Assembly (NCBI RefSeq): GCF_024298825.1
Contig: NZ_CP101153.1
Span: 930,001 to 994,000, forward strand
Origin: Haloglomus salinum
GTDB taxonomy: Archaea; Halobacteriota; Halobacteria; Halobacteriales; Haloarculaceae
Length of the DNA stretch: 64,000 nucleotides
Direction of reading: 5' to 3'
Shown: one piece after another, positions 1-64,000 of the stretch
Layout of the letters: every line of letters starts with the position of its first letter
Position numbering within the stretch: the stretch's first letter is position 1
Made by a program: the position numbers and the translations under genes
Notes under the pieces: model-generated
What the model was told of the DNA's origin: nothing
What the model saw: only the letters and a program-made list of their open reading frames with translations
Database searches by the model: none

Positions 1-30
1 TTTAAGTCGAGGACTCGGATACCCGTGGAC

Positions 31-687
31 ATGCGGTACCTGACGGTCCGACTGGTCCCCCGGGAAGAGCCGGGATTCCACCCCCTCGGCGAGCGACTGC
101 TGGCGGAGCCCTCCCTCCAGCGCGAGGCGGTCCATCACTTCGAACTCCTCGACGACGGGACGCTCCTGTTGCTCGCGGAGGGGAGCGGCGACCGCGACCG
201 CTACGAGGAGATCATGGCGTCCGAACCCACCGTCCGTGACTACATGGTCTCGGGCAGGGAGCGATGGATGGCGGTCAGCCAGTTCGAGACGAACGAGGCT
301 ATCCGGGAGGTACTGGCGTGGCAGCAGCGCGAGGACATCGTCGTCGAGACGCCGGTGCAGTTCCAGCAGGACGGGAGCCAGCAGATGACACTCATCGGCG
401 AGGACGAATCGTTCCGGGCGCTGTACGAGGAGGCGACATCGCAGGACTCGTTCGACATCGAGGTCGTCGAGACCGGCGAGTACACACCGGACACCGACCG
501 GCTGGCCCGGACGCTCACCACCAGGCAGCAGGAGATCATGGCCGCGGCCGTCGACCTCGGCTACTACCGGGAACCACGGGAGGCCACACACGAGGACATC
601 GCCGGGGCGCTCGACCTGTCGCCGTCCGCCGTCGGCAAGCATCTGCGCCGGATCGAGGAACGGGTGTTCGCCGCGCTGGCCAGGTGA
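31..687 (+). CDS. Bat-type helix-turn-helix transcription regulator
   Basis: Probable DNA-binding regulator of the haloarchaeal bacterio-opsin-activator (HTH_10) kind, 218 residues. The C-terminal segment that begins 'LTTRQQEIMAAAVDLGYY' and continues through 'THEDIAGALDLSPSAVGKHL' is the characteristic HTH; the first ~150 residues look like the variable sensor/effector domain of these proteins, whose ligand cannot be told. The ATG at 31 is chosen because a TTTAAG TATA-like box lies at 1-6, the right distance for a leaderless transcript; an in-frame GTG at 25 is the alternative. The gene sits alone ahead of the DUF2240 pair, with 55 bases between. Family assignment is firm; target genes are unknown. 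Confidence 0.85.
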   Translation: MRYLTVRLVPREEPGFHPLGERLLAEPSLQREAVHHFELLDDGTLLLLAEGSGDRDRYEEIMASEPTVRDYMVSGRERWMAVSQFETNEAIREVLAWQQREDIVVETPVQFQQDGSQQMTLIGEDESFRALYEEATSQDSFDIEVVETGEYTPDTDRLARTLTTRQQEIMAAAVDLGYYREPREATHEDIAGALDLSPSAVGKHLRRIEERVFAALAR

Positions 688-742
688 CCACGTCCAGCGT
701 CGCACCGACCGATATATGCCCGCCGCCGAACACGACGCCTGC

Positions 743-1183
743 ATGAGCCTGCGCGTCGCCATCGGGGCCCCGTTCCAGCGCGAGGGGACCTCGGAACTCC
801 CGGAGGGGACGTTCTTCAAGAAGCTCTCGCTCGACTGGGAGTGGTTCACGCCGGACCAGGCCCGCCGTCTGGCGGACATCGGCGTCGGCGAGGGCCTGCT
901 GAAGCGCGAGGAGAACCGCCTCGTCGCACAGTTCGACCCCGCCACGGTGGAGGTGCCCGAGGAGTTCCAGCCCGACGAGTCGCTGCTCCAGGAGCGCTCG
1001 ACGTTCGACCGCGTCCTCTCGGCGCTCGCGGGCGAGGGCGTCGAGAAGCAGGAGGCCGTCGCGTCGATGAACCGGCTGAAGGCCGACCGCGGGCTGACGA
1101 TGGACGGCGCCGCCGTCCTGTACGCCCACCGGCAGGGCGCCGACGTGGCCGGGCTCGCCGAGCGCGCCCGGGAGGAGCTGTAG
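743..1183 (+). CDS. DUF2240 family protein
   Basis: A 146-residue cytoplasmic protein that matches the haloarchaeal/euryarchaeal DUF2240 family, recognised by the opening 'MSLRVAIGAPF', the 'LSLDWEWFTPDQARRL' segment and a winged-helix-like C-terminal half. Function is unknown; the family looks like a small nucleic-acid-binding protein. The ATG at 743 is preferred to one at 716, because TATAT at 713-717 stands 28 bases upstream (leaderless promoter) and overlaps the earlier ATG. The stop overlaps the GTG of the next gene (TAGTG), so the two are translationally coupled. Confidence 0.8.
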   Translation: MSLRVAIGAPFQREGTSELPEGTFFKKLSLDWEWFTPDQARRLADIGVGEGLLKREENRLVAQFDPATVEVPEEFQPDESLLQERSTFDRVLSALAGEGVEKQEAVASMNRLKADRGLTMDGAAVLYAHRQGADVAGLAERAREEL

Positions 1184-1629
1184 TGGTCGACGAGCGCGTC
1201 ACGGACGGCCGACGCATCGCACAGCTGCTCGCCGCGGAGCTACGCGGCCACGAGCGCGGCGCGCTCGGTCGGCTGGCGGTCACGGACGTACGCGACGTCG
1301 AGGGGAGCGAACACGGCGAGTTCGCCTACGGCGTGGCGCTCCTGCCACCGGGCGAGACGGCCGACCGACGCAACCCGGACGTGGAGACGCGCGCGGCGGT
1401 CGAGCGGCTGGCCGACGTGTACGTCCACGAGAGTCGGGCGCGTGTGGAGTTCCGCATCGCGCCCGACGCGGCCGCCGACGCTGGGCGGGAGGCGGCCGCC
1501 GAGGAGGCGTCGGGCCTGCGTGTCCGCCCGAAAGCGACCACACCGCCGCGGACGATTCTCTTCCTGGAGTCGGGTGTCGCCGCGAAGCGGGCGCTTCCGG
1601 TGTTCCGGGCTGTCGTCGAGGAGGGGTAG
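1183..1629 (+). CDS. Conserved haloarchaeal hypothetical protein coupled to DUF2240
   Basis: A 148-residue protein that starts with GTG overlapping the stop of the DUF2240 gene. No family was recognised. It is Arg/Glu/Ala-rich, with an N-terminal helix, a central segment 'YVHESRARVEFRI' that looks like a beta strand, and no signal peptide or membrane segment. Codon use (GC-rich third positions) agrees with real coding sequence and the overlap supports expression as one operon. A role shared with DUF2240 is inference only. Confidence 0.65.
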   Translation: MVDERVTDGRRIAQLLAAELRGHERGALGRLAVTDVRDVEGSEHGEFAYGVALLPPGETADRRNPDVETRAAVERLADVYVHESRARVEFRIAPDAAADAGREAAAEEASGLRVRPKATTPPRTILFLESGVAAKRALPVFRAVVEEG

Positions 1630-1709
1630 CTGGTCGTCAGCAAGAGTCGGCACGGCCCTGCGTGCCCAGCGCCCGGAAGTTCAAGTGTGAGAGTGGCGTA
1701 ACAGCTCGT

Positions 1710-1991
1710 ATGAGCCAGGTCGCGAGGCGAATCGCGGAGGAGGTCCACGACGAGCCACATCTGGAGGGCCGGCGCCTCACCGTCCGCTTCGTGAAGGAGC
1801 AGGTCGAGGACCGTGGTCTCGATCCCCGGACGGTCGCGGACCGCCACGACCTGGACCTCGCGGACGTATACCGGGCACTCACGTACTACCACGACCATCC
1901 CGAGGAGATGCGGGCCGTCGAGCGTCGGCGCCAGTGGGCCATCGAGGAGCACGAGCGCCTGACGACCGACCCCGACGACGTCCGCGACTGA
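1710..1991 (+). CDS. DUF433 family antitoxin
   Basis: A 93-residue DUF433 protein, the antitoxin half of a VapBC-like module. The fold is an HTH-type domain: 'LTVRFVKEQVEDRGLDPRTV' followed by 'DLADVYRALTYYHDHPEEM' is typical of DUF433, whose members bind DNA and neutralise a DUF5615 PIN-like partner. The ATG at 1710 fits the family start better than one at 1662. The stop TGA overlaps the ATG of the toxin reading frame (TGATG at 1989-1993), the usual arrangement. The antitoxin is intact although the toxin downstream is frameshifted. Confidence 0.85.
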   Translation: MSQVARRIAEEVHDEPHLEGRRLTVRFVKEQVEDRGLDPRTVADRHDLDLADVYRALTYYHDHPEEMRAVERRRQWAIEEHERLTTDPDDVRD

Positions 1992-2307
1992 TGGGGTACC
2001 GGATACTCGCCGACGAGAACGTCGAGCGAGCGACAATCAACTACCTCCACAAACTCGACCACGACATCGAGTGGCTCGGGGCCGACGACGAGGAGATCGC
2101 CCGGTACGCCCGCGAGACCGACCGGCTGATCTCACCCAGGACGACGACTTCTTCACCGAACTGGACATCGAGCGGACGGCAGGAGTCCTCTTCCAGCAGG
2201 ACGGGACGCTCTCGGCGCGCGAAGTCGGCGATATCGTCCACGAACTATCGGAGTACGTCGACCAGTCCGCGGTCGTCCTCGAATACGTGAGTCGGAACTG
2301 GTTGTGA
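1991..2307 (+). pseudogene. DUF5615 PIN-like toxin, frameshifted
   Basis: Toxin half of the DUF433/DUF5615 module, a predicted PIN-fold RNase. The first frame gives 'MGYRILADENVERATINYL' and goes to '...RETDRLI' at about 2131. It then turns into nonsense, while the family sequence resumes at once in another frame as 'LTQDDDFFTELDIERTAGVL' and runs to the stop at 2307. Adding one base near 2131 (ATC-CTC-ACC-CAG) would restore a 105-residue product, the normal family length. The acidic residues of 'TQDDDF', part of the predicted active site, are lost in the broken frame. It is either a recent inactivating deletion or a sequencing error; programmed frameshifting is possible but no slippery run is visible. 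Confidence 0.8.
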
Positions 2308-2313
2308 CGACCG

Positions 2314-2955
2314 TTACTCGAGAACCTCGACCGAGAGCGAGAAGCCCCACGTGAACGTGGCGCTCGGGTCGTCGCCGGAGCGCGCACGCGGGTCCTTCCA
2401 GACCTCCACCTGTTCCTCCCAGCGGTACGTCCCCGGCGGGAAGTAGCCCCGGTGCTGGTAGTCGTCCCAGACCTCGTACTCGTTGGTGAGCGACGCACCG
2501 CCGGGGTAGGTGCGGGGATTGCAACCGTACAGGGCGTAGCCGCGTCGGCCACGGGTCTCGGGCACCCACCGCTCGCCGGTGCGGTCCTCCGGTGCCAGTG
2601 CGTCGGGCGGGGGGAGCCACAGCCCCGTGGGGTCGTCGCTGCCGGCCTTCATGCGGTTGAACAGGCAGCAGCCGTCCTCGCTCACCGAGATGGCCCGCTT
2701 CGGCGCGAGGTTCGTCGTCGTGACCGTGATGCGGGGCGGATGCTCGGCGTTCGCAACTGGCTCGAGCAACTCGACCTCCATCCGGACATCGTGCTCGTCC
2801 ACCACGTCGTCCACCTGGGCGACGGCCACCCACCGCTCGTCGGTGTCGGGTCCCAGCAGGTGTCGGCCGGCTCCCGGCGCGACCATCCCCTTGCACCCGG
2901 CCAGCCCCGCGAGCCCCGCAGCACCGGCGGCCGCGAGGTACGCGCGTCGCTTCAT
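2314..2955 (-). CDS. Secreted lipoprotein of unknown function
   Basis: A 213-residue envelope protein. It opens 'MKRRAYLAAAGAAGLAGLAGC', a twin-arginine-like signal with a lipobox ending in Cys21, so a membrane-anchored lipoprotein is expected. The mature part is beta-rich ('ITVTTTNLAPKRAISVS', 'FTWGFSLSVEV') and has two Cys in 'DGCCLF'; it resembles small Ig-like haloarchaeal surface proteins, but no named family was recognised. The start at 2955 is set by the signal peptide; the reading frame opens further upstream. An operator-like set of CCAGT half-sites lies just before the gene. Confidence 0.7.
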   Translation of the reverse strand: MKRRAYLAAAGAAGLAGLAGCKGMVAPGAGRHLLGPDTDERWVAVAQVDDVVDEHDVRMEVELLEPVANAEHPPRITVTTTNLAPKRAISVSEDGCCLFNRMKAGSDDPTGLWLPPPDALAPEDRTGERWVPETRGRRGYALYGCNPRTYPGGASLTNEYEVWDDYQHRGYFPPGTYRWEEQVEVWKDPRARSGDDPSATFTWGFSLSVEVLE

Positions 2956-2964
2956 TGTAACCAG

Positions 2965-2998
2965 CCAGTGTATCGACTGGCATAAGCTATATGCCAGT
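2965..2998 (-). promoter_or_regulatory. Operator-like cluster of CCAGT/ACTGG half-sites
   Basis: Three alternating half-sites, CCAGT (2965-2969), ACTGG (2976-2980) and CCAGT (2994-2998), lie directly before the lipoprotein gene. The outer two form a 23-bp dyad (2976-2998) with nine-base arms, ACTGGCATA/TATGCCAGT, and a five-base centre. The AT-rich centre would overlap the TATA region of the minus-strand promoter, so a repressor bound here could block initiation. The binding protein is unknown. Confidence 0.45.
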
Positions 2999-3101
2999 CT
3001 GAACGGCAATTACAACCCTAGCAGTGGATATAATACCCGAGAGTTTGAAATAACCAAAATACCGCAGAGGAAACCGCATAATCTCGCCGGGAGAGCTCCC
3101 C

Positions 3102-3914
3102 TCACATCTCGGCCGCGTGCGCGAACACGAACTCCCGGAGCAGTTTCGCCCCCAGTACCGCGGCCTGCCCGTCGTCGCGGTCGTTGACCTCCACGCAGTC
3201 GAAGCCGTCGGCGTGGGGCGCGACGGTCCGCACCACGTCTCGCATCTCCCGGCTCGACAGACCGAACGGCTCGGGGGTGCCCGTCCCGGGGGCGACCGAG
3301 GGGTCGGCGGCGTCGACATCGACGCTCAGGTAGACGGATTCGTCGTCGAAATCGGCCACCCAGTCGGGCACCGCTTCGGGTGGAACGGCCTCCACGTCGG
3401 CCTCGCTCGCTCGCTCCCACTCGGCCTCGCTACCCGCTCGCGCGCCCAGCACGACCGCCTCGTCCGCGACTTCGAGCGCGTGCCGGGTGACGGTGCTGTG
3501 CGAGAGCGGGTCGCCGCCGAGTTCCTCGCGGAGGTCGAGGTGCGCGTCCAGACAGACGAAGACATCCGGGTCCACCGCACGGACGCCCGCAATCGAGACG
3601 GTGTGCTCGCCGCCCACGAGTAGCGGGACGGCCCCGCCGTCGGCCCGGATATCGCCCAGCTGGTCGGTGAGGAAGTCGAGATACTCGTCGGCGTCGGCCC
3701 ACGGCTCCACATCGTCGGCGTCGTGGACCGCGCAGTCGGTGAACAGCTGGTCCGTGCGGTGGTCGTAGTTCTCGAAGCCCCGGGCGTAGCGCCGGACCTG
3801 CGCGGGGCCGAACCGCGTGCCGGGCTGGAAGGAGGTCGAGCGGTCCAGCGGCGCGCCGACGAGGACGTAGTCGCCGTCGGAACGGGATGCAGTCGCGCCA
3901 GGGAACTGTATCAT
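3102..3914 (-). CDS. Agmatinase/ureohydrolase family enzyme, linked to eIF5A
   Basis: A 270-residue member of the arginase/agmatinase superfamily, binuclear Mn2+ hydrolases. All metal-ligand motifs are present: GGEH (His104), DAHLD (Asp123, His125, Asp127) and 'SVDVDAADPSVAPGT' (Asp199, Asp201). The likely reaction is hydrolysis of agmatine, or of an agmatine-conjugated lysine, releasing urea. It follows the eIF5A gene by 35 bases on the same strand; in haloarchaea this pairing goes with a hypusine route that uses agmatine, for which an agmatinase-like enzyme has been implicated in Haloferax. That makes action on modified eIF5A more likely than bulk polyamine synthesis. The start MIQFPGA is set by family alignment. 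Confidence 0.88.
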   Translation of the reverse strand: MIQFPGATASRSDGDYVLVGAPLDRSTSFQPGTRFGPAQVRRYARGFENYDHRTDQLFTDCAVHDADDVEPWADADEYLDFLTDQLGDIRADGGAVPLLVGGEHTVSIAGVRAVDPDVFVCLDAHLDLREELGGDPLSHSTVTRHALEVADEAVVLGARAGSEAEWERASEADVEAVPPEAVPDWVADFDDESVYLSVDVDAADPSVAPGTGTPEPFGLSSREMRDVVRTVAPHADGFDCVEVNDRDDGQAAVLGAKLLREFVFAHAAEM

Positions 3915-3949
3915 CAGGAGAGGAACGGGCCGGGAATCGTCGCGTGGCC

Positions 3950-4324
3950 TCAGACCAGCTTGCGGTTGCCCTCGTACTCGAGGTACTCGATCTCGTCGTC
4001 GGCCGTGATGTCCTCGCTGCCAGGGATGCGCATCGTGATGGTCTCGTACGTCTCGAGGTCCATCACCTGCATCTCGCCGCTGTCGGTGGAGACGACCTGG
4101 CCCTGCTTGCGCTCGATGATGGGGACCCACACCTTCGCGTCGACGGGCTGGGTGAAGTTGCGCTTCTGGCCGTCGAAGACACCCGTTCCCTCCACACGGG
4201 CCTTCGCGCTGCCGTGCTTGCCGGGTTTGGACGTGCTGTACGCCGTGATCTTCGACGGCGTGTCCTCGATCATCACGTAGTTCCCCTCCTGCAGTTCGCG
4301 AACCTCCGTCTGCTCTCGCGCCAT
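3950..4324 (-). CDS. eif5A: Translation factor IF-5A
   Basis: The archaeal homologue of eIF5A, 124 residues, the expected length. It promotes peptide-bond formation and termination on stalled ribosomes and carries a hypusine-type modification. The signature '[17 protein letters not shown]' contains the modified lysine, Lys36. The N-terminal SH3-like and C-terminal OB-fold halves both appear complete. A strong TATA box lies 28 bases before the ATG, so the mRNA is probably leaderless. The neighbouring agmatinase-family gene downstream belongs to the modification pathway. Confidence 0.97.
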
Positions 4325-4346
4325 GCTCTGGCGTTCCGGTTGCGCC

Positions 4347-4355
4347 GGTATAAAC
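4347..4355 (-). promoter_or_regulatory. TATA box of eIF5A
   Basis: On the minus strand the sequence reads GTTTATACC, centred about 28 bases before the eIF5A ATG at 4324. This is the spacing expected for a leaderless haloarchaeal transcript, and it stands out from the GC-rich surroundings. Confidence 0.6.
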
Positions 4356-4405
4356 GGTACGGAACGGGGGAGCGGTCGTCCTGCGCCGGCAGACGCACTC
4401 CCGGA

Positions 4406-4436
4406 GTCGGGGCCGTTGTCGGGGCCGTTGTCGGGG
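4406..4436. repeat. 12-bp tandem repeat, 2.6 copies
   Basis: The unit GTCGGGGCCGTT occurs at 4406-4417 and 4418-4429, followed by a partial third copy. It lies just past the stop of the CPBP protease gene (which ends at 4445 on the minus strand), before the eIF5A promoter region. No function is evident; it may be a slippage product. Confidence 0.6.
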
Positions 4437-4444
4437 GGCCTCCC

Positions 4445-5242
4445 TCAGAGGCCGGCTGTGCCCACGTACGCGAACACGAACAGCGTCGCGTTGTAGAACC
4501 CGTGGAGCAGCGCCGGCACGACGATGTTCCGGGTGCGCTCGTAGGCCACGCCCAGCACCGTCGAGAGGACGAAGATGATGGCGACGGTCGTCAGGGTGGC
4601 GCCGAGCGCGCCGACGACGGCGAACGCGTGGATGCTGGCGAACAGCGCGCCCGCGCCGACGACGGCACCGACCGGGCCGACGGTGGCCCGGAGGCGGCCC
4701 TGAACCGCACCCCGGAACAGTATCTCCTCGGCGGGACCGATGGCGACCACCGAGAGGGCCGCCAGCGCAAGGAAGAGGACGGGCATCGCCTCGCCGAAGC
4801 CACCGATGGCGTTGGGTGCCGCCTCGACACCGAGGCTGGCGAGCGCGACCAGGCTGACCGTCACGCCGGCCAGGGCGAGCAGGGTGCCGCCGGTAATCCA
4901 GCCCACGTCACGCCGCGTCGGGCGCCGGGCTGGGATTGCGACCCCGTACTGCCGGGCGAACCAGAGCCCCACGGCGGCGTAGCCGGCCATCGTGAGGACC
5001 GTGCTAGCGAGCAGGGTCGGCGGCGCGAACGCCGCCGCGCCCGTCAGGAAGACCTCGACGATGACGGGGACGAGCCCGAGGAGGGTCCCGGCGAGGAGGC
5101 CGAGAACGGTCAATCCGGCGGCGACCAGCGCCGCGCGAGCGACTGCCCGCGCGTCGCGCCGGCCCCCGCGTGCGGTCGCATCGCTGGGGCGCTCGCCCGC
5201 GGCGTCGGCCCTGCGGATGGCGGAGATGGCGTCTGAACTCAT
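4445..5242 (-). CDS. CPBP family intramembrane metalloprotease
   Basis: A 265-residue polytopic membrane protein of the CAAX protease/bacteriocin-processing (CPBP, Abi) family. The catalytic motifs are visible: EEILFR (Glu172, Glu173, Arg177), FASIH (His205) and HGFYN (His247, Asn251). Seven to eight hydrophobic segments follow a ~35-residue charged cytoplasmic N-terminus. Such enzymes cleave within the membrane or process prenylated or secreted peptides; the haloarchaeal substrates are unknown. It is monocistronic. Confidence 0.9.
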   Translation of the reverse strand: MSSDAISAIRRADAAGERPSDATARGGRRDARAVARAALVAAGLTVLGLLAGTLLGLVPVIVEVFLTGAAAFAPPTLLASTVLTMAGYAAVGLWFARQYGVAIPARRPTRRDVGWITGGTLLALAGVTVSLVALASLGVEAAPNAIGGFGEAMPVLFLALAALSVVAIGPAEEILFRGAVQGRLRATVGPVGAVVGAGALFASIHAFAVVGALGATLTTVAIIFVLSTVLGVAYERTRNIVVPALLHGFYNATLFVFAYVGTAGL

Positions 5243-5360
5243 GCTACTGGTCCGGCCGCCCCACCGACTCGGGGCCGGGCTCGACGACCGGAGGTACCCG
5301 ATAGTACGCGCGGCGAGAGCATCAACACAGCAGGTCCCGTGCTACCTCGGACGGACGTTC

Positions 5361-5975
5361 CTACCCGGACAGCTCGGCCAGCACGAACAGCGCCTCGCTC
5401 CCGAGGGGGTCGTCGACGAGGCGCTCCCAGACCACCTCGAATCCCGCGTCCCGGAGCTGGTCGAGCGTGGTGGCGCGGCCGGGCGTCGACCAGAACATCG
5501 GGTGGCCGCTCCGGAGCCAGTCGCTGGCCGTCGAGTTCCCGCTCCCCCGGCCGACGGTAAGCAGGAGCCGTCCACCCGGCCGCAGCACGCGCGCGAACTC
5601 CCGGTAGACGGCGGGATGCTCCTCGTGTGGGACGTGGAAGACGGAGTGGTAGGCGGTCACGGCGTCGGCGCTGTCGTCCGCAACGGGGAGCGCAGTCATG
5701 TCACCCTGCAGGAGTGGCGCGTCGGCAATCCGCTCCCGTGCGAGGCCCAACTGGACGCGGGAGAAATCCAGTCCCAGCGTGTCTGCGGGGAGGTTCGCCA
5801 GCGTCCGGGCGCCGTCGCCACAGCCCACGTCGAGAACCGTCGCGTCGTCGGGCAGGTCGGCCACGAGTTCGTCCAGCAGGGCGGCGTCCGGGCCGTCCGG
5901 GTTCCGCATCCGCGCGTAGTCGTCGGCCACCGCGTCCCACGCCTCGCGGACCCGCCGGCGTCGCTGGTCGCTCAT
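5361..5975 (-). CDS. Class I SAM-dependent methyltransferase
   Basis: A 204-residue Rossmann-fold methyltransferase, UbiE/type-11-like. Motif I is 'VLDVGCGDGARTL' (about 47-59), the acidic end of strand 2 is 'LGLDFS', and the post-motif region is 'VLRPGGRLLLTVGRG'. The product binds S-adenosylmethionine; the acceptor is unknown. The ATG at 5975 is preferred over an upstream frame-open start because the family begins just before the 'AWDAVADDYAR' helix. It stands between the CPBP and Rieske genes with no clear operon link. Confidence 0.85.
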   Translation of the reverse strand: MSDQRRRRVREAWDAVADDYARMRNPDGPDAALLDELVADLPDDATVLDVGCGDGARTLANLPADTLGLDFSRVQLGLARERIADAPLLQGDMTALPVADDSADAVTAYHSVFHVPHEEHPAVYREFARVLRPGGRLLLTVGRGSGNSTASDWLRSGHPMFWSTPGRATTLDQLRDAGFEVVWERLVDDPLGSEALFVLAELSG

Positions 5976-6015
5976 ACGCGTCCTTGGGTTCGGCACGGTA
6001 TGGCGGTTCCGTCGC

Positions 6016-6453
6016 TCAGAACCGCAGGTGCGAGGTGGAGTCGGGGACATCGTCGTCATCGTCGTCGTCGGAGCCAGCGCCGGCCGGCCCCTCGTGGCTG
6101 AACGTCACGTCGTCGTCGGTGAGGTACACCTCGCCGAGTTCCACGGTCACCGCGACCTCGGCCAGGTCCGACCCGGCGGCCGGGCCGTTGTCGCAGTGAC
6201 CGGTCGCGGCGTCGAAGACAGAGCCGTGCTTCGGGCAGACGATACCACCGTCGCGGACGACGGCGCCGATGTCCTCGCGGTAGAGCTCCTGGTCGGTCTC
6301 GTGCTGGCAGTAGTTCCGCCAGGCGGCGACCCCGTCGGCGAGTCGGAGGAGGAACACCTCCTGGAGGGAGCCGCCGGGCTCCTCGACGGTGAACAGCCAG
6401 CCGCCCTGCTCGGGCACGTCGTCCGCGCTCGTCAGGTGCGTGCGGGGGGACAC
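6016..6453 (-). CDS. Rieske [2Fe-2S] protein
   Basis: A soluble 145-residue Rieske ferredoxin. Both cluster motifs are present: Cys49-x-His51 in 'NYCQHETD' and Cys73-x2-His76 in 'VCPKHGSVFD'. There is no membrane anchor and no signal peptide, which suggests an electron donor rather than part of a bc1-type complex. It ends in an acidic run of seven Asp and a short tail. A GTG start at 6453 begins the conserved domain neatly. It is divergent from crtD, 108 bases away, so redox support of carotenoid desaturation is conceivable but unproven. Confidence 0.88.
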   Translation of the reverse strand: MSPRTHLTSADDVPEQGGWLFTVEEPGGSLQEVFLLRLADGVAAWRNYCQHETDQELYREDIGAVVRDGGIVCPKHGSVFDAATGHCDNGPAAGSDLAEVAVTVELGEVYLTDDDVTFSHEGPAGAGSDDDDDDDVPDSTSHLRF

Positions 6454-6561
6454 GGGCGTGGATAACGAGTAGAACCGACAAAACTCCGCTGCCGGACACG
6501 GTCCCCCCTGTGGACCGCCCCGACCGGACGACTTTAGCCCGCGCCAGCCCTTCATGGACGT

Positions 6562-8172
6562 ATGCAAGGGCTCGACGGCGAACGGATCGCCGTAATCGGT
6601 GGCGGTTTCGGTGGCCTCTCGACGGCCTGTTACCTCGCCGACGCCGGTGCGGACGTGACTGTCTTCGAGAAGAACGAGCAGCTCGGGGGGCGTGCCTCCC
6701 GACTCGAGGCGGAGGGGTTCAAATTCGACATGGGGCCCTCCTGGTACCTGATGCCGGACGTGTTCGAGCGGTTCTTCGGCCACTTCGACCGAGCACCCGA
6801 GGACTACTACTCGCTGACGCGGCTCGACCCGCACTATCGGGTCTTCTTCAAGGACGGCGACAGCGTCGACATGGTCGCCGACCGCGAGGCCAACGCCGAG
6901 ACGTTCGAGTCCTACGCCGAGGGTGCCGGCGAGACCTTCCAGAACTACCTCGACACCTCCGAGTACCACTACGAGACGGCGATGGACAACTTCGTCTACG
7001 AGGACCGCACCTCGCTGCGCGACTACGTCGACCTCGACGTGATGAAGGCCGCGCCCGTCGGCCTCAAACTGCTCGGGACGATGGACGGCTACGTCTCGAA
7101 CCACTTCGACCACCCGAAGCTCCAGCAGATCATGCAGTACACGCTGGTGTTCCTCGGGGGCGCGCCGCAGAACACGCCGGCGCTGTACAACATCATGAGC
7201 CACGTCGACTTCAACCTCGGCGTCTACTACCCCGACGGCGGCATCGGCGCCGTCGTCGACGCGCTCGTGGAACTCGGCGGCGAACTCGGCGTGACCTACG
7301 AGACGGGCGCGCCGGTCGAGGAGATCATCACCCGGCGCGAGGGCTTCGAGCTCGTCGTCGGCGAGGCCGCCGAGACGGGGCTCCCGACCCGGACCGAGGG
7401 CGGGAGCGACGCGGCGACGGCCGTCGACGGCGAGCCGGCGGAAGCGACGCCCGACGGCGGCGCGGCGACGGAGCACCGGGCGTCGTTCGACTACGTCGTG
7501 AGCGACGCCGACTACGCCCACACCGAGCAGGAACTGCTCCCCGAACACGAGCGCGGCTACGACGCTGACTACTGGGACTCCCGGACGTACGCGCCGTCGG
7601 CGTTCCTGCTGTACATGGGTGTCGAGGGCGACGTCGACCCGCTGGAGCACCACACGCTCGTCCTCCCGACGGACTGGGACGAGCACTTCGAGACCATCTT
7701 CGACGACCCGGCGTGGCCCGACGACCCCGCCTACTACGTCTGTGTCCCCTCGGAGACGGACCCCACCGTCGCGCCGGAGGGCCACAGCAACCTGTTCGTC
7801 CTCGTCCCCATCGCGCCGGACCTGGAGGACGGCCCCGAGACACGTGAGAAGTACCGCGAACTCGTGCTCGACGACCTCGCCGAGAACACGGGCGTCGAGT
7901 TGCGCGACCGCATCGTCTTCGAGGAGTCGTTCTCCGTCTCGGAGTTCGCCGACCGCTACAACTCGATGCAGGGCACGGCGCTCGGGATGGCCCACACGCT
8001 CCGCCAGACCGCGTTCCTCCGGCCGCCCCACCGCTCGAAGGAGGTCGACGGCCTCTACTTCACGGGGTCGTACACGACGCCCGGTATCGGCGTCCCGATG
8101 TGTCTGGTGAGTGGCCAGCACACCGCCGACTGCGTCATCGAGGACCTCGCGGGGAGCGCCCCCGACCGATAG
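6562..8172 (+). CDS. crtD: Carotenoid 3,4-desaturase (CrtI/CrtD family)
   Basis: A 536-residue FAD-dependent amine-oxidase-fold desaturase. The N-terminal dinucleotide motif is 'IAVIGGGFGGLSTA' (about 9-22), followed by 'FEKNEQLGGRASR', and the C-terminal CrtI signature is 'GLYFTGSYTTPGIGVPM'. Next to lyeJ it is best read as the desaturase of the C50 bacterioruberin pathway, introducing double bonds at C-3,4 of the hydroxylated intermediates. A loop at residues ~267-305 is low-complexity and enriched in Ala, Gly, Glu and Asp, which makes the protein longer than usual. CTTTAG at 6532-6537 lies 28 bases before the ATG (leaderless). It ends two bases before lyeJ. Confidence 0.88.
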   Translation: MQGLDGERIAVIGGGFGGLSTACYLADAGADVTVFEKNEQLGGRASRLEAEGFKFDMGPSWYLMPDVFERFFGHFDRAPEDYYSLTRLDPHYRVFFKDGDSVDMVADREANAETFESYAEGAGETFQNYLDTSEYHYETAMDNFVYEDRTSLRDYVDLDVMKAAPVGLKLLGTMDGYVSNHFDHPKLQQIMQYTLVFLGGAPQNTPALYNIMSHVDFNLGVYYPDGGIGAVVDALVELGGELGVTYETGAPVEEIITRREGFELVVGEAAETGLPTRTEGGSDAATAVDGEPAEATPDGGAATEHRASFDYVVSDADYAHTEQELLPEHERGYDADYWDSRTYAPSAFLLYMGVEGDVDPLEHHTLVLPTDWDEHFETIFDDPAWPDDPAYYVCVPSETDPTVAPEGHSNLFVLVPIAPDLEDGPETREKYRELVLDDLAENTGVELRDRIVFEESFSVSEFADRYNSMQGTALGMAHTLRQTAFLRPPHRSKEVDGLYFTGSYTTPGIGVPMCLVSGQHTADCVIEDLAGSAPDR

Positions 8173-8174
8173 CC

Positions 8175-9071
8175 ATGGCCGAGCAGGAATCGCTGGCGCT
8201 GGAGCGCGTGCTGCCGCCCGAGGACACCGCCGTCGGCTACTTGCTCCGACTGTCGCGCCCCCGATTCTGGCTGTATCTCGCGGGGCCCGTGGTGGTGGGT
8301 GTGGCGTACGCCGCCGGCTCGGTCGGCGAACTGTTCGCCCCGCTCGCGCTCGCGCTGTTCGCGTACTTCCTGCTCCCCGCGAACGTCTTCCTCTACGGCG
8401 TCAACGACATCTTCGACGCCGACATCGACGCGGAGAACCCGAAGAAGGAGGGCCGGGAGGTCCGGTACCAGGGTTCCCGCCTCGTCGTCGCGGCCGTCGT
8501 CGTCTCGGGGCTGCTGGGACTGGTGTTCGTCCCGTTCCTCCCGCTCGCCGCAGTGGGGACACTGGCCCTGTTCGGCTTCCTCTCGGTCGAGTACTCGGCG
8601 CCGCCGCTGCGCTTCAAGACGACGCCGTTCCTCGACTCGCTCTCGAACGGCCTCTACATCCTCCCCGGCGTCGTGGCGTACACGGCGCTCGCCGGGCAAC
8701 TGCCACCGCTGGGCGCCATCGTCGGCGGCTGGCTCTGGACGATGGGGATGCACACGTTCTCCGCGATTCCGGACATCGAACCCGACCGCGCCGCCGGCAT
8801 CGAGACGACCGCGACCTACCTCGGGCGGTTCAACACCTTCCTCTACTGCGCGCTGATGTGGCTCCTGGCGGCGGTGGCGTTCGTCTACGTCCACCCCTTC
8901 TTCACGGTGGTGCTGATGCTGTACCCGCTGCTGGTGTTCGGCATCACCTTCGCCCGCGTGGACGTGGACGAGGCCTACTGGTGGTACCCCATCATCAACT
9001 CGCTCGCCGGGATGGTCATCACGATGGGTGGGCTGTACGTACTGGTCTACGGCAACCCGTTCGTGGGGTAG
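8175..9071 (+). CDS. lyeJ: Lycopene elongase/1,2-hydratase (UbiA family)
   Basis: A 298-residue prenyltransferase with about eight membrane segments. Both Asp-rich motifs of UbiA enzymes are seen: 'NDIFDADIDAENPKKEGRE' (first) and 'DIEPDRAAGIETTATYLG' (second). In haloarchaea this subgroup adds dimethylallyl C5 units to lycopene and hydrates the 1,2-double bond, the first committed steps to bacterioruberin. It is co-transcribed with crtD (two-base gap). The third usual gene of the cluster, cruF, does not follow; instead a repeat element begins 58 bases on. Confidence 0.88.
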   Translation: MAEQESLALERVLPPEDTAVGYLLRLSRPRFWLYLAGPVVVGVAYAAGSVGELFAPLALALFAYFLLPANVFLYGVNDIFDADIDAENPKKEGREVRYQGSRLVVAAVVVSGLLGLVFVPFLPLAAVGTLALFGFLSVEYSAPPLRFKTTPFLDSLSNGLYILPGVVAYTALAGQLPPLGAIVGGWLWTMGMHTFSAIPDIEPDRAAGIETTATYLGRFNTFLYCALMWLLAAVAFVYVHPFFTVVLMLYPLLVFGITFARVDVDEAYWWYPIINSLAGMVITMGGLYVLVYGNPFVG

Positions 9072-9129
9072 GGCGGCAGCTGCGAATCGCTTTGCCGTTC
9101 AAACGATGACCGAAGCGGCGGAACCCTGT

Positions 9130-9640
9130 ACGAAGCCCTCGGCCGCTCCGGGGCCGCGGCTCGCTGTGCTCCTTGCCTCGCTCCCTTCGGTCGCTCGGCT
9201 GCGGTGCTTGCGTCGCCGGGGCACCGCGGAGCGGCCTCGCCCTTCGAGTCCGCCAGGACACAGAACGTGTCACGGGCGCGGCGGCCCTGCCCTTCCCCGG
9301 GGCGCACGGCCTCGCGGGCAAGCCGCTCGGCACACGCTCCCGGCCGACGAGCGGCTGCTCGGCCGGCCGGTTCCACTAACAGGAAGCGCGCTCGCACCAT
9401 CCCAGCGAACCCGCGACCGAAGGGAGCGTGGTGAGCGCATCCGGCGCGAGCGCGGGGAGGTGTGGGGGCACCAGCACTCCGCTGGAACCACTACGCGCGT
9501 CGCTCGACCCGAAACACCTCCCCCTGGCGGACTCGAAGGGCGAGCGCTCTCGGGGAAGACGGCCGACGCAAGCACCGCAGGCGCCTCCGGCGCCCGAGGA
9601 GCGCAGCGAGGCCCTCAACCCGAGAGTGCGAGGGCTTCGT
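9130..9640. repeat. 511-bp GC-rich imperfect inverted-repeat element
   Basis: This fills most of the 705-base gap between the convergent lyeJ and rfcL genes. The outer ends are ACGAAGCCCTCG (9130-9141) and its exact complement (9629-9640). Further matching blocks in the same order are 9160-9173 with 9597-9610 (13/14), 9199-9215 with 9564-9580 (17/17) and 9236-9257 with 9523-9544 (22/22). A nested 70-bp unit (9454-9523) has its own 10-bp inverted ends, GGGGAGGTGT/ACACCTCCCC. No protein with plausible codon use is present. Related copies occur at 54704-54846 and, for the inner unit, at 17762-17825. Bases 9641-9776 are AT-rich and show nothing else. Confidence 0.8.
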
Positions 9641-9776
9641 AGTTGTTGTCGCTGAAATTGTTGGCAGAGAACACAAGGACTTCGTATGGTCCGAATTAGT
9701 AATATACTAGAGGTTTTAGAGCAAAATATTCGACCTAATCGTTGAATGTCGCTAATTAGCACTTTAATTCCTGTCT

Positions 9777-11246
9777 CTACATGAAATCGCCTAGCCCGGA
9801 CTGCTGGTCGTCATCCTCCGCGGCCTCCGCGTCGGCCTCGCGGCCCTCCTCCTCCCCGTCGCCCGAGCCATCGTCACCGCCACCGAGCGTCGCCTGCGCG
9901 ACTTCCTCGTCTTCGCCGTCGGCATCGTCACCCTCCTCCCCGTCCATCTCCGACTCCGCCACACCACCAGCGAACGCGCCACCCGAATGCTCCACCGCCT
10001 CCTGCTCGCGCAGTTCCTCTGCGTCGGCCACGATGTCCTGCACCTTGTTCGTCGACTCGCCGCTGCCCGTGACGAAGGAGACGTGCTCTGCCTCCAGTTC
10101 GTAGCGGGCGGCCATCAACACCGTCAACTCGCGATTCTTGCAGTGGTGGGTCATCACCGCGAGGAACGGCATGATCTCACGCCGAGCGGTCGCCGTCGAC
10201 ACCCCGGCGGACTCGGCGATGCGCTCGGCGATGTAGTCCCGCGTCGAGTCCCGGTACGACCGATAGGGGGCGCCGCCGTAGCGCGTCCAGCCACCGCGGT
10301 CGCGGGTACGGGCGGCCGCGACACCCGCCGCGATGTTGTCGGTCGCGTAGCGCCAGTACGTGTAGTTCTGCGTCGCCCGCACGCGTCCGAGCCAGCGGTC
10401 GGCCTTCGCGAGGTAGCCGTACGCGTCAGCCACCTCGTCGCCCTCGTACACCGTCGGGACCTTGTCCTCGACCCACTGGAGCAGGTCGTCGGGCGTCTCG
10501 TCCGTGTCGTAGGCGGTCTGGAGGGCCTCCTCCGGCGACTGCTCCTTGAGCACCGCGTCGAGCAGCGAGAAGATGTCCTGCGTGCGGTCGCGGTCGCTCG
10601 TCGAGACGTCGTCCTCGGTGATGCGGTCCCGCCCCTCGGCGGCGGCCTGCAGGTCCTTGATGGCCCCGCGGAGGTCGCCGTCGTTGGTGCTCGCGATACG
10701 GTCCAGCGCGGCGTCCTCGTACTGGATATCCTCCTTGCGGCAGATGTCCCGGAGGACGGGGAGGATGGAGCGCTTGCCCACGTCCCGGAACTCGATATCC
10801 CGACAGGCGCTCCGCAACCCGCGTGACATCTCGTAGAAGTCGTTGGCGATGAGGACGATGGGCTGGTTGGCCGACTTCACGAGGTCCGTCATCGCGCGGG
10901 CGCCGCCGCGGTCCTTGTGCTGGTGGAGGTTGTCCGCCTCGTCGAGGATGACCAGTTGCCGGCCCGTCGAGGTGAGCGACTGGTTCATCGCCGCGCCGCC
11001 GGCCACCTTCTTGATCTTGTCAGCGGTCCGCGAGTCGCTGGCGTTGAGTTCCATCACCGACCAGCCCATGTCGTTCGCGAGCGCGTGCGCGGCGCTGGTC
11101 TTCCCCACGCCGGGCGCGCCGTAGATGATGACCGCCTCGCCGTGGTCGTCCCACGACCGGGCCCACTCGTGGAGCTGGTCCCGGGCCTTGTCGTTGCCCC
11201 GGACCTCCGACAGCGTCGTGGGCCGGTACTTCTCCGTCCAGTCCAT
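9777..11246 (-). CDS. rfcL: Replication factor C large subunit
   Basis: The clamp-loader large subunit, 489 residues. Walker A is 'GAPGVGKT' (43-50) and Walker B 'LVILDEAD' (98-105); the rest of the AAA+ core and collar domain match archaeal RfcL. The last ~75 residues form an extremely acidic linker of Asp, Glu and Gly that ends in 'QSGLGDFM', a PCNA-interacting (PIP-box-like) peptide at the very C-terminus. With the small subunits (not in the window) it loads PCNA onto primed DNA. A TATA-like element sits about 29 bases before the ATG. Confidence 0.96.
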   Translation of the reverse strand: MDWTEKYRPTTLSEVRGNDKARDQLHEWARSWDDHGEAVIIYGAPGVGKTSAAHALANDMGWSVMELNASDSRTADKIKKVAGGAAMNQSLTSTGRQLVILDEADNLHQHKDRGGARAMTDLVKSANQPIVLIANDFYEMSRGLRSACRDIEFRDVGKRSILPVLRDICRKEDIQYEDAALDRIASTNDGDLRGAIKDLQAAAEGRDRITEDDVSTSDRDRTQDIFSLLDAVLKEQSPEEALQTAYDTDETPDDLLQWVEDKVPTVYEGDEVADAYGYLAKADRWLGRVRATQNYTYWRYATDNIAAGVAAARTRDRGGWTRYGGAPYRSYRDSTRDYIAERIAESAGVSTATARREIMPFLAVMTHHCKNRELTVLMAARYELEAEHVSFVTGSGESTNKVQDIVADAEELREQEAVEHSGGAFAGGVAESEMDGEEGDDADGEDEEVAQATLGGGDDGSGDGEEEGREADAEAAEDDDQQSGLGDFM

Positions 11247-11527
11247 TTAGCGGAGGGAAGCGGGGGTTGGGGTTAGTGGTTGCGGAGGGGCGTCCGTCGA
11301 ACCGAGCGAACGGCACACGAGGGGCACCCGACCCACCCCGACATGAGGTAGCACGGAACTAGCGTCCATTTCCACGAGCTGTTGCACCGACCATCTACAC
11401 TAACAAGCACCCACAATTGACGAGCGTCGACCAATTCCGCCAATACTAGAGCACCATTCAATCGAACGGTTCTCACACGAGGGACGAAGGCAAAGGTACT
11501 ATGGTTGCGTTATATGTATACGAATGT

Positions 11528-12415
11528 ATGCCAAGTGACCGCGGAACCGACCGTCGTTCGTACCTCAAAGCCCTCGCTGCCACTGGCGGCGCCGCGATGC
11601 TCGCAGGCTGTACCGGTGACGGTGGTGACGGTGGCGGCGACGGCGGTGACGGCGGTGACGGCGGCGATGGTGGCAGCTTCATGCCCGCCTCGCTGGACGA
11701 CCTCTCGGGCCACCCCGTCGGCGCGCAGAAGGGGACCACCGGCGAGAGTGTCATCCAGAAGCAGCTCATCGAGCAGAACAAGCTGGAGGAGTCAAACTAC
11801 AACGCCTACGACAACTACACCCTCGCGGTGCAGGACCTGGAGAACGGTAACATCGACGCCATCGTGCTTGACGAACCGGTCGGGAACACGTTCGCCGACC
11901 AGCGCGCCGTGCAGGTCGCGTTCGTCTACGAGACGGGCGAGCGCTACGGCTTCGGCATCCGCCAGGGCGACAGCGACCGCCAGCAGGCCCTCAACGAGGG
12001 GCTCCAGGCTGTCCGCGACAACGGCACCTACGAGGAGCTCCGCAACGAGTGGTTCGGCTCGGAGGACGGCGGCAGCAGTGGCGACAGCGGTGGGAGCGAC
12101 GGTGGCGACGGCGGGTCCGGAGGGCCCGAGATCGTCGCCGGGACCGCGCCGGGGTTCCCGCCGTTCGAGATCAAGCAGGACGGCGAGCTGACCGGGTTCG
12201 ACGTGGAACTGTTCGAGGCCATCGTCGCCGAGACGGAGTACCAGTTCGGCGGCTGGAAGGAGTTCGAGTTCGACGCGCTCATCCCGTCGCTCCGTGACGA
12301 CAAGATCGACGCCATCGCGGCGGCGATGACCATCACCGATGAGCGGGACAACGCCATCGACTTCTCGGACCCGTACTACAGCGCCGACCAGTCAATCATC
12401 GTCCGCGAGAACTGA
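11528..12415 (+). CDS. Circularly permuted amino acid ABC transporter binding protein
   Basis: A 295-residue lipoprotein, Tat-type signal 'RRSYLKALAATGGAAMLAGC' with Cys28, then a Gly/Asp linker. What follows is a family-3 solute-binding domain in reversed order. Residues ~52-177 ('SLDDLSGHPVGAQKGTTGE' to 'NEWFG') are normally the C-terminal half; residues 200-295 ('EIVAGTAPGFPPFE' to 'DQSIIVREN') are normally the N-terminal half. They are joined by a 22-residue Gly/Ser/Asp linker (178-199). Ligand residues look intact: PPFE, Arg273 after 'TITDE', GTTGE and the Asp of 'VLDEP'. The cut falls at the hinge between lobes, where a permuted chain could still fold. The permease gene starts 4 bases later. 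The start could also be an ATG at 11501. Confidence 0.85.
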   Translation: MPSDRGTDRRSYLKALAATGGAAMLAGCTGDGGDGGGDGGDGGDGGDGGSFMPASLDDLSGHPVGAQKGTTGESVIQKQLIEQNKLEESNYNAYDNYTLAVQDLENGNIDAIVLDEPVGNTFADQRAVQVAFVYETGERYGFGIRQGDSDRQQALNEGLQAVRDNGTYEELRNEWFGSEDGGSSGDSGGSDGGDGGSGGPEIVAGTAPGFPPFEIKQDGELTGFDVELFEAIVAETEYQFGGWKEFEFDALIPSLRDDKIDAIAAAMTITDERDNAIDFSDPYYSADQSIIVREN

Positions 12416-12419
12416 GCCG

Positions 12420-13145
12420 ATGACCACTGTGTTCGCGTCGGTCGCCGGTCGGCTCGACCCCGGCGTGGTGCTCCAGGCCGGCGACTGGGCGTTCGTGCTC
12501 AGGAACGCCGACTTCCTGCTCCTCGGCGCCGGAATCACGGTCGCGCTGACACTGACCAGCGTCGTCCTCGGCCTGCTGGCGGGGCTCCCCGCCGGCATCG
12601 TCGAGGTGTACGGCTCCGGCCCCGTCGCGGCCGCGGTGAACCGCGCGGGCGTCCTGCTCCGAGGGACCCCCCTCCTGGTCATCCTGGCGTTCACGTTCTT
12701 CGTCAACCCCATCAACGTCGGCGCGTTCGAGGCCGCGACCCTCGGGCTGGGGCTCCGCAGCGCGGCCTACCAGTCCCAGATCTTCCGTGGCGCCATCCAG
12801 AGCGTCGGCGAGGGGCAGATGGAGGCGGCCCGCTCGGTCGGGATGAGCCAGTTCGAGGCCATCCGGCACGTCGTCGTGCCACAGGCGCTCCGGCGCTCGA
12901 TTCCAGGCTTCCAGAACGAGTTCACCATCGTCCTGAAGGACACCAGCGTCGCCTTCTTCATCGGCCTCTCGGAGCTGCTGACGCGGGGATTCAACCTGTT
13001 CACCCAGCCCGGCCAGTCGACGTCCGTGCTGGAGGTCATCCTCGCGGTCTCGCTGGTCTACTTCGTCCTGACCGTCCTCACCAACCAGGGGCTGGAACTG
13101 CTCGGTCGTCGCTTCGCCATCCCGGGCACGGGAGGTGAACGATGA
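12420..13145 (+). CDS. Polar amino acid ABC transporter permease
   Basis: A 241-residue HisM/GlnP-type inner-membrane subunit with about five membrane helices. The EAA loop that contacts the ATPase is 'EAARSVGMSQFEAIRHVVVP', followed by 'QALRRSIPG'. It presumably forms the translocation pore with the second permease encoded downstream (13903-14895). The ATG at 12420 follows the binding-protein stop by four bases; the 3' end overlaps the ATPase start (ATGA), so translation is coupled. Confidence 0.9.
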   Translation: MTTVFASVAGRLDPGVVLQAGDWAFVLRNADFLLLGAGITVALTLTSVVLGLLAGLPAGIVEVYGSGPVAAAVNRAGVLLRGTPLLVILAFTFFVNPINVGAFEAATLGLGLRSAAYQSQIFRGAIQSVGEGQMEAARSVGMSQFEAIRHVVVPQALRRSIPGFQNEFTIVLKDTSVAFFIGLSELLTRGFNLFTQPGQSTSVLEVILAVSLVYFVLTVLTNQGLELLGRRFAIPGTGGER

Positions 13146-13906
13146 GCGACGCGAACGCGCTCCTCGAGTTCGAGGACGTCCACCAGTCCTACGGCGAGGA
13201 GAAGGTGCTCCGCGGCATCGACTTCGAGATGGAGCGTGGCGACGTGGAGGTCGTCATCGGGCCCTCGGGGAGCGGCAAGTCGACGATGCTCCGCTGTGTG
13301 AACCGCCTCACCGAGATCGATTCCGGCACCATCTACCTCGACGGTGAGCCCGTCACGACCCCGGAGACGGACGTGAACGCGCTCCGGCGTCGGGTCGGGA
13401 TGGTGTTCCAGGATTTCAACCTGTTCGCCCACCGGACCGCGCTGGGCAACGTCACACTCGGGCTGCGCGAGGTGCTGGGCCACTCGAAGGAGGAGGCCCG
13501 CGCCGAGGCGATGAGCCAGCTCGAACGTGTCGGGCTGGCCGACCAGGCCGACTCCTACCCCGCTGAGCTGTCGGGCGGCCAGAAACAGCGCGTCGGCATC
13601 GCCCGCGCGCTGGCGATGGACCCGGAGCTGATGCTGTTCGACGAGCCGACGAGCGCGCTCGACCCCGAACTCATCGGCGAGGTGCTGCGCGTGATGCGTG
13701 ACCTCGCCGACGACGGGATGACGATGCTGTGTGTCACCCACGAGATGGGGTTCGCACAGGAGGCGGCCTCGACCATCTCCTTCCTCGACGAGGGGACGGT
13801 CGTCGAGCGTGGACCGCCCGAGCAGCTGTTCGAGGACCCCGAGCACGAACGGACGGGTGAGTTCCTCGAACGGCTGACCAGCCTCCACGGGGGCCAGCAC
13901 GGATGA
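13142..13906 (+). CDS. Polar amino acid ABC transporter ATP-binding protein
   Basis: A 254-residue GlnQ/HisP-type ATPase. Walker A is 'GPSGSGKST', the signature 'LSGGQKQR', Walker B 'LMLFDEPTSALD' and the H-loop 'VTHEM'. It energises import by the two permeases on either side. Overlaps of four bases (ATGA) at both ends show tight coupling in the operon. Nothing is unusual in its motifs, which argues that the transporter as a whole is functional despite the permuted binding protein. Confidence 0.95.
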   Translation: MSDANALLEFEDVHQSYGEEKVLRGIDFEMERGDVEVVIGPSGSGKSTMLRCVNRLTEIDSGTIYLDGEPVTTPETDVNALRRRVGMVFQDFNLFAHRTALGNVTLGLREVLGHSKEEARAEAMSQLERVGLADQADSYPAELSGGQKQRVGIARALAMDPELMLFDEPTSALDPELIGEVLRVMRDLADDGMTMLCVTHEMGFAQEAASTISFLDEGTVVERGPPEQLFEDPEHERTGEFLERLTSLHGGQHG

Positions 13907-14895
13907 GCACCGAGACCGCCGACGAGCCGGGGAGTTCGGCGACCACACGCGGCACCGTCGGTGTCGAACTCGGCCGGCGACCGCTGTTCTACGCCGTGCT
14001 GGGCCCGTTCTGGGCCTGGCTCGTCGTCCGGTGGGTGTACGACTGGGTAGTCGTCCCGGGGACGAACGTGACCTCGCGGGAGACGTTCTTCCCGACCCAG
14101 CCGTTCGTGTCGGCGGGCGAGGCCCTCCGGCAGGCGGCCGCGCCGGGCCCTCTCGCGGGCCTGCTGGACTGGCTTGCGGGCGGACTGGACTTCATCGCCT
14201 TCGGTATCGAGGCGCTCCCGCAACTCGCAGCCGGTGCCTGGGTCACCATCGTCCTCACCGTCGTCTCTATCCTCGCAGGGCTGGTGCTGGCGGTGCCGCT
14301 GAGCGTGGCCCGGGTCTACGGTAATCGCGTGGCCCGGTATCCCGCACTCGCGGCGACGGAACTCATCCGTGGGACGCCACTGCTCGCACAGCTGTTCGTC
14401 CTCTACTTCGGGCTGGGGCTCACCCAGTACGTCCGGGAGGTGCCCGGCGTCGGCGTGGGCGTCCTGCCCGACACGGCGGTGATGGTCGCGCTCATCGGCT
14501 TCACCATCAACTCGGCGGCCTACCAGTCCGAGTACATCCGGTCGGCGCTGCTGTCGGTCGACTCGGGCCAGCTGACGGCCGGTCGCGCCATCGGCCTCTC
14601 GAAGGTCGACGCCATCCGGCACGTCGTCCTGCCCCAGGGGCTCCGGTTCGCCATCCCGGGCTGGTCGAACGAGCTGGTCTACCTCATCAAGTACTCCTCG
14701 CTGGCCTCGTTCATCACGGTCCGGGAGCTGTTCTTCCGGGCCGAGGCCATCGGCAACGACACCTACCTGTACGTCCAGATCTACACCGCCGCCGCGCTGT
14801 TCTACATCGCGCTGGTCGTCTCGGCGTCGGCGTTCATGAGCTACGTCGAGGGCCGCGTCGCCATCCCCGGGCTGGGGACCAAGGGCCGGCGGTAG
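13903..14895 (+). CDS. Polar amino acid ABC transporter permease, long form
   Basis: A 330-residue second permease. The core resembles the other permease, with EAA-type loop 'GLSKVDAIRHVVLPQGLR'. An N-terminal extension of ~100 residues carries one extra hydrophobic segment ('LFYAVLGPFWAWLVVRWVY') and a linker, a layout seen in GltK/YhdY-like permeases. It probably pairs with the 241-residue permease to make a heterodimeric pore. It is the last gene of the operon; the next gene begins ~58 bases on. Confidence 0.9.
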   Translation: MSTETADEPGSSATTRGTVGVELGRRPLFYAVLGPFWAWLVVRWVYDWVVVPGTNVTSRETFFPTQPFVSAGEALRQAAAPGPLAGLLDWLAGGLDFIAFGIEALPQLAAGAWVTIVLTVVSILAGLVLAVPLSVARVYGNRVARYPALAATELIRGTPLLAQLFVLYFGLGLTQYVREVPGVGVGVLPDTAVMVALIGFTINSAAYQSEYIRSALLSVDSGQLTAGRAIGLSKVDAIRHVVLPQGLRFAIPGWSNELVYLIKYSSLASFITVRELFFRAEAIGNDTYLYVQIYTAAALFYIALVVSASAFMSYVEGRVAIPGLGTKGRR

Positions 14896-14952
14896 GTCGC
14901 GGCCACCACACCCGCCGAAACCGCTTTGCCCACCGCGGCCCGCCCTCCGGGC

Positions 14953-15765
14953 GTGCCATCGACGGTCGTCCACGTCGCCTTCGGGCTCCTCGTCGCTGCA
15001 GCCGTGCTCGGGCCCTACTTCGACCGTCGGGCCCTGCTCGCGGTCGCGGCCGCCGTCGTCTTCGTCGACCTGGACACCGTCACGAGCCTCGCCCTCGAAT
15101 CGACCCACCGGGCGCTGTTCCACACGGTCCTCATCCCGCTGTTCGCCGCGACCTACCTGTACGCGGAGACGCACCTGGGCGAGCGCTCGCTGGTCCGCGA
15201 GCGGTACGGGGACAGAGGCGTGCGGGTGGCGTGGGCCGCCATCGCCGCGGTCGTCGTCTCGGCCATCGGCCTCGACCTCACCAACCCCGCCGGGGTGAAC
15301 CTCCTCTACCCGCTTCACGACCAGTTCTACGCATTCGACGGGGCCGCCAACTACTCCAGCCAGGCCGGCTTCCAGCAGTCGTTCGTGGAGATCGGGACCG
15401 CGACGCCGGAGCCGAGCGGTGGCGGTGGGGGCGGCGCTCGCGTCGACGTGGGCGGGCAGGGCTCGACCCGCGACTACCACGTCGGCAGCGGTATCGACCC
15501 GGACAAGGGCCGCGAGCCGAAGGACGTCCGGCGGGTCTTCCCGGTCGTCTTCCGGGGCTGGCAGCTCCTGCTCGTCGTCGCGAGCGTCATCGGCCTGACG
15601 GTCCGCGCCCGGCTCTCACCCGAGGTGGCGATGGCCGAGACGACGCGGGCCCCCTCCGAGACGGACGGCGACGCGGAGCCGGCGGTCCGTCGGGTCGGCG
15701 ACGACAGCGCCCCCCTGGATTCGGAGGCCAACGAGACATCCGACGGCGAGGGGGATGCGCCGTGA
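14953..15765 (+). CDS. YdjM-type membrane metal-dependent hydrolase
   Basis: A 270-residue membrane protein of the LexA-regulated/YdjM (DUF457) family. The opening is 'MPSTVVHVAFGLLVAAAV' with a His, later 'STHRALFHTVLIPLF' with further His residues, as in this family of predicted zinc-dependent membrane hydrolases. About five membrane segments are seen, and the C-terminal ~60 residues are an acidic tail. A GTG at 14953 is chosen over an upstream TTG because the paralogue at 16933-17676 starts at the same place. The stop overlaps the GNAT start. Confidence 0.75.
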   Translation: MPSTVVHVAFGLLVAAAVLGPYFDRRALLAVAAAVVFVDLDTVTSLALESTHRALFHTVLIPLFAATYLYAETHLGERSLVRERYGDRGVRVAWAAIAAVVVSAIGLDLTNPAGVNLLYPLHDQFYAFDGAANYSSQAGFQQSFVEIGTATPEPSGGGGGGARVDVGGQGSTRDYHVGSGIDPDKGREPKDVRRVFPVVFRGWQLLLVVASVIGLTVRARLSPEVAMAETTRAPSETDGDAEPAVRRVGDDSAPLDSEANETSDGEGDAP

Positions 15766-16298
15766 CCAGCCCCACCGCGGGGCCGGACCCGGACCCGACC
15801 GTCCGGCCGTACGACCCGGACCACGATGCCGAGGCGTTGTGGGCCGGCAAGCGGTCGTTCGAACTCGGGCTCGGGGAGGCAGGGAACACCGAGAAGGAAG
15901 CTGCGTACGCCGAGAAGCTCACCGCGGACTACCGCACGGACTGGCTCAACTGGGTCCGGCGCTGCGTCGAGACTGACCCCGGCTGCGTGCTGGTCGCGGT
16001 CCCGGCGCGCGAGGTCACGGACGGGCCGCCGCTCGCGGGCTACGCGTTCCTGCTCCCCGAGCGACTGGCGTTCGTCTGGGACGCGGCCGTCCTGAACGAG
16101 CTGTGGGTCGCCCCGCGCAACCGTGGGACTGGACTCGCGGACGAGCTGTTCGAGGGGGTGCTGGCCCACGCCCGCGAGCAGACCCTGCCGCTGGACCGGC
16201 TCCTGCTGGACGTGGACACGGAGAACGAGCGGGCCCGCGCCTTCTACGAACGCCACGGCTTCACCGGGTGGGGCGAACTCGTGGCGCGTGACCTCTGA
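15762..16298 (+). CDS. GNAT family N-acetyltransferase
   Basis: A 178-residue acetyltransferase. The acetyl-CoA pyrophosphate loop is 'RNRGTGLADELF' after strand 'LNELWVAP', and the C-terminal motif B is 'NERARAFYERHGF'. The GTG start overlaps the TGA of the preceding membrane hydrolase gene (GTGA), so the two are coupled. The substrate is unknown; the N-terminal ~60 residues have no membrane or signal segment. Confidence 0.85.
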   Translation: MTSPTAGPDPDPTVRPYDPDHDAEALWAGKRSFELGLGEAGNTEKEAAYAEKLTADYRTDWLNWVRRCVETDPGCVLVAVPAREVTDGPPLAGYAFLLPERLAFVWDAAVLNELWVAPRNRGTGLADELFEGVLAHAREQTLPLDRLLLDVDTENERARAFYERHGFTGWGELVARDL

Positions 16299-16324
16299 GC
16301 CGGGGGGCTCGTGGCCGCCGGGCG

Positions 16325-16858
16325 TCAGTCGGTGACCGTCGCGATGAGGCCGCCGACAGTGCCGAACACGAGGGGGTAGACCAGGCCCGCGAGGAGGACA
16401 CCCGTCGCGAGCACCGGACCGGTTCCCTCGGCCTGGAACAGGAACAGCTCGACGAGCACGAGCACGAGGTAGCCGAGCACGACGCCAGCAGCGCCCAGCA
16501 GCGCCTCGGCCGGTTCGTCGATATCGCCGTACTGTCCGACGGCGAGGCCAGCCGCGATGAGGACCAGCGGCGGGACGACGTAGAGAAGGGTGGTGAACCC
16601 ATCCTCGCCACCGATAAAGCTCCCGGTGCCGCTCCCGAGGAAGCCCAGGTCGACCATCGTCTCCACGAAGTGGGCGTTGAAGAACACCCAGCCGACGGCC
16701 TTCCACGTCGGGATGTCGGTCGCCTGACGGAGGATGTTGTCGCGGATGCTGCCGGAGGTGATGATGAAGACGAGGACGTAGCCGACCAGTTCCGCGGCAG
16801 CACCGACGGCGGCGCCGACCGCGAGCGGGACCTTCCTGTTGCCGACTGAAACTGACAT
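16325..16858 (-). CDS. Haloarchaeal membrane protein of unknown function
   Basis: A 177-residue protein with about five hydrophobic segments, e.g. 'PLAVGAAVGAAAELVGYVLV' and 'VVLGYLVLVLVELFLF'. It resembles a haloarchaeal family often annotated only as a putative transporter (possibly DUF7978), but the exact name is not certain. The ATG at 16858 is set by the hydrophilic 'MSVSVGNRKV' just before the first membrane helix. It lies 75 bases downstream of a YdjM paralogue on the same strand. Confidence 0.7.
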   Translation of the reverse strand: MSVSVGNRKVPLAVGAAVGAAAELVGYVLVFIITSGSIRDNILRQATDIPTWKAVGWVFFNAHFVETMVDLGFLGSGTGSFIGGEDGFTTLLYVVPPLVLIAAGLAVGQYGDIDEPAEALLGAAGVVLGYLVLVLVELFLFQAEGTGPVLATGVLLAGLVYPLVFGTVGGLIATVTD

Positions 16859-16932
16859 TCCGTTCGGCCGGTCACGGGGCCGCCGAAAGTAGTTTCCGGC
16901 CGACGGGTTCCGAGAACCAACCACACACCCCT

Positions 16933-17676
16933 TCAGTCGTCCGTCGGGACGGGGTCGGCTTCCGAGCTACTCGCAGCCTCGCTCCCCCCGCCGTCGGCCG
17001 GCGATGCGGTGGTCCGGCTGGCCGCGTCGGAGTGGGCGGCCAGCCAGCCGACGAGCGGCGCCGCGGCGAGCACGAGCAGTTGCCAGCCCGACTCGACGAT
17101 ATCGACGATACGCTCGGAGTTCCCGTTCGGCCCGCGAACCGGGTTGAATGGCGAGGGGATGAAGAATTCGGCCGTCCCGCCCTGCTGCCCGACGTAGACG
17201 GCGTACCCCTCCGTCCCGAACTGGACGTACGACTGGGCGAACAGCTCCTGATTGGAGAACACGATGCTCCCGACGAACGCGTAGAACTGGTCGTGGAGCG
17301 GCCAGAACGGGTTGGCCGTCGCGACGTTCAGGAGGTCGAGGCCGATGCCGGCGGCGGCGTAGACGACGACCGCGACCCACGCCAGCCGCACGCCGGCGGC
17401 GCCGAGACGCTCGGCCACGAGCCGGTCCCGCCGCGCGTCGGCGTAGAGGACGGCCGCCGCGAGCCCGGGGATGAACAGCGTGTGCAGGACGGCCCCGTGG
17501 GTACTCTCGGGGACGGGGAGCCCGCCAGGTACCGCGAGCAACCCGAGGAGGGCGTCGAGGTCCGGCGCAGCACCGGCCGCTCCCGCGACGACGGCGGCCC
17601 GCCGGTCGAACGCGGCACCGAGCGCTGCGGCCGCGAGAATCACCCCGAGCGCCGCGTGGACGACCGTCGGTGGCAT
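16933..17676 (-). CDS. YdjM-type membrane metal-dependent hydrolase, paralogue
   Basis: A 247-residue paralogue of the protein at 14953-15765. Shared features are the start 'MPPTVVHAALGVILAAAALG', the 'PDLDALLGLL' acidic motif, 'ESTHGAVLHTLFIPGL', and the segment 'PLHDQFYAF' after the fourth membrane helix. The His and Asp residues that would bind metal are kept in both. The tail is Ser/Asp-rich. The two copies are on opposite strands with two unrelated genes between them. Confidence 0.75.
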   Translation of the reverse strand: MPPTVVHAALGVILAAAALGAAFDRRAAVVAGAAGAAPDLDALLGLLAVPGGLPVPESTHGAVLHTLFIPGLAAAVLYADARRDRLVAERLGAAGVRLAWVAVVVYAAAGIGLDLLNVATANPFWPLHDQFYAFVGSIVFSNQELFAQSYVQFGTEGYAVYVGQQGGTAEFFIPSPFNPVRGPNGNSERIVDIVESGWQLLVLAAAPLVGWLAAHSDAASRTTASPADGGGSEAASSSEADPVPTDD

Positions 17677-17761
17677 GGGTCGGCCTGGGGCGTGTGCGAG
17701 TATCAACGTTCTGCCGGTGTGGTGGGGGACGACCGTTCGGTTCCGGAGAACAGGAGGCGCC

Positions 17762-17825
17762 CGTGTGGTGAGGAGTGGGGCGCGAGCGCTCCGCGGGAAC
17801 CACCACGCGCGTCGCTCGGCCGAAC
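17762..17825. repeat. Copy of the inner repeat unit
   Basis: This GC-rich stretch lies between the divergent YdjM paralogue and serB. Its core (17796-17818) matches 9484-9506 at 22 of 23 positions (ACGCGCGTCGCTCG shared), and the similarity extends on both sides through 'GAGG.GTGGGG' and 'CTCCGC'. The 10-bp inverted ends seen at 9454-9523 are not preserved here. It may be a decayed copy of a small mobile or structured element. Confidence 0.65.
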
Positions 17826-17882
17826 GACAAGGCAACTCCAACGCGGGGGATTCAAGCCCGAACCCGGCGAACGACCGCGCAG

Positions 17883-18515
17883 ATGCTCATCGCGTTCGAC
17901 TTCGACGGGACGCTCAGCGACTCCGAGATGACCGTGCTACTGGGGGGCGAGCAGGGCGTAGCCGAGGAGATGGCCGACATCACCGAGCGGGCGATGAACG
18001 ACGAGATGTCCTACGCCGAGAGCCTGCGCTCGCGGGCGGAACTGCTGCGGGGGCTGGAAGAGAAGAAGGCCGACCGCGCGTTCGGCCGGGTGGAACTGCG
18101 CCCGGGCGCCGCCGAGGTCATCGACGCGCTCCGTGACGCCGGCCACACGGTCGCCATCCTCACCGGCGGGTTCGAGCGCGGCGTCGCCCGCGCGCTCGAC
18201 GACGCCGGCACGGACGTGGACACGGTGGTCGCCAACCGGCTCCCCATCCGGAACGGCAAGCTGACCGGCGACGTCGAGGGGCCGCTCATCGAGGGCACCA
18301 AGGACGAGGCGCTGGAGGACCTCGCCGACGAGGTGGGCGTCGAGATGACCGACACGGTCGCCGTCGGCGACGGGGCGAACGACCTGCCGATGCTGGAGGT
18401 GGCAGGCCTCGCCGTGGGGTACGAACCGAAGCCGGCCGTCGAACCCCACTGCGACGTTGTCGTCGAGTCGATGGCCGAGCTACAGGAGCTGCTGACCGAG
18501 CGCGGCGTCCTCTGA
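17883..18515 (+). CDS. serB: Phosphoserine phosphatase-like HAD hydrolase
   Basis: A 210-residue HAD-superfamily phosphatase of the SerB group. Motif I 'FDFDGTLSDSE', motif II 'ILTGGFERG', and motif III/IV 'VAVGDGANDLPML' are all present with the nucleophile in DFDGT. The expected reaction is dephosphorylation of O-phospho-L-serine, the last step of serine synthesis. The ATG at 17883 begins the conserved domain; TTCAAG at 17851-17856 could be the TATA element. The repeat copy lies upstream. Confidence 0.88.
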   Translation: MLIAFDFDGTLSDSEMTVLLGGEQGVAEEMADITERAMNDEMSYAESLRSRAELLRGLEEKKADRAFGRVELRPGAAEVIDALRDAGHTVAILTGGFERGVARALDDAGTDVDTVVANRLPIRNGKLTGDVEGPLIEGTKDEALEDLADEVGVEMTDTVAVGDGANDLPMLEVAGLAVGYEPKPAVEPHCDVVVESMAELQELLTERGVL

Positions 18516-18597
18516 GGCGGTCCAGTCGATGGCCGAGACCGACGCGTCTGACGCACGTCGTACGAGGTTTGACGGCCGCTGCCACCCATCCTCGGGT

Positions 18598-18870
18598 ATG
18601 GCATTCGGCATCGGACTGTTGTTTCGCGGCCTCCGGTGGGGCCCCCGGCGACTGGCGCTGTGGGCCGGAGCCAACCCGCTCCGGACGGCTGGTGGGGTCG
18701 GCGCGCTCATCGCGGCCTGGGTCATCGTCGCCTCGCTCTCGTCCGGGACCGGCGTGATACCGGCCCTGGCCGGCGTCACGCTCGAACGGTTCCTGCGGTT
18801 CTCGCGAGCACACCCGGCGTATCCGGTCGCGGTCGTCGTGGGGAGCGCGACGCTGCTGCTGTTGCGGTGA
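18598..18870 (+). CDS. Small membrane protein
   Basis: A 90-residue protein with two hydrophobic segments, 'GGVGALIAAWVIVASLSS' and 'YPVAVVVGSATLLLL', and a basic N-terminus that contains 'RGLRWGPRRLALW'. No family was recognised. The ATG at 18598 is preferred to one at 18529, as the intervening part is charged, low-hydrophobicity sequence with poor codon quality. It lies 82 bases after serB on the same strand. Confidence 0.6.
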   Translation: MAFGIGLLFRGLRWGPRRLALWAGANPLRTAGGVGALIAAWVIVASLSSGTGVIPALAGVTLERFLRFSRAHPAYPVAVVVGSATLLLLR

Positions 18871-18911
18871 GTCCCCGGAACTGACTTTCCGCTGCCCACC
18901 CGAAGGGGCGC

Positions 18912-19427
18912 ATGGACCAATCCGACCCGCCGGACGCGGCGGCGTTCGTCGAGTACTGTCGGACCCAGGCCGCACTCTGCTCCGGGCGCGTCCAGCAGCT
19001 GGGGGAGGAAGCCGACGAGCTACTGGACGAGGTCGACGACGAACTGGCGGCGCTCCGCGGTGACCTCGACGACGCGACCGAGGGTATCGCGACCCCGCCC
19101 TCGACGGCCGAGCCCGAGCGCCCCGAGGCGGGCGGCGACGAGGCCGAGGCAGCCGCTGACGCCGCCGAGTCAGCCGTGTCGACCGTCGAGCACAAGCAGA
19201 CGCTGGTCGAGGCGAAACAGGCCCGCATGAACGCGTTCAACGACCTCGCCGGCGGCTACGCCGACCTCGCAGCGGAGCTGGACGATGTCGAGGACGGCGA
19301 CGAGGCACTGGAGCGCGTGGTCGCATTCGAGGTCGAACGGGACGCCCCCGCGTACTTCCCGGACCGCGAGACGCTGGCCGAGACGGTCGCCGAGGGTGAG
19401 GAAGACGAAGCCGACGCGGACGAGTGA
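18912..19427 (+). CDS. Haloarchaeal coiled-coil hypothetical protein
   Basis: A 171-residue strongly acidic protein. Residues 20-60 ('RVQQLGEEADELLDEVDDEL' and onward) and 85-130 are predicted long helices, probably a coiled coil, separated by a Pro/Glu-rich linker (~60-75). No signal or membrane segment. Function is unknown; the composition resembles haloarchaeal scaffold or Rab5-like coiled-coil proteins. It is convergent with metX, 12 bases apart. Confidence 0.7.
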   Translation: MDQSDPPDAAAFVEYCRTQAALCSGRVQQLGEEADELLDEVDDELAALRGDLDDATEGIATPPSTAEPERPEAGGDEAEAAADAAESAVSTVEHKQTLVEAKQARMNAFNDLAGGYADLAAELDDVEDGDEALERVVAFEVERDAPAYFPDRETLAETVAEGEEDEADADE

Positions 19428-19439
19428 GAAGTCGGCGCC

Positions 19440-20666
19440 TCAGTCAGAGAACAGGCTCGTATGGACCGGCGCGAACTCGCTCTCGCGCTCGTCGTCGTCG
19501 CGGGTGTCCGTGACGGACTTGCCGCGAACGCCGTCGGCCAGGAAATCGGCGAGCGGCGGCCCCACGCGGTCCGGCTCGACGAGGAAGGCGTCGTGGCCGT
19601 GGTCGCTCTCGATGACGTGGTGGGCAGTGCGTGCGCCCGCAGTCCGGAACGCCGCCGCCAGTTCCTCGCCCTGCTCGACGGTGAAGTGCCAGTCGCCGGT
19701 GAAGGAGACGACCATCGCCTCGCCGTCGAACGCGGCGAGCGCGTCGGCATCGGACTCGTAGCCCGACGCCAGGTCGTAGTTGTCCATCGCCCGCGAGAGG
19801 TAGAGATACGAGTTGGGGTCGAACCGCTCGGCGAACTTCTCGCCCTGGTAGTCCAGGTACGACTCCACGTCCCGGTAGGGGAAGAAGTCGGCCGCGGGGT
19901 CGACCGGGAACGTATCGCGGGCGGCGTCCCTGGAGGCCGAGCGGCGGCCGAACTTGTCGCTCATCGACGACTTCGAGAGGTAGGTGACGTGTCCGATCTG
20001 CCGGGCGATGGCCAGCCCGTTCTCCGGGCGCGGGCCCTCGCCGTAGTAGTCGCCGCCCTGCCACGCCGGGTCGGAGGTGATGGCGCGGCGGGCGATACCG
20101 TCGAGCGCGACAATCTGTGGGTCGAGACGAGCAGCCGTCGCCACGGGGATGACGCGGTCGACGTGGTCGGGGTGGCGCTTCGCCCAGTCCAGCGCGTTCA
20201 TCCCGCCGACGGAGCCGCCGACGACGGCGTGCAGGTTCGGGACGCCGATGTGGTCGAGGAGGCGGCGCTGCGCGCGGGTCCAGTCCCCGACCGTGACCGG
20301 CGGGAAGCGCGTCCCCCAGTGCTCGCCGTCCTCGTCTCTCGTCTCCGGGCCCGACGAACCGTAACAGGAGCCCGGGACGTTCACACAGACGACGTAGTAG
20401 GAGGTGGTGTCGACGGCCTTGCCAGCGCCGACGATGTCGTCCCACCAGGCCCGTGCCTGGCCAGCCGTGTCGGGGCCGCCGCTCCGGCGGCGCCGTCCCG
20501 CGACATGGGCGCTCCCGGTGAGCGCGTGGCAGACGAGGACGGCGTTGTCGCCGGTGAACTCCCCGTACGCCTCGTACGAGAGTTCGAGGTCCTCGATGGC
20601 CTCACCACACTCGAAGGTGAACTCGCCGACCGAGACCGTATCGGCCTCGTGGGGGACACCCTCCAT
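19440..20666 (-). CDS. metX: Homoserine O-acetyltransferase
   Basis: A 408-residue alpha/beta-hydrolase enzyme that activates homoserine with acetyl-CoA for methionine synthesis. The catalytic triad is visible: Ser152 in '[12 protein letters not shown]', Asp325 in 'FTGDWHFT' and His358 in 'DHGHDAFL'. The oxyanion region '[10 protein letters not shown]' is normal. It lies one base after the metY-like gene, on the same strand, so the two form an operon that makes O-acetylhomoserine and then replaces the acetyl group. The C-terminal ~30 residues are an extra acidic tail. Confidence 0.95.
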
Positions 20667-20667
20667 G

Positions 20668-22020
20668 TCAGTCCCCCCCCGCGCCCGTCCGGGCGCCCCC
20701 GTCGGTCGCGCGCGAGACGCGCTCGATGGCCTGCTCGAGGTCCGCCACCACGTCGGCGGGGTCCTCGATGCCGACCGAGAGCCGGACGAGGTCCGGCGTC
20801 ACGCCGGAGGCGCGCTGCTCGTCCTCGCTCAACTGCGCGTGCGTCGTCGACGCGGGGTGAATGAGCAGCGTCCGGGCGTCGCCGATGTTGGCGAGGAAGC
20901 GCGCGAGGTCCACGTTCTCGCAGACGCGCTTGCCGGCCTCGAAGCCACCCTCGAGGCCGAAGGCGATCATCCCGCCGAAGCCGCCGTCGAGATACTTGCG
21001 GGCGTTGTCGTGTGTCTCGTGCGATTCCAGTCCGGGATAGGTGACCCACGCCACGTCCTCGTGGTCGGCGAGGAACTCGGCGACGAGGGCGGCGTTCTCA
21101 CAGTGGCGCTCCATCCGGAGCGAGAGCGTCTCCAAGCCCTGCAGCGTCGCCCACGCGTCGAACGGGGACTGCTGGCTCCCGACCGAGCGCACGGCGCGCT
21201 GGCGCGCGGCCATCGTGAGCGCGCCGTCGCCGAACGTCTCGGCGAAGTTCAGCCCGTGGAACGACGGGTTCGGCCCGCCGACCTCGGGGTACTTCTCCGG
21301 GTAGTCGGCCCACGGGAAACTGCCGTCCTCGACGAGGACGCCGCCCACGGTGGTGCCGGAGCCGTGAATCCACTTCGTCGTCGACTCCCAGACGAGGTCC
21401 GCGCCGTGCTCGAACGGGCGACAGAGCGCCGGCGTCGCGAACGTGTTGTCGACCAGCAGCGGGATGCCGTGGTCGTGGGCGACCTCGGCGATGGCCTCGA
21501 ACGGCGGCACGACGAGCGACGGGTTCCCGACGCTCTCGACGTGGACGTAGGCGGTGTCCTCGTCGATGGCCGCGGCGTACGCGTCGGGGTCGAGGGTGTC
21601 GACGAACCGCGCCTCGATGCCGCGCCGGCCGGCGGTCCCAGAGAGGTACGAGTGCGTGCCGCCGTAGATGGAGGAGGAGGAGACGATGTTGTCGCCGGCC
21701 TCGGCGAGGACGAAGGTGGCGGCGTCGAGCGCGGCCATGCCGCTGGCCGTGGCGAGCGCGTCCGAGCCACCGTGGAGCGATGCGAGACGGCGCTCCAGCT
21801 TGCGCGTAGTGGGGTTGCTGATGCGCGAGTAGATGTGGTCGACCTCGTCCAGCGCGTACAGGTCGGCCGCGGTGTCGGCGTCCGGGAACTCGTAGGAGGA
21901 GGTCTGGTGGATAGCCGTCGCGGAGGCGCCCGTCTCGGGGTCGGGCTCGTGGCCCGCGTGGACACAGCGGGTGCCGAAGCCGAGGTCGGCGAGATTCGCA
22001 TCCGACTGCTCGTCGTTCAT
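20668..22020 (-). CDS. O-acetylhomoserine sulfhydrylase (Cys/Met metabolism PLP enzyme)
   Basis: A 450-residue PLP-dependent gamma-elimination/replacement enzyme, MetY/CysD type. The PLP lysine is Lys216 in 'STTKWIHG', preceded by '[10 protein letters not shown]', and the substrate loop 'YSRISNPT' is intact. It converts O-acetylhomoserine plus sulfide to homocysteine. It is first in the operon with metX. The upstream region on the minus strand (22031-22060) is AT-rich with TTATAG and ATATAT elements. Cystathionine gamma-synthase activity is an alternative, but length and context favour the sulfhydrylase. Confidence 0.92.
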
Positions 22021-22273
22021 GTGTGTCGTGCATATATCTCTAGAAATCTATAACCCACAGTTACGGCAATATTTGCTATACGGGGAGGGCAGCTGTGTCT
22101 GGGAAAGGGTTGCACACTTCGGCCGAGGGCGAGAGCAGAGCGAGTGAACTGGTGAGAGCCTCAGATAAGTCATCAAATGCAGAGATTATACCCAAATATC
22201 TGTAATATACTTCCAGATTCTCTTAGAGCCAGCAGAGAGAACAGATTCCCCGGTAAGCCGGGTCGCCTACACC

Positions 22274-25200
22274 CTACTCCTCACGCACGCCCCACTGCCG
22301 ACGCTCGCGGGGACGGTCCGACAGCGACTCGACATCCAGCGGCTCGTCTTTCGTCTCGATAGCCTCCAGCGCCGCCTTCGCGGAGGGTAGCGTCGAGAAG
22401 TAGGTAATCGTCTCCTCGACGGCGACCTCGAGCGGTTCGCGCTCGCGCGAGACCACGAGGTCGACCTCGCCGTCCTTGATGGCCTGTTCGAGGTCGTCGA
22501 ACTGCTGCACGTCGAAGTGGCGCTCGAAGCCCTCGCGGACCTCGGCCACGTCCTCGTCCAGTTGCGACAGCTCGCGCACCGAGTCCAGGTCGACGTGGGC
22601 GACGCCCTCCGTCGGGATGGCCTTGCCCGTCGCGGACTGGGCCTTGAGGTAGGCCTTGCCGAACGAGCGGGCGGTGCCCATGACCTCGCCGGTGGACTTC
22701 ATCTCCGGGCCGAGGCGCGGGTCGCTGCCCGGCAGACGGTCGAACGGCAGGACGACCTCCTTCACGGAGACGTGCTCGGGCACCATCTCGTGGGCGCGCA
22801 GCTCGTCCAGCGAGGAGCCCGCCATCACCTTCGCCGCCAGCTTCGCGATGGGCACCCCCGTCGCCTTCGAGACGAAGGGCACCGTGCGCGAGGAGCGCGG
22901 GTTCGCCTCCAGCACGAACACCTCGCCGTCGCGCACGGCGAGCTGGACGTTCAGCAGGCCGACCGTGTCCAGCGCCACCGCGATATCCTTCGTGACCTCA
23001 CGCACCCGCTCCAGCACCTCCTCGGAGAGCGAACGGGGCGGAATCATGCAGGCCGAGTCGCCCGAGTGGACCCCGGCGGTCTCGACGTGCTCCATGATGC
23101 CGCCGATGAGGACGTCGTCGCCATCAGCCACCGCGTCGACGTCCAGTTCGACGGCGTCGGCGAGGAACTCGTCGACGAGGATGGGCTTGTCCGGGGAGAC
23201 GCGCACGGCCTCCTCGATGTATCCCTTCAGCTCCTCGTCGGAGTGGACCACGTCCATCGCGCGCCCGCCCAGCACGTACGACGGCCGGACGAGGACGGGA
23301 TAGCCCAGGTCGTTGGCGAGGTCGAGGGCCTCGGCCTCGCTCGTGGCCGTGCCGCCCGAGGGCTGGGAGATGCCCAGGTCGTCCATCAGGCGGTTGAAGC
23401 GGTCGCGGTCCTCGGCGAGGTCCATCGCCTCGACCGAGGTCCCCATGATGTCGCAGTCCAGGTCGCGGCGCTCCAGTTCGTCCTCCAGCGGCTCGCCGAT
23501 GTTGACGGAGGTCTGGCCACCGAACTGGACCATCACGCCGTCGGCGTCGGTCTCCTCGACCACATCGGCCACCTCCTCGGCCGTGATGGGTTCGAAGAAC
23601 AGGCCGTCGGAGGTGTCGTAGTCCGTCGACACCGTCTCCGGGTTGTTGTTGACGACGTGCGCGTCGATGCCCGACTCGCGCAGCGCACGGACCGCGTGCA
23701 CCGCACAGTAGTCGAACTCGACACCCTGCCCGATACGGATGGGGCCACCGCCAACCACGACCACGGACTCGTTGTCGCGCTCGACCTGCACCTCGTCGCG
23801 TGAGATACCCGACACCGGGTCACGGGCCGAGTAGTAGTACGGCGTGCTGGCGGCGAACTCGCCGGCGCAGGTGTCGACCTGCTTGAACCGGCGGTCGATG
23901 GAGGCCTCCTCGACCTCGTCGATGGGGCCCTGCTGCGGGTTGGCCTCCGACGCGAACTCCGGGGCGGTCCCGGCGCCGTCGGCGATGGCCGCGGTCTGGT
24001 GGTCCGTGAAGCCGATGTTGGCCGCGCCGGAGAAGTCGCCGTTCTGCGCGTCCGCGGCGGCGTCGGCGATGGTCTCGAACCGCTCGACGTACCACTCCTT
24101 GATGCGGGTCAGTTCGACGACCTCGTCGACGGAGTAGCCACGGTCGAACGCCTCGAACATCGCGTACGGGCGGTCCGGCGTCGGCGTCTCGAGGAAGTCC
24201 CGCTCGAGCCGCTCGTCGCTCACATCCACCCAGTCGACGGCGGGCTGGTACTCAGAGGAGCGCAGCGCCTTCAGCAGCGACTCCTCGAACGTGCGGCCGA
24301 TGGACATCGCCTCGCCGGTCGACTTCATCGCCGTGCCGAGCGTGAAGTCCACATCGGTGAACTTGTCCTTCGGCCAGCGCGGCACCTTCGTCACGACGTA
24401 GTCGATGGCCGGCTCGAACGCCGCCGTCGTCTGGCCGGTGATCTCGTTCTCGATCTCGTGGAGGCGCTTGCCCAGCGCGACCTTCGCGGTGACGCGGGCG
24501 ATGGGGTAGCCCGTCGCCTTCGACGCCAGCGCGGAGGAGCGCGAGACGCGGGGGTTCACCTCGACGACGCGGTACTCCCCACCCGGGGTCCCGTCGTCGC
24601 GCCACGCGAACTGGATGTTACAGCCACCCTGGATGCCGAGTTCGCGAATCACTTCGAGCGCCGCGTCGCGCATCTCCTGGTGGCCCTCGTCCGGGATGAC
24701 CTGCGACGGCGTGACGACCGTCGACTCCCCGGTGTGGATGCCCATCGGGTCGAGGTTCTCCATGTTGCAGATGATGATACACGAGTCGTCGGCGTCGCGC
24801 ATCACCTCGTACTCCAGTTCGACCCAGCCGTCGATGGACTCGGTGATCATCACCTCGCTGTTGCGCGAGAGGCGCAGGCCCTTGCGGACGCGCTCGCGCA
24901 TCTCGTCCATCTCGTGGATGACGCCCGACCCCGCGCCACCCAGCGTGTACGTCGTCCGCATGATGGCGGGAAGGCCACCGACCGTGTCGACAGCGTCGTC
25001 GATCTCGTCGCTGCTGTTGATGGTGACGGACTCGGGCACGGGCTGGCCGATGGACTCCATCCGCTCGCGGAAGAGGTCACGATCCTCCGTCGCGTAGATG
25101 GTGTCCAGCGGCGTGCCCATGATGTCGACATCGAACTCGTCGAGGACACCCTCCTCGGCGAGTTCGGCGGTGACGTTCAGCCCCGTCTGTCCGCCGAGGC

Positions 25201-25465
25201 CGGCGATGACGCCGTCCGGGCGCTCCGCCTCGATGACCTCGGCGATGGCCTCGGTGGTGATGGGCTCGACGTACACCTCGTCGGCCATCTCCGGGTCGGT
25301 CATGATGGTCGCGGGATTCGAGTTGACGAGGACGACTCGGGCGCCCTCCTCCTGCAGGGCGCGACACGCCTGCGCGCCGGAGTAGTCGAACTCGGCGGCC
25401 TGTCCGATCTGAATCGGTCCGCTCCCGATAAGTAGGATGGTCCGGTCCTCGCCGGTTACGCTCAT
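22274..25465 (-). CDS. carB: Carbamoyl-phosphate synthase large subunit
   Basis: A 1063-residue enzyme with the usual duplicated ATP-grasp organisation. The two halves open with 'ILLIGSGPIQIGQAAEFDYS' and 'VVVVGGGPIRIGQGVEFDYC'. It makes carbamoyl phosphate from bicarbonate, ATP and ammonia from the small subunit, for pyrimidine and arginine synthesis. The small subunit gene is not in the window. The ATG at 25465 is supported by a TATA element 28 bases upstream. The C-terminal MGS-like domain appears complete. Confidence 0.97.
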   Translation of the reverse strand: MSVTGEDRTILLIGSGPIQIGQAAEFDYSGAQACRALQEEGARVVLVNSNPATIMTDPEMADEVYVEPITTEAIAEVIEAERPDGVIAGLGGQTGLNVTAELAEEGVLDEFDVDIMGTPLDTIYATEDRDLFRERMESIGQPVPESVTINSSDEIDDAVDTVGGLPAIMRTTYTLGGAGSGVIHEMDEMRERVRKGLRLSRNSEVMITESIDGWVELEYEVMRDADDSCIIICNMENLDPMGIHTGESTVVTPSQVIPDEGHQEMRDAALEVIRELGIQGGCNIQFAWRDDGTPGGEYRVVEVNPRVSRSSALASKATGYPIARVTAKVALGKRLHEIENEITGQTTAAFEPAIDYVVTKVPRWPKDKFTDVDFTLGTAMKSTGEAMSIGRTFEESLLKALRSSEYQPAVDWVDVSDERLERDFLETPTPDRPYAMFEAFDRGYSVDEVVELTRIKEWYVERFETIADAAADAQNGDFSGAANIGFTDHQTAAIADGAGTAPEFASEANPQQGPIDEVEEASIDRRFKQVDTCAGEFAASTPYYYSARDPVSGISRDEVQVERDNESVVVVGGGPIRIGQGVEFDYCAVHAVRALRESGIDAHVVNNNPETVSTDYDTSDGLFFEPITAEEVADVVEETDADGVMVQFGGQTSVNIGEPLEDELERRDLDCDIMGTSVEAMDLAEDRDRFNRLMDDLGISQPSGGTATSEAEALDLANDLGYPVLVRPSYVLGGRAMDVVHSDEELKGYIEEAVRVSPDKPILVDEFLADAVELDVDAVADGDDVLIGGIMEHVETAGVHSGDSACMIPPRSLSEEVLERVREVTKDIAVALDTVGLLNVQLAVRDGEVFVLEANPRSSRTVPFVSKATGVPIAKLAAKVMAGSSLDELRAHEMVPEHVSVKEVVLPFDRLPGSDPRLGPEMKSTGEVMGTARSFGKAYLKAQSATGKAIPTEGVAHVDLDSVRELSQLDEDVAEVREGFERHFDVQQFDDLEQAIKDGEVDLVVSREREPLEVAVEETITYFSTLPSAKAALEAIETKDEPLDVESLSDRPRERRQWGVREE

Positions 25466-25490
25466 TACCGCGACCTGGTCCGCACATCGT

Positions 25491-25497
25491 AATAAGG
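25491..25497 (-). promoter_or_regulatory. TATA box of carB
   Basis: On the minus strand the sequence reads CCTTATT, centred about 28 bases before the carB ATG at 25465, the spacing for a leaderless transcript. Confidence 0.5.
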
Positions 25498-25546
25498 GCG
25501 ACGAAACGTTACGAATCTCGGAACCTCGTTTCGAAATTCGCAAACC

Positions 25547-27601
25547 TTACGGCGACCCACCGCGCCCCCGGCGAACCGCGAGCAGCCCCACCAGCCCGAG
25601 TACCCCGAAGAGCGCCGCGAGCGGCCCGAACCCGGGGGCCCCGGCGTCCGTCACCGAGAGCGTCGTTCCGGGCGGTGGCGCGGTGACGGTCGGGGTCGGC
25701 GACGGGGGTGGGAGCTGGGCCGTCCGAGCGAGGAGCTGCCCGTCGTCCGACGGGAACGGCCTGTCGGTGGGGCCGTCCCCGCCGGGACCGTCGAACTGCC
25801 CGTTCCGGTTGCTGTCGTAGACGGCGATGAGCCGAACCGGGCGCGGCGCCTCCTCGTCGCGTGGCTGTATCGGAATCGTCCCGTTCACCCGGACCGGCTC
25901 ACCGGCGGTGACGGGAAACGCGATGTACCGACCGCTTCGGTTCTGTACGACCACGTAGCCCGGTCCTGGGAAGTGGGCAGTGACCCCGAACCGGATGGTC
26001 GAGCCCTCCGGCCCGCGACGGACCCGGCGGACGGTCGCGTCACGTAGCGTCGGCCGCTGGCCCACCAGCGCCTCCGCGCGGTGGAAGGTCGTCCCGTTCC
26101 GGGCGAGCGTCAGTGTCAGCGTTCGACCGGCCGGCAGGGGACCGAGGTCGAACGTGGCGTCGGGGGTGCCCTCCGGCCGGTCCAGGGTTCCTCGCTCGGC
26201 CGGGAACGTCCGCTGGGCCAGCGTCTCGTTCCCCGACTGGACCCGGAGCGTCAGTTCCGAGTTCACCGCGAGGTTCGACCCTACCCGCGCGACGAACGTC
26301 CCGTCCGTCCCGACGACGGCCAGCTCCCGGGTCCCATCGACCGACGCGTTCCGCGCGACCGCGACAACGCCGTCGGGCTCCCCGACGACGAGCCGCCCCT
26401 CGTGCCGCTCCGGGTCGCCGCCGGGGACGGTCAGCGACGGGCGCAGGAAGGTATCCGAGTCGTTCGCCGGCCGGACGGTCTCACCACCCTGGCGGAGCCG
26501 CAACCGGCCGGTGTCGAGCACGACGTAGAACGTGTCGTTCCCCCGGTCGGCGACGGTCGACACCCCCGGACCCAGGAGCGCCACACCGGGAGAGGTACCG
26601 GAGTCGGCCTCCCTCTCGGTGCCGTCATCGACCGGCTCCGGACCGCCGGGCCGCTCGGCGATCACGGCGAAGCGCCCCCCGGTGGCGTTCGCTGCACGGA
26701 GGAGTCGCTGGGTCGCGTTCGACCCGGTGACGTTCGCGTACGCCCGTGCGAGCCGCGCCGAACGGAGCTCCAGTGCCGCCACCTCGTCGGGAACGACGAC
26801 CGAGGACCGTTCCAGTTCCCTCGCCCCGATGCCACGCCGGAGCTCCCCGGCGGTGCGAAGCTCGCCGGCGAGCGCGGGTGCCGCGCGGTAGGTGGCGATC
26901 TCCCGATCCGGCCCGGGGTCGACCGGCCGGGCGAGGAGGTCGAACCACTCGGTCCGGCGGCTGGTACCGTTCCGCGTCGACCGTTCGAGCGCCACCTGGT
27001 ACCTGCCCGGCACGTCGAGTTCACCGTCGCAGCCACCGTCTACCTCCAGCGCAGCCGTGTCCAGCAGGAGTCGGAACGAACCGCTCTCGGCGTCGGCGAG
27101 CACCCGGTGCCGGCTCTCGCGGAGGTCGACACGGAGCCGCTCACAGGAGGTTCCGGATGGGCTGGTGACGTTCAGGCTCGCGTCCGTCGCGTCCAGTGCC
27201 TGGAAGAACCGGACCGTCGCGTTCGGTCCCGTCGTGTCGGCGTACTCGGCGCCGAGCCGCTCGGCCGCGAACGCCACCACCAGCGTATCACTGACTCGGA
27301 CGCGGTCGTCGACCTCCAGTTCCCCGGCCCGGTGGGCCGTGGCCACGTCGTCGACCCCGTCGAGTGCGTCGTACGAGCGAGCCGAGCCGACGAGTAGCGT
27401 CAGGTTCCCGCCGGTAGCGTTCTCGTGGGGCTCGACGACGCTCGCGGGCGCGCTCGGGGCGCTGCTACCGGCGACGCCGGCCACGGCGACGAACGGTGTG
27501 ATCGTCGTCAGAACGGTCACGAATACCACGGACAGGACGATGAGCCGCCGTCGACGGGGCAGCCGCTGGTCGGCCGACCCGGTACCGGTCGTGGAGGGCA
27601 T
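25547..27601 (-). CDS. Surface glycoprotein with PGF-CTERM-type sorting signal
   Basis: A 684-residue exported protein of the BGTF/surface-glycoprotein type. An N-terminal hydrophobic segment ('LIVLSVVFVTVLTTITPFVA') serves as the signal. Two related regions (about 65-200 and 240-390) share 'LGAEYADTTGPNATVRFFQA' versus 'LARAYANVTGSNATQRLL'-like segments and the 'FRLLLDTAAL'/'FYVVLDTGRL' strand. A DUF7282-like beta domain follows (~520-630). The end 'APGFGPLAALFGVLGL' plus an Arg-rich tail is a PGF-CTERM signal for archaeosortase A. Many N-x-S/T sites suggest N-glycosylation. Confidence 0.82.
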   Translation of the reverse strand: MPSTTGTGSADQRLPRRRRLIVLSVVFVTVLTTITPFVAVAGVAGSSAPSAPASVVEPHENATGGNLTLLVGSARSYDALDGVDDVATAHRAGELEVDDRVRVSDTLVVAFAAERLGAEYADTTGPNATVRFFQALDATDASLNVTSPSGTSCERLRVDLRESRHRVLADAESGSFRLLLDTAALEVDGGCDGELDVPGRYQVALERSTRNGTSRRTEWFDLLARPVDPGPDREIATYRAAPALAGELRTAGELRRGIGARELERSSVVVPDEVAALELRSARLARAYANVTGSNATQRLLRAANATGGRFAVIAERPGGPEPVDDGTEREADSGTSPGVALLGPGVSTVADRGNDTFYVVLDTGRLRLRQGGETVRPANDSDTFLRPSLTVPGGDPERHEGRLVVGEPDGVVAVARNASVDGTRELAVVGTDGTFVARVGSNLAVNSELTLRVQSGNETLAQRTFPAERGTLDRPEGTPDATFDLGPLPAGRTLTLTLARNGTTFHRAEALVGQRPTLRDATVRRVRRGPEGSTIRFGVTAHFPGPGYVVVQNRSGRYIAFPVTAGEPVRVNGTIPIQPRDEEAPRPVRLIAVYDSNRNGQFDGPGGDGPTDRPFPSDDGQLLARTAQLPPPSPTPTVTAPPPGTTLSVTDAGAPGFGPLAALFGVLGLVGLLAVRRGRGGSP

Positions 27602-27691
27602 CGGTTGAGAGGAACGGCCCGGCTGGTAAGTGTCTTTACGCCCTCGTCTGCGGACGGGAACTGGACGGGGAGAAACGGCCGACGGGCCGGC

Positions 27692-27925
27692 TCACTGCGG
27701 CTCGTCGAGTCGATAGCGGTAGGGGTGGTCCCTGATGACCTCCACCTCGCCGGCCTCGGCCTGCCGGCCGAGCACCGTGGCGATGCGGTGGGCACTCTCG
27801 AACTCCTCGCCGTGCTCCTCCAGCAGGTCGAGAATCTCGCGCGCGGTCAGGGGCTGCTCCGCATCGGCGTCGGAGATGACCGACCGGATCCGCTCGAACT
27901 CACCCCGGCGTAAGCGCATGTGCAT
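27692..27925 (-). CDS. Small winged-helix-like protein
   Basis: A 77-residue protein with the helix pattern 'LTAREILDLLEEHGEEFESA' then 'HRIATVLGRQAEAGEVEVI', followed by a beta wing 'DHPYRYRL'. That arrangement suggests a winged-helix DNA-binding domain. No named family was recognised. Start may be the ATG at 27925 or two codons later at 27919; a TTATGTATG element is just upstream. It lies 90 bases upstream of the surface glycoprotein gene on the same strand and could regulate it, but that is speculation. Confidence 0.65.
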   Translation of the reverse strand: MHMRLRRGEFERIRSVISDADAEQPLTAREILDLLEEHGEEFESAHRIATVLGRQAEAGEVEVIRDHPYRYRLDEPQ

Positions 27926-28321
27926 ACATAACACCCCAACTATCATAGAACCCCGTCAGACAATCGTCAGACGCACGGCTGCCGAGAACCGCAGGAGGGC
28001 TCCGCGATAGCGTCCGTAGTGGACCGTCCGACGAATCGTCCGTCGGCCGCTCACCGCGTCGTTCGTGCTACCCACCGGTCCAGCAGGGGAGGTACTAATG
28101 GTTGCGGTCGGGAGCAATATATGGCGAGTACCGACCGAGCGGTCTCACGAGATACGGAGATGTCCGGAACGATACCGACCCCGACCAGGGACAACTCCGG
28201 AACATGGTCTGTCTCTTCATCAGTAACGTAGCCGGTTGTCGTCGACATCGCTCGGTTCCGACTCTATCGATACACCAACCGGGGAAAATTTTATTTAGAT
28301 AATGAATACACAATGACATGC
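27926..28321. other. Intergenic region with no convincing gene
   Basis: A 396-base gap between divergent genes. GC content is lower than in the flanking genes. Short open frames on both strands (up to 65 codons at 28051-28248, minus) have poor codon use and no recognisable product. The right end holds the promoter of the next gene: TTTTATTTA at 28290-28297, about 28 bases before the ATG at 28322. Confidence 0.5.
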
Positions 28322-28651
28322 ATGTCGGATACAGTCGAGATCACCGACCGCTCGGCGTTCAGCAGCCAGTCGCTCGGAATCCAGGTCGTATTCACCATCA
28401 TAACGCTCGGGCTCTACCCGATATGGTGGTCGTACAAGACCGCGAAGATGCTCGACCGGGGGACGAATCAGGACCTCAGCCCGATCCTGGCGTTCATCCC
28501 CCTCGTGAACATCATCGTCTTCTGGCAGATATCGAAGGCCTCGGAACCACTCACCGACCAGGACGCGATGCCGGTGTTCCTGCTGTTCCTCTTCTTCGGC
28601 ATCATCAGCTGGTACTGGGTCCAGAGCGGCATCAACTCCGCCGCGGCGTAG
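28322..28651 (+). CDS. DUF4234-like small membrane protein
   Basis: A 109-residue membrane protein with three hydrophobic segments: 'IQVVFTIITLGLYPIWW', 'LAFIPLVNIIVFWQI' and 'FLLFLFFGIISWYWV'. The 'LGLYPIWWSYKTAKML' segment is typical of DUF4234 proteins. Function unknown. The ATG at 28322 rather than 28313 is preferred because of the TATA box at 28290-28297, which places transcription start at the codon itself. Confidence 0.75.
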   Translation: MSDTVEITDRSAFSSQSLGIQVVFTIITLGLYPIWWSYKTAKMLDRGTNQDLSPILAFIPLVNIIVFWQISKASEPLTDQDAMPVFLLFLFFGIISWYWVQSGINSAAA

Positions 28652-28717
28652 CTGCAGCCGCCTCGGAACCACCTTCTCCGCCCGGAAACATCGACGAGGG
28701 ACCGGAGGACCGAACGC

Positions 28718-29251
28718 TCACGCCGGCTGATCGAACTCGTCCTCGAAGTCTCGCTCGGCCCGATACGCTTCGACGAACTCCGCGACATCGAACTGGAGCA
28801 TCTCCTGTTCGAACTGCCTGGCCGCCGTCTCGTCCTCGGCGTGGCTCAGGGCGTGTTCCATCAGCTCCACGAGCAGTTCGACCACGACCTCGTGGAGCCG
28901 CCAGGCGTCGAAGTCCGCGAGCCACACCATCGCGTAGCCCACGGAGCCGTCGTCGCTGGTGTCCGCGCTCACGACGGCCTCGGGGAACTCCTCCAGCACC
29001 ATCCCCATCACGTGGGGCGTGCCGAACTGGCCGAACTCGTCGGTCGTCTCGATAGCCGCCTCCAGGGTGCGGACCAGTTCCTCGGGCACCCATCGCGACA
29101 GCGGGTGGACGTCCATCACGACCGCGTGCGCCTCGCCGCAGTCGCAGGCGTACTCGCGCAGCCCCAGGTCCAGCTCGTGGGGAGTGACCGTCTCGCCACA
29201 CGGGAGGTCCAGTTCCGTCCCGCGCCCGCCGGGTACGCGCGGCTCTGTCAT
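28718..29251 (-). CDS. DUF5815 family protein
   Basis: A 177-residue cytoplasmic protein that matches the haloarchaeal DUF5815 family: start 'MTEPRVPGGRGTELDLPCG', a CxC motif in 'REYACDCGEAHAVVMDVHPLS', and the C-terminal 'EQEMLQFDVAEFVEAYRAER'. The Cys residues (Cys19 plus the CDC pair) suggest metal binding. Function is unknown. The ATG at 29251 gives the family start; the frame is open further upstream. Confidence 0.85.
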   Translation of the reverse strand: MTEPRVPGGRGTELDLPCGETVTPHELDLGLREYACDCGEAHAVVMDVHPLSRWVPEELVRTLEAAIETTDEFGQFGTPHVMGMVLEEFPEAVVSADTSDDGSVGYAMVWLADFDAWRLHEVVVELLVELMEHALSHAEDETAARQFEQEMLQFDVAEFVEAYRAERDFEDEFDQPA

Positions 29252-29414
29252 CGGCCGCGCTTGGACGTGTGGCCGGGTAAAGGGGTCGGTCTGGGTTCGC
29301 ACACACCGGAGTTTCGAGTGCAGGTCGGTTGATGACTCCCTCTGTTCGGGTTCCGGAGCGAGCGCTGTGCAGTCGAAACCACGGTGTGTGCGCGAAAACG
29401 GCGAACGCGCCTAC

Positions 29415-31001
29415 TCAGTCATCCGCGATGACCGGGTCCTCGTCGTAGGCGAGCAGGCGGTCGAGCGCGTCGACCATCGCGCGCACCGAGGCGGTGGTGA
29501 TATCGGAATCGCTGGCGGCGACGTTGACCGTGCGGTCACCCCGGGACATCGTCACCTCGACCGTGACGACGGCGTCGGTGCCGCCGGTGATGGCGTCGAC
29601 GTGGTACTCGTCGAGCTGGGCGTCGGCGGCGGTGCCGAGCGCGTTGCGGACCGCGGAGAGCGCGGCGTCGACCGGGCCGGAGCCGGTGCCCGCGGCGGTG
29701 CGCTCCTCGCCCTGTACGCGGAGCCGGACGCTCGCGGTGGGCGTGCCGGAGCCGGAGGCGGCCGTGAGGTCGAGCAGTTCGACCCGGCGCTCGCGCTCCT
29801 GCCCGCTGACCTCCTCGGCGATGGCGAGCAGGTCGGCGTCCGTGACGCGCTTGCCGCGGTCGCCGAGCTGCTTGACACGGCTGACGACATCCGTGAGCTC
29901 CTCGTCGGTCATGTCGACGCCGTGTTCGTTGAGCGCGGCCTCGACGCCGGCACGGCCGGCGTGTTTGCCCAGCACGAGACGGCGCTCGCGGCCCACCTTC
30001 TCCGGCGGGTACGGCTCGTACATGGAGTCGTCCTTCAGCGTGCCGTCGGTGTGGATGCCGGACTCGTGGGTGAAGGCGTTCTCCCCGACGACGGCCTTGT
30101 TCGGCGCGATGGGGACGCCCATACTGTTGGCGACGAGTTCGGCGAGCCCGTACAGCTCGTCGGTCTTGAGCGTCTGGACGCCGTAGCCGTGGTCGAGTGC
30201 GATGGCGACCTCCTCGATGGCGACGTTGCCCGCACGCTCGCCGATACCGTTGATGGTGCCGTGGACGAGGTCCGCGCCGGCGGCGACGCCGACCAGAGCG
30301 TTCGTCACGGCGAGCCCGAGGTCGTCGTGCGTGTGGGTGCTGGTGGGGCCGATATCGTCGAGCGCGGCGTAGATCTCCAGCATCCGGTCGGGTGTGGCGT
30401 GACCGACGGTGTCGGGCACGCAGATACGGTCGGCGCCGGCGTCCATCGCCGCGGACATGAGTTCGACCAGGAACTCCAGGTCGGCCCGCGAGCCGTCCTC
30501 GCCGAGCACCTCGACCCACAGGCCGTGGTCGGCGGCGTACTCGACGAGTTCGACGGTGTTCTGGATGACCTGCTCGTGGGTCGTCCCCACCTTCGTCTCG
30601 ACGTGGCGATCGCTGGCGGGGACGACGATGTCGACGCCGTCGACACCACAGTCGAGTGCGAGGTCGATGTCGTTCTTGACGCCCCGACAGAACGACGTGA
30701 CCGTCGCGTCGAGGTCCAGCGACGTGACCTTCTGGATGGTCTCGCGCTCGCCCGGGCCCGTACACGCGGAGCCGGCCTCGATGACCGAGACATCCGCGGC
30801 GTCGAGTTTCTCGGCGATGCGGGCCTTCTCCTCGGGTGTCAGCGAGACGCCCGGCGCCTGCTCCCCATCACGAAGCGTCGTGTCGAGGAACTCCACACCG
30901 GTCGCCTCGGTCAGCGAGCGTGTCGCTGAGTGGTCGCCGAACAGGAACGAGTTCGATGCGTCGGTGTTGGGTGTGGGGTCAGAAGAGCCCACGAATTTCA
31001 C
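29415..31001 (-). CDS. 2-isopropylmalate/(R)-citramalate synthase family
   Basis: A 528-residue LeuA/CimA-type acyl-CoA condensing enzyme for branched-chain amino acid synthesis. The TIM-barrel N-terminus has 'FLDTTLRDGEQAPGVS', the metal-binding 'THTHDDLGLAVTN' and 'GIGERAGNVAIEEVA'. The C-terminal ~140 residues form the LeuA dimer/regulatory domain ('VELLDLTAASGSGTPTASV'), where leucine or isoleucine would act. Sequence alone does not separate isopropylmalate from citramalate synthase. The start is uncertain: GTG at 31001 gives a 35-residue extension before the barrel; GTG at 30896 would remove it. A small upstream frame overlaps the start. Confidence 0.85.
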   Translation of the reverse strand: MKFVGSSDPTPNTDASNSFLFGDHSATRSLTEATGVEFLDTTLRDGEQAPGVSLTPEEKARIAEKLDAADVSVIEAGSACTGPGERETIQKVTSLDLDATVTSFCRGVKNDIDLALDCGVDGVDIVVPASDRHVETKVGTTHEQVIQNTVELVEYAADHGLWVEVLGEDGSRADLEFLVELMSAAMDAGADRICVPDTVGHATPDRMLEIYAALDDIGPTSTHTHDDLGLAVTNALVGVAAGADLVHGTINGIGERAGNVAIEEVAIALDHGYGVQTLKTDELYGLAELVANSMGVPIAPNKAVVGENAFTHESGIHTDGTLKDDSMYEPYPPEKVGRERRLVLGKHAGRAGVEAALNEHGVDMTDEELTDVVSRVKQLGDRGKRVTDADLLAIAEEVSGQERERRVELLDLTAASGSGTPTASVRLRVQGEERTAAGTGSGPVDAALSAVRNALGTAADAQLDEYHVDAITGGTDAVVTVEVTMSRGDRTVNVAASDSDITTASVRAMVDALDRLLAYDEDPVIADD

Positions 31002-31056
31002 ACCCAGCCGCCTCGCGGCGACTTCCTCTATCCTCCGGGTTGTCGGAATCCGACAT
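30979..31056 (-). CDS. Candidate 25-codon leader ORF before the LeuA/CimA gene
   Basis: An ATG-initiated frame, 'MSDSDNPEDRGSRREAAGCE' then five more residues to a TGA at 30979-30981. It overlaps the GTG start of the synthase in another frame. Its ATG follows a weak CTTACCC element by about 30 bases. It could be a regulatory leader, the true N-terminus joined by a frameshift, or chance. It is listed because it overlaps a biosynthetic start where leader control is plausible. Confidence 0.3.
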   Translation of the reverse strand: MSDSDNPEDRGSRREAAGCEIRGLF

Positions 31057-31169
31057 GGTTACGCGTGACATCTTGCAGCGGAAGGGTAAGAGGGTGCCGG
31101 TCCGGGCCAGATGTGACAGTTCGCAGCCACGGGGCACGCGGGACGGTTCGAGACGACCTGAGCCGACCG

Positions 31170-31712
31170 TCAGTCCAGCGCCCGCTCGTAGACGACCTCC
31201 CGTTCGCCCGCGTCGACCAGCCCGGATTCCCCGACCGGCTCGAAGCCGTGCGACTCGTAGAAGCCGACTCCGACCTCGTTGCCCGCCAGCAACACCACCT
31301 GCAGTCGGTCGGTCTCCTCGCGGGCCCGCGAGACGACGTGGTCGAGCAGTTCGGTCCCGATGCCCTCGCCCCAGCGCTCGGGATGGACGTACAGCCGCGG
31401 GACGACGTACGCGCCCGAGGGCGAGGGGCCGGCGTGGACCACGCCGACCGGGTCCGCGCCCGCGCCCGTCTCGGCCGTGCCATCGCCGGCCCCACCGTCG
31501 ACGGCCCCGGCGTCGACGGCCACGAGGAAGACGTGGGCCGGGTTCGTGATGACATCGCGCAGTTCCTCGGCGCGCCACCAGTTGTCCAGCCGCTCGTCGA
31601 CCTCGTCGGCCCCCATGATGTCGTCGTACGCCTCGTGCCACGCCGCCCGCGCGAGTTCGCGCACCGCCTCGGCCTCACCGGGCGTCGCCGCCCGGATAGC
31701 TACGCCGGTCAT
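31170..31712 (-). CDS. GNAT family N-acetyltransferase
   Basis: A 180-residue acetyltransferase. The acetyl-CoA loop is 'ERWGEGIGTELLDHV' after strand 'VVPRLYVHP', and the C-terminal motif is 'GVGFYESHGFEPVGE'. A Gly/Ala/Asp-rich insert lies at ~70-88. The N-terminus 'VAIRAATPGEAEAVRELARA' is the usual first strand and helix. Substrate unknown. It is on the same strand as the synthase gene, 114 bases upstream of the leader frame, and probably separately transcribed. Confidence 0.85.
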   Translation of the reverse strand: MTGVAIRAATPGEAEAVRELARAAWHEAYDDIMGADEVDERLDNWWRAEELRDVITNPAHVFLVAVDAGAVDGGAGDGTAETGAGADPVGVVHAGPSPSGAYVVPRLYVHPERWGEGIGTELLDHVVSRAREETDRLQVVLLAGNEVGVGFYESHGFEPVGESGLVDAGEREVVYERALD

Positions 31713-31883
31713 GAATCGGCGGTCCGCCGGACGACACTAAGCGGTTGCGTTCGTGCCCTGTCCGTTGTTCAAGAGGATATTATCTCGATAGGCCCGACAC
31801 AAGTATACAAATCAGGATATAATACGCCAGATAGTGTCGCACAACAGAAATTCGACACGAGGCCGGCGAGCACAGGGTCGAAC

Positions 31884-33215
31884 CTACCGCGAGTGCACGT
31901 CGTCCAGTTGCCCGGTGGTCGGCGCGTTCACGATGGTGACGGTCGCCCCCGACCGCTGGACGCGGAAGGCGTCGGCGTACGGGTCGGACTCCGGGACGAC
32001 GAACACGCCGTCGCCGCGTGCCTCGGCGTCGTGCGAGCGGAGCAGGTCACGGTAGGCCGCCACGAACTCGCGGGCCTCGTCGGCCGAGTCCCACTCGCTC
32101 CGCCAGACGTAGCCGTACTGGCCGTCGTTCTCGTACGGCACGACACGGTCACCGTCCCAGCCCGTCGAGTACGGGTGGGTGTAGTCGTACTGCGGATGGT
32201 CGCCGAGCTGGTCGTTGGCCCAGAACATCGCGTAGATGGACGCTTCGCCGACCGTGTCGTACTCGGGGTCGACGTCGAAGCGCTCCCAGTCGGCCGAGGA
32301 CCGGTCGTTCAGCGTGATGCGGACGGGCTTGTCGTCCGGATAGCGCCCGGGATGGATGACCTGCTCCGTCGAGGACGGGTACTGGTCGTAGGCGTCGTCG
32401 ACGGCGTCCCAGCCACCACGCTGCTTCAGCTCCTCGACGAAGCCGGGGCCGGCCGCGTACGGCGCGAAGATGGTCGTGAACAGCCCCCGGTTGAACGGGC
32501 CGCTACCGCCACCGCCGCCACTCTCGGGGCGCGAGAGACAGGACCACTGGCCCCCACAGCGGCGTTCGTAGGTGTTCTCGACGACGTTGGCGTCACCCTC
32601 GACGAGACCGTCCTCGGCGAGCTGGGCGTCCTGGGTCTCGGGGTTCGTGCCGAGCCCGAAGTGCTGGTCCTGGAGCGCGTGGACGAGTTCGTGCGAGAGC
32701 GTCGTCCGGTCGACCGTCGGGGTCTCGCTGTTGCTCACGAGCACGATCTCGTCCTTCGAGGGGGAGTAGTAGCCCTGCACGGAGGAGCCGAACACCGAAT
32801 CCAGCGTCTGTGCGACGCTTTCGTCCTCGTCGACGATGAAGATGGCCTCCCAGACCTGGTCGTTCCAGCGGTTGAACTCGCTGTCGGGGTCGCTCGCGCG
32901 CTCGCCGCGCTGCTGGCGGTACTCGTCCCGGCTGATGACCGCCACCGGCACCCGTGACTCGAACTCCAGTCCCCGTATCTTCTCGACGCGGGCCATCGTC
33001 CGGGCGACGACGCGCCGCCGCTCGGTCTCGTTGAGGCCGTCGTCGAACGTCACGTCCACGGGGTCGTCGTGCCAGTAGCCGTCCTCCCAGCCGAGCCGGT
33101 CGGTCGCGGGGTCATCCCGATCGCCGCCCTCCAGTGGCCCGCCGACGCTACAGCCCGCGAGGACGAGCATCGCGACCAGCCCGACCGCGAGGAGGCGGTG
33201 GTGCGCCGTCGTCAC
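31884..33215 (-). CDS. Hvo_1808 family surface lipoprotein with HExxH motif
   Basis: A 443-residue lipoprotein (lipobox 'VLAGC', Cys22). Conserved family features are 'DRLGWEDGYWHDD', 'GLNETERRRVVARTMARVEK' and a zinc-protease-like 'LSHELVHALQDQHF' (His175, Glu176, His179), with a later 'LVEGDANVVE' that could supply the third ligand. The HExxH-plus-EGDA layout resembles gluzincin-type peptidases, so a cell-surface metallopeptidase is inferred. It overlaps the upstream paralogue by four bases (ATGA), so the two are one operon. Confidence 0.85.
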   Translation of the reverse strand: MTTAHHRLLAVGLVAMLVLAGCSVGGPLEGGDRDDPATDRLGWEDGYWHDDPVDVTFDDGLNETERRRVVARTMARVEKIRGLEFESRVPVAVISRDEYRQQRGERASDPDSEFNRWNDQVWEAIFIVDEDESVAQTLDSVFGSSVQGYYSPSKDEIVLVSNSETPTVDRTTLSHELVHALQDQHFGLGTNPETQDAQLAEDGLVEGDANVVENTYERRCGGQWSCLSRPESGGGGGSGPFNRGLFTTIFAPYAAGPGFVEELKQRGGWDAVDDAYDQYPSSTEQVIHPGRYPDDKPVRITLNDRSSADWERFDVDPEYDTVGEASIYAMFWANDQLGDHPQYDYTHPYSTGWDGDRVVPYENDGQYGYVWRSEWDSADEAREFVAAYRDLLRSHDAEARGDGVFVVPESDPYADAFRVQRSGATVTIVNAPTTGQLDDVHSR

Positions 33216-34861
33216 GCTCCCCCCATCGCCGCCGCGGTCTCGCCGGAGTCGGAACTGCCGCCCGAACCACTCCCCGAGTCGTCGACGCTCACGCCGCTCG
33301 TAACGAGGTCGGGCCGCACTTCCTCGAGGTCGTCGACCGTCGGCGCGTTCGTGATGACGACGGTGTCGCCGTCGACCCGCACCCGGAACGCGTCCTCGAA
33401 GGGGAGCCGGTCGACCTCGTAGACGTACTCCACGCGGTCACCGGAGACCCGCTCGCCCTTCCAGTGTTCGAGCAGGAGCCGGTAGCCCCGCGCGAACTGC
33501 CGGGCGTCCTCGGGAGAGTCCCAGACGGACTTCCAGACGTACGCCGTCGCGTTCGTGCTGCCGTTCGTCTCCGCGGCGGCCGTGGCGTTCCGGTAGATGT
33601 GCATCCGGTCGCCGTCCCAGCCGCTGGTCCAGCGGAGGTCGTAGTTGAACGGGTCCTGTCGGTCGACCTGCCCGCCGTCGCGGTTGATGAACTCGCGGGC
33701 GCCATCGACGGCCGAGCGGTTGTACGGGTCCGTGATGGTGTACGCGAACATCGCACTCATCGCGGACTGGCCCAGGCTCGCGTACGCCGGGCGGGTCTGT
33801 CCCTCGCGGGGCGGTGCCGGGCGGACCCGCTCCCAGACGCCCTCGTTGCGGTCGGTCAGCGAGACGTTCGTCGGCTGGTCCTCGCCGTACTTCTCGGGGG
33901 AGATGACCTGCTCGGAGGAGGCGGGCGGGTCCTCGTACATCGCGTCGACGCGGTCCCAGCCACCGGCGTCGCGGTGGTGTCGGACGAACGGCGGGCCGTC
34001 GCTGTACGGGAAGAAGTTGAGGAAGTAGACGCCGAAGTGGATGTCGCTCCCGCCACCGGACCCGCCTTCGCTGGGCAGCGACAGGCAGTTCCACCCGCTG
34101 TCACACTGCTGTCGGTAGAGCTGCTCGGTGTAGTGTGAATCCCCCTCGAACAGCCCGTTGTAGGCGTTGTACGTCTCGCGCGTGGGACGCGTGTAGTTCG
34201 AGAGGTTGTACACCTGGTCCTGCAGCGCGTGGGTGAGCTCGTGGCCCAGCGTCAGCTCGTCGCGCAGCGTCGGCGGCGTCGAGTCCGAGACGACCACGAT
34301 GGAGTCGTTCTTCGGCGAGTAGAATCCCAGCACGTTCGACCCGCGGTTCTGGTTCTGGACGTTCAGCGAGTTCTGGCCCTCGCCGATGAGGAACAGCGAC
34401 TCGAACTTCGCGTTGTCGAAGGTACGGAACTCGGCGGTGTGGTTGGCGTCCCCGCCCGCGTACTGGGACTGGTAGGTCGAGCGGTTGATGACCCGGATGG
34501 GGACGCGCTCGCGGAACTCCAGCTCGCGGAGGTGCTCGACGCGGGCCATCGAGCGCGCGACGAGCGCCCGGCGCTCGGTCTCGTTCAGTCCATCACTGGC
34601 GTTGTACGCGAGCGACTCGTTGTACCAGTAGCCGCCCTCCCAGCCGAGGCGGTCCTGGTCGGGGTCGGCGAAGTCGAAGCCGTCGGGGGTGGGTGTCGGA
34701 GTCGACTCGTCCGTCGGCTCCTCCCCGTCACCAGGTCCGGGGTCGGTCGCGGTCGGCGCGGGCGCGGTGTCGTCGCCGAACGGGTCGCCGCCGGTGAACC
34801 CGGTCGAACAGCCGGCGAGGACGACGAGTGCAACGACCAGCAGGGCGGGCAGCGTTCGCAT
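33212..34861 (-). CDS. Hvo_1808 family surface lipoprotein with HExxH motif, larger paralogue
   Basis: A 549-residue paralogue of the downstream gene. The signal 'LLVVALVVLAGC' puts the lipid at Cys18, followed by a Thr/Pro/Asp linker to ~62. Shared blocks are 'DRLGWEGGYWYN', 'GLNETERRALVARSMARVEH', 'LGHELTHALQDQ' (His207, Glu208, His211) and 'LFEGDSHYTE'. It is ~110 residues longer, mainly from the linker and a mid-region insertion. It is first in the two-gene operon. The start at 34861 is fixed by the signal peptide. Confidence 0.85.
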   Translation of the reverse strand: MRTLPALLVVALVVLAGCSTGFTGGDPFGDDTAPAPTATDPGPGDGEEPTDESTPTPTPDGFDFADPDQDRLGWEGGYWYNESLAYNASDGLNETERRALVARSMARVEHLRELEFRERVPIRVINRSTYQSQYAGGDANHTAEFRTFDNAKFESLFLIGEGQNSLNVQNQNRGSNVLGFYSPKNDSIVVVSDSTPPTLRDELTLGHELTHALQDQVYNLSNYTRPTRETYNAYNGLFEGDSHYTEQLYRQQCDSGWNCLSLPSEGGSGGGSDIHFGVYFLNFFPYSDGPPFVRHHRDAGGWDRVDAMYEDPPASSEQVISPEKYGEDQPTNVSLTDRNEGVWERVRPAPPREGQTRPAYASLGQSAMSAMFAYTITDPYNRSAVDGAREFINRDGGQVDRQDPFNYDLRWTSGWDGDRMHIYRNATAAAETNGSTNATAYVWKSVWDSPEDARQFARGYRLLLEHWKGERVSGDRVEYVYEVDRLPFEDAFRVRVDGDTVVITNAPTVDDLEEVRPDLVTSGVSVDDSGSGSGGSSDSGETAAAMGGA

Positions 34862-35068
34862 CGGTCGCACGGACGGGCGGCGCACGCAAAAGCCCCGCGG
34901 GGTCGTCACGCACGGCCACGACCGACCGCGACCACCCGCGACTGACCGTGACGACCCGCAACCGACCGTGACCGCCGTTCGCTCGGGGACCGACCTGCAC
35001 CCGAGCACCGCCAGTGGCTCGCGTCGACAGCCCCGACGACTTATATTTCAGGACCCGTAGGTCGTTGT

Positions 35069-35155
35069 ATGGACCGACAGCAGATATTCGCGCTCCTCAT
35101 GGTCATCGCCATGGTCGGGTCGTCCGTCGTGTACGGCCTGGCGTTCTTCCTCTAG
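35069..35155 (+). CDS. 28-residue membrane microprotein
   Basis: A very short frame: 'MDRQQIFALLMVIAMVGSSV' followed by 'VYGLAFFL' and a TAG. It is one hydrophobic helix with a short charged N-terminus, like single-span microproteins. TTATAT at 35041-35046 stands ~26 bases before the ATG, so a leaderless transcript fits well. GC-rich third codon positions agree with coding. Haloarchaeal relatives of this type exist to my recollection, but no function is known. Confidence 0.6.
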   Translation: MDRQQIFALLMVIAMVGSSVVYGLAFFL

Positions 35156-35240
35156 CTCCCGGGCACTCCGACCGCCGCAGAATCACACGCCCCGAGCGCC
35201 GCCGGCGTGCAGTCCGCCTCGGGCGGCCAGGTCGTCGCCG

Positions 35241-37028
35241 CTACTCGCCCCACACGTCCGAGAGGGGGTGGTCGCTGGGGTCTTGCGACCCGGAGCCACC
35301 GGAGCGACCCGACCGCCCCCCGGAGCCACCGCTCCCGGTCCTGCGGCGCGACCCGCCGCGGGAGCCACCAGAACCGCCGGCGCCCCCGACAGCCGCCCCC
35401 GGGTCGAACGCGGGCAGGTCGGGCGTCGACATCAGGTCCACCTGCTCGGCGAACCAGCCGGGCATGTCGTGGCGGGCGCGCTCGAACAGGTCGAGCAGCG
35501 AGGTGTCGGCGAGGTAGGTCGCTCCGTAGTCGTCCGGTGCGCGCACGACGCGCCCGCACGCCTGGATGACGGTCCGGAGCGCGGTGCGGTAGTACCAGCC
35601 CCACTGGCCGTCCTCCAGGCGGCGGGCGACCCGGGAGTCCCGCGTGTTCGGGTACGGCGCCTTGCAGAGGACCTGCCAGCGGCAGAGGTCGCCGTTCAGG
35701 TCGAGCGCCTCCTCCATCTTCACCGAGACGAACACGTCCGCGCCCGAGGAACGGGTCCAGCCCGAGAGCGCAGCATCCCGGTTGTCGGAGTCGTGGCCGC
35801 GGACACGGGCGCCGACGCCGAAGTTCTCGAGGTGCTCGCGCAGGCGTTCGGCGATAGCGTACGAGTGCGCGTGGACGAGGCCTTTCTCCTCGGGGTGCTG
35901 TTGCATCAGTCGGACGACGAGTCGGGCGATCTTCGGGATTGTCTCGTCGCGGTGCTCGTAGGTCATCTTCCCCTGCGTGGTATCGTACAGCGACCGGTTC
36001 TCGACGGGGAAGGTGTGCGGTACGTCGACCAGCGCGACGTTCGCCGGGTCGAGCCCGGAACCACGGCAGAAGGCGTCCTTGTCGAGGATGGTCGCCGAGA
36101 GGAGCGCGAACTTCGTCCCACGGTCCCAGACGGTGTGGTGGAGGTAGCGCGCCGGGTCCATCGGCTTGATGGTGACGGCGGTCCCCGCGCCGTCGGGCTG
36201 GTCGACGACCCACGTCGTCGTCGACTCGGTGTCGCGGAGGTCCTCGACGAACCAGCCCAGTTCGCGGATGAGGTCGGTCAGCCGGTCGCGCTCGGCGACC
36301 TGCTCGCGGTCCAGTTCGGCCTTCGAGCGGAGCTCCGTGAGCCGCCGGTCACAGGCCGCTTCGAGGCGCTCGGCGTAGTCGGCCGCGTCGCGGAGGCCGT
36401 CGATCTTCGGCGGCGGCGTCCCCTCCCAGACGGCGGCGGGTACCCAGCCTGGTGACAGCTCGATGGTGGCGTACATCTCGGCCCACTCCGCGAGGCCGTG
36501 GGCCTCGTCGATCACCACCACGTCGCGCTGGCCGAACACGTCGCTCCCGGCAGTCTGCATGAAGTACGCCAGCGTCATCGCGGCGATAGAGCGGTTCGAG
36601 GCGATAGCCCGGTCGGAGAAGTAGGGACACCGGTGTTCGACGGGGCAGTTGTAGCCACGCTCGCGGGCACACGGCGCCTCGTCGACGGGGGTGTCCGATT
36701 CCCCGGGAAGGATGCACTTGTAGTTCGACTTCCCACGGATGATGCTCAGGTCCTCAAGCAGGGCGTCCCCGGCCACGTCGTCCAGTTGCGAGACCTGCGG
36801 CGTCGTGTAGTACGCGCCGACTGGCTGGTGAGGTTCGGCCTCCCCGGGCCGCCTGGCACACCCCGCGATGGCTCGCGCGAGGAGCGACTTGCCGCTCCCC
36901 GTCGGCGCGCGCACCAGAACCACGTCGTTCCCGTCCTCGAAGGCCGCTCGAATCCGCTGGAGGGCGGTCTCCTGTGCCCCTCGATACGAGGGAGCCGGGA
37001 ACTCGGACTCGATACGGGCGGGGTCCAC
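35241..37028 (-). CDS. Rad3/XPD/DinG-like superfamily 2 helicase
   Basis: A 595-residue DNA helicase. Walker A 'APTGSGKS' (41-48), DEAH box 'VVIDEAHGLAEWA' (Asp174 onward), and the motif VI-like 'QACGRVVRAPDD' are present. Four Cys (105, 120, 128, 134) between motifs I and II match the 4Fe-4S cluster domain of XPD/DinG enzymes. It probably unwinds DNA 5' to 3' in repair or transcription-coupled processes. The last ~50 residues are a Gly/Ser/Arg-rich disordered tail unlike the acidic norm here, perhaps a nucleic-acid-binding tail. Confidence 0.9.
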   Translation of the reverse strand: MDPARIESEFPAPSYRGAQETALQRIRAAFEDGNDVVLVRAPTGSGKSLLARAIAGCARRPGEAEPHQPVGAYYTTPQVSQLDDVAGDALLEDLSIIRGKSNYKCILPGESDTPVDEAPCARERGYNCPVEHRCPYFSDRAIASNRSIAAMTLAYFMQTAGSDVFGQRDVVVIDEAHGLAEWAEMYATIELSPGWVPAAVWEGTPPPKIDGLRDAADYAERLEAACDRRLTELRSKAELDREQVAERDRLTDLIRELGWFVEDLRDTESTTTWVVDQPDGAGTAVTIKPMDPARYLHHTVWDRGTKFALLSATILDKDAFCRGSGLDPANVALVDVPHTFPVENRSLYDTTQGKMTYEHRDETIPKIARLVVRLMQQHPEEKGLVHAHSYAIAERLREHLENFGVGARVRGHDSDNRDAALSGWTRSSGADVFVSVKMEEALDLNGDLCRWQVLCKAPYPNTRDSRVARRLEDGQWGWYYRTALRTVIQACGRVVRAPDDYGATYLADTSLLDLFERARHDMPGWFAEQVDLMSTPDLPAFDPGAAVGGAGGSGGSRGGSRRRTGSGGSGGRSGRSGGSGSQDPSDHPLSDVWGE

Positions 37029-37331
37029 GTGCCCACGTCCGCGGCGGCGGCCATAACCGCACCGGACTCGGCGACCCCGTCCAGCCCGGCATCTCCGGCG
37101 CGCGCGAGCCGCGCCGACCGGCCTGAACGTCTGGTCAGTGTACTGATACCAGAGCGGCCACCCGTCTACTAACGGTTACCGAGCAGCACCCGAAATGCAA
37201 CCGTTACCGCCGAGCGCACTTATTAGCGAAAAGTAACTTAATTTCCCATCTATGCACGGTTATTTACCATACTTTATATACTACTGCCAGGTGCCGGAAC
37301 ATATAACCCCCTGTATAACTTGCGTCCATTC
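37029..37331. promoter_or_regulatory. Upstream region of the acidic repeat protein
   Basis: A 303-base gap. Its left third is GC-rich; from ~37200 it is AT-rich. An 8-bp inverted repeat TAACGGTT/AACCGTTA (37170-37177, 37199-37206) is an operator candidate. ATATAA at 37301-37306 lies ~28 bases before the ATG at 37332. No gene is visible. Confidence 0.5.
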
Positions 37332-38468
37332 ATGGTGGGACAACACGCAGCCAGCCAGACAAACGAGGAGAGGTCATCGACGACCCAGCCGTTCACGAAG
37401 AAGGTACTCCCGTCGCTCGGACTGATAGCGTTCCTGACAGTTGGGATCATCTTCAACCCGTTCTTCGGCGTCGGGGCGGGGGCGGTGCCGGGCGTCGACG
37501 GAGGAGCAGATTCCGGAAGTAGTGCCGGTCCCGGAAGTGGCGCGAGCACACCCGCCGATAGCGCGGCGGCAGCCGATGCCGGCAACGGCGGCGACACCTC
37601 ACAGGGCGCCCAGTCGAGCGTCGGGACGCCCGAGCCACAGGGCATCTTCGCATCGAACGACCGGTCGGACACCGATGCCGCTGACGTGACCGATGGACCA
37701 GCGACCACCGCCAGCGGGAGCACGGCGGCTGACGCCGGCGGCAGCACCGCGGCCGAGGACGGCGACTGGATGGACTTCCTGAACGACCAGACCAGCCCGC
37801 TCGTCCAGACGCTCCGTGGCCCGCTCGGACAGCTCCAGCCGGACAGCCAGCTGGCCGAGACGATGCGCGGTCCGATGTACGAACTGGACGACCCGGACAG
37901 CAACGTAGCCCGGACGCTCGCCCGCCCCGACAGCGAGGACGTGGTGGGTGGCCCGGTTGGCGACGTGACCGCCGACCTCGACGAGACCGCCGGCGCGGGC
38001 GCCCCGAGCGAGGGTGCGACCGACGCCGTCGACGATGCGACCGGCGGTGCGTCGGAGGGAGTCACCGACGCCGTCGAGGGGACGACCGACGACGCCACGG
38101 ATACCGTCGACGAGGCCACCGAGGGCGCTGGTGACACCGTGGAGGAGGCTGCCAGCGGTGACGTCGACGGCACCAGCGACGCGGTCGGTGACACCGTGGA
38201 CGAGACCACCGATAGCACCACCGATGCCGTCGATGACACCACGGACAGCACCACCGATGCCGTGGACAGCGCCACCGGCGGTACCACGGACGATGTGACC
38301 GACACCGTGGACGACACCACGGACAGCACCACCGATGCCGTCGATGACACCACCGATGCCGTCGACGACACGCTGAGCGGTAGCGACTCCGGCAGCGACG
38401 ACAGCGACGACGACGACAGCAACGACGACGACAGCAACGATTCCAGCAGCGACGACGGCCTGCTGTAG
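37332..38468 (+). CDS. Anchored acidic protein with 11-residue repeats
   Basis: A 378-residue protein of low complexity. A hydrophobic segment near the N-terminus ('VLPSLGLIAFLTVGIIF', about 25-41) would span the membrane as signal or anchor. After a Ser/Gly/Ala linker comes a small ordered-looking part (~140-200, 'WMDFLNDQTSPLVQTLRGPL'). Then ~130 residues of repeats follow in the pattern TTDSTTDAVDD, and the tail is Asp/Ser-rich. The repeats resemble the 11-mer periodicity of LEA-type proteins, but with acidic instead of lysine residues. ATG at 37332 is set by the TATA box (37301-37306); a TTG at 37320 is an alternative. Function unknown. Confidence 0.75.
   Translation: MVGQHAASQTNEERSSTTQPFTKKVLPSLGLIAFLTVGIIFNPFFGVGAGAVPGVDGGADSGSSAGPGSGASTPADSAAAADAGNGGDTSQGAQSSVGTPEPQGIFASNDRSDTDAADVTDGPATTASGSTAADAGGSTAAEDGDWMDFLNDQTSPLVQTLRGPLGQLQPDSQLAETMRGPMYELDDPDSNVARTLARPDSEDVVGGPVGDVTADLDETAGAGAPSEGATDAVDDATGGASEGVTDAVEGTTDDATDTVDEATEGAGDTVEEAASGDVDGTSDAVGDTVDETTDSTTDAVDDTTDSTTDAVDSATGGTTDDVTDTVDDTTDSTTDAVDDTTDAVDDTLSGSDSGSDDSDDDDSNDDDSNDSSSDDGLL
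38214..38362 (+). repeat. 33-bp DNA repeats inside the acidic protein gene
   Basis: The unit that begins AGCACCACCGATGCCGT occurs at 38214, 38247 and 38325, and related units surround it; 33 bases is eleven codons. The near-identity at DNA level indicates recent expansion or homogenisation by recombination. Confidence 0.7.
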
Positions 38469-38541
38469 AGCCGGTCCCTCACGGCAGTCTCGCCCGCCGT
38501 ATCCTCCCGCGCCGACCCCGTCCGGTACCGCCCGGTCCGGG

Positions 38542-38793
38542 CTACGTTCCGTTTTCGCCGTCTTCGGACGATGCCCGGTCCTCGTGGGGCGAGAGCGCCG
38601 CCACGTCCTCGGTGGTGACGTCGTGGTCGTCGGGGAGCCGCTCGATGCAGTCGTAACAGAGCAGATACTCCGAGCCGTCGGCCAGTTCCAGCGTCAACCC
38701 CTCCGTCCGGTCGCCGCCGAACGACCAGAGGTTGGCGATACCGCCGGCGATCTGGACGGAGCGGCCACAGCCATCGCACGGCTCTCGTGTCAT
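38542..38793 (-). CDS. Small CxxC zinc protein
   Basis: An 83-residue protein that starts 'MTREPCDGCGRSVQIAGGIA' and has 'LCYDCIERLPDD', so two CxxC pairs that probably bind zinc as a ribbon. It resembles a conserved haloarchaeal family of zinc-ribbon proteins (possibly DUF7561). The function is unknown. The ATG at 38793 gives the conserved start. It is on the strand opposite to the genes on both sides. Confidence 0.8.
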   Translation of the reverse strand: MTREPCDGCGRSVQIAGGIANLWSFGGDRTEGLTLELADGSEYLLCYDCIERLPDDHDVTTEDVAALSPHEDRASSEDGENGT

Positions 38794-38908
38794 GCCCCGC
38801 CGTTCGGGCGGCGCCCGCAAACCGCTGTCGGGAGCTGGTATCCCGGTCACTCAAAGACGCCTTTGATATTACGTAACAATAGGTGTAGATGCCCCCGTAG
38901 GGGAGTCC

Positions 38909-41275
38909 ATGATTCCACGAACCGTCGCGGTCGTGGTGCTGGTCCTCGCCGCGTCCGTGACTGGCGCCGTCGTGCTGGACGACGCCAGGGACCGGACCCC
39001 GGCGCCGGAGGAGCGACCGGACGACCAGCCTGCGACCGACAACCGGAGCACCGTCCGCGAGGCGATGCAGTTGACCACGGCCGACTCCGACGCGGCGTTC
39101 CGGTCGTACCTCGAACGGGCCCAGCGCGAGGCCGGCGGTGGGCATCGCGGCGTCGAGTTCGACCGCGGTCGCCCCGCCCGGGTGACATCGGCCCCGAGGG
39201 CAACAGCCGTCGCGGCCGACAGTTCCGTGTCGCTGACCGGACAGGCCGCCGCAGCCGGCGGTGACGGCGGCGGTGGCGACGCCGGTGGAGGTGCGCCCTC
39301 ACGCCGCGTCGGTGGGACGAACGTGCAGGTCGTCGGCATCGACGAGCCGGACGTGGTGAAGACGGTCGGCGACCGGTTCTACGTCCAGCGGGCAGGTGCA
39401 TCGTTCGACGCGGCCGGGACGAGCGTCGTGGCTGCGACACCGCCGGCCGAGGCGCGTGTGACCGCCGCACTGGACCGGAGCGGCCGGATGCTCGTCGGCG
39501 AGAACCGGGTCGTCGTACTGCCGGACCGACGGGCCGTCCGTCGCCCGGTCGAGCCGGAGCCGCGGCGAGGCGGTCCGGCCGGCGCGGTCACCGGCGCCGT
39601 CGACTCGATGGTCGCCGACGAGGACGACCGCGCGGCCCGCGAGCGGGTGCTGACGGGGTACGACGTGAGCGACTCCGACGCGCCGACGGAGGCGTGGGAA
39701 CAGCGCGTTCGGGGTCGCGTGGCCTCGGCGCGGCTGGCCGACGGCCGCGTCCTGCTGGTCGTCGCGAACGACCTCCCTCGCCCCGGTGAGCCCTGCCGCG
39801 TGCTGCCGCTGGCCGACGAGACGGTGGCCTGTACCGACATCCGCCACCCGGACCGACCGGTCCCGGCGGACGTGACCTACTCCGTGCTGGCCGTGAACGC
39901 CGAGAACGGCGACATCGAGCAGCGGACGACGTTCGTCGGGAGCCGCGAGTCGACGGTCTACGTCTCGTCGGACGCCGTCTACGCCACCTACACGGCGAGC
40001 GAACGGCGCTCCGCGCTCCGGACGGAGTTCCTGCTGGAGAGCGACGTCGTCCCCGAGCGCGTGAAGGAGCGACTCCGGACCGTCCAGGGCTACGACCTCT
40101 CCCCCCGCGCCGGGGAGGAGGAGGTCGAGGCGACCGTACAGAGCTGGCTCGGCACGCTCGCACCCGCAGAGCGCGAGGACGCTCGGCGGGAGCTCCGCGA
40201 GGACTGGGAGGAGTATCTCCGTGAGCACCGCCGGAACGCCACGACGACACACGTCGCGCGCTTCCCCGTCGACGACCTGGAGGACGTGACGACCGGGAGC
40301 GTCCCGGGTATCGTCCTCAACCAGTTCTCCTTCGACGTCCACGACGGCCACCTCCGCGTGGCCACGACCGTCGGCGAGCGGCTGCCGGGCGTCGAGAGCG
40401 CCAACGACGTCTACACGCTCGACGCGACGACGCTGGAGCAGGTCGGGAGCGTCACCGGGATGAGCGAGGGCCAGCGCGTCTACGGCGTCCGGTTCGACGG
40501 CGACCGCGGTTACGTCGTCACCTTCCGGCAGGTGGACCCGCTGCACGTGCTCGACCTCTCTGACCCCGCGAACCCGACCGAGGAGGGCGAGGTGAAGCTC
40601 CCGGGCTACTCCTCGTACCTCCACCCGCTCGGTGACGGCCGCGTGATGGGCATCGGCGAGGAGGACGGCCGCGTCAAGGCCGTCATCTTCGACGTGAGCG
40701 ACGCCAGCGACCCGCGGGTCGAGGAGTCGCGAATCCTCGACGCCTACTGGTCCGGCGTCTCGCAGACCCACCACGCGTTCACCTACGACCCGCGCCACGG
40801 CGTCGCCTTCCTCCCGACGCCCGAGGGTGGCTACATCCTCTCGACCGACGACCTCGCGACCGAGAAACGGGTCGAGATGCGGAACCCTCGCCGGGCGCGC
40901 TACGTCGGCGACCACCTGTTCGTCTTCGGCGCCGACGAGGCCGTGGTCCTCGACGAGACGGACTGGTCGCGCGTGGCGACGGTCGACCTGAACGCGGTCC
41001 CGGAGCCACCGCGGACGGAGACACCGACGCCGGACGAGACGCCGACCGCGACGCCGACCCCACCGCCGGAGACGACGCCGACACAGACGCCGACCGCCAG
41101 TCCGACGCCCGAGGCGTCGCCGACCCCGACACGGACCGCGAGCCCAACCCCAACACCGACCGCGACACCGACCGAGACCACCACCGAGACTGCAACCGCG
41201 ACACGGTCACCGACGCCCACGCGGACCGCGACGCCGCAGCCGACTGGGACGGCGACAGCGCCGACCGCGTCCTGA
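38909..41275 (+). CDS. Secreted beta-propeller protein
   Basis: A 788-residue exported protein. The N-terminus 'MIPRTVAVVVLVLAASVTGA' is a signal/anchor segment. The body (about 140-700) is a Beta_propel (PF09826) domain, recognised by 'GTNVQVVGIDEPDVVKT', 'IVLNQFSFDVHDGHLRVAT', 'VYGVRFDGDRGYVVTFRQ' and 'DPLHVLDLSDPANPTEEGEV'. The final ~85 residues are a Thr/Pro-rich stalk (e.g. 'TPTPDETPTATPTPPP') with no hydrophobic anchor, so attachment is through the N-terminus. Such proteins are probably surface binding or scaffold proteins; the ligand is unknown. Confidence 0.88.
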   Translation: MIPRTVAVVVLVLAASVTGAVVLDDARDRTPAPEERPDDQPATDNRSTVREAMQLTTADSDAAFRSYLERAQREAGGGHRGVEFDRGRPARVTSAPRATAVAADSSVSLTGQAAAAGGDGGGGDAGGGAPSRRVGGTNVQVVGIDEPDVVKTVGDRFYVQRAGASFDAAGTSVVAATPPAEARVTAALDRSGRMLVGENRVVVLPDRRAVRRPVEPEPRRGGPAGAVTGAVDSMVADEDDRAARERVLTGYDVSDSDAPTEAWEQRVRGRVASARLADGRVLLVVANDLPRPGEPCRVLPLADETVACTDIRHPDRPVPADVTYSVLAVNAENGDIEQRTTFVGSRESTVYVSSDAVYATYTASERRSALRTEFLLESDVVPERVKERLRTVQGYDLSPRAGEEEVEATVQSWLGTLAPAEREDARRELREDWEEYLREHRRNATTTHVARFPVDDLEDVTTGSVPGIVLNQFSFDVHDGHLRVATTVGERLPGVESANDVYTLDATTLEQVGSVTGMSEGQRVYGVRFDGDRGYVVTFRQVDPLHVLDLSDPANPTEEGEVKLPGYSSYLHPLGDGRVMGIGEEDGRVKAVIFDVSDASDPRVEESRILDAYWSGVSQTHHAFTYDPRHGVAFLPTPEGGYILSTDDLATEKRVEMRNPRRARYVGDHLFVFGADEAVVLDETDWSRVATVDLNAVPEPPRTETPTPDETPTATPTPPPETTPTQTPTASPTPEASPTPTRTASPTPTPTATPTETTTETATATRSPTPTRTATPQPTGTATAPTAS

Positions 41276-41440
41276 CGGCTGCGGCATCACGGCTTCGTGG
41301 CGACTGCCCGCTGGTGCCGATAGCGCCGGGCGCCGGCTCTGGGACGAGATATTCGAACTTCTATCGAGAATACTGCTCGAGAACCAGACATTTCCCGATT
41401 ACAATGCCAGTTCAAAAGTTATTCGCAGATTTCCGAATAA

Positions 41441-41647
41441 TCAGGTGCCGAGCGGCGGGTTCCGGAACAGCGCGTCCGCGAGCACGAACGCGCTGACCAG
41501 TCCGCCAGCCGCCGTCGTGGCGTGCGAGGGTACATCCAGAAGCACGCCGGCGAGGGCGGCCACGACGAACGCGACTGGGATACAGAGCAGGACGATATCG
41601 TAGCGGGTCAGCCCCGACCCGCGACCACTGTTGGCACTCACAGACAT
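41441..41647 (-). CDS. Small two-span membrane protein
   Basis: A 68-residue protein with two hydrophobic segments, 'IVLLCIPVAFVVAALAGVLL' and 'AAGGLVSAFVLADALF', and the end 'RNPPLGT'. It resembles a conserved haloarchaeal membrane family whose function is unknown. A palindrome-rich regulatory region lies about 110 bases upstream. Confidence 0.7.
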   Translation of the reverse strand: MSVSANSGRGSGLTRYDIVLLCIPVAFVVAALAGVLLDVPSHATTAAGGLVSAFVLADALFRNPPLGT

Positions 41648-41754
41648 GACTGACTCTCACCTCCACCAGTAGTGTACTCGGGCGTCCATCAAAAATTTTG
41701 CTCCGAACCCATCCACCGAACCGCCAGGGAACCCTGAACGAACAATATCTGGAG

Positions 41755-41786
41755 TTATATCGAATATTTCGATAACTTATCGATAT
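41755..41786. promoter_or_regulatory. AT-rich palindrome pair
   Basis: TATCGAATATTTCGATA (41758-41774) is a perfect 17-base dyad, and TATCGATA (41778-41785) is a perfect 8-base palindrome just after it. Together they repeat the half-site TATCGA/TCGATA. They lie in the gap between the small membrane protein gene (minus) and the NAD-binding protein gene (plus), and may be an operator for either. The rest of the 285-base gap (41648-41932) shows CTTATC at 41902-41907, the TATA element of the plus-strand gene. Confidence 0.4.
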
Positions 41787-41932
41787 CTCGCCCGCCTCGA
41801 GTCACCGATTCGGGTTCGCAGCGTCGGAGACACGGCACGGAATCGGCACCGGCCACCCCGACAGCGGCCGACGCAGGGCGTCGGTGACCTCGGGACGCAC
41901 ACTTATCCGCCGTCCGCACCTCGTGTAGCCAT

Positions 41933-42943
41933 ATGCGCGTACTGGTCACGGGGGCAACCGGATTCGTCGGCGGGCGGCTGGTGCCGGCACTGCTCCGGGC
42001 CGGCCACGACGTGGTGGCGATGGTCCGGGACCCTGCAGGGTACGAGGGGCCGTCGGGCGTCGAGGTGGTGCAGGGCGACCTCCTCGAATCCGGCTGGGAG
42101 GACACCCTCGACGGCATCGACGCCGCGTACTACCTCGTCCACTCGATGGGCGCCGGCGAGGCGTTCGCCGAGCGCGACCGCCGGGCGGCACGGAACTTCG
42201 CCGACGCAGCGAGCGCGGCCGGCGTCGACCGTGTCGTCTACCTCGGCGGCCTCGGTGCCGAGGGCGACGACCTCTCGGAACACCTCGAATCGCGCCGCGA
42301 GGTCGAGCGCGTGCTCGGGGAGGGAGAGTACGACCTGACGGTCCTCCGGGCCGCCGTCATCATCGGCGACGGGTCGCTCTCGTTCGACCTCATCCGCCAG
42401 CTCGTCACCCGGCTCCCCGTGATGATAACGCCACGGTGGGTCCGGACGCCGTGCCAGCCCATCGCCATCGACGACGTGGTCGCGTACCTCGTCGGCGTCC
42501 TCGACGTCCCGGAGACCCGGGCGGACACCTTCGAGATCGGTGGCCCGGAGGTCATGACCTACGAGTCGATGCTCCAGGAGACCGCCCGCCTCTCCGGGCG
42601 GCGCGAGCCGGTCATCCTCCCCGCGCCCATCCTCTCGCCGGGGCTCTCCTCGCGGTGGCTCGGCCTCGTGACCGACGTCTCGACCGAGGTGGCCGTGCCG
42701 CTGGTGAAGGGCCTGCGGAACCCGGTCGTCGTCACTGACCGGCGCATCGAGTCGCTCGTCCCCATCGAGCGGACGACGTTCGAGACCGCCGTGTTGCGGG
42801 CGCTCTCACCGGTCGAGACGGCACCGCCGCCCGAGACGGCGACGGCCCGTGTCGAACCCGACGGAGGCCTGCCGGACGGCAGCGGACCCGGCGACCGGGA
42901 CAGCGGAACCGGACCCGACGCCGGACCCGGGGGTGGCCCCTGA
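41933..42943 (+). CDS. NAD(P)-binding atypical SDR (NDUFA9/YbjT-like)
   Basis: A 336-residue Rossmann-fold protein of the atypical short-chain dehydrogenase type. The dinucleotide motif is 'VLVTGATGFVGGRLVPALL', then 'DLLESGW' and 'VVYLGGLG'. The central 'CQPIAIDDVVAYLVG' matches NmrA/NDUFA9-like proteins. The last ~45 residues are a Pro/Gly/Asp tail. It might be a membrane-associated reductase or a quinone-pathway protein; the substrate is unknown. CTTATC at 41902-41907 gives a leaderless start. It overlaps the next gene by one base (TGATG). Confidence 0.85.
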   Translation: MRVLVTGATGFVGGRLVPALLRAGHDVVAMVRDPAGYEGPSGVEVVQGDLLESGWEDTLDGIDAAYYLVHSMGAGEAFAERDRRAARNFADAASAAGVDRVVYLGGLGAEGDDLSEHLESRREVERVLGEGEYDLTVLRAAVIIGDGSLSFDLIRQLVTRLPVMITPRWVRTPCQPIAIDDVVAYLVGVLDVPETRADTFEIGGPEVMTYESMLQETARLSGRREPVILPAPILSPGLSSRWLGLVTDVSTEVAVPLVKGLRNPVVVTDRRIESLVPIERTTFETAVLRALSPVETAPPPETATARVEPDGGLPDGSGPGDRDSGTGPDAGPGGGP

Positions 42944-43668
42944 TGGCCTCCTCGACCGGCACCCGGAAACCCGAGTTCGGGGAGACGTGGGTGTACGAGA
43001 GCATCATCTCGGCGCTGCCGGGTATCGAGCTCTCCCAGCCCGTCGCCATCGCCATCCAGCTCGCCATCTTCGAGGTCGGAGTGCTCGCGCTGGCGCTGTA
43101 CTACGGGCTGTGGAACGCCGCCATCGCCGGGACCGCTGCGGTCTTCGTCGCTGCGGTGGGGAGCGCGGAGATGCTCCGCATCAGCACCCTCACCCGCGCG
43201 GTGCCGGTGCCCGAGTCCTACCGGCGGCTCCTGTTCGGCTCCAGTGTCGAGGTGGTGCTGGCGGTGCTCGCCTACATCGCGCTCATCACGCACCTGTTCG
43301 TGTTCGACCCGGCGTCGGGCGGGACGCCACTCGTCGAGCGGCTGTTCGGCCCGGACCCGCCCGTGCTGGTGGTCTACATGACGCTACTGGTGCTGTGGGA
43401 CGTCTGCTACCGTATCGGAACGAACTGGTGGGCGTCGGTGACGGCGCTGTGGCGCTCGGCCCGGTTCCAGTTCGAACCCGAGACCGCGCGGGCGTTCCAG
43501 CGAGCCGACCTCGAGACGGTCGCGTTCGGACTCCTCCAGTTGCTCCTCGTGCCGTTCATCACGGACTTCCCGGTCCTGCTCGCGACCATCGTCGCCCACG
43601 TCGCCGCCGTCACGACAGTCTGTGGCCTCTCGGTGGTGCTGTTACAGGTCCGGACGGAGACGGCGTAG
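42943..43668 (+). CDS. Haloarchaeal integral membrane protein
   Basis: A 241-residue protein with about six membrane segments, such as 'VAIAIQLAIFEVGVLALALYYG', of which the first ~20 are 'VAIAIQLAIFEVGVLALA'. A conserved-looking loop is 'RISTLTRAVPVPESYRRLLFG'-like and 'YRIGTNWWASV' lies mid-protein. I believe it is an uncharacterised haloarchaeal family (possibly DUF7530). It is translationally coupled to the SDR gene (TGATG), so they may act together at the membrane. Confidence 0.72.
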   Translation: MASSTGTRKPEFGETWVYESIISALPGIELSQPVAIAIQLAIFEVGVLALALYYGLWNAAIAGTAAVFVAAVGSAEMLRISTLTRAVPVPESYRRLLFGSSVEVVLAVLAYIALITHLFVFDPASGGTPLVERLFGPDPPVLVVYMTLLVLWDVCYRIGTNWWASVTALWRSARFQFEPETARAFQRADLETVAFGLLQLLLVPFITDFPVLLATIVAHVAAVTTVCGLSVVLLQVRTETA

Positions 43669-43700
43669 GCGGGCCGAGGCGCGTTCCGAGAGTGAAGGGG

Positions 43701-43877
43701 TCAGTTGTTCTCCTTGATCTCCCTGAACTGGTCGAGGAGTGCCTCCGTCGAGTCACCGGAGTCGAACTCCACCTCTCCCCGGTACTCGTTCCGCTCGTCG
43801 TCGAAATCGGTGTCTACGGTGGTCGACTTCTCTTCGCGGCGCTCGTGCTCGTCCTCGTCATAGGCACCCATTGACAT
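43701..43877 (-). CDS. DUF5786 family small acidic protein
   Basis: A 58-residue protein, 'MSMGAYDEDEHERREEKSTT' at the start, 'DFDDERNEYRGEVEFDSGDS' in the middle and 'TEALLDQFREIKENN' at the end. This matches the haloarchaeal DUF5786 family very closely. It has no Cys, no signal and no membrane segment. Function is unknown; its wide conservation suggests a housekeeping role. It begins at ATG 43877 (or ATG 43871, two codons later). A TTATC element lies ~23 bases upstream. Confidence 0.88.
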   Translation of the reverse strand: MSMGAYDEDEHERREEKSTTVDTDFDDERNEYRGEVEFDSGDSTEALLDQFREIKENN

Positions 43878-44050
43878 GGTAACTACACCCGAGCGTTATC
43901 AGTTGTCAATAATCAATCTATCGTGTGGGATAGCCGGGCGTTCATATACCAGCCGCCCAGAACCGGGGAGCGAACGACACCCGGCACCGGGCTCGGGCGC
44001 GCCAGCGGTCGAACGGGAACGATTACAGGTTCGGGTGTCGAAGGTGGGGT

Positions 44051-45058
44051 GTGGCAGGGCCACTCCGATTCCGCCGGTCACGCGAGCACTGGGGGACCGA
44101 CCGGGTCCGTCGCGAGCTGCTGGAGCCGCTGGACGAGCGGTTCGGCGCCACGCTCACGGACCCGTGGTTCACCCCCGAGGGCTATCAGGCCCGCCGGCTG
44201 GAGATGGACAACGGCGACTTCGCCCTGTTCTGCTGGACGCACAGCGGCGACGACGGCAACCCCGACGCCTACTGGCTGGGCAACACGGAGACGCCCGAGG
44301 TGCTGTGGCGGACGGACAAGTACACCTTCGGCGAGGCACCCGCCGAGGTGGGCGCGTGGGCCGAGAGCGAGCTGTTCGCCCGGCTCGAGGTCGAGGAGCC
44401 GTGGCTGGCGCGCCACGAGCACCTCTCGCGGTTCTTCCTCCCCGTCCTGTTCTCGAAGGACGGCCGCGAGACGACCCGTGAGTTCTTCGCCGACCACGCC
44501 GCCGGCTTCCCGGACGCCGACCGCGACGAGGCACTGGCCTACTACGACGCCTTCCTCGCGACCGGCGCGCTGGACGAGCATCGCTACACGATGGCGGCCA
44601 AGCTCGGCACCTCGGAGGGCGGCGACTGGTTCCGCATGGCCGCCACCATGTCCGAGTTCACGACCGCGAAGCTGCTGACGGACGCCGGCCTCGACTTCGA
44701 GCCGGAGGTCCAGATGGACAGCGGCCACGCGCTCGACTTCCGCGTGAACGGGCAGCTCGTGGAGGTGACCCGCCCCCGACCGCCGACCCGCCGCCGGGCC
44801 GACACCGCCGTCGCCGCCGTCCGGCAGACCGGCAAGTCGAAGAACGACGGCCAGCTCCGCGAGCACCCGAACGCGCTCCTCCTCGTCGACTGCTCCTCCT
44901 TCCGCGACGACGAGTGGCGCCGCGTCGCCGGCGAGCGACCGGCTGTGGCCCACCGGCCGACCATCGTCTTCCGCGCCCGCCCGGACGGGAGCTTCGAGGG
45001 CTACCGGGTGGGCGGCTGTCCGCTCGATTTCGGCAGCGTCATCGACTGGCAGGAGTAA
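44051..45058 (+). CDS. DUF5784 family protein, possible nuclease fold
   Basis: A 335-residue cytoplasmic protein of the haloarchaeal DUF5784 family. The first ~190 residues are unique to the family. From 215 the sequence 'LDFEPEVQMDSGHALDFRV' then 'NGQLVEVTRPRPP' has the strand pattern D-x8-E-x-T (Asp229, Glu238, Thr240) of a PD-(D/E)xK core with the lysine replaced; 'NALLLVDCSSFRDDEW' would be the next strand. A nuclease role is inference. The GTG start at 44051 is supported by GATTACAG 27 bases upstream. Confidence 0.75.
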   Translation: MAGPLRFRRSREHWGTDRVRRELLEPLDERFGATLTDPWFTPEGYQARRLEMDNGDFALFCWTHSGDDGNPDAYWLGNTETPEVLWRTDKYTFGEAPAEVGAWAESELFARLEVEEPWLARHEHLSRFFLPVLFSKDGRETTREFFADHAAGFPDADRDEALAYYDAFLATGALDEHRYTMAAKLGTSEGGDWFRMAATMSEFTTAKLLTDAGLDFEPEVQMDSGHALDFRVNGQLVEVTRPRPPTRRRADTAVAAVRQTGKSKNDGQLREHPNALLLVDCSSFRDDEWRRVAGERPAVAHRPTIVFRARPDGSFEGYRVGGCPLDFGSVIDWQE

Positions 45059-45192
45059 GACACCGATACCTCACGATTGTTGCCACATATTCAGCCAAAG
45101 GTGGAATTTTCTGTAATATCTTCACCATAGATATTCAAATATCGGTATGTTTCTCGGATGGAGCTGAGAGGGACAGAGTCGTGCCCCCGGAC

Positions 45193-45639
45193 TCACTCCC
45201 CACCGATGCGACTCCGCGTCTCCTCGGCATCCCACGCCGAGTCGCTGGAGTCGCCGCCCGTCTTGTACGTCCCCCGTGCGGTGGCCAGGCGCTCCCCCTC
45301 GCCGTCGGTGATGACCACGTCGACCGTGGCGACGGACTCGCCGACGCGGGTGCACTCGGCCTCGCCCAGCATCACCTCGCCCGTCCCCGGCGCGAGGTAG
45401 TCGATGCGCATGTCGATGGTGGGGGTGATGTCCTCGACCGCAGAGATGACGGCGGCGCCGCCGACCGTGTCCGCGAGCGCGTACGTGACGCCCCCGTGGG
45501 CGACGCGCGTGAGTGGGCTGGAGGAGTGGCGGTCCTCGAGGTCGATACGGCCCTCGGCGTGGCCGTCCTCTGCATGGGTAATCTCGATGCCGACCTCCTG
45601 GTTGAACGGCATGTACTCGAACATCGACTCGACGTCCAT
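45193..45639 (-). CDS. PaaI-type hotdog thioesterase
   Basis: A 148-residue single hotdog domain. The pattern 'HSSSPLTRVAHGGVTYALAD' with the HGG catalytic turn, followed by 'ISAVEDITPTIDMRIDYLAP', is typical of PaaI/YdiI acyl-CoA thioesterases. The substrate is unknown, probably an acyl-CoA. The last ~20 residues are an extra acidic tail. It is close to the BtrH-type gene (68 bases) on the same strand. Confidence 0.87.
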   Translation of the reverse strand: MDVESMFEYMPFNQEVGIEITHAEDGHAEGRIDLEDRHSSSPLTRVAHGGVTYALADTVGGAAVISAVEDITPTIDMRIDYLAPGTGEVMLGEAECTRVGESVATVDVVITDGEGERLATARGTYKTGGDSSDSAWDAEETRSRIGGE

Positions 45640-45707
45640 ACCCGTCGCTGGTGGGGCGCGGGCTTAGGCGGACCGCCTCGGATGTGGGGGCGGGGTCCGG
45701 GACGGCG

Positions 45708-46763
45708 TCACTCCAGCGCCGCCAGCACGTCCTCGTAGAACCGCTCCTCGCGGTCGGCGACGGCGTGGACGCGCTCGGCGGCCTCGTCCAGCAGCGGCGC
45801 CATGTCATCGTCGGTCTCGCTGGCCTCGTAGAGGATGGCGGCGAGCGACGACCAGTCGCCCGCGATGCCGTGCATCTCCTCGGCGAACGACTCGTCGAGG
45901 CCCGCCGCCTCGCCCAGTTCGTCGAGGAAGGGCGCGTACAGCCCCCGGAACGCGCCGCCGCCGGTCCCCCGGCGCTCGACGTTCTGGTAGGCGAACCGGG
46001 CAATCCACTGCGGGTCCTCCAGGTCGGGCCACTCGGCCATCGAGTCGGCGAACGCGTGCATCCCGTCGAGGCCGTGGGTGCCCATCCCCATCGTGTCGCC
46101 GAGGGTGTCGCGACTGGCCGTGGCCGGGTCGAGCATGTACTGCGCCGTCTCCCGGATAGCGTCGCGGGCGGCTGCGCCGACATCGGCCTGCGGGTCGCCC
46201 TCTGTGACGATGTAGCGGTTGTCCAGCGGGAGCATGTCCTTCGACGCCCACGCCTCGCGGAGCGAGGAGAGCGGGAGCGGCTGGACCTCGTCGAACTCGC
46301 TGTCGGCCATGTACGCGACGCCCGTGCCCGCGTCCGGGTCGGCGTGGGGCGCCTCCGTCGCGTCGGCGTCCTCGTCGTAGCCGACGACCAGCAGCGAGTG
46401 CGGCGCGAAGTGCGTGTCCGTGTCGTAGTAGTCGAGATAGTAGAGGTCGACGAACACCAGTACCGGGTCGCCGGCGTCGAGGTGGCGCTTCACGTCGCTC
46501 CAGGCCGTCTCCCAGTCGTCGCCGCGGCGCTCCGTGTGGGGGATGGAGAGGTTCTCGAAGAAGGCTTTCTCCAGCCACAGCGGGCGGCCGATGAACATCC
46601 GCCACGGGTCGATGGGCAGTTCGAGGTAGACGAAGCCGAGGCCCGAGCCCAGGCCGAAACAGCCTGGCTCGGAGAGGTCCCAGTCGTAGTGGTCGGCGAG
46701 GTTGCGCAGGGAGGTAGAGCCACAGTGGGCTCCCGTCTCGTGTTCGAACCCGTCGATTCGCAT
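45708..46763 (-). CDS. BtrH N-terminal domain / DUF4872 protein
   Basis: A 351-residue protein. The N-terminal ~180 residues match the BtrH acyltransferase/C39-like cysteine-hydrolase fold: Cys14 in 'GAHCGSTSLRNLADHY' and His122 in 'FAPHSLLVVGYDED' are the putative catalytic pair. The C-terminal ~150 residues are the helical DUF4872 domain. BtrH itself transfers an acyl group in butirosin synthesis; here the partner is unknown, and no biosynthetic cluster surrounds it. A peptide or amide-transfer reaction is the most one can infer. The Cys and His are present, so it is probably active. Confidence 0.85.
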   Translation of the reverse strand: MRIDGFEHETGAHCGSTSLRNLADHYDWDLSEPGCFGLGSGLGFVYLELPIDPWRMFIGRPLWLEKAFFENLSIPHTERRGDDWETAWSDVKRHLDAGDPVLVFVDLYYLDYYDTDTHFAPHSLLVVGYDEDADATEAPHADPDAGTGVAYMADSEFDEVQPLPLSSLREAWASKDMLPLDNRYIVTEGDPQADVGAAARDAIRETAQYMLDPATASRDTLGDTMGMGTHGLDGMHAFADSMAEWPDLEDPQWIARFAYQNVERRGTGGGAFRGLYAPFLDELGEAAGLDESFAEEMHGIAGDWSSLAAILYEASETDDDMAPLLDEAAERVHAVADREERFYEDVLAALE

Positions 46764-46920
46764 GCCGGCGGGTCGACGGGGTCGGGCTTAACGGTTCGGC
46801 CGGTTCCGGCGGCCGGTCACGCCTCGGCCTCGGCAACCGAGACCTCACCCTCGCTCGTGACGGTCACTGGCCGCTCACCGACCGGGCGCGAAAGAAGGGG
46901 AACGTGGTGTCGAGCGGCCT

Positions 46921-48072
46921 TCAGACGCGGAACTCGATGGCAGCGCCCTGCCCGAAGCCGACGCACTCCGTGGCGAGGCCGAGTTCGGCGTCGTCGCGCT
47001 TGTGCATCTCGTGGATGAGCGTCACGGGCAGGCGCGCACCACTGGCACCCAGCGGGTGGCCGATGGCGATGGCGCCGCCGTTGACGTTGAAGCTGTCGTC
47101 GTCGAAGCCGAGCTGCTCCTGACAGTAGACGGTCTGGGAGGCGAACGCCTCGTTGAGTTCGACGAGGTCGTAGTCCTCGGCCGATGTGCCGGAGCGCTCG
47201 AACAGCCCCTCGCTGGCCGGGATGGGACCGATGCCCATGACCTCCGGCTCGACGCCGGCGACGTTGTTGTTGCCGACCTCGGCCAGGATGTCCAAGCCGT
47301 GGTCCTCGGCGAACGCCTTCGAGGTGAGCATCGTCGCGGCGGCGCCGTCGGAGACCTGGGAGGCGTTCCCGGGCGTGACGGTGCCGTCGGCCTTGAACAC
47401 GGTCGGGAGGCCCGACAGCTTCTCGGCGGTGGTACCGGGGCGCAGGCCCTCGTCCTCGGTGACGGTGATCTGCTCGCCCTCGTCGTCGTGGCCCTCGATG
47501 GGGACGATCTCGTCGTCGAAGCGGCCCTCCTCGGTGGCGGCGACCGCGCGCTGCTGGGAGCGGGCGGCGTACTCGTCCTGGACCTCGCGGGAGATGTCGT
47601 AGCGGTCGGCGACCTCCTCGGCGGTCATCCCCATCTGGAGCGACGCGATGTTGTGCTCGTCGTTGAGGCCGGGATGGATGGCGGAGTTCTGGCCCATCTT
47701 CACCCGGGACATGTTCTCGACACCTCCAGCGATGATGCAGTCACGCTGGCCGGCGCGGATGGCGTCGGAGGCCGAGATGATGGACTGGGCCGAGGACGCA
47801 CACCAGCGGTTGATGGTGGTCGCCGGAGTCTTCTCGCCGAGGTCGCTCATCAGCGCGATGACGCGGGCCAGGTTGTTGCCCTGCTCGTCGCGCTGCTGGG
47901 CACAGCCCCACATCAGGTCGTCCACCTGCTCGCCCGAGAGGCCCGTCTCGGCGAGCATCTCGTCGATGAGCGGGATGGAGAGGTCCTCGCTCCGGACCTC
48001 GCTGAAGACACCGTCCTCCTTGCCCTGGGGCGTACGGTACGCCTGAACCACGACCGGCGTGTTGTCTGACAT
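46921..48072 (-). CDS. Acetyl-CoA C-acyltransferase (thiolase)
   Basis: A 383-residue thiolase. The nucleophile Cys91 lies in 'INRWCASSAQS', the NEAF motif in 'LVELNEAFASQ', His339 in 'GGAIAIGHPLGASGAR', and Cys370 in 'TECVGFGQG', where the usual GGG is GFG. It either condenses two acetyl-CoA (for mevalonate or PHA) or cleaves 3-ketoacyl-CoA in fatty acid oxidation; sequence alone does not decide. The gene stands alone; the usual DUF35 zinc/OB partner of archaeal thiolases is not seen downstream. Confidence 0.92.
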   Translation of the reverse strand: MSDNTPVVVQAYRTPQGKEDGVFSEVRSEDLSIPLIDEMLAETGLSGEQVDDLMWGCAQQRDEQGNNLARVIALMSDLGEKTPATTINRWCASSAQSIISASDAIRAGQRDCIIAGGVENMSRVKMGQNSAIHPGLNDEHNIASLQMGMTAEEVADRYDISREVQDEYAARSQQRAVAATEEGRFDDEIVPIEGHDDEGEQITVTEDEGLRPGTTAEKLSGLPTVFKADGTVTPGNASQVSDGAAATMLTSKAFAEDHGLDILAEVGNNNVAGVEPEVMGIGPIPASEGLFERSGTSAEDYDLVELNEAFASQTVYCQEQLGFDDDSFNVNGGAIAIGHPLGASGARLPVTLIHEMHKRDDAELGLATECVGFGQGAAIEFRV

Positions 48073-48181
48073 ACGTTCCCGAGGAACCGCTCCGCGTGCA
48101 TAAACCCGGCCCCTTCGGTCTGCGGGCCCTCAAGGGGATGTAGGGCCGAACGCCCGCGTGCGCGGTGGGCTGGTGCCCGGC

Positions 48182-51100
48182 TCAGAGCGGCGCGCCGCCG
48201 GGCAGGTCGCCATCCGGCAGGTCGTCACCGCTCGGAGCGCTCGCGCCGACCGCGACGACCGTGTTCGTATCCGACGTGCCGGGGACGGTCGCCCACGGCG
48301 TGTCGGCTGCCGCGTCCACCGGCCGCGCCTCGGCCGGGCCGAACGTGTACCGGTTCGAGTCCGCGAGAGCGTCGGGCGCCTCCACGAAGTAGGTGTACTC
48401 CGTGGTACCGTCCGGCGCCGCCTCGCCGTCGAGGTAGACGTACTGCGGTCCGTTCTCGGCCGGCTGTTCGACGCGGTCGACATCGCCGCCGACCACCTGC
48501 CACGCCGCCGGAACGACATCACGGACCGTCGCCGTCTCGTCGGGGTTCGTCACCGCGAGGTCGACCTGGTCGGTGGCGCCGGCCGTGAAGACGCGGCCGT
48601 CGTCTGTTCGCGAGCCGCTCTCGACGCCGAATCGCTCCTGGGTCGCGTCCACGCCGACGGTCAGGTCGAAGTGGCTCTGCACGTCGTGTCCGTTGACCAC
48701 GCCGGGCACGTTCACCAGCTTCGCGACGACGACGTAGGTGGTCGTCTCGCCGGGGGCGCCCGGCACGGTCACGGTCGTCGAGGGCGCGCCGGTGAGCCCC
48801 TGTGCCCGGGCGACGATGGTCGGATCGCCGCGTGCGCTCGGGTTCGCGGGGTCGTAGACGAACAGGTCGATGTGCGGGTCGCCCGCCGCCATCCCCCTGT
48901 TCCCACCCGAGAGGTGCGACAGCGAGACGGACACGTCCAGCGTGCCGGCGGGCGCCTCGACGTAGCCCGCCACGGCCCGCGAGTCGTGGGGAACGTACAG
49001 CCCCAGTTCCTCGCTGGTGGTCGCCTCGGCGGTGCCGTCGGCGGCGGCGGGTGTGAGGTCGCGCGTGACCGCGTCGACGGCGGCGTCGGGATTGACACGG
49101 CCGTACCCCTCGAACGGGTCGCGGCCGCCGAAGTCGTAGGTGGGTGCCTTCGGCGGGTTCTGCGCGGCGTGGTACGGCGCGGCCGTGAAGACGGACTCGC
49201 TGGCGGTCGCGAGCAGCAGCGCCTTCAGCCGGTAGACGTCGGCCTCCTCGGTCGCGGCCGGTTCGGGGAGTGTCAGCGGCTCGGGCCGCTCACCCTGCCC
49301 CGGCAGGCCGTCCTCCATCGCCTGTGCTACGAGGCCAGCCACGCCGTTCGTGTACGGCGAGGACATCGAGGTGCCGGCCTTGTCCGTGTAGTCCCGCGGG
49401 GCGAACGGCTCATCGGCGCCGGGGTCGGCGGTCCCGTCCGCGTCACCGTAGGACGTCGACGGGTCGCCGTTCTTCGCCGCCCGGGCCAGCTCGTATATCG
49501 AGGGAATCGGGTAGTTGACACCGACAGGGAGGTCGATGGCGCTCCCGACGACCGGCGGGTTCGTCGCCAGTCCGAGGCCGATGTTCGCGAGCGCGTCGGG
49601 CCCGATGTCGCCACCCGGCGCCGTGATATCCGGTTTCGTGTAGGCCGGGTTCGACTCGGCAGACTCGTCGCTCTGCTCGTCCACGCCACCGATACCGCCG
49701 GAGGAGTACGTCGCGATACCGTCGAACGGGCCGGTCGCGACCACCGAGATGGCCTCGTCCGCGGCCGCGGGCCCGCCGTTCCCGTTGGCCGGCGTGAAGG
49801 AGTTCCCGGCCGAGGCACAGACCAGTATCCCACCCTCGGTGATCTTCCGCACGTCGGCGCGGGTGGAGGAGAGCTGCTCGACCTGTCCGAGCGGCAGGCC
49901 CTGGAGCGGTCCCCAGGACATGTTCACCGACCGGATGTTGAACGCCTCCTTGAACGCCTCGGCGTGCTCGCCGAGCGTGGTCGTGGGGGCACCGAGTCCC
50001 TGGAGCCCGACGATGCCGGCGTTGGGCGCGACGCCCGGGTGGAGCGACTGCACGTCGGTGTCCGGGTCGGCCTGGCCCGTCGTCGTCTCGGCGTGTGCGG
50101 TCGCGCCGACGGCGATGCGCTCCAGCGTCCCCCCGGTCGGGTTGCCCGCCTGTGCCTGCTCGGCAGCGCCCTCGACCACGACCTCCGTCTCCCGCGGCCG
50201 GACCTGTACGGTGTAGGTCCCGGACTCGTCGACGGGGTGCTCGACGATGATGGAGTCCTTCCGGACGGGCGACTGGTCGAGCTCGCGCCCCTCCGGGTCG
50301 AGGATGTAGATGTTGACGTTGGTGCCGAAGCCGGAGGCCCAGACGCTCTGCCCGGCGTCGGCCGCGACCTCGTACTCGAGGAAGTCGCCGGGCAGGAGCG
50401 TCGCGTTGGGCTCGTGGACCTCGCTCGTCTCGACCGTGCTGGCCCGTCCGGAGCCGGCCATGATGGAGGAGACGTGCGTCCCGTGGCCGTTCTGGTCCAG
50501 CGGCTCCTCGAAGCCGCCGTAGTCGCCGCTGGTGTACCAGCCGACCGTCTTCGGCGTATCGATGTCGGGGGCGAACGGGTCGTCCACGTCCGCGAACGGC
50601 TCGATATCACCGGTCGGTGCAGTCGTGGTCTCGCTGCTCCCCCCACCGACCTTCTGGACGTACGTCGCGCTCACCGTGTACTGGCCGGCGACGCTGGTGT
50701 ACAGCTCGGCGACGAACTGGTAGTCCCGGCCCTCGGTCACGTCGACACGGAGCGTCTCGGGATTGTCGGCGGTCGCGGCGCGCCCCACTTCCGTCCGCTC
50801 GTCGGTCACGTCGTCGATGCGGAACTCCAGGTCGTTGCCCGGTGGCGTCCAGGATAGCTCGGCGTCCAGCTTGCTCGTCACGTCGGCAGTGAACGTCGCT
50901 CCCCTGACCTCGGAGAACTGCTGATTCGGTGCGGCGAACACCCCTGGCGTGAACGTTCCGCTGTCGGACTCCGTGAGCGGCTCACCCGCTTCGGTTACCG
51001 GTTCGAATTCGGCGGCGCCGCCACCGTCGCCGCCCGTGCCCCGGGTGAGGGTGAACCGACCGTCCTGTATCTCGGCTCGAACGCCGTTCCACGGCCCCAG

Positions 51101-51337
51101 GTCGGGGTGGCGCCCGTCGACGCCGGAGTCGGTCAGCGCGAGGGTCCGGTCGCGACGGCCCCGCAGCCCCCGCTCCCACACCTTCCGGGCCTCGACGGCC
51201 CGCCAGTTGAGGAACCGCTCGTCGATGCTCGGCTGCTCGGCGCTCCCCAGCCCCGGTCCCACGGCGGCCGCGGCCGCCGTCAGCCCGATGCCCTTCAGGA
51301 AGGTCCGGCGTGGAACGCCGGAGTCGTCACCTGGCAT
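48182..51337 (-). CDS. Tat-exported subtilase with inserted beta domains
   Basis: A 1051-residue S8 serine protease. The Tat signal is 'VPRRTFLKGIGLTAAAAAVG'. The catalytic triad is Asp70 ('LALTDSGVDGRHPDL'), His285 ('QNGHGTHVSSIMAG') and Ser657 ('DKAGTSMSSPYTNGVAGLV'), with oxyanion Asn512 ('ASAGNSFTP'). About 160 residues between Asp and His (roughly 85-245) and about 100 after the His (302-395) are beta-rich inserts like bacterial pre-peptidase domains; each carries a pattern such as 'YQFVAELYTSVAGQYTVSA'. A third such domain and a Gly/Asp tail follow the catalytic part (~790-1051). It is probably an extracellular protease with added binding domains. Confidence 0.9.
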   Translation of the reverse strand: MPGDDSGVPRRTFLKGIGLTAAAAAVGPGLGSAEQPSIDERFLNWRAVEARKVWERGLRGRRDRTLALTDSGVDGRHPDLGPWNGVRAEIQDGRFTLTRGTGGDGGGAAEFEPVTEAGEPLTESDSGTFTPGVFAAPNQQFSEVRGATFTADVTSKLDAELSWTPPGNDLEFRIDDVTDERTEVGRAATADNPETLRVDVTEGRDYQFVAELYTSVAGQYTVSATYVQKVGGGSSETTTAPTGDIEPFADVDDPFAPDIDTPKTVGWYTSGDYGGFEEPLDQNGHGTHVSSIMAGSGRASTVETSEVHEPNATLLPGDFLEYEVAADAGQSVWASGFGTNVNIYILDPEGRELDQSPVRKDSIIVEHPVDESGTYTVQVRPRETEVVVEGAAEQAQAGNPTGGTLERIAVGATAHAETTTGQADPDTDVQSLHPGVAPNAGIVGLQGLGAPTTTLGEHAEAFKEAFNIRSVNMSWGPLQGLPLGQVEQLSSTRADVRKITEGGILVCASAGNSFTPANGNGGPAAADEAISVVATGPFDGIATYSSGGIGGVDEQSDESAESNPAYTKPDITAPGGDIGPDALANIGLGLATNPPVVGSAIDLPVGVNYPIPSIYELARAAKNGDPSTSYGDADGTADPGADEPFAPRDYTDKAGTSMSSPYTNGVAGLVAQAMEDGLPGQGERPEPLTLPEPAATEEADVYRLKALLLATASESVFTAAPYHAAQNPPKAPTYDFGGRDPFEGYGRVNPDAAVDAVTRDLTPAAADGTAEATTSEELGLYVPHDSRAVAGYVEAPAGTLDVSVSLSHLSGGNRGMAAGDPHIDLFVYDPANPSARGDPTIVARAQGLTGAPSTTVTVPGAPGETTTYVVVAKLVNVPGVVNGHDVQSHFDLTVGVDATQERFGVESGSRTDDGRVFTAGATDQVDLAVTNPDETATVRDVVPAAWQVVGGDVDRVEQPAENGPQYVYLDGEAAPDGTTEYTYFVEAPDALADSNRYTFGPAEARPVDAAADTPWATVPGTSDTNTVVAVGASAPSGDDLPDGDLPGGAPL

Positions 51338-51521
51338 GTGTGACTAAATCGTTAGTCAGCAGGGTCTAAGGGGGTTCTGACAATCCCATCCAAACGTCCA
51401 TGCTGGCAGCTGATGGGGCGATTTTCTGGAGTAACTCCCCCATAGTTAACATAGACGTTCAATAACGGTTCGTCCGAGGGGATGGAAACGGATTTGCCCC
51501 CGGCCCGCACAGCACCGACGA

Positions 51522-52853
51522 ATGCGCGTCATCATCGTCGGTGCCGGCGAGGTCGGCTCCGCCATCGCCGAGAGCCTCTCCGGAGCCCACGACGTGGTTG
51601 TCGTCGATGTCGACGCCGACCGCGTCGAGCAGCTCACCTACGAACAGGATGTCCTCGCCCTGCAGGGCGACGGCTGTAGCCTGGACGTCCTGCAGGAGGC
51701 CGGAATCGACGAGGCGGACATGCTCATCGCCTCGACCGACGACGACCTGACCAACATCGTCACCTGCGGAACCGCCGCCGTCGGCGGTGACCCGTTCACC
51801 ATCGCCCGCGTGAAGAGCCCCCAGTACCTCCACACCTGGGAACAGGACAACCGCGCCTTCGGCGTCGACTTCATGGTCTGTACGGACCTCCTCGCGGCCC
51901 GGACCATCGTCGGCGTCATCGGCCTCCCGACGGCCCAGGACGTGGACATGTTCGCCGACGGCGCCGTCCAGATGGCCGAGTTCGAGATCCCCGCCGAGTC
52001 GCCGGTCGCCGGCCAGACGGTGCAGGAGGCCGACCGGTTCGACTCGCTCACCTTCGTCGGAATCATCCGCGAGGACGACATCATCGTCCCCAGCGGCGGG
52101 ACGACCATCGAAGCCGGCGACGACGTGGTCGTCATCGGGAGCCCGGAGAGCACGCGGGCGTTCTCCTCGGCCATCGCGCCCCAGGAGAACCGCCCCAGCG
52201 ACATCGTCATCGTCGGCGGCGGGGAGGTCGGTTACCAGACCGCGCGGCTGCTGGAGGAGCGGGGCTTCTCCCCGCGGCTCGTCGAGCACGACCCCGGGCG
52301 GGCACGCTGGCTGGCCGAGCAGCTCCCGAAGACGACCGTGCTGGAGAGCGACGCCACCGACCGCTCCTTTCTCGAACGCGAGAACGTCGGCCGCGCGGAC
52401 GCCGTCATCGCGGCCCTGGAGAACGACCAGCAGAACCTTCTCGCGACGCTGCTCGCGAAGCGTCTCGGGGCCGGCCGGGCCGTCGCCATCGTCGACACCG
52501 TCGAGTTCGCGGAACTGTTCGAGGCCGTCGGCGTCGACGTAGCGGTCTCGCCGCGCGAGGCGACCGCCGAGGAGATCACCCGCTTCACGCGGGGCCGCCA
52601 CGCCGAGAACGTCTCCATCGTCGACGGCGACCGCGCGGAAGTGCTGGAGGTCGAAATCGAAGCCGAGAGCGTCTTCGCCGACCGGACCATCCGCGAGGCC
52701 GCTTCGGACCTCCCGGACGGCGTGGTGGTCGGCGCCATCACTCGGAACGGCGAGTTCGTCGTCCCACGGGGTGACACGGTCGTCGAGGTGGGCGACCATG
52801 TCGTGGTCTTCGTCGAGACCGACAGCCTCGAACAGATGACACAGCTGCTCTGA
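51522..52853 (+). CDS. trkA: Trk potassium uptake protein TrkA (two RCK units)
   Basis: A 443-residue cytoplasmic regulatory subunit with two RCK_N/RCK_C units. The NAD-binding motifs are 'IIVGAGEVGSAIAESL' and 'IVIVGGGEVGYQTARLL', each followed by RCK_C segments. It gates the TrkH channel according to nucleotide state. The trkH gene starts ~136 bases downstream on the same strand, so the two form a functional unit, though perhaps with separate promoters. A weak GATTTG element lies 28 bases before the ATG. Confidence 0.95.
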   Translation: MRVIIVGAGEVGSAIAESLSGAHDVVVVDVDADRVEQLTYEQDVLALQGDGCSLDVLQEAGIDEADMLIASTDDDLTNIVTCGTAAVGGDPFTIARVKSPQYLHTWEQDNRAFGVDFMVCTDLLAARTIVGVIGLPTAQDVDMFADGAVQMAEFEIPAESPVAGQTVQEADRFDSLTFVGIIREDDIIVPSGGTTIEAGDDVVVIGSPESTRAFSSAIAPQENRPSDIVIVGGGEVGYQTARLLEERGFSPRLVEHDPGRARWLAEQLPKTTVLESDATDRSFLERENVGRADAVIAALENDQQNLLATLLAKRLGAGRAVAIVDTVEFAELFEAVGVDVAVSPREATAEEITRFTRGRHAENVSIVDGDRAEVLEVEIEAESVFADRTIREAASDLPDGVVVGAITRNGEFVVPRGDTVVEVGDHVVVFVETDSLEQMTQLL

Positions 52854-52988
52854 GACGCCCCGACGAGCCGTCGAGACCGACGATTGGGAACACGCCCGCG
52901 CTCGCCGGCGAGGCGGCGCCGGACGAGCACCGCCGGGTCGGGGACCGGAAGCGATGGATTGATTCGCACGCCGGAAAATCCTGGAGGC

Positions 52989-54605
52989 GTGCTACTGCTC
53001 GGCGTGACGGACGGCGGACGAGGGAGCCTCCGCGTCGACTGGCGGGCGTCACTGAGCCTCGTCGGGACCGTTCTGAAGTACCTCGCCGTGCCGCTGATGG
53101 TGCCGCTACTGGTCGGGGTCGTATACGGCGACGACGTGTTCGTCTTCCTCCTGACCGCACTGTTCACACTCCTCGTCGGGACCGGCCTCGAACGGCTCGA
53201 CCCGGACCCGGACCTGGGCGCCCGCGAGGGGTTCCTGATGGTCGCCGGTGCCTGGCTCGGCGTGGCGCTGGTCGCCGCGGTGCCGTACCTGCTGGCGGCC
53301 CGCGGCGTGCCGGGCATCCTGCCGCCGAGCTCGCCAGCTTCGACGCTCGCGAACCCCGTCAACGCCCTCTTCGAGTCGATGTCCGGGTTCACGACGACCG
53401 GGGCGACGCTGCTCGGCGAGATATCGCTGGATCGGCACTCCCACGCCATCCTCATCTGGCGCCAGCTCACCCAGTGGCTCGGCGGGATGGGTATCATCGT
53501 GCTCGCCATCGCCATCCTTCCCGAGCTCTCCGTGGGGGGTGCCCAGCTGATGGACGCCGAGGCCCCCGGCGTCGGTATCGAGAAGCTCACCCCACGTATC
53601 GCCGAGACCGCGCGCGTCCTCTGGATCGCCTACTTCGCGTTCACCGCGCTGGAAATCGGCCTCCTGTACGGACTCCACCTCGCCGGCCCGCTGCTGGGGA
53701 TGGAACTGGCCCCGAACATGGGCGCGTACAACGCCGTCGCGCACGGCCTGACGACGCTCCCGACCGGCGGCTTCTCCCCGGAGGCTGACTCCATCGCGGC
53801 CTTCTCCGCGGCCGTCCAGTGGGTCGTCATCCCGTTCATGGTCGTCGCCGGCACCAACTTCGCGCTGTTCTACGCCGTCTTCCGCGGTGACATCCGGAAG
53901 CTGGTCGACGACGCCGAGTTCCGGGCCTACGCCGGCATCATGGGCGTCCTGTCGGCGATACTCGCGGGCGTGCTGTTCGTCGGCGGCGCGCCCCCGCTGG
54001 GCGACCTCGGCGGCGTGGTCCAGGGGAACGTCGAAAACACCCTCCGGCAGTCCATCTTCCAGGTGGTCAGTCTCGTCACCACGACCGGGTACGCGACCAG
54101 CGACTTCGCCCAGTGGTCCGAGGCCGGCAAGTACCTGCTGCTGTTCGCGATGTTCATCGGTGGCTCCGGCGGCTCGACGGGCGGTGCCATCAAGATCGTC
54201 CGCTGGGTGGTCATCGTGAAGGTCGTGCGACGGGAACTGTTCACGACCACCCACCCGGAGGCCGTCCAGCCGATCCGGCTCGCCGGTGAGGTCGTCGACG
54301 AGGACGCCGTCCGCGGCGTGATGAGCTTCACCCTCCTCTACCTGCTCCTGTTCGCCGTCGGGACGGTACTCATCAGTCTCGACGTCTCCCGCGTCGGCTA
54401 CGACATCAACACGCTGGAGGCGATGAGTGCAATCGCCGCGACGCTCGGCAACGTCGGTCCGGGCTTTGGCTCGCTCGGCCCGTTCGGCTCGTATCTGGAG
54501 TTCCCCGCCACGTCGAAACTGCTGATGGTGTTCCTGATGTGGATCGGCCGGCTGGAGATCCTGCCGGTGCTGGTGCTGCTGACGAGCGGGTACTGGAAGT
54601 CGTAG
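52989..54605 (+). CDS. trkH: Trk potassium uptake membrane protein TrkH (first copy)
   Basis: A 538-residue K+ channel-like transporter with four pore loops. The loops are 'MSGFTTTGATLL', 'LTTLPTGGFSPE', 'SLVTTTGYATSD' and 'ATLGNVGPGFGS', each with the filter Gly. The ORF is open further upstream; GTG at 52989 or GTG at 53004 ('VTDGGRGSLRVDWRASLS') are the likely starts, the former used here. It should pair with the two-RCK TrkA encoded just before. It is convergent with the second trkH. Confidence 0.93.
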   Translation: MLLLGVTDGGRGSLRVDWRASLSLVGTVLKYLAVPLMVPLLVGVVYGDDVFVFLLTALFTLLVGTGLERLDPDPDLGAREGFLMVAGAWLGVALVAAVPYLLAARGVPGILPPSSPASTLANPVNALFESMSGFTTTGATLLGEISLDRHSHAILIWRQLTQWLGGMGIIVLAIAILPELSVGGAQLMDAEAPGVGIEKLTPRIAETARVLWIAYFAFTALEIGLLYGLHLAGPLLGMELAPNMGAYNAVAHGLTTLPTGGFSPEADSIAAFSAAVQWVVIPFMVVAGTNFALFYAVFRGDIRKLVDDAEFRAYAGIMGVLSAILAGVLFVGGAPPLGDLGGVVQGNVENTLRQSIFQVVSLVTTTGYATSDFAQWSEAGKYLLLFAMFIGGSGGSTGGAIKIVRWVVIVKVVRRELFTTTHPEAVQPIRLAGEVVDEDAVRGVMSFTLLYLLLFAVGTVLISLDVSRVGYDINTLEAMSAIAATLGNVGPGFGSLGPFGSYLEFPATSKLLMVFLMWIGRLEILPVLVLLTSGYWKS

Positions 54606-54703
54606 ATTCTGGATCTCTCCTCGGGCCCCTCGGCATCTGTGAGAACGAGCGTGCGTGTGTACCGATTTGTTTGGTGTTCCTGGCGACAGCAGCAGCAACC
54701 GGT

Positions 54704-54846
54704 AGAAAGCCCCGGGGCGCTGAGGGGCCCCGCGGCTCGCTGCGGTCCTCGGTCGCTTCGCTCCCTGCGGTCCTTACGTCGTCCTCAGAAATCTCCGAGT
54801 TTCGAAGACAGCGAGACCCGGACAGTCGAGCAGCCAGGGGCTTCCA
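54704..54846. repeat. Short copy of the GC-rich inverted-repeat family
   Basis: This fills the middle of the 341-base gap between the convergent trkH genes. It opens AGAAAGCCCCGGGGCGCT and ends CCAGGGGCTTCC (54834-54845), whose complement GGAAGCCCCTGG resembles the start. The internal CGCGGCTCGCTG (54731-54742) is identical to 9155-9166, and the order of the blocks follows the left arm of the element at 9130. The rest of the gap (54606-54703, 54847-54946) holds no recognisable gene. Confidence 0.65.
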
Positions 54847-54946
54847 AGACGTTCCTTCCAGCAGCAAATCCAGCAGGCCAACTGACAAAGCAATCCCCTA
54901 CCTCTACCACCACATCCGAGCGAGTACCCGGGGTGAGAACGTCCAC

Positions 54947-56623
54947 TCAGGGGTCGAGCCCCTTCACCAGCGCCCGTCCGAAGACGAGCACCGGGATGAT
55001 CTCCAGCCGACCGACCCACATGTTGAGGACGAACATCGCCTCGGCGACCGGGGGCATCGAGGGGCCGGTGATGCCCGAGGAGAGGCCGACGTTGCCCTGG
55101 GCGCTGGCGACCTCGAACAGCGCGTCGGCGTAGCCGAAGTCGGCGCCCGCGACGTTGACCAGAACGAGACTGGAGGCAGCCAGCAACAGTACCCACAGCA
55201 GGCTGATGATGGCGGCCTCGGAGAACTCCCGCTCCATCTCCTCGCGGTCGAGTCGGCGGCCGTCGATGTCGATGGAGACGACCGCGCTCGCCGGCAGGAA
55301 CACACGGCTGAACTGCCACCGGATGCCCCGCGCGACGGTGTAGGCGCGGATGATCTTGATACCGCCGACCGTCGAGCCGGCAGCGCCACCGATGACCATC
55401 GCCACGGAGATGATGAGCTTGCCGCCGTCGCTCCACGACCCGATTGGGGAGGACTGGAACCCCGTGCAGGTGAGCGCGCTCACGAGCTGGAAGACGGCAT
55501 CGCGGGTGGCGTCCGCGGCGAGCCGGTCCACGTACGGGACGGCGACGCTGGCACCGTAGTCGCTCGTCGGCGCGGTGAGCAGGTTCTGGGCGACCAGTAT
55601 CAGCGTCCCCAGGCCGAGCAACACGAACAGCCACCGGGTCTGGAGGTCACCGAACAGTTCCCGGTAGTCGCGGTCGTGGAGGACGCCGTAGTGGACGGGG
55701 AAGGCGATGGCCCCCAGCGTCATCACCGGCAGGAGGATGCCCTCGATGAGCGGCGCGTTGTAGGTGCCGATGGAGTTGTCGGTGACCGAGAACCCACCCG
55801 TCGAGAGCCCGGTCATCGCGTGGTTGAGCGACTGCCACGCCTGCTCGCCGAGCGTCAGCGTCGACCCGTACTCCGAGAAGTGGAGCGCGAGGAAGAACAG
55901 GACGATGGCGAGGACGGTGTAACCGACGAATATCTTCCAGATGGTCCGGACGGTGGAGACGACGCTCGGGTGGATGCGCTCCTCGCGCGCCTCGGAGCGG
56001 TAGAGCGCGTAGCTGCCCGACCCGGGCCGTGCCAGGATGGAGACGGTGAGGACGATGACGCCGATGCCGCCGACCCACTGGATGACCGACCGCCACCACT
56101 GGATGGTCCGGGGGAGCGACGGCTCGTGGATGGCCATCGTCAGGCCGCTGCCGGTCCAGCCGCTCATCGACTCGAACAGTGCGTGCAGGGGCGACCGGAA
56201 GTAACCCAGGCTGGACTGCGTGGCCGGCCCCCACACCGTGACGGGGTCGTACGTCACGCCCGCGGGGACGTACGTCGCCATCGTCGACACCGGCGTGAGA
56301 TGCGCGGTCAGGAAGAACGGGAGCGACCCGAACAGCGCGACCGTGAACCAGCCGCCGGCGGCGATGACCATCCCGTGTTTCATCACGGGAGCGGGGGCGT
56401 CGGTGAACGTCCGCCGCGCGAGGGAGCCGACGCTTGCGGTGAACCCGCCGGCCAGCAGGAATGCGAGCGCGGCGTAGAGCTCGCCCGCAAGCAGCGCCAC
56501 GCCCACGGTGACGGTCATCACCAGTGCCTCGATGAGCAGCAGCGACCCGACGTCCCGGAGGACCGTCGCGAGGTCCGCTGGGAACCCATCGAACCGGTCC
56601 GGGTGCCGCGCCACGCTACCCAC
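54947..56623 (-). CDS. trkH: TrkH family potassium transporter (second copy)
   Basis: A 558-residue TrkH/KtrB-like transporter. Pore-loop sequences are 'MSGWTGSGLTMA', 'MTGLSTGGFSVT', 'SALTCTGFQSSP' and 'ASAQGNVGLSSG', distinct from the first copy and close to the third. An N-terminal ~45-residue part precedes membrane segment one. It starts with GTG, eight bases inside the end of the single-RCK gene upstream, so the two are co-translated. It should pair with that 245-residue protein. Confidence 0.92.
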   Translation of the reverse strand: MGSVARHPDRFDGFPADLATVLRDVGSLLLIEALVMTVTVGVALLAGELYAALAFLLAGGFTASVGSLARRTFTDAPAPVMKHGMVIAAGGWFTVALFGSLPFFLTAHLTPVSTMATYVPAGVTYDPVTVWGPATQSSLGYFRSPLHALFESMSGWTGSGLTMAIHEPSLPRTIQWWRSVIQWVGGIGVIVLTVSILARPGSGSYALYRSEAREERIHPSVVSTVRTIWKIFVGYTVLAIVLFFLALHFSEYGSTLTLGEQAWQSLNHAMTGLSTGGFSVTDNSIGTYNAPLIEGILLPVMTLGAIAFPVHYGVLHDRDYRELFGDLQTRWLFVLLGLGTLILVAQNLLTAPTSDYGASVAVPYVDRLAADATRDAVFQLVSALTCTGFQSSPIGSWSDGGKLIISVAMVIGGAAGSTVGGIKIIRAYTVARGIRWQFSRVFLPASAVVSIDIDGRRLDREEMEREFSEAAIISLLWVLLLAASSLVLVNVAGADFGYADALFEVASAQGNVGLSSGITGPSMPPVAEAMFVLNMWVGRLEIIPVLVFGRALVKGLDP

Positions 56624-57353
56624 CCGCGCCCCCGTTCTCGGCCTCGTCGTTGGCGGGACGCGTCTCCGGGTCGGCGTGGTCGCCGTACACCCCGAACACG
56701 TCCGTCACCTCCGGGGTCGCACCCGAGGCGGAGTAGACCGTCAGCAGGTCACCGACTCGGAGTTCGGTGGGGCCGCTCGGGGTGATGGGGTCGTCGTGCC
56801 CCTCGCGCTCGATGGCGACGATGAGCAGCTCGTCACCGACGTGGCCGGCGGCGGCGGCCTCGGCGACGGTCATCCCGGCAACGGGGGCGTCGTCGGCCAC
56901 CGCGATTTCGAACACCTCCGCCTCCTCGCCGATGCGCATGTAATCGACGATGGCTGGCCGCTTGACCGCGCGGTAGAGGTACTCCGCGATGAGGCGCTGG
57001 GGGTTGCCGATGGTGTTCACGCCGATGCGCCGGTACAGCGCCATGTGCTCTGGGTCGTGGACGACGGAGACGATCTCCGGGACGTCGAGTTCCTCGGCCA
57101 GCAGGCAGACCATCACGTTCGTCGCGTCGCGGTCCGTCGTGGTGATGAGCGCGTCTGCGCGGCCGGCACCGGCGTCCTCGAGGGTCTCCTTCACCGTCGC
57201 GTCGTCCTGCAGGACGAGGCAGTCGAACCGCTGGGCCGCTCGCTCGGCCCGCTCGGGGTCCCGCTCGACGACGACCACCTCGTTGCCGCCGGCGGTCGCG
57301 ATCTCGATGAGCGGCGTCCCGATGTCGCCCGCCCCGACGATGATGAGGTACAC
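56616..57353 (-). CDS. TrkA family single-RCK protein (second system)
   Basis: A 245-residue K+ transport gate with one RCK_N and one RCK_C domain. The NAD motif is 'YLIIVGAGDIGTPLIEIATA' and the RCK_C part contains 'EIAVADDAPVAGMTVAEAAA'. A GTG start at 57353 places the initiator directly before the Rossmann strand. The C-terminal ~20 residues are an acidic Asp/Glu/Gly tail. It precedes the second trkH in the same operon. It is divergent from the Lrp-type regulator, with a 166-base shared promoter region. Confidence 0.92.
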   Translation of the reverse strand: MYLIIVGAGDIGTPLIEIATAGGNEVVVVERDPERAERAAQRFDCLVLQDDATVKETLEDAGAGRADALITTTDRDATNVMVCLLAEELDVPEIVSVVHDPEHMALYRRIGVNTIGNPQRLIAEYLYRAVKRPAIVDYMRIGEEAEVFEIAVADDAPVAGMTVAEAAAAGHVGDELLIVAIEREGHDDPITPSGPTELRVGDLLTVYSASGATPEVTDVFGVYGDHADPETRPANDEAENGGAGG

Positions 57354-57519
57354 GGCGGGTGTGTATCGGGGGGCCCTCAAACGTCTACCGTTCGATGACC
57401 GGCGACAGGATGTCGCGACGCACACCGCGACACCGCCCGGGGCGGGAGGCTCGTGGTGGTGACGGGGCAGCGCCCGGCGGAACCCGAGCACCGATATACC
57501 GCCCCGGCCTACCGCGGGT

Positions 57520-58263
57520 ATGGACGACCGCGTCGACGAGGTGGACCGGCGCATCCTGTACGCCCTCGCCGGGGACGCGCGGGGGACCTCGGCACCGATG
57601 ATCGCCGAGCAGGTGGACGTCTCGCCGGGGACCATCCGGAACCGCATCGACCAGCTGGAGACGGCCGGCATCATCCGGGGCTACCACGCCGACATCGACT
57701 ACGAGCGCGTCGAGGGGCGGCTGACGAACCTGTTCGTCTGCACCGCCCCGGTCGCGGACCGCGAACGCCTCGCGAACCAGGCGCTCAACCTGTCGGGCGT
57801 GGTGAACGTCCGGCAGCTCACGGCCGGGCAGCGGAACCTCCACGTCACGGTGGTCGGGGGCGGGTCGCGAGAGCTGACCCGCATCGCCACCCAGCTCTCG
57901 GAACTGGGGCTCACTATCGAGGAGGAGCGCCTGGTCGAGCAGGAGGTGACCCAGCCGTACGAGCCGTTCGGCCCGAACGGCGACCGGGAGTTCCCCTCCC
58001 TGAACGACTTCATCAGCCTCACCGGCGACGCCGAGATCGTCGAGCTGACCGCCTCCGTCGGCGCCCCCATCCTCGGGATGACACTCGAGGAAGCCAAGCG
58101 GGACGGAGTCCTCCCTGACGAGACGCTCGTGGTCGGCATCGAGCGGGGCGACGATGTGGTGACACCGAAGGGCGAGACACGCATCCAGGCCGGCGACATC
58201 ATCACGCTGTTCTCCCGCGAGCCGTCCTCGGGCGAGACCATCGCCGCGTTCGGCGGCGAGTGA
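57520..58263 (+). CDS. Lrp/AsnC-type regulator fused to an RCK_C domain
   Basis: A 247-residue fusion. The N-terminal winged helix-turn-helix is 'VDEVDRRILYALAGDARGTS' through 'QVDVSPGTIRNRIDQLETAG' (~5-60), followed by a RAM-like sensor (~65-140). The C-terminal ~85 residues ('EIVELTASVGAPILGMTLEE' to 'GDIITLFSRE') are an RCK_C domain as in TrkA. This joins transcription control to a ligand-binding domain of K+ channels. It lies divergently beside the second Trk operon and TATA-like GATATAC stands 24 bases before its ATG, so it is likely the regulator of the K+ genes around it. Confidence 0.9.
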   Translation: MDDRVDEVDRRILYALAGDARGTSAPMIAEQVDVSPGTIRNRIDQLETAGIIRGYHADIDYERVEGRLTNLFVCTAPVADRERLANQALNLSGVVNVRQLTAGQRNLHVTVVGGGSRELTRIATQLSELGLTIEEERLVEQEVTQPYEPFGPNGDREFPSLNDFISLTGDAEIVELTASVGAPILGMTLEEAKRDGVLPDETLVVGIERGDDVVTPKGETRIQAGDIITLFSREPSSGETIAAFGGE

Positions 58264-58397
58264 CCGCCGGGCGAGGCCGGCCCGCTCCCCCGTCACCGCC
58301 GACTCAGCCGATATTCTGGACAAGGTGGCCACACAACCCATTATTTGGCAGAATATATTGACTGCTTGGCGATTAGTCGAAAAATTCGCCGCTGCGT

Positions 58398-60692
58398 CTA
58401 CGGCTGGAGCCGCTCGACGAGCGCTTCGCGGACGGAGCGCGGCGAGTCCTCGGGGCCTCGAGCGATGGCCACCGTGCCCTCGACCTCGCTGCCGACCGTC
58501 TCGGGGAGCGACCCGAACAGCGCCTGCGACACGGTGCCGGTGCGGGTCGCGCCGACACAGACCGTGTCGAACCGCTCCAGCGCCGCCAGCAGGTCCGTCT
58601 CGAGGTCCGTCGCCGGCACGACCTCGGCTTCGTAATCGTCGGATTCGAGTCCCGCCGCCTCGGCGACCGACTCGACCGTCTCCATCCCCGCGGCGTGGTA
58701 GTCGTCCTCGCCCTCGCCTTCGTCCTCGGCGTCGTCGCGCACCTGCGCGTTGAGGAGCGTGAGCGTCCCGTCCGCTGCGTCGGCGAACTCGTGGGCCCGG
58801 CGTGCCGCGACCGGCGCGTGGGGGCCCTGGCCGGCGAGCGCCGCGATGTCGCCCTCGCCGCGGCTCCCCTCGGGACCGAGCTTGACCAGCGTCACGTCAC
58901 ACGGCGCCCGGCTCACGACGGGGTCGATGGTCGAGCCGAGGACGTGCTCGCGGCGGCTCCGCTTCCCGGTCCAGCCCAGCAGCACCTGGTCGGCGGCCTC
59001 GTCCTCGACGATGTCGAGGATGGCCCTGGCGGCACTTCGCCCGACGACCGCGCGGGTCCGGATGCCGACCTCGAGACCCCCGGCGACCTCCCGGGCCTGC
59101 TCCAGGAGGTCGCTCTGGGCCTGGACCCGCTCCTCCTCGAAGGCGAGGTCCTGCGAGAGCGAGGTCTGCTGGGGGACCTCGATGACGTTCACCGCGACGA
59201 GTTCGGCGTTGCCGTCCTCGTTGGCGTGGGCGCTGGCGGCGGCCAGCCGCAGCAGGTCCGACTCGGTCACGGGGTTCGAGACCGGCACCACGACGCGGTA
59301 GGTCCCGCGACCGTCGGGGACCGTCGCCGGCTCCGGGGAGATGGCCTCCCCCATCAGCCCCTCCGTCCGGGACCGGGACCGGGCGTAGAGCACGTACCAG
59401 GCGATGCCGACGCCGACGATGACGACGCCGATGACCTGAACGACGAGGTCCATCTGGAACAGGATGGCGACGCAGGCCAGCAGGCCCAGCACCGGCACGA
59501 CCGGGTAGAGCGGGTCCGGGATGCGGAACGCGGGGTCGTAGTCGGACGGGTCGGCCCGACGCATCACCACGACGGCGACGTGGACCAGGGCGTAGGTCAC
59601 CAGGTAGGAGAAACTCGCGACCTCGGCCAGCGTCCCGATCTCGACGTTGAGCGCGATGAGCAGCAGGATGACCCCGCCGGTGGCGAGGATGGCCCGGTAC
59701 GGCGTCCGGAACGTGTCGTGGACCTGGTTCAGCCAGTTCGTCAGGATGCGGTCCCGGCCCATCGCGAAGTTGACCCTGGCCGCCGAGAGGATGGAGGCGT
59801 TGGCGCTGGAGACCGTCGCCAGCACGGCCCCGACGACCATCGCCGCCGCACCGACGTTGAACCCGGCGAGGGAGATGTCGGAGAACACCGCCGCCACCTC
59901 CGCGACGGGGATGCGGGAGTTGATGAGCAGGTCACGACTGATGGTCCCCGTGCTGACGAACATCACCAGCACGTACATCAGCGTCGGCGTGACGACCGCC
60001 GCGAGCATCGACAGCGGCAGGTTCCGGCTGGGGTTCTTTATCTCCTCGGCGCTGGTCGCGATGACCTCGAACCCGATGAAGGTGACGTAGATCGTCCCGG
60101 CGGTAGCGGCGACCTGCGCCCAGCCGAACGGGTTGAACTCGCCCATCGTCGCGGCGTCGTAGTTCAGCAGGCCGAACGCGATGAAGACGATGATGATGCC
60201 GACCAGGGCGATGACGATGACGTTCTGGAGCGCACCGGTCTCCTTCACGCCGACGTAGTTGACCAGCGTCAGGATGGCGGCCATCACGAGCGCGGCGATG
60301 GCGACGCCGGTCGCCCCCATCGGGAGGAAGAAGGTGAGGTACCGGCCGAAGCCGAGCATGTAGAACGCCGAGGCGAACATCAGCCCGCCCCACATCCCCC
60401 AGCCGACGATGCTCCCGAAGAACGGCCCGAGTGCCCGGTTGACGTAGTAGTAGCTCCCGCCGGCCCGGGGCATCCCGGTCGCGAGTTCCGACAGGGAGAG
60501 CGCCGCCAGCAGCGACACGATGCCGCCGATGGCGAACGACACCATGCTCGCAGGTCCGGCCTGGTCGGCGGCGATGCTCGGCAGGACGAAGATACCCGCG
60601 CCGATCATCGTCCCCAGGCCGATGGTGTACGCCTCCAGGAAGCCCAGGTCGCGGGCCAGCTCCTGGTCACCCGCGCCCTCGGCCTCACTCAT
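58398..60692 (-). CDS. APC family permease fused to two universal-stress domains
   Basis: A 764-residue transporter. Residues 1-455 are an APC-type 12-helix permease ('AYTIGLGTMIGAGIFVLPSI', 'GFEVIATSAEEIKNPSRNLP'). The C-terminal part has two USP domains: ~480-620 with ATP-binding-like 'LLGWTGKRSRREHVLGST', and a more divergent ~625-760. Such fusions are common in archaea; the USP domains may sense ATP or ion state. The substrate is probably an amino acid, or K+/cation antiport by analogy, but it is uncertain. It overlaps the UspA gene upstream (8 bases), so they form an operon. Confidence 0.9.
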   Translation of the reverse strand: MSEAEGAGDQELARDLGFLEAYTIGLGTMIGAGIFVLPSIAADQAGPASMVSFAIGGIVSLLAALSLSELATGMPRAGGSYYYVNRALGPFFGSIVGWGMWGGLMFASAFYMLGFGRYLTFFLPMGATGVAIAALVMAAILTLVNYVGVKETGALQNVIVIALVGIIIVFIAFGLLNYDAATMGEFNPFGWAQVAATAGTIYVTFIGFEVIATSAEEIKNPSRNLPLSMLAAVVTPTLMYVLVMFVSTGTISRDLLINSRIPVAEVAAVFSDISLAGFNVGAAAMVVGAVLATVSSANASILSAARVNFAMGRDRILTNWLNQVHDTFRTPYRAILATGGVILLLIALNVEIGTLAEVASFSYLVTYALVHVAVVVMRRADPSDYDPAFRIPDPLYPVVPVLGLLACVAILFQMDLVVQVIGVVIVGVGIAWYVLYARSRSRTEGLMGEAISPEPATVPDGRGTYRVVVPVSNPVTESDLLRLAAASAHANEDGNAELVAVNVIEVPQQTSLSQDLAFEEERVQAQSDLLEQAREVAGGLEVGIRTRAVVGRSAARAILDIVEDEAADQVLLGWTGKRSRREHVLGSTIDPVVSRAPCDVTLVKLGPEGSRGEGDIAALAGQGPHAPVAARRAHEFADAADGTLTLLNAQVRDDAEDEGEGEDDYHAAGMETVESVAEAAGLESDDYEAEVVPATDLETDLLAALERFDTVCVGATRTGTVSQALFGSLPETVGSEVEGTVAIARGPEDSPRSVREALVERLQP

Positions 60693-61161
60693 CCGTACCA
60701 CCCGGCGCCGGCCCGCCGTCGGTCGCCGCCTCGTCGACGTCCGGGAGCACGACGACCGGGATGTCGCTCCCCTCCACCAGTGAGGTGGCGACGTCGCCGG
60801 TCAGCAGTTTGACCCACCGGCTCCCGCCACGCGGCGTGAACGCGATGGCGGAGGCGTCGGTCTCGTGGGCCGCCGTGACGATGGTCTCCGCGATGTCGGT
60901 CCCGTAGCGGAGTTCGCTCTCGACGGTCGCGGTGTCCGAACCGAACGCCGTCTCGAACGTCTCGAACAGGCCCCGACCGTACGCCTCGCGCTGTTCGACG
61001 GACGCCTTGTCCGGGGCCCCGCCGGCCTTCTCGACGACGAAGACCACGAGCACGGAGGCATCGTCCGGGAGCGGTGCGTCCCGGAGTGCCCGGGCCGTCG
61101 CACGGGCGTCGTCCGGGTCGGCGACGGGAACGACGACGCGACGTAGCAGTCCCCCCGTCAT
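60685..61161 (-). CDS. Universal stress protein
   Basis: A 158-residue single-domain USP. The N-terminal strand 'RRVVVPVADPDDARATARAL' and the C-terminal 'SLVEGSDIPVVVLPDV' are typical. The ATP-binding G-x2-G-x9-G-S/T motif is degenerate ('TPRGGSRWVKLLTGDVATSL'), so nucleotide binding is doubtful. It is first in the two-gene operon with the APC-USP fusion and divergent from the third K+ system, with 250 bases between. Confidence 0.85.
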   Translation of the reverse strand: MTGGLLRRVVVPVADPDDARATARALRDAPLPDDASVLVVFVVEKAGGAPDKASVEQREAYGRGLFETFETAFGSDTATVESELRYGTDIAETIVTAAHETDASAIAFTPRGGSRWVKLLTGDVATSLVEGSDIPVVVLPDVDEAATDGGPAPGGTDE

Positions 61162-61361
61162 GTGGCCGTCACCGTCCCGTGACCCGCCCCGAGAACGGTC
61201 GAGTGGACCGACGTGCGTGCTTGCATATCTGCGGCGATAGACGGGAACATCATAACTGGTTCGGTGAGGAATACTGATTCAGCAGTAGAATATATAAATG
61301 ACATCCGGATAGCCGACAGATAGCGGATATCTTATTACCAAGTGCCCCACACGACCGTGGC

Positions 61362-61421
61362 ATGGACGGACCAGAGGGTACGCCCCGTCGCCCGTCGCCG
61401 GAGGTGGGTCGATGTACCTGA
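61362..61421 (+). other. Short upstream frame and Shine-Dalgarno before the third RCK gene
   Basis: A 19-codon frame ('MDGPEGTPRRPSPEVGRCT') starts at ATG 61362, 27 bases after a TTATTAC element, and stops at 61419-61421 inside the start of the RCK gene. GGAGGTG (61400-61406) is a strong Shine-Dalgarno sequence five bases before the RCK ATG at 61412. The gene is therefore led, in contrast to the many leaderless genes here, and the small frame may couple its translation. Confidence 0.4.
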
Positions 61422-62092
61422 TCATCGTCGGCGCCGGCAACATCGGGATGCCGCTCATCCAGCTCGCGACCGCGGACGCCAACGAGGTGGTCGTCGTCGA
61501 GCAGGACCCCGACGTGGCCGATGCAGCGGCCCGTGCGTTCGACTGCCTGATGCTGAACCGGGACGCGACGGTGGCCGAGACGCTCCAGGAGGCCGGCGCC
61601 GACGAGGCCGACGCTATCGTGAGCACCACCGACCGCGACGCGACGAACGTGATGGTGATGCTGCTCGCCGACCAGCTCGGCATCCCGACGCGGGTCTCCG
61701 TGGTCCACGACGAGGAGCACATGGGGCTGTTCGAACGCATCGGCGTCAACACGATGGAGCATCCCCAGCAGCTCATCGCCGACCACCTCTACCGGGCGGT
61801 CAAGCAGCCCTCGGTGGAGGACGTGCTCCACCTCGCGGGGGAGGCGGAGATCTTCGAGATCACCGTCGCCGAGGACGCCCCGCTGGCGGGGCTCTCGCTG
61901 GCCGCGGCCGACGAGCAGGGCCTGCTCGGAGACGACGGTCTGCTGGTGGTCGCCATCGAGCGCGGCAACGATGTCCTCACCCCGCGGGGGGACACGACCG
62001 TGCTGGCCGGCGACCTGGTGACGGTCTTCTCGAGGACGGGATTCGCGCCGGACGTGCTGGCCCGGTTCGACCCCCAGGGGGCGACCACATGA
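61412..62092 (+). CDS. TrkA family single-RCK protein (third system)
   Basis: A 226-residue RCK_N/RCK_C protein very close to the one at 56616-57353: 'YLIIVGAGNIGMPLIQLATA', 'ALITTTDRDATNVMV'-like 'AIVSTTDRDATNVMVMLLAD', and the RCK_C stretch 'EITVAEDAPLAGLSLAAADE'. It lacks the acidic tail. It presumably gates the third TrkH encoded downstream, with a small Cys-rich protein in between. The stop overlaps the next start (ATGA), so they form an operon. Confidence 0.93.
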   Translation: MYLIIVGAGNIGMPLIQLATADANEVVVVEQDPDVADAAARAFDCLMLNRDATVAETLQEAGADEADAIVSTTDRDATNVMVMLLADQLGIPTRVSVVHDEEHMGLFERIGVNTMEHPQQLIADHLYRAVKQPSVEDVLHLAGEAEIFEITVAEDAPLAGLSLAAADEQGLLGDDGLLVVAIERGNDVLTPRGDTTVLAGDLVTVFSRTGFAPDVLARFDPQGATT

Positions 62093-62439
62093 CCGACGAG
62101 GCGCCGGAGCCGGAGCCGTCGCCGGCCCTCCCGTCCTCGCTCGTCGAGACGGTCCGGGAGCTGTCGGACCACCAGCTCCGCGAGCTCATGTCCTTCAGCG
62201 GCGACCTCCTCCAGTACCACGACGAGCAGTTGCTCGAGGACATCGAGGCCAATCCCGGCGAGGAACTCGTCCGCGTCGAGAAGCGGGACGGTTACGTGGA
62301 GGTGGTGAAGGCGGTCCCGTGCGGCGAGGACTGCGCCGACTGTCCCCACGGGCCGTACCTCTACCACGTTCGGACGGCGCCGACACAGGCGGGCGAGAAA
62401 CGGTTACGCTGGGAATTCATCGGACGCGTCAGGGAGTGA
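62089..62439 (+). CDS. Small Cys-rich protein in the third Trk operon
   Basis: A 116-residue protein. A helical N-terminal half ('SLVETVRELSDHQLRELMSF') is followed by 'VPCGEDCADCPHGPYLYHVR', a C-x3-C-x2-C-x-H pattern that may bind zinc. A similar Cys/His run is known from DUF6788-type proteins. No signal or membrane segment. Its start overlaps the stop of the RCK gene, and the third trkH begins ~100 bases after, so it may be an accessory or sensor of the transporter; that is inference. Confidence 0.8.
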   Translation: MTDEAPEPEPSPALPSSLVETVRELSDHQLRELMSFSGDLLQYHDEQLLEDIEANPGEELVRVEKRDGYVEVVKAVPCGEDCADCPHGPYLYHVRTAPTQAGEKRLRWEFIGRVRE

Positions 62440-62475
62440 ACCGTGCGGACGGAGTCTCACACTCCGGTCCACGAG

Positions 62476-62495
62476 CCGGCGGTTGTATCCGCCGG
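62476..62495. repeat. Short hairpin between the Cys-rich gene and the third trkH
   Basis: CCGGCGG (62476-62482) and CCGCCGG (62489-62495) form a 7-bp perfect inverted repeat with a 6-base loop TTGTAT, 36 bases after the stop of the Cys-rich gene. It could be a mRNA processing or pausing structure. There is no following T-run of the kind seen at archaeal terminators. Confidence 0.4.
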
Positions 62496-62540
62496 TGAGG
62501 GTCTGCCCAGTCGTGTGCCGGGCAACGGAGGGCTGACGCG

Positions 62541-64000
62541 ATGAGCCACTTCGGGACGCTGGGCGATCCCCGGACGGTCGCTCGCGACCTGGGCCGGATG
62601 CTGCAGGCGCTGTCGGGGCTGATGCTCGTCTCGGTGGCGATTCCGATGGTCTGGATGGAACTCTGGGCGGTTCCGGCGATGCTCGTCTCGGCTGCGGTGC
62701 CGCTGCTGCTGGGCACGCTGCTGGCCCGCCGGTACCGTGACGCGAAGAACCCGGACCGGTTCCACGGGATGGTGGTGGCGGCGTCCGGCTGGTTCGTCGT
62801 CGCGGTGTTCGGCTCGCTCCCGTTCCTGCTGGTGGCGTGGACCATCCGGCTGGACCCGACGGTGCTGGATGCGCCGACGCTCACCGGGCGTGCGGCGGCG
62901 ACGGTGGCGGCGTTCGAACACCCGCTGAACGCGCTGTTCGAGTCGATGTCCGGCTTCACCGGCACCGGCCTCACGATGACCGACAACGAGGCGGCGCTGC
63001 CCCGGACGCTCCAGTGGTGGCGCTCGTTCATCGAGTGGGTCGGCGGCGTCGGTGTCATCGTCCTGACGACCGCCATCCTCTCGCGCCCGGGCAGTGGCTC
63101 GCTCACGCTCTACGAGTCCGAGGCCCGCAGCGAGAAAATCCACCCCAGCATCGTCTCGACGGTGCGGACCATCTGGTGGATCTTCCTGCTTTTCACGTTC
63201 GGCTCGGTCCTGCTGCTGTGGCTCGTCGGGATGCCGCTCTGGGACGCCATCAACCACGGCATGACCGGGCTGGCGACGGGCGGGTTCTCCATCACCGACA
63301 ACAGCATCGCCACCTACGACAGCGCCCTCATCGACTACGCCCTGCTGCCGATAATGACGCTGGGGAGCATCGCGTTCCCCATCCACTACCTCGTCCTGCG
63401 CGGGGACCTCTCGCACCTGTACGAGGACCTCCAGACCCGCTGGGTGTTCATCTCGTTCACCGTCGGGACCGCCGTGCTCGTCGGGCTGCTCGTGGTCAAC
63501 GGCACCTACGACTCGGTCGAGGCGGCGGTCCGCTACGGGGCGTTCCAGTTCGTCTCCGCCATGTCCTGTACCGGGTTCCAGACCGCCGGCGGCCTGGGCA
63601 CGGACTGGACCGCCGAGGCACAGCTGACCGTCTCGCTCGGGATGGTCCTCGGTGCGGCCGCGGGGTCCACCGTCGGCGGCATCAAGCTCGTGCGGGCGCT
63701 CACCCTGTCGAAGGGCATCCTGTTCCGCATCACGGGCGTGTTCTACCCCGCCGACGCCGTGCGGTACTTCCGGCTGAACGGGCGGGCCCTGTCGGAGGAG
63801 GAGACCGCCCGCGAGTTCGAGGAGGCCGCCATCGTCGCCTTCCTCTGGTTCCTGTTCCTCGGCGTCGGGACGCTGACGCTGCTGCTGGCGCTCCCCGACG
63901 ACTACACGCTGGCGAACGTCGTCTTCGAGGTGGCCAGCGCACAGGGCAACGTCGGCCTCTCCTCGGGCATCACCGGCCCTGGGATGCCCGACCCGACCAA
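62541..64000 (+). CDS. trkH: TrkH family potassium transporter (third copy, partial)
   Basis: The gene begins at ATG 62541 ('MSHFGTLGDPRTVARDLGRM') and is still open at the window end, after 486 complete codons. Pore loops are 'MSGFTGTGLTMT', 'MTGLATGGFSIT', 'SAMSCTGFQTAG' and 'ASAQGNVGLSSG', closest to the second copy. It has the same KtrB-like filter pattern and should pair with the single-RCK protein encoded at 61412-62092. The C-terminal end lies beyond the window. Confidence 0.93.
   Translation, partial: MSHFGTLGDPRTVARDLGRMLQALSGLMLVSVAIPMVWMELWAVPAMLVSAAVPLLLGTLLARRYRDAKNPDRFHGMVVAASGWFVVAVFGSLPFLLVAWTIRLDPTVLDAPTLTGRAAATVAAFEHPLNALFESMSGFTGTGLTMTDNEAALPRTLQWWRSFIEWVGGVGVIVLTTAILSRPGSGSLTLYESEARSEKIHPSIVSTVRTIWWIFLLFTFGSVLLLWLVGMPLWDAINHGMTGLATGGFSITDNSIATYDSALIDYALLPIMTLGSIAFPIHYLVLRGDLSHLYEDLQTRWVFISFTVGTAVLVGLLVVNGTYDSVEAAVRYGAFQFVSAMSCTGFQTAGGLGTDWTAEAQLTVSLGMVLGAAAGSTVGGIKLVRALTLSKGILFRITGVFYPADAVRYFRLNGRALSEEETAREFEEAAIVAFLWFLFLGVGTLTLLLALPDDYTLANVVFEVASAQGNVGLSSGITGPGMPDPT

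Follow-up and report, generated by a model that had tools for sequence, protein, structure and literature searches.

The window, the whole 64,000-nucleotide stretch of Haloglomus salinum DNA analysed here, contains a block of inverted repeats between two convergent genes, one at 8175-9071 (plus strand) and one at 9777-11246 (minus strand), the latter presumably encoding a replication factor C large subunit, which its translation resembles by eye. An inverted-repeat search of the window recovered the arms of this block where the first-pass annotation had placed them: outer arms at 9129-9173 and 9597-9641 (45 nt, 76% match), arms at 9196-9215 and 9564-9583 (20 nt, 95%) and arms at 9229-9257 and 9523-9551 (29 nt, 90%), the last with an exact run of 22 of 22 bases (CTCGCCCTTCGAGTCCGCCAGG) inside. 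The ends of the element, TACGAAGCCCTCG and CGAGGGCTTCGTA, had been described as identical over 12 bp and are exact inverted copies over 13 bp. The fold energy of the block is -332 kcal/mol, compared with -267 +/- 6 kcal/mol in 100 shuffles, none of which was as low (z = -10.9). No Pfam match was found for the six open reading frames within 9129-9641; a coding-gene reading was therefore dropped, and the arms are unexplained by an intact coding gene.

Rather than one long nested hairpin, the whole element (9129-9641) consists of two inverted hairpin modules of about 125 bp flanking a structured core of about 265 bp, as delimited by arms, fold, copies and profiles. Module L (9129-9258, plus strand), an imperfect hairpin of about 125 bp, was assigned by its match to the module profile and by an alignment of 76 modules; it has a type-A end (TACGAAGCCCTCG...CCTCGCCCTTCGAGTCCGCCAGG), its own stem (CGGCCGCTCCG with CGGAGCGGCC), a variable apical hairpin and a local fold of -65 kcal/mol. 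Module R (9522-9641, minus strand) is a second, inverted copy assigned on the same grounds, with a stem (CTCTCGGG with CCCGAGAG) that differs from that of module L and a local fold of -63 kcal/mol. Between them lies the asymmetric core (9259-9516), delineated by the alignment of 22 full-length cores, in which CCCTGCCCTTCCCC pairs with GGGGAGGTGTGGGG and encloses several hairpins. A single degenerate flanking unit (9642-9686, minus strand) carries the module terminus once more at its end, GGACTTCGTA. The 511-bp palindrome arises secondarily, because two related modules that each fold alone stand in inverted orientation. The 70-bp inner unit (9454-9523) of the first-pass annotation, bounded by 10-bp ends at 9454-9463 and 9514-9523, does exist in the window copy, but it is not conserved: its right arm (ACACCTCCCC) occurs in one of the 22 aligned cores, the window's own, and its left arm (GGGGAGGTGT), conserved among cores, has its pairing partner elsewhere. 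We therefore judged the unit coincidental and dropped it as a nested element. A second module in the window, found by its profile match (54703-54798, plus strand), is single and truncated and likewise lies between convergent genes.

A DNA search yielded 128 matching pieces in the same genome, to which pattern searches added loci, and the module and core profiles, run on the window and on 64 fetched stretches (65 sources, with genes called by our own codon-usage script), resolved 64 clusters in the H. salinum genome (G000). In none of the 64 did the overlap with a called gene exceed 100 bp; copies are about 70-84% alike. For the alignments, 76 of 86 module matches were kept, those below 40 bits being dropped, and 22 cores were picked as near full length and shorter than 330 nt. 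The module unit measures about 115-130 bp and, read from the outside inwards, type A comprises GAAGCCCTCG, a stem strand, CTCGCTGCGCTCCTCG, a variable hairpin, CTGCGGTGCTTGCGTCG, the second stem strand and CTCGCCCTTCGAGTCCGCCAGG; type B runs GAAAGCCCCCG...GGCCCCTTTCAGTCCCGCCC. Outside many modules stand tandem units of 36-54 bp, one to five per copy, in which the module terminus is repeated. CTAC or GTAG adjoins many type-A ends, by impression rather than count (for example the right end in the window, CTTCGTAG), while type-B and other ends differ.

Several further observations concern this anatomy and its possible relatives. The numbers of tandem flanking units vary by species; those at L025, L026, L034, L058, L084 and L308 measure 36-57 bp and start with the module terminus, and most of those in the genome G292 hold TTATAAATA. 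Small perfect palindromes such as CCGTCAGAGCAAGCTCTGACGG sit inside module stems as nested hairpins (L023:3212-3260, L035:3193-3320, L317 and L322). The genes enclosed by neighbouring copies were ordinary in three loci, and the idea of modules flanking a cargo gene was dropped on this account. A known Rfam RNA was likewise set aside, since the best Rfam matches for the element and for the plasmid region described below scored far below the gathering thresholds, as was a phage origin, since a search of 50,697 phage records gave no match at an E-value of 0.01. A 17-base pattern hit 11 loci in viral contigs, of which only L210 fits the module profile, weakly (E 0.006).

Searches of this genome and of other haloarchaea bore out the idea of a dispersed, transposase-free repeat family, with further copies in the genome and relatives throughout the order. 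A 531-base query found matches in 23 of 39 genomes, full length only within the genus, and the core pattern was present in H. halophilum, H. irregulare and the metagenome-assembled genome QS_4_70_19, its other matches being scattered chance hits in bacteria. A module-like 17-base pattern with one mismatch allowed occurred in 168 of 293 Halobacteriales genomes, whereas the reversed-pattern control gave zero to two matches per genome; the highest counts of module sites included 108 (G292), 95 (G127), 82 (G240) and 66 (H. salinum). The arrangement of the parts changes across the order: Haloglomus has many inverted pairs around a core, some genera have close pairs without a core (as read in G029), and G292 has single modules, then CACCTCACGCCTCCCCAGCC and two further hairpins (of 24 G292 elements, the 20 that measure 230-340 nt were used for counts). 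In Haloglomus, the motif CRCCTCCCC follows 14 of 31 R modules and none of 36 L modules. Because it trails R and not L, the minus strand of the core, whose profile is drawn on the plus strand, fits the orientation of the G292, or order-wide, module.

The module alignment revealed which pairs are kept. The local stem in the 76 modules contains many alternative Watson-Crick pairs at single positions, for example CG in 49 and GC in 21, or GC in 54 and AU in 17. Across the 36 base pairs of the module present in the folds of both strands, 88% of the combinations were Watson-Crick as against 70% in shuffled alignments (maximum of 200 shuffles, 72%), and 24 of the 36 had changed on both sides; in the cores the figures were 90% and 79%. 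Local strands paired in 86% of cases, compared with 60% when strands from different modules were mixed. In contrast, L and R modules of the same element (23 elements with both) resembled each other at the stem columns no better than permuted pairs do (0.590 vs 0.599, p = 0.68). The unit of constraint is therefore the local hairpin, and we dropped the reading of the block as one long 511-nt RNA or duplex. The single long structured RNA put forward as a possibility in the first-pass annotation is not supported, as the two ends do not co-evolve and G.U pairs are not above A.C pairs. At the window's site in a second genome (G001), the R module has a stem and loop that are different as a block but again paired.

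The module also occurs on plasmids, where it matched 59 records. There it forms the 5' end of a non-coding, hairpin-rich region of about 540 bp, which matched 168 plasmid records (78 with at least 80% of the query covered) and also found matches in 175 of 293 genomes; 37 of 44 such regions remained for alignment after duplicates and short ones were dropped. In the 14 loci viewed, 6-27 bp separate the end of the region from a start codon, which belongs in 13 cases to an OB-fold/Ssb-like gene annotated as 'DNA-binding protein' and in one to a TFB gene. The Ssb-like assignment rests on PF21473 matches (E 1e-3 to 3e-5, one above the curated cut-off) in the three proteins run against Pfam and on annotation in the rest; the best solved match of the Ssb-like protein is 2kbn_A, a 109-residue chain labelled 'conserved protein' (E 3e-10). 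MPF_T was found on nine of the 14 viewed plasmids, all of which were typed as non-mobilizable. Chromosomal homologues of the Ssb-like gene are present in Haloglomus genomes, and upstream of five that we checked, the module and the remainder of the leader lie several hundred bases apart at three (L260, L261 and L262), there is one weak joined match at L258, and no module or leader match was found at L257.

Some features of the plasmid region are recorded here for their own sake. The region (L253:2949-3499) is up to about 95% identical between genera and is absent from Rfam. It has a variable domain near region position 300-340, in which alternative hairpin inserts are exchanged (L264:4280-4480). 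The TFB case is L267 (Haloplanus aerogenes pJCM16430-01), and TFB genes also lie near L268, L269 and L272.

We examined how the elements are oriented relative to the replication initiator gene orc1. In H. salinum, the Orc1 gene lies at 1.518 Mb. Of the 42 cores no more than 1.1 Mb distant, 33 face away from it when read in the G292 sense (p = 0.0003), as do 13 of the 18 within 0.5 Mb (p = 0.10). A test with a free switch point placed the switch at 1.50-1.53 Mb (p = 0.012), and agreement in orientation between neighbours was marginal (p = 0.051). In G292, for which the orientation set comprised 100 of the 108 module places, the reference was a gene at 0.27 Mb that resembles the H. salinum Orc1 gene in that its long frame is split; away from it point 7 of 9 and 23 of 32 of the modules listed, and the free switch-point test was not significant (p = 0.08). 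GC skew computed from the sampled loci gave no clear origin signal. We regard an orientation bias away from the Orc1 locus as suggestive only.

One alternative is that these are multicopy genes for a structured non-coding RNA, in which transcription of the module (with the core) would start from the unit next to it on the upstream side and the product would fold as RNA, the copies being paralogs. The strong stem covariation with conserved loops, the GNRA-like apical loops that some cores have (GCAA, for example), and orthologues that are conserved like structural RNA genes while paralogues differ would all suit it. So would the finding that, in G292, 17 of 24 modules have a TATA box 35-38 nt upstream; this resembles a promoter and would favour RNA in that genome. 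Against it, TATA-like words lie upstream of 4 of 72 Haloglomus modules and were found in none of the displayed upstream stretches of other genera, and Rfam offers no match near its gathering scores. Under selection on RNA, moreover, the transcribed strand should show more G.U than A.C. Among pairs in the folds of both strands, we counted 40 G.U against 89 A.C in modules, 25 against 23 in cores and 77 against 66 in plasmid regions (not significant), and in the plus fold of the G292 elements 19 against 33. The exception is the plus-strand fold taken alone, which is biased to G.U by construction and gave 151 G.U against 64 A.C in cores, with 596 against 167 in plasmid regions. Because G.U pairs are not above A.C, the pairing looks DNA-level rather than RNA-level, but this is an unproven lean, since the control of 11 tRNAs was itself small and not sharp (6 G.U against 4 A.C; 14 against 5 in the plus fold). 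L and R modules show the same G.U/A.C sign, each in its own orientation; inverted and yet alike in this way, they are ill-suited to a single transcript through the element. Taken with these counts, RNA genes seem to us unlikely. A terminator or insulator for convergent genes, that is, a local regulatory hairpin, would account for a very stable hairpin at this site, but we give it next to no credence: the 64 clusters are not concentrated in convergent gaps (17, against 15 divergent and 32 tandem), and the convergent setting emphasised by the first-pass annotation, true at the window, is incidental to the family.

The other serious alternative is a dead or dying non-autonomous transposon without function (MITE- or PATE-like), in which template switching and recombination between copies would keep the stems palindromic. 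The family is interspersed, lacks a transposase and has inverted ends, and the suggestion that the element is a non-autonomous mobile one holds to this extent, that a dispersed, transposase-free family of 64 clusters exists, with no mobility demonstrable. Its history can be followed in H. halophilum (G002; NZ_CP101166.1), for which we compiled 69 candidate places (the 64 clusters and about five loci without a profile match); for 45 of them the fetched H. halophilum stretches included both flanks. An element is present in H. halophilum too at most of these 45. No profile match lies in the H. halophilum gap at five, namely L024, the first of L037, L070, L073 and L092, and L073 and L092 lack one in H. 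salinum as well. Copies are thus retained at orthologous sites, and they decay by slippage or deletion between short repeats, as at L072, where sequence between short direct repeats was lost; at the window's site in G002 the left half is missing. Whole modules are exchanged, and the count of flanking tandem units differs between species; like the decay, these are things that a dying transposon might also show. At the four sites displayed of the 45 compared (L037, L024, L072 and L070), however, there is no clean insertion with a duplication, and visual inspection of the window copy and of the displayed sites revealed none of the target-site duplications that the first-pass annotation proposed to look for. 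Internal loops with fixed mismatches persist in most of the 76 modules, where blind correction should remove them, and four module-rich genomes (G053, G063, G025 and G029) have no Y1 transposase matches. In 20 orthologous pairs, which we chose as mostly complete, mean identity was 0.909 for the element, 0.793 for intergenic sequence (lowered by misalignment in some loci), 0.969 for codon positions 1-2 and 0.860 for position 3, and the element exceeded its neighbouring intergenic sequence in 17. High identity between orthologues is true of only part of the copies: eight of the 20 lie at 0.982-0.996, six lie below 0.85, and the window's own is at 0.703. On this evidence we find a functionless transposon doubtful.

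Comparison with known systems brings the family closest to bacterial REP/BIME sequences, with which it shares extragenic location, dispersal in tens of copies, single units or inverted pairs, mosaic structure and an internally mismatched palindromic hairpin, as well as an imperfect palindrome kept by compensatory change. REP/BIME units, however, measure 20-40 bp against about 115-130 bp for the haloarchaeal module, which moreover is archaeal, has constant apical sequences and has a large structured core between the members of a pair. REP/BIMEs come with a RAYT, whereas the haloarchaeal element has no linked dedicated Y1 transposase. Y1 matches occur in 186 of 293 genomes, and the two Y1 genes listed of three matches in H. 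salinum (282492 and 3333147) lie away from known copies; a Y1 transposase as a present requirement was dropped in view of the module-rich genomes without one. Like MITEs, the elements are short, non-coding and dispersed and have inverted ends (13 bp exact at the window), but they differ in that no target duplications were seen and, in a non-exhaustive search, no matching transposon was found, in having copies about 70-84% alike and in their long retention at sites. The PATEs of Haloquadratum (PMC3119063) lack terminal inverted repeats and resemble IS605-type ends. They are like our elements in being haloarchaeal, non-coding and heterogeneous, without target duplication and with near-terminal palindromes (here the module hairpins at both element ends), but our elements do have inverted ends, and we found no relationship to the IS605 type. 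Because one defining feature of each class was tested and found lacking, we did not place the family in REP/BIME, MITE or PATE. No word starting with 'Halo' occurs in the available portions of RepRanger (PMC12306157) or of the GTAG/CGTC survey (PMC3733652). Our best reading is a giant BIME-like family of extragenic DNA-hairpin repeats of the Halobacteriales, of which we found no description in the literature searched.

We conclude that the element in the window is a copy of this order-wide haloarchaeal family, which we read, slightly more probably than not (about 0.55), as old and as acting through DNA hairpin sites. The copies form an extragenic family of the anatomy described, whose local hairpins covary; each module is a hairpin of about 115-130 bp in which the stems vary with compensation and the internal-loop and apical sequences stay constant. 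Such a hairpin would act as DNA when its strand is single (during replication, transfer or uptake) or when it is extruded; a putative protein may bind it by recognising its internal loop and apical sequence, both of which are conserved, and the copies would have spread long ago by some activity. Because of the orientation away from the Orc1 locus and the plasmid location ahead of the Ssb-like gene, the sequence data point to a possible role tied to single-stranded DNA. The non-mobilizable typing of the plasmids, the G292 TATA boxes and the orthologues of low identity weigh against the DNA-hairpin reading. In bacteria, the folded single strand of Frpo and ssi sites loads polymerase or primase. 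The plasmid version resembles Frpo of the F plasmid in being a hairpin-rich region directly before an SSB-type gene on many plasmids with T4SS genes, and differs in being archaeal, in spanning about 540 bp with several hairpins and in having chromosomal copies without an attached Ssb-like gene; it is not known to act as a promoter. By analogy, the module could be an archaeal control element of single-stranded DNA whose strand, when single in incoming plasmid DNA or in the lagging-strand template, folds and loads polymerase or primase, which on plasmids would drive the Ssb-like protein (or TFB) on entry and whose chromosomal copies would be initiation or restart sites adopted by the host; we rate this specific proposal as distinctly improbable.

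If the DNA-hairpin reading is correct, haloarchaea hold abundant, order-wide extragenic DNA hairpins far larger than bacterial REPs, with up to about 100 module sites per genome, of a kind that we did not find described in the literature searched. The family would also supply natural covariation data for telling DNA-level from RNA-level selection on hairpins. The link of this module, in 168 plasmid records, to a strongly conserved region that immediately precedes an Ssb-like gene would make it testable whether archaea, on plasmids and chromosomes alike, use single-stranded DNA in folded form for control.

Follow-up and report, generated by a model that had tools for sequence, protein, structure and literature searches.

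A probable natural circular permutation of a family-3 amino-acid-binding lipoprotein in Haloglomus, and a second permutation of the orthologous gene in Natronomonas

In the window, a stretch of 64,000 nucleotides from the genome of Haloglomus salinum, the gene at positions 11528-12415 of the forward strand probably (about 80% in our estimate) encodes a functional amino-acid-binding protein of family 3 (cluster F / type II), circularly permuted and anchored by a lipid, that is part of a polar amino acid ABC importer encoded by four genes; we infer its function from the sequence and from a predicted model. The usual second part of the binding domain precedes the usual first part. Sequence comparison confirmed that this order is real and no assembly error, because three Haloglomus assemblies share it and relatives encode the parts in normal order within the corresponding operon. 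Six Natronomonas genomes, described here, carry the orthologous gene in another permuted order that arose independently.

Results

The binding domain is encoded in swapped order

ORF 11501-12415 most likely starts at the ATG at 11528, giving a 295-residue lipoprotein with the span 11528-12415 that an earlier note on this DNA had proposed. The chain runs from a Tat motif, the lipobox LAGC and a linker to the usual second part, a second linker and the usual first part, and in P0001 the usual second part takes up residues 60-187, the second linker 188-209 and the usual first part 210-304. All of the features that follow are on the forward strand. The Tat-type signal (DRRSYLK) and lipobox were recognized in the sequence at 11528-11611, a layout repeated in genome G048, H. 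irregulare, and H. halophilum, and Cys37 of P0001 is the expected site of the lipid anchor. Behind the lipobox lies linker 1, made of Gly/Asp repeats (11612-11677). The core of lobe 2, usually the middle of the protein and here first, was placed at 11678-11905 by PDB sequence match, structural match and alignment to GlnH; it includes KGTTGE and the equivalent of Asp157 (IVLDEPV). The PDB match, the AlphaFold model and the GlnH alignment put the outgoing hinge strand (VQVAFVYE) and the C-terminal part of lobe 1, with its end NEWFG, at 11906-12061. Linker 2 (12062-12127; 22 residues of Gly/Ser/Asp, low pLDDT in the model) is the new joint from the old C terminus to the old N terminus. The N-terminal part of lobe 1 (GTAPGFPPFE to MTITDER), normally first and here last, was located at 12128-12373 by Pfam and PDB matches and the GlnH alignment. 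The span 12374-12415 holds the incoming hinge strand YYSADQSIIVRE and, behind it, AAC TGA, with which the unpermuted gene also ends (last codon and stop), as comparison of 3' ends showed; the displaced N-terminal part of the protein thus placed last finishes YYSADQSIIVREN.

The Pfam family SBP_bac_3 (PF00497) matched the protein in two stretches with an E value of 1.1e-32 (112.9 bits against a curated cut-off of 26.4). In phmmer searches of the PDB, query residues 213-303 aligned to 14-104 of AncQR (4zv1) and query residues 63-186 to 110-232 of the same chain, and ArtJ was also among the proteins that aligned in two stretches in swapped order. These matches bear out the proposal of the earlier note that the halves of a family-3 amino acid binding domain had changed places. 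PF00497 proteins have the N part before the C part, and the order here is C1-C2-N; on its sequence we therefore file the protein as a permuted variant of the family and no ordinary member.

The remainder of the operon is intact, as had been described. Pfam identified ABC permease 1 (BPD_transp_1) at 12420-13145, the ABC ATPase at 13142-13906 and ABC permease 2 (BPD_transp_1) at 13903-14895, so the adjacent permease and ATPase genes expected of a polar amino acid ABC importer are present. The genome is a single contig of 4.19 Mb in which the permuted gene encodes the sole PF00497 protein; the second, normal-order domain that would have undermined the earlier reading was not found in the genome.

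Permuted and normal forms coexist in Haloglomus

Homologues with the same order of halves, which the earlier note had proposed to look for, were found in two further genomes. We refer to this form as type A (n = 3: the window genome, G048, and H. irregulare F16-60). The G048 protein has 94% identity to the window protein. On the other hand, H. halophilum ZY41 and the metagenome-assembled genome QS_4_70_19 encode the protein in normal order within the corresponding operon, with about 90% identity (80-94% part by part).

The repetitive Gly/Asp linkers could mislead an assembler, and one possibility is that the order is an artefact or a collapsed repeat, the true gene being normal or a tandem duplicate. 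This is extremely improbable, as the three Haloglomus assemblies agree on the order while differing from one another at many positions, the stop codon and operon junction are clean, and six Natronomonas genomes carry a second permutation.

In a tree built on parts restored to normal order, a single origin of type A was not rejected (p-AU 0.6), and the permuted gene's own tree was weakly resolved. Trees of the flanking genes placed H. halophilum as sister to the window genome and rejected the three type A species as a clade. Since these species are not one clade by their flanking genes, the history of the gene needs recombination, reversal by allelic replacement, or repeated gain.

When window positions 9777-15765 were compared with loci L043 and L075, the flanking genes were nearest to those of H. 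halophilum, and the N part of the binding protein and the start of permease 1 were nearer to those of G048. By these sequences, a recombination mosaic surrounds the permuted gene.

A second permutation in Natronomonas

A third order of parts (C-terminal tail, linker, N part, lobe-2 core) was found at six loci, L016, L017, L018, L022, L023, and L030, in as many genomes, including the complete genome of N. marina. Their genus, g15, we take to be Natronomonas, and two further genomes in it to be those of N. moolapensis and N. pharaonis. In the tree of restored parts, for which the type B rows served as a bridge in aligning N and C fragments, this type B formed one clade (99/99) adjoining N. pharaonis, whose gene has the normal order, and well removed from type A. 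The remoteness of the two types indicates that the permutations of these orthologous genes arose independently. As far as sequences go, the same protein has been re-threaded at least twice without disabling it.

Beyond these, no permutant appeared among the matches listed in a first-look scoring of all the genomes searched from four families and an even draw of the order. In a plasmid collection, the sole single record covering >80% of the query was an Enterococcus binding protein/permease, which has tandem domains and is no permutant.

The internal linker of type B contains 35 bases (GACGCCGGCGACGTCACCGAGGGCGCCGACGGCGG) that are identical across the six species, although DNA divergence between the C-terminal parts reaches 27%. 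Among 146 genomes of the family, these bases occur once in each type B genome and are absent from the remaining genomes. Such identity is odd for a flexible linker.

N. marina also has a plasmid of 147,277 bases (CP101155). The first 12 kb of this plasmid (L071) share 99-100% identity with plasmids recorded under Halorarius halobius and, in part, with plasmids of Haloglomus halophilum and Haloferacaceae XH8. These matches may reflect mixed cultures or transfer across genera in the very recent past.

Both cuts map inside lobe 2

The predicted structure asked for in the earlier note was obtained with AlphaFold (AF2) for both types. The type A model (pLDDT 85, pTM 0.77) has two confident lobes and is poorly predicted mainly in the linkers; type B was modelled with a pLDDT of 89 and a pTM of 0.84. 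Because structural aligners are sequential, the type A lobes matched amino-acid-binding proteins separately: residues 21-113 superposed on 123-209 of TmArgBP (6ggv; Z 12.7, 1.6 A over 86 residues) and the other lobe on domain 1 of TmArgBP (Z 10.2, 2.5 A over 95 residues). In type B, the N part and lobe-2 core superposed together on TmArgBP (Z 17.0, 2.3 A over 169 residues). The predicted type A model thus has the two-lobe fold of PF00497, lobe by lobe, and the confidence values and separate lobe matches suggest that the lobes would close in both models. Whole-chain structural matches to OpuAC were rejected as kinship, the lobes being paired in swapped register, and the OpuA paper makes no statement on permutation.

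In GlnH, lobe 1 comprises residues 5-84/186-224, the small domain (lobe 2) 90-180, and the hinges 85-89 and 181-185 (PMC7400645). Alignment to GlnH placed the type A cut at about residue 97, directly past the incoming hinge strand, which is the first strand of lobe 2, and the type B cut at about 168-172, directly before the last strand of lobe 2, which leads to the second hinge. By this mapping both cuts are inside lobe 2, beside a hinge strand. The cut had been put at the inter-lobe hinge in the earlier note; it does adjoin a hinge strand but lies a few residues past the hinge itself (GlnH ~97 as opposed to 85-89). We also rejected the idea that each permutation costs one hinge crossing, since cuts inside lobe 2 leave both crossings in place, and the two crossings should persist in type A and type B alike.

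The two forms thus share an orthologous operon, a permuted order, bridged old termini and new termini on lobe 2. They differ in that type B is cut before the outgoing hinge strand and type A after the incoming one. In both, the linker bridging the old termini would make lobe 1 continuous. With the new termini on lobe 2, the membrane anchor would be on lobe 2 rather than lobe 1, a predicted shift of the lipid anchor common to both permuted forms.

The anchor shift raises the possibility that haloarchaeal amino-acid-binding lipoproteins have been re-permuted repeatedly under selection, with both hinge crossings kept, because an anchor on lobe 2 suits tethered capture. Termini are on lobe 2 in both independent permutations, and a tethering advantage has been suggested for the treponemal protein TpMglB-2 (PMC4990184). 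However, most haloarchaeal orthologues have the normal order and yet also a lipobox, about 25 flexible residues may make the position of the anchor hardly matter, and permuted and normal alleles coexist within one genus. We regard selection of this kind as doubtful; it would add to the best explanation without replacing it. If true, tether position would be a tunable property of ABC binding proteins.

Ligand residues are conserved and the gene is under purifying selection

The equivalents of GlnH F13, F50, T70, R75, and D157 are identical in three of three type A, six of six type B, and four normal proteins, and all of the compared proteins, of type A, type B, and normal order alike, have A and Q in place of D10 and K115, respectively. 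The alpha-amino-acid contacts of the family (GlnH T70, R75, D157) are therefore present, and retention of ligand-binding residues on both pieces, expected in the earlier note, is seen in the alignment. Since the contact residues are kept and positions 10 and 115 have changed alike in all, permutation has likely left the ligand unchanged, and this may be an amino acid other than glutamine.

The corresponding locus in the related genome G084 is broken and has neither signal nor N part, and it could be speculated that the permuted gene is likewise a decaying remnant that has lost binding and transport. This is very unlikely, as dN/dS among the three type A genes is 0.07-0.31, indicating purifying selection, the open frame and ligand residues are kept in three species, and its operon is intact, with no other family-3 binding protein. 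In the working protein that we favor, the lobes, still joined by the two hinge crossings, would close around an alpha-amino acid in the manner of GlnH/ArtJ, linker 2 would bridge the old termini in lobe 1, and the new termini and membrane anchor would be on lobe 2.

Relation to known binding proteins

Natural circular permutation has usually been inferred for proteins that are ancient and have diverged. In the present case an orthologous gene is permuted in some members of a genus and normal in others at ~90% identity, and an independent second permutation occurs in a related genus. The interest of the case is that it can be tested, given two independent events and extant near-twins of normal order: the closely matched pairs give access to the path of mutation (duplication followed by deletion at low-complexity linkers), to the tolerance of a two-lobe protein for re-threading, and to anchoring as a driver of permutation.

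Like the family-3 binding proteins of PF00497 (GlnH, ArtJ, AncQR, TmArgBP), the Haloglomus protein has both domain parts, the ligand residues and permease-ATPase-permease partners, and lipid-anchored orthologues occur in H. halophilum and most haloarchaea seen. In contrast to them, its parts are reversed, its new termini and anchor are on lobe 2, and a linker bridges the old termini.

A precedent exists in Treponema pallidum, where the lipid-anchored ABC binding protein TpMglB-2 (Tp0684), encoded in an ABC gene cluster, is a natural circular permutant for which a Type Ic / Cluster Bc was proposed (PMC4990184). The likeness lies in natural permutation of a lipid-anchored binding protein within such a cluster. 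TpMglB-2, however, has a type I / cluster B sugar-binding fold and an N-lobe permutation that raises the hinge crossings from three to four, whereas the Haloglomus protein is of type II / cluster F, is cut in lobe 2 and keeps its crossings. It is permuted but lacks the cluster B fold, as its sequence and lobe matches go to family-3, type II amino-acid binders. Moreover, the moved part of TpMglB-2 matches poorly in sequence, while here normal-order relatives are ~90% identical. We found no report of permuted family-3 or haloarchaeal binding proteins in open-access papers. The statement in the earlier note that no natural permutation of this class was known from haloarchaea holds within those papers; the treponemal protein, of another structural class, had already been described (PMC4990184).

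Tandem binding domains of the GlnPQ type (6h30) hold a joint of C part, linker and N part, which is the intermediate needed for a permutation. They differ in consisting of two complete domains, fused to a permease and unpermuted; the chain studied here has one N part and one C part.

Origin of the permuted gene

The type A genes end in GTC CGC GAG AAC TGA, then G(C/T)CGATG, and the normal H. halophilum gene in TTC GGC TCG AAC TGA ACCGATG. The permuted genes have thus preserved the normal gene's final codon and stop together with the intergenic bases; their operon junction is clean, and the signal and linker 1 are in their original place at the 5' end. Retention of the original 3' end, signal and linker fits an in-frame tandem fusion from which two deletions removed the outer parts. 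The gene would first have read N-C, linker, N-C in lobe parts; one deletion, with its end inside the Gly/Asp linker, would then have taken the first N part, and the other, by which ...CGC GAG came to abut the original AAC TGA, would have taken the last C part. The permuted allele may subsequently have spread among Haloglomus species by recombination, or the normal form may have replaced it in some. The normal hinge of H. halophilum reads GAG GGC GGC GAT TTC, and GGCGGCGAY is also found in the linker repeats, a possible microhomology.

Alternatively, one part may have moved without duplication and trimming, by cut-and-paste of the N part or by excision of a gene circle that was opened elsewhere and re-integrated. 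No tandem N-C-N-C intermediate was found among the matches listed in genome searches for homologues, which would favor such a move. We nevertheless consider it unlikely: the front signal and linker 1, the terminal AAC TGA and the intergenic bases are all in their original places, as predicted by deletions trimming a tandem, and GGCGGCGAY, shared by the linker and the hinge junction of the normal H. halophilum gene, would serve as microhomology. Tandem fusion with loss of the outer parts, already suggested in the earlier note, is therefore the origin we favor.

At the orthologous locus of G084 (L028, G084:C6:495172-498609), the lobe-2 core stands directly behind the upstream gene, and the signal, linker and N part are missing. 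Its sequence is that of a broken copy, whose deletion end almost coincides with the type A cut. Normal-order orthologues (L029, L039, and L040) have low-complexity Gly/Ser/Asn/Thr tails past the last helix, and tails of this kind could be an alternative source of the permuted gene's linker.
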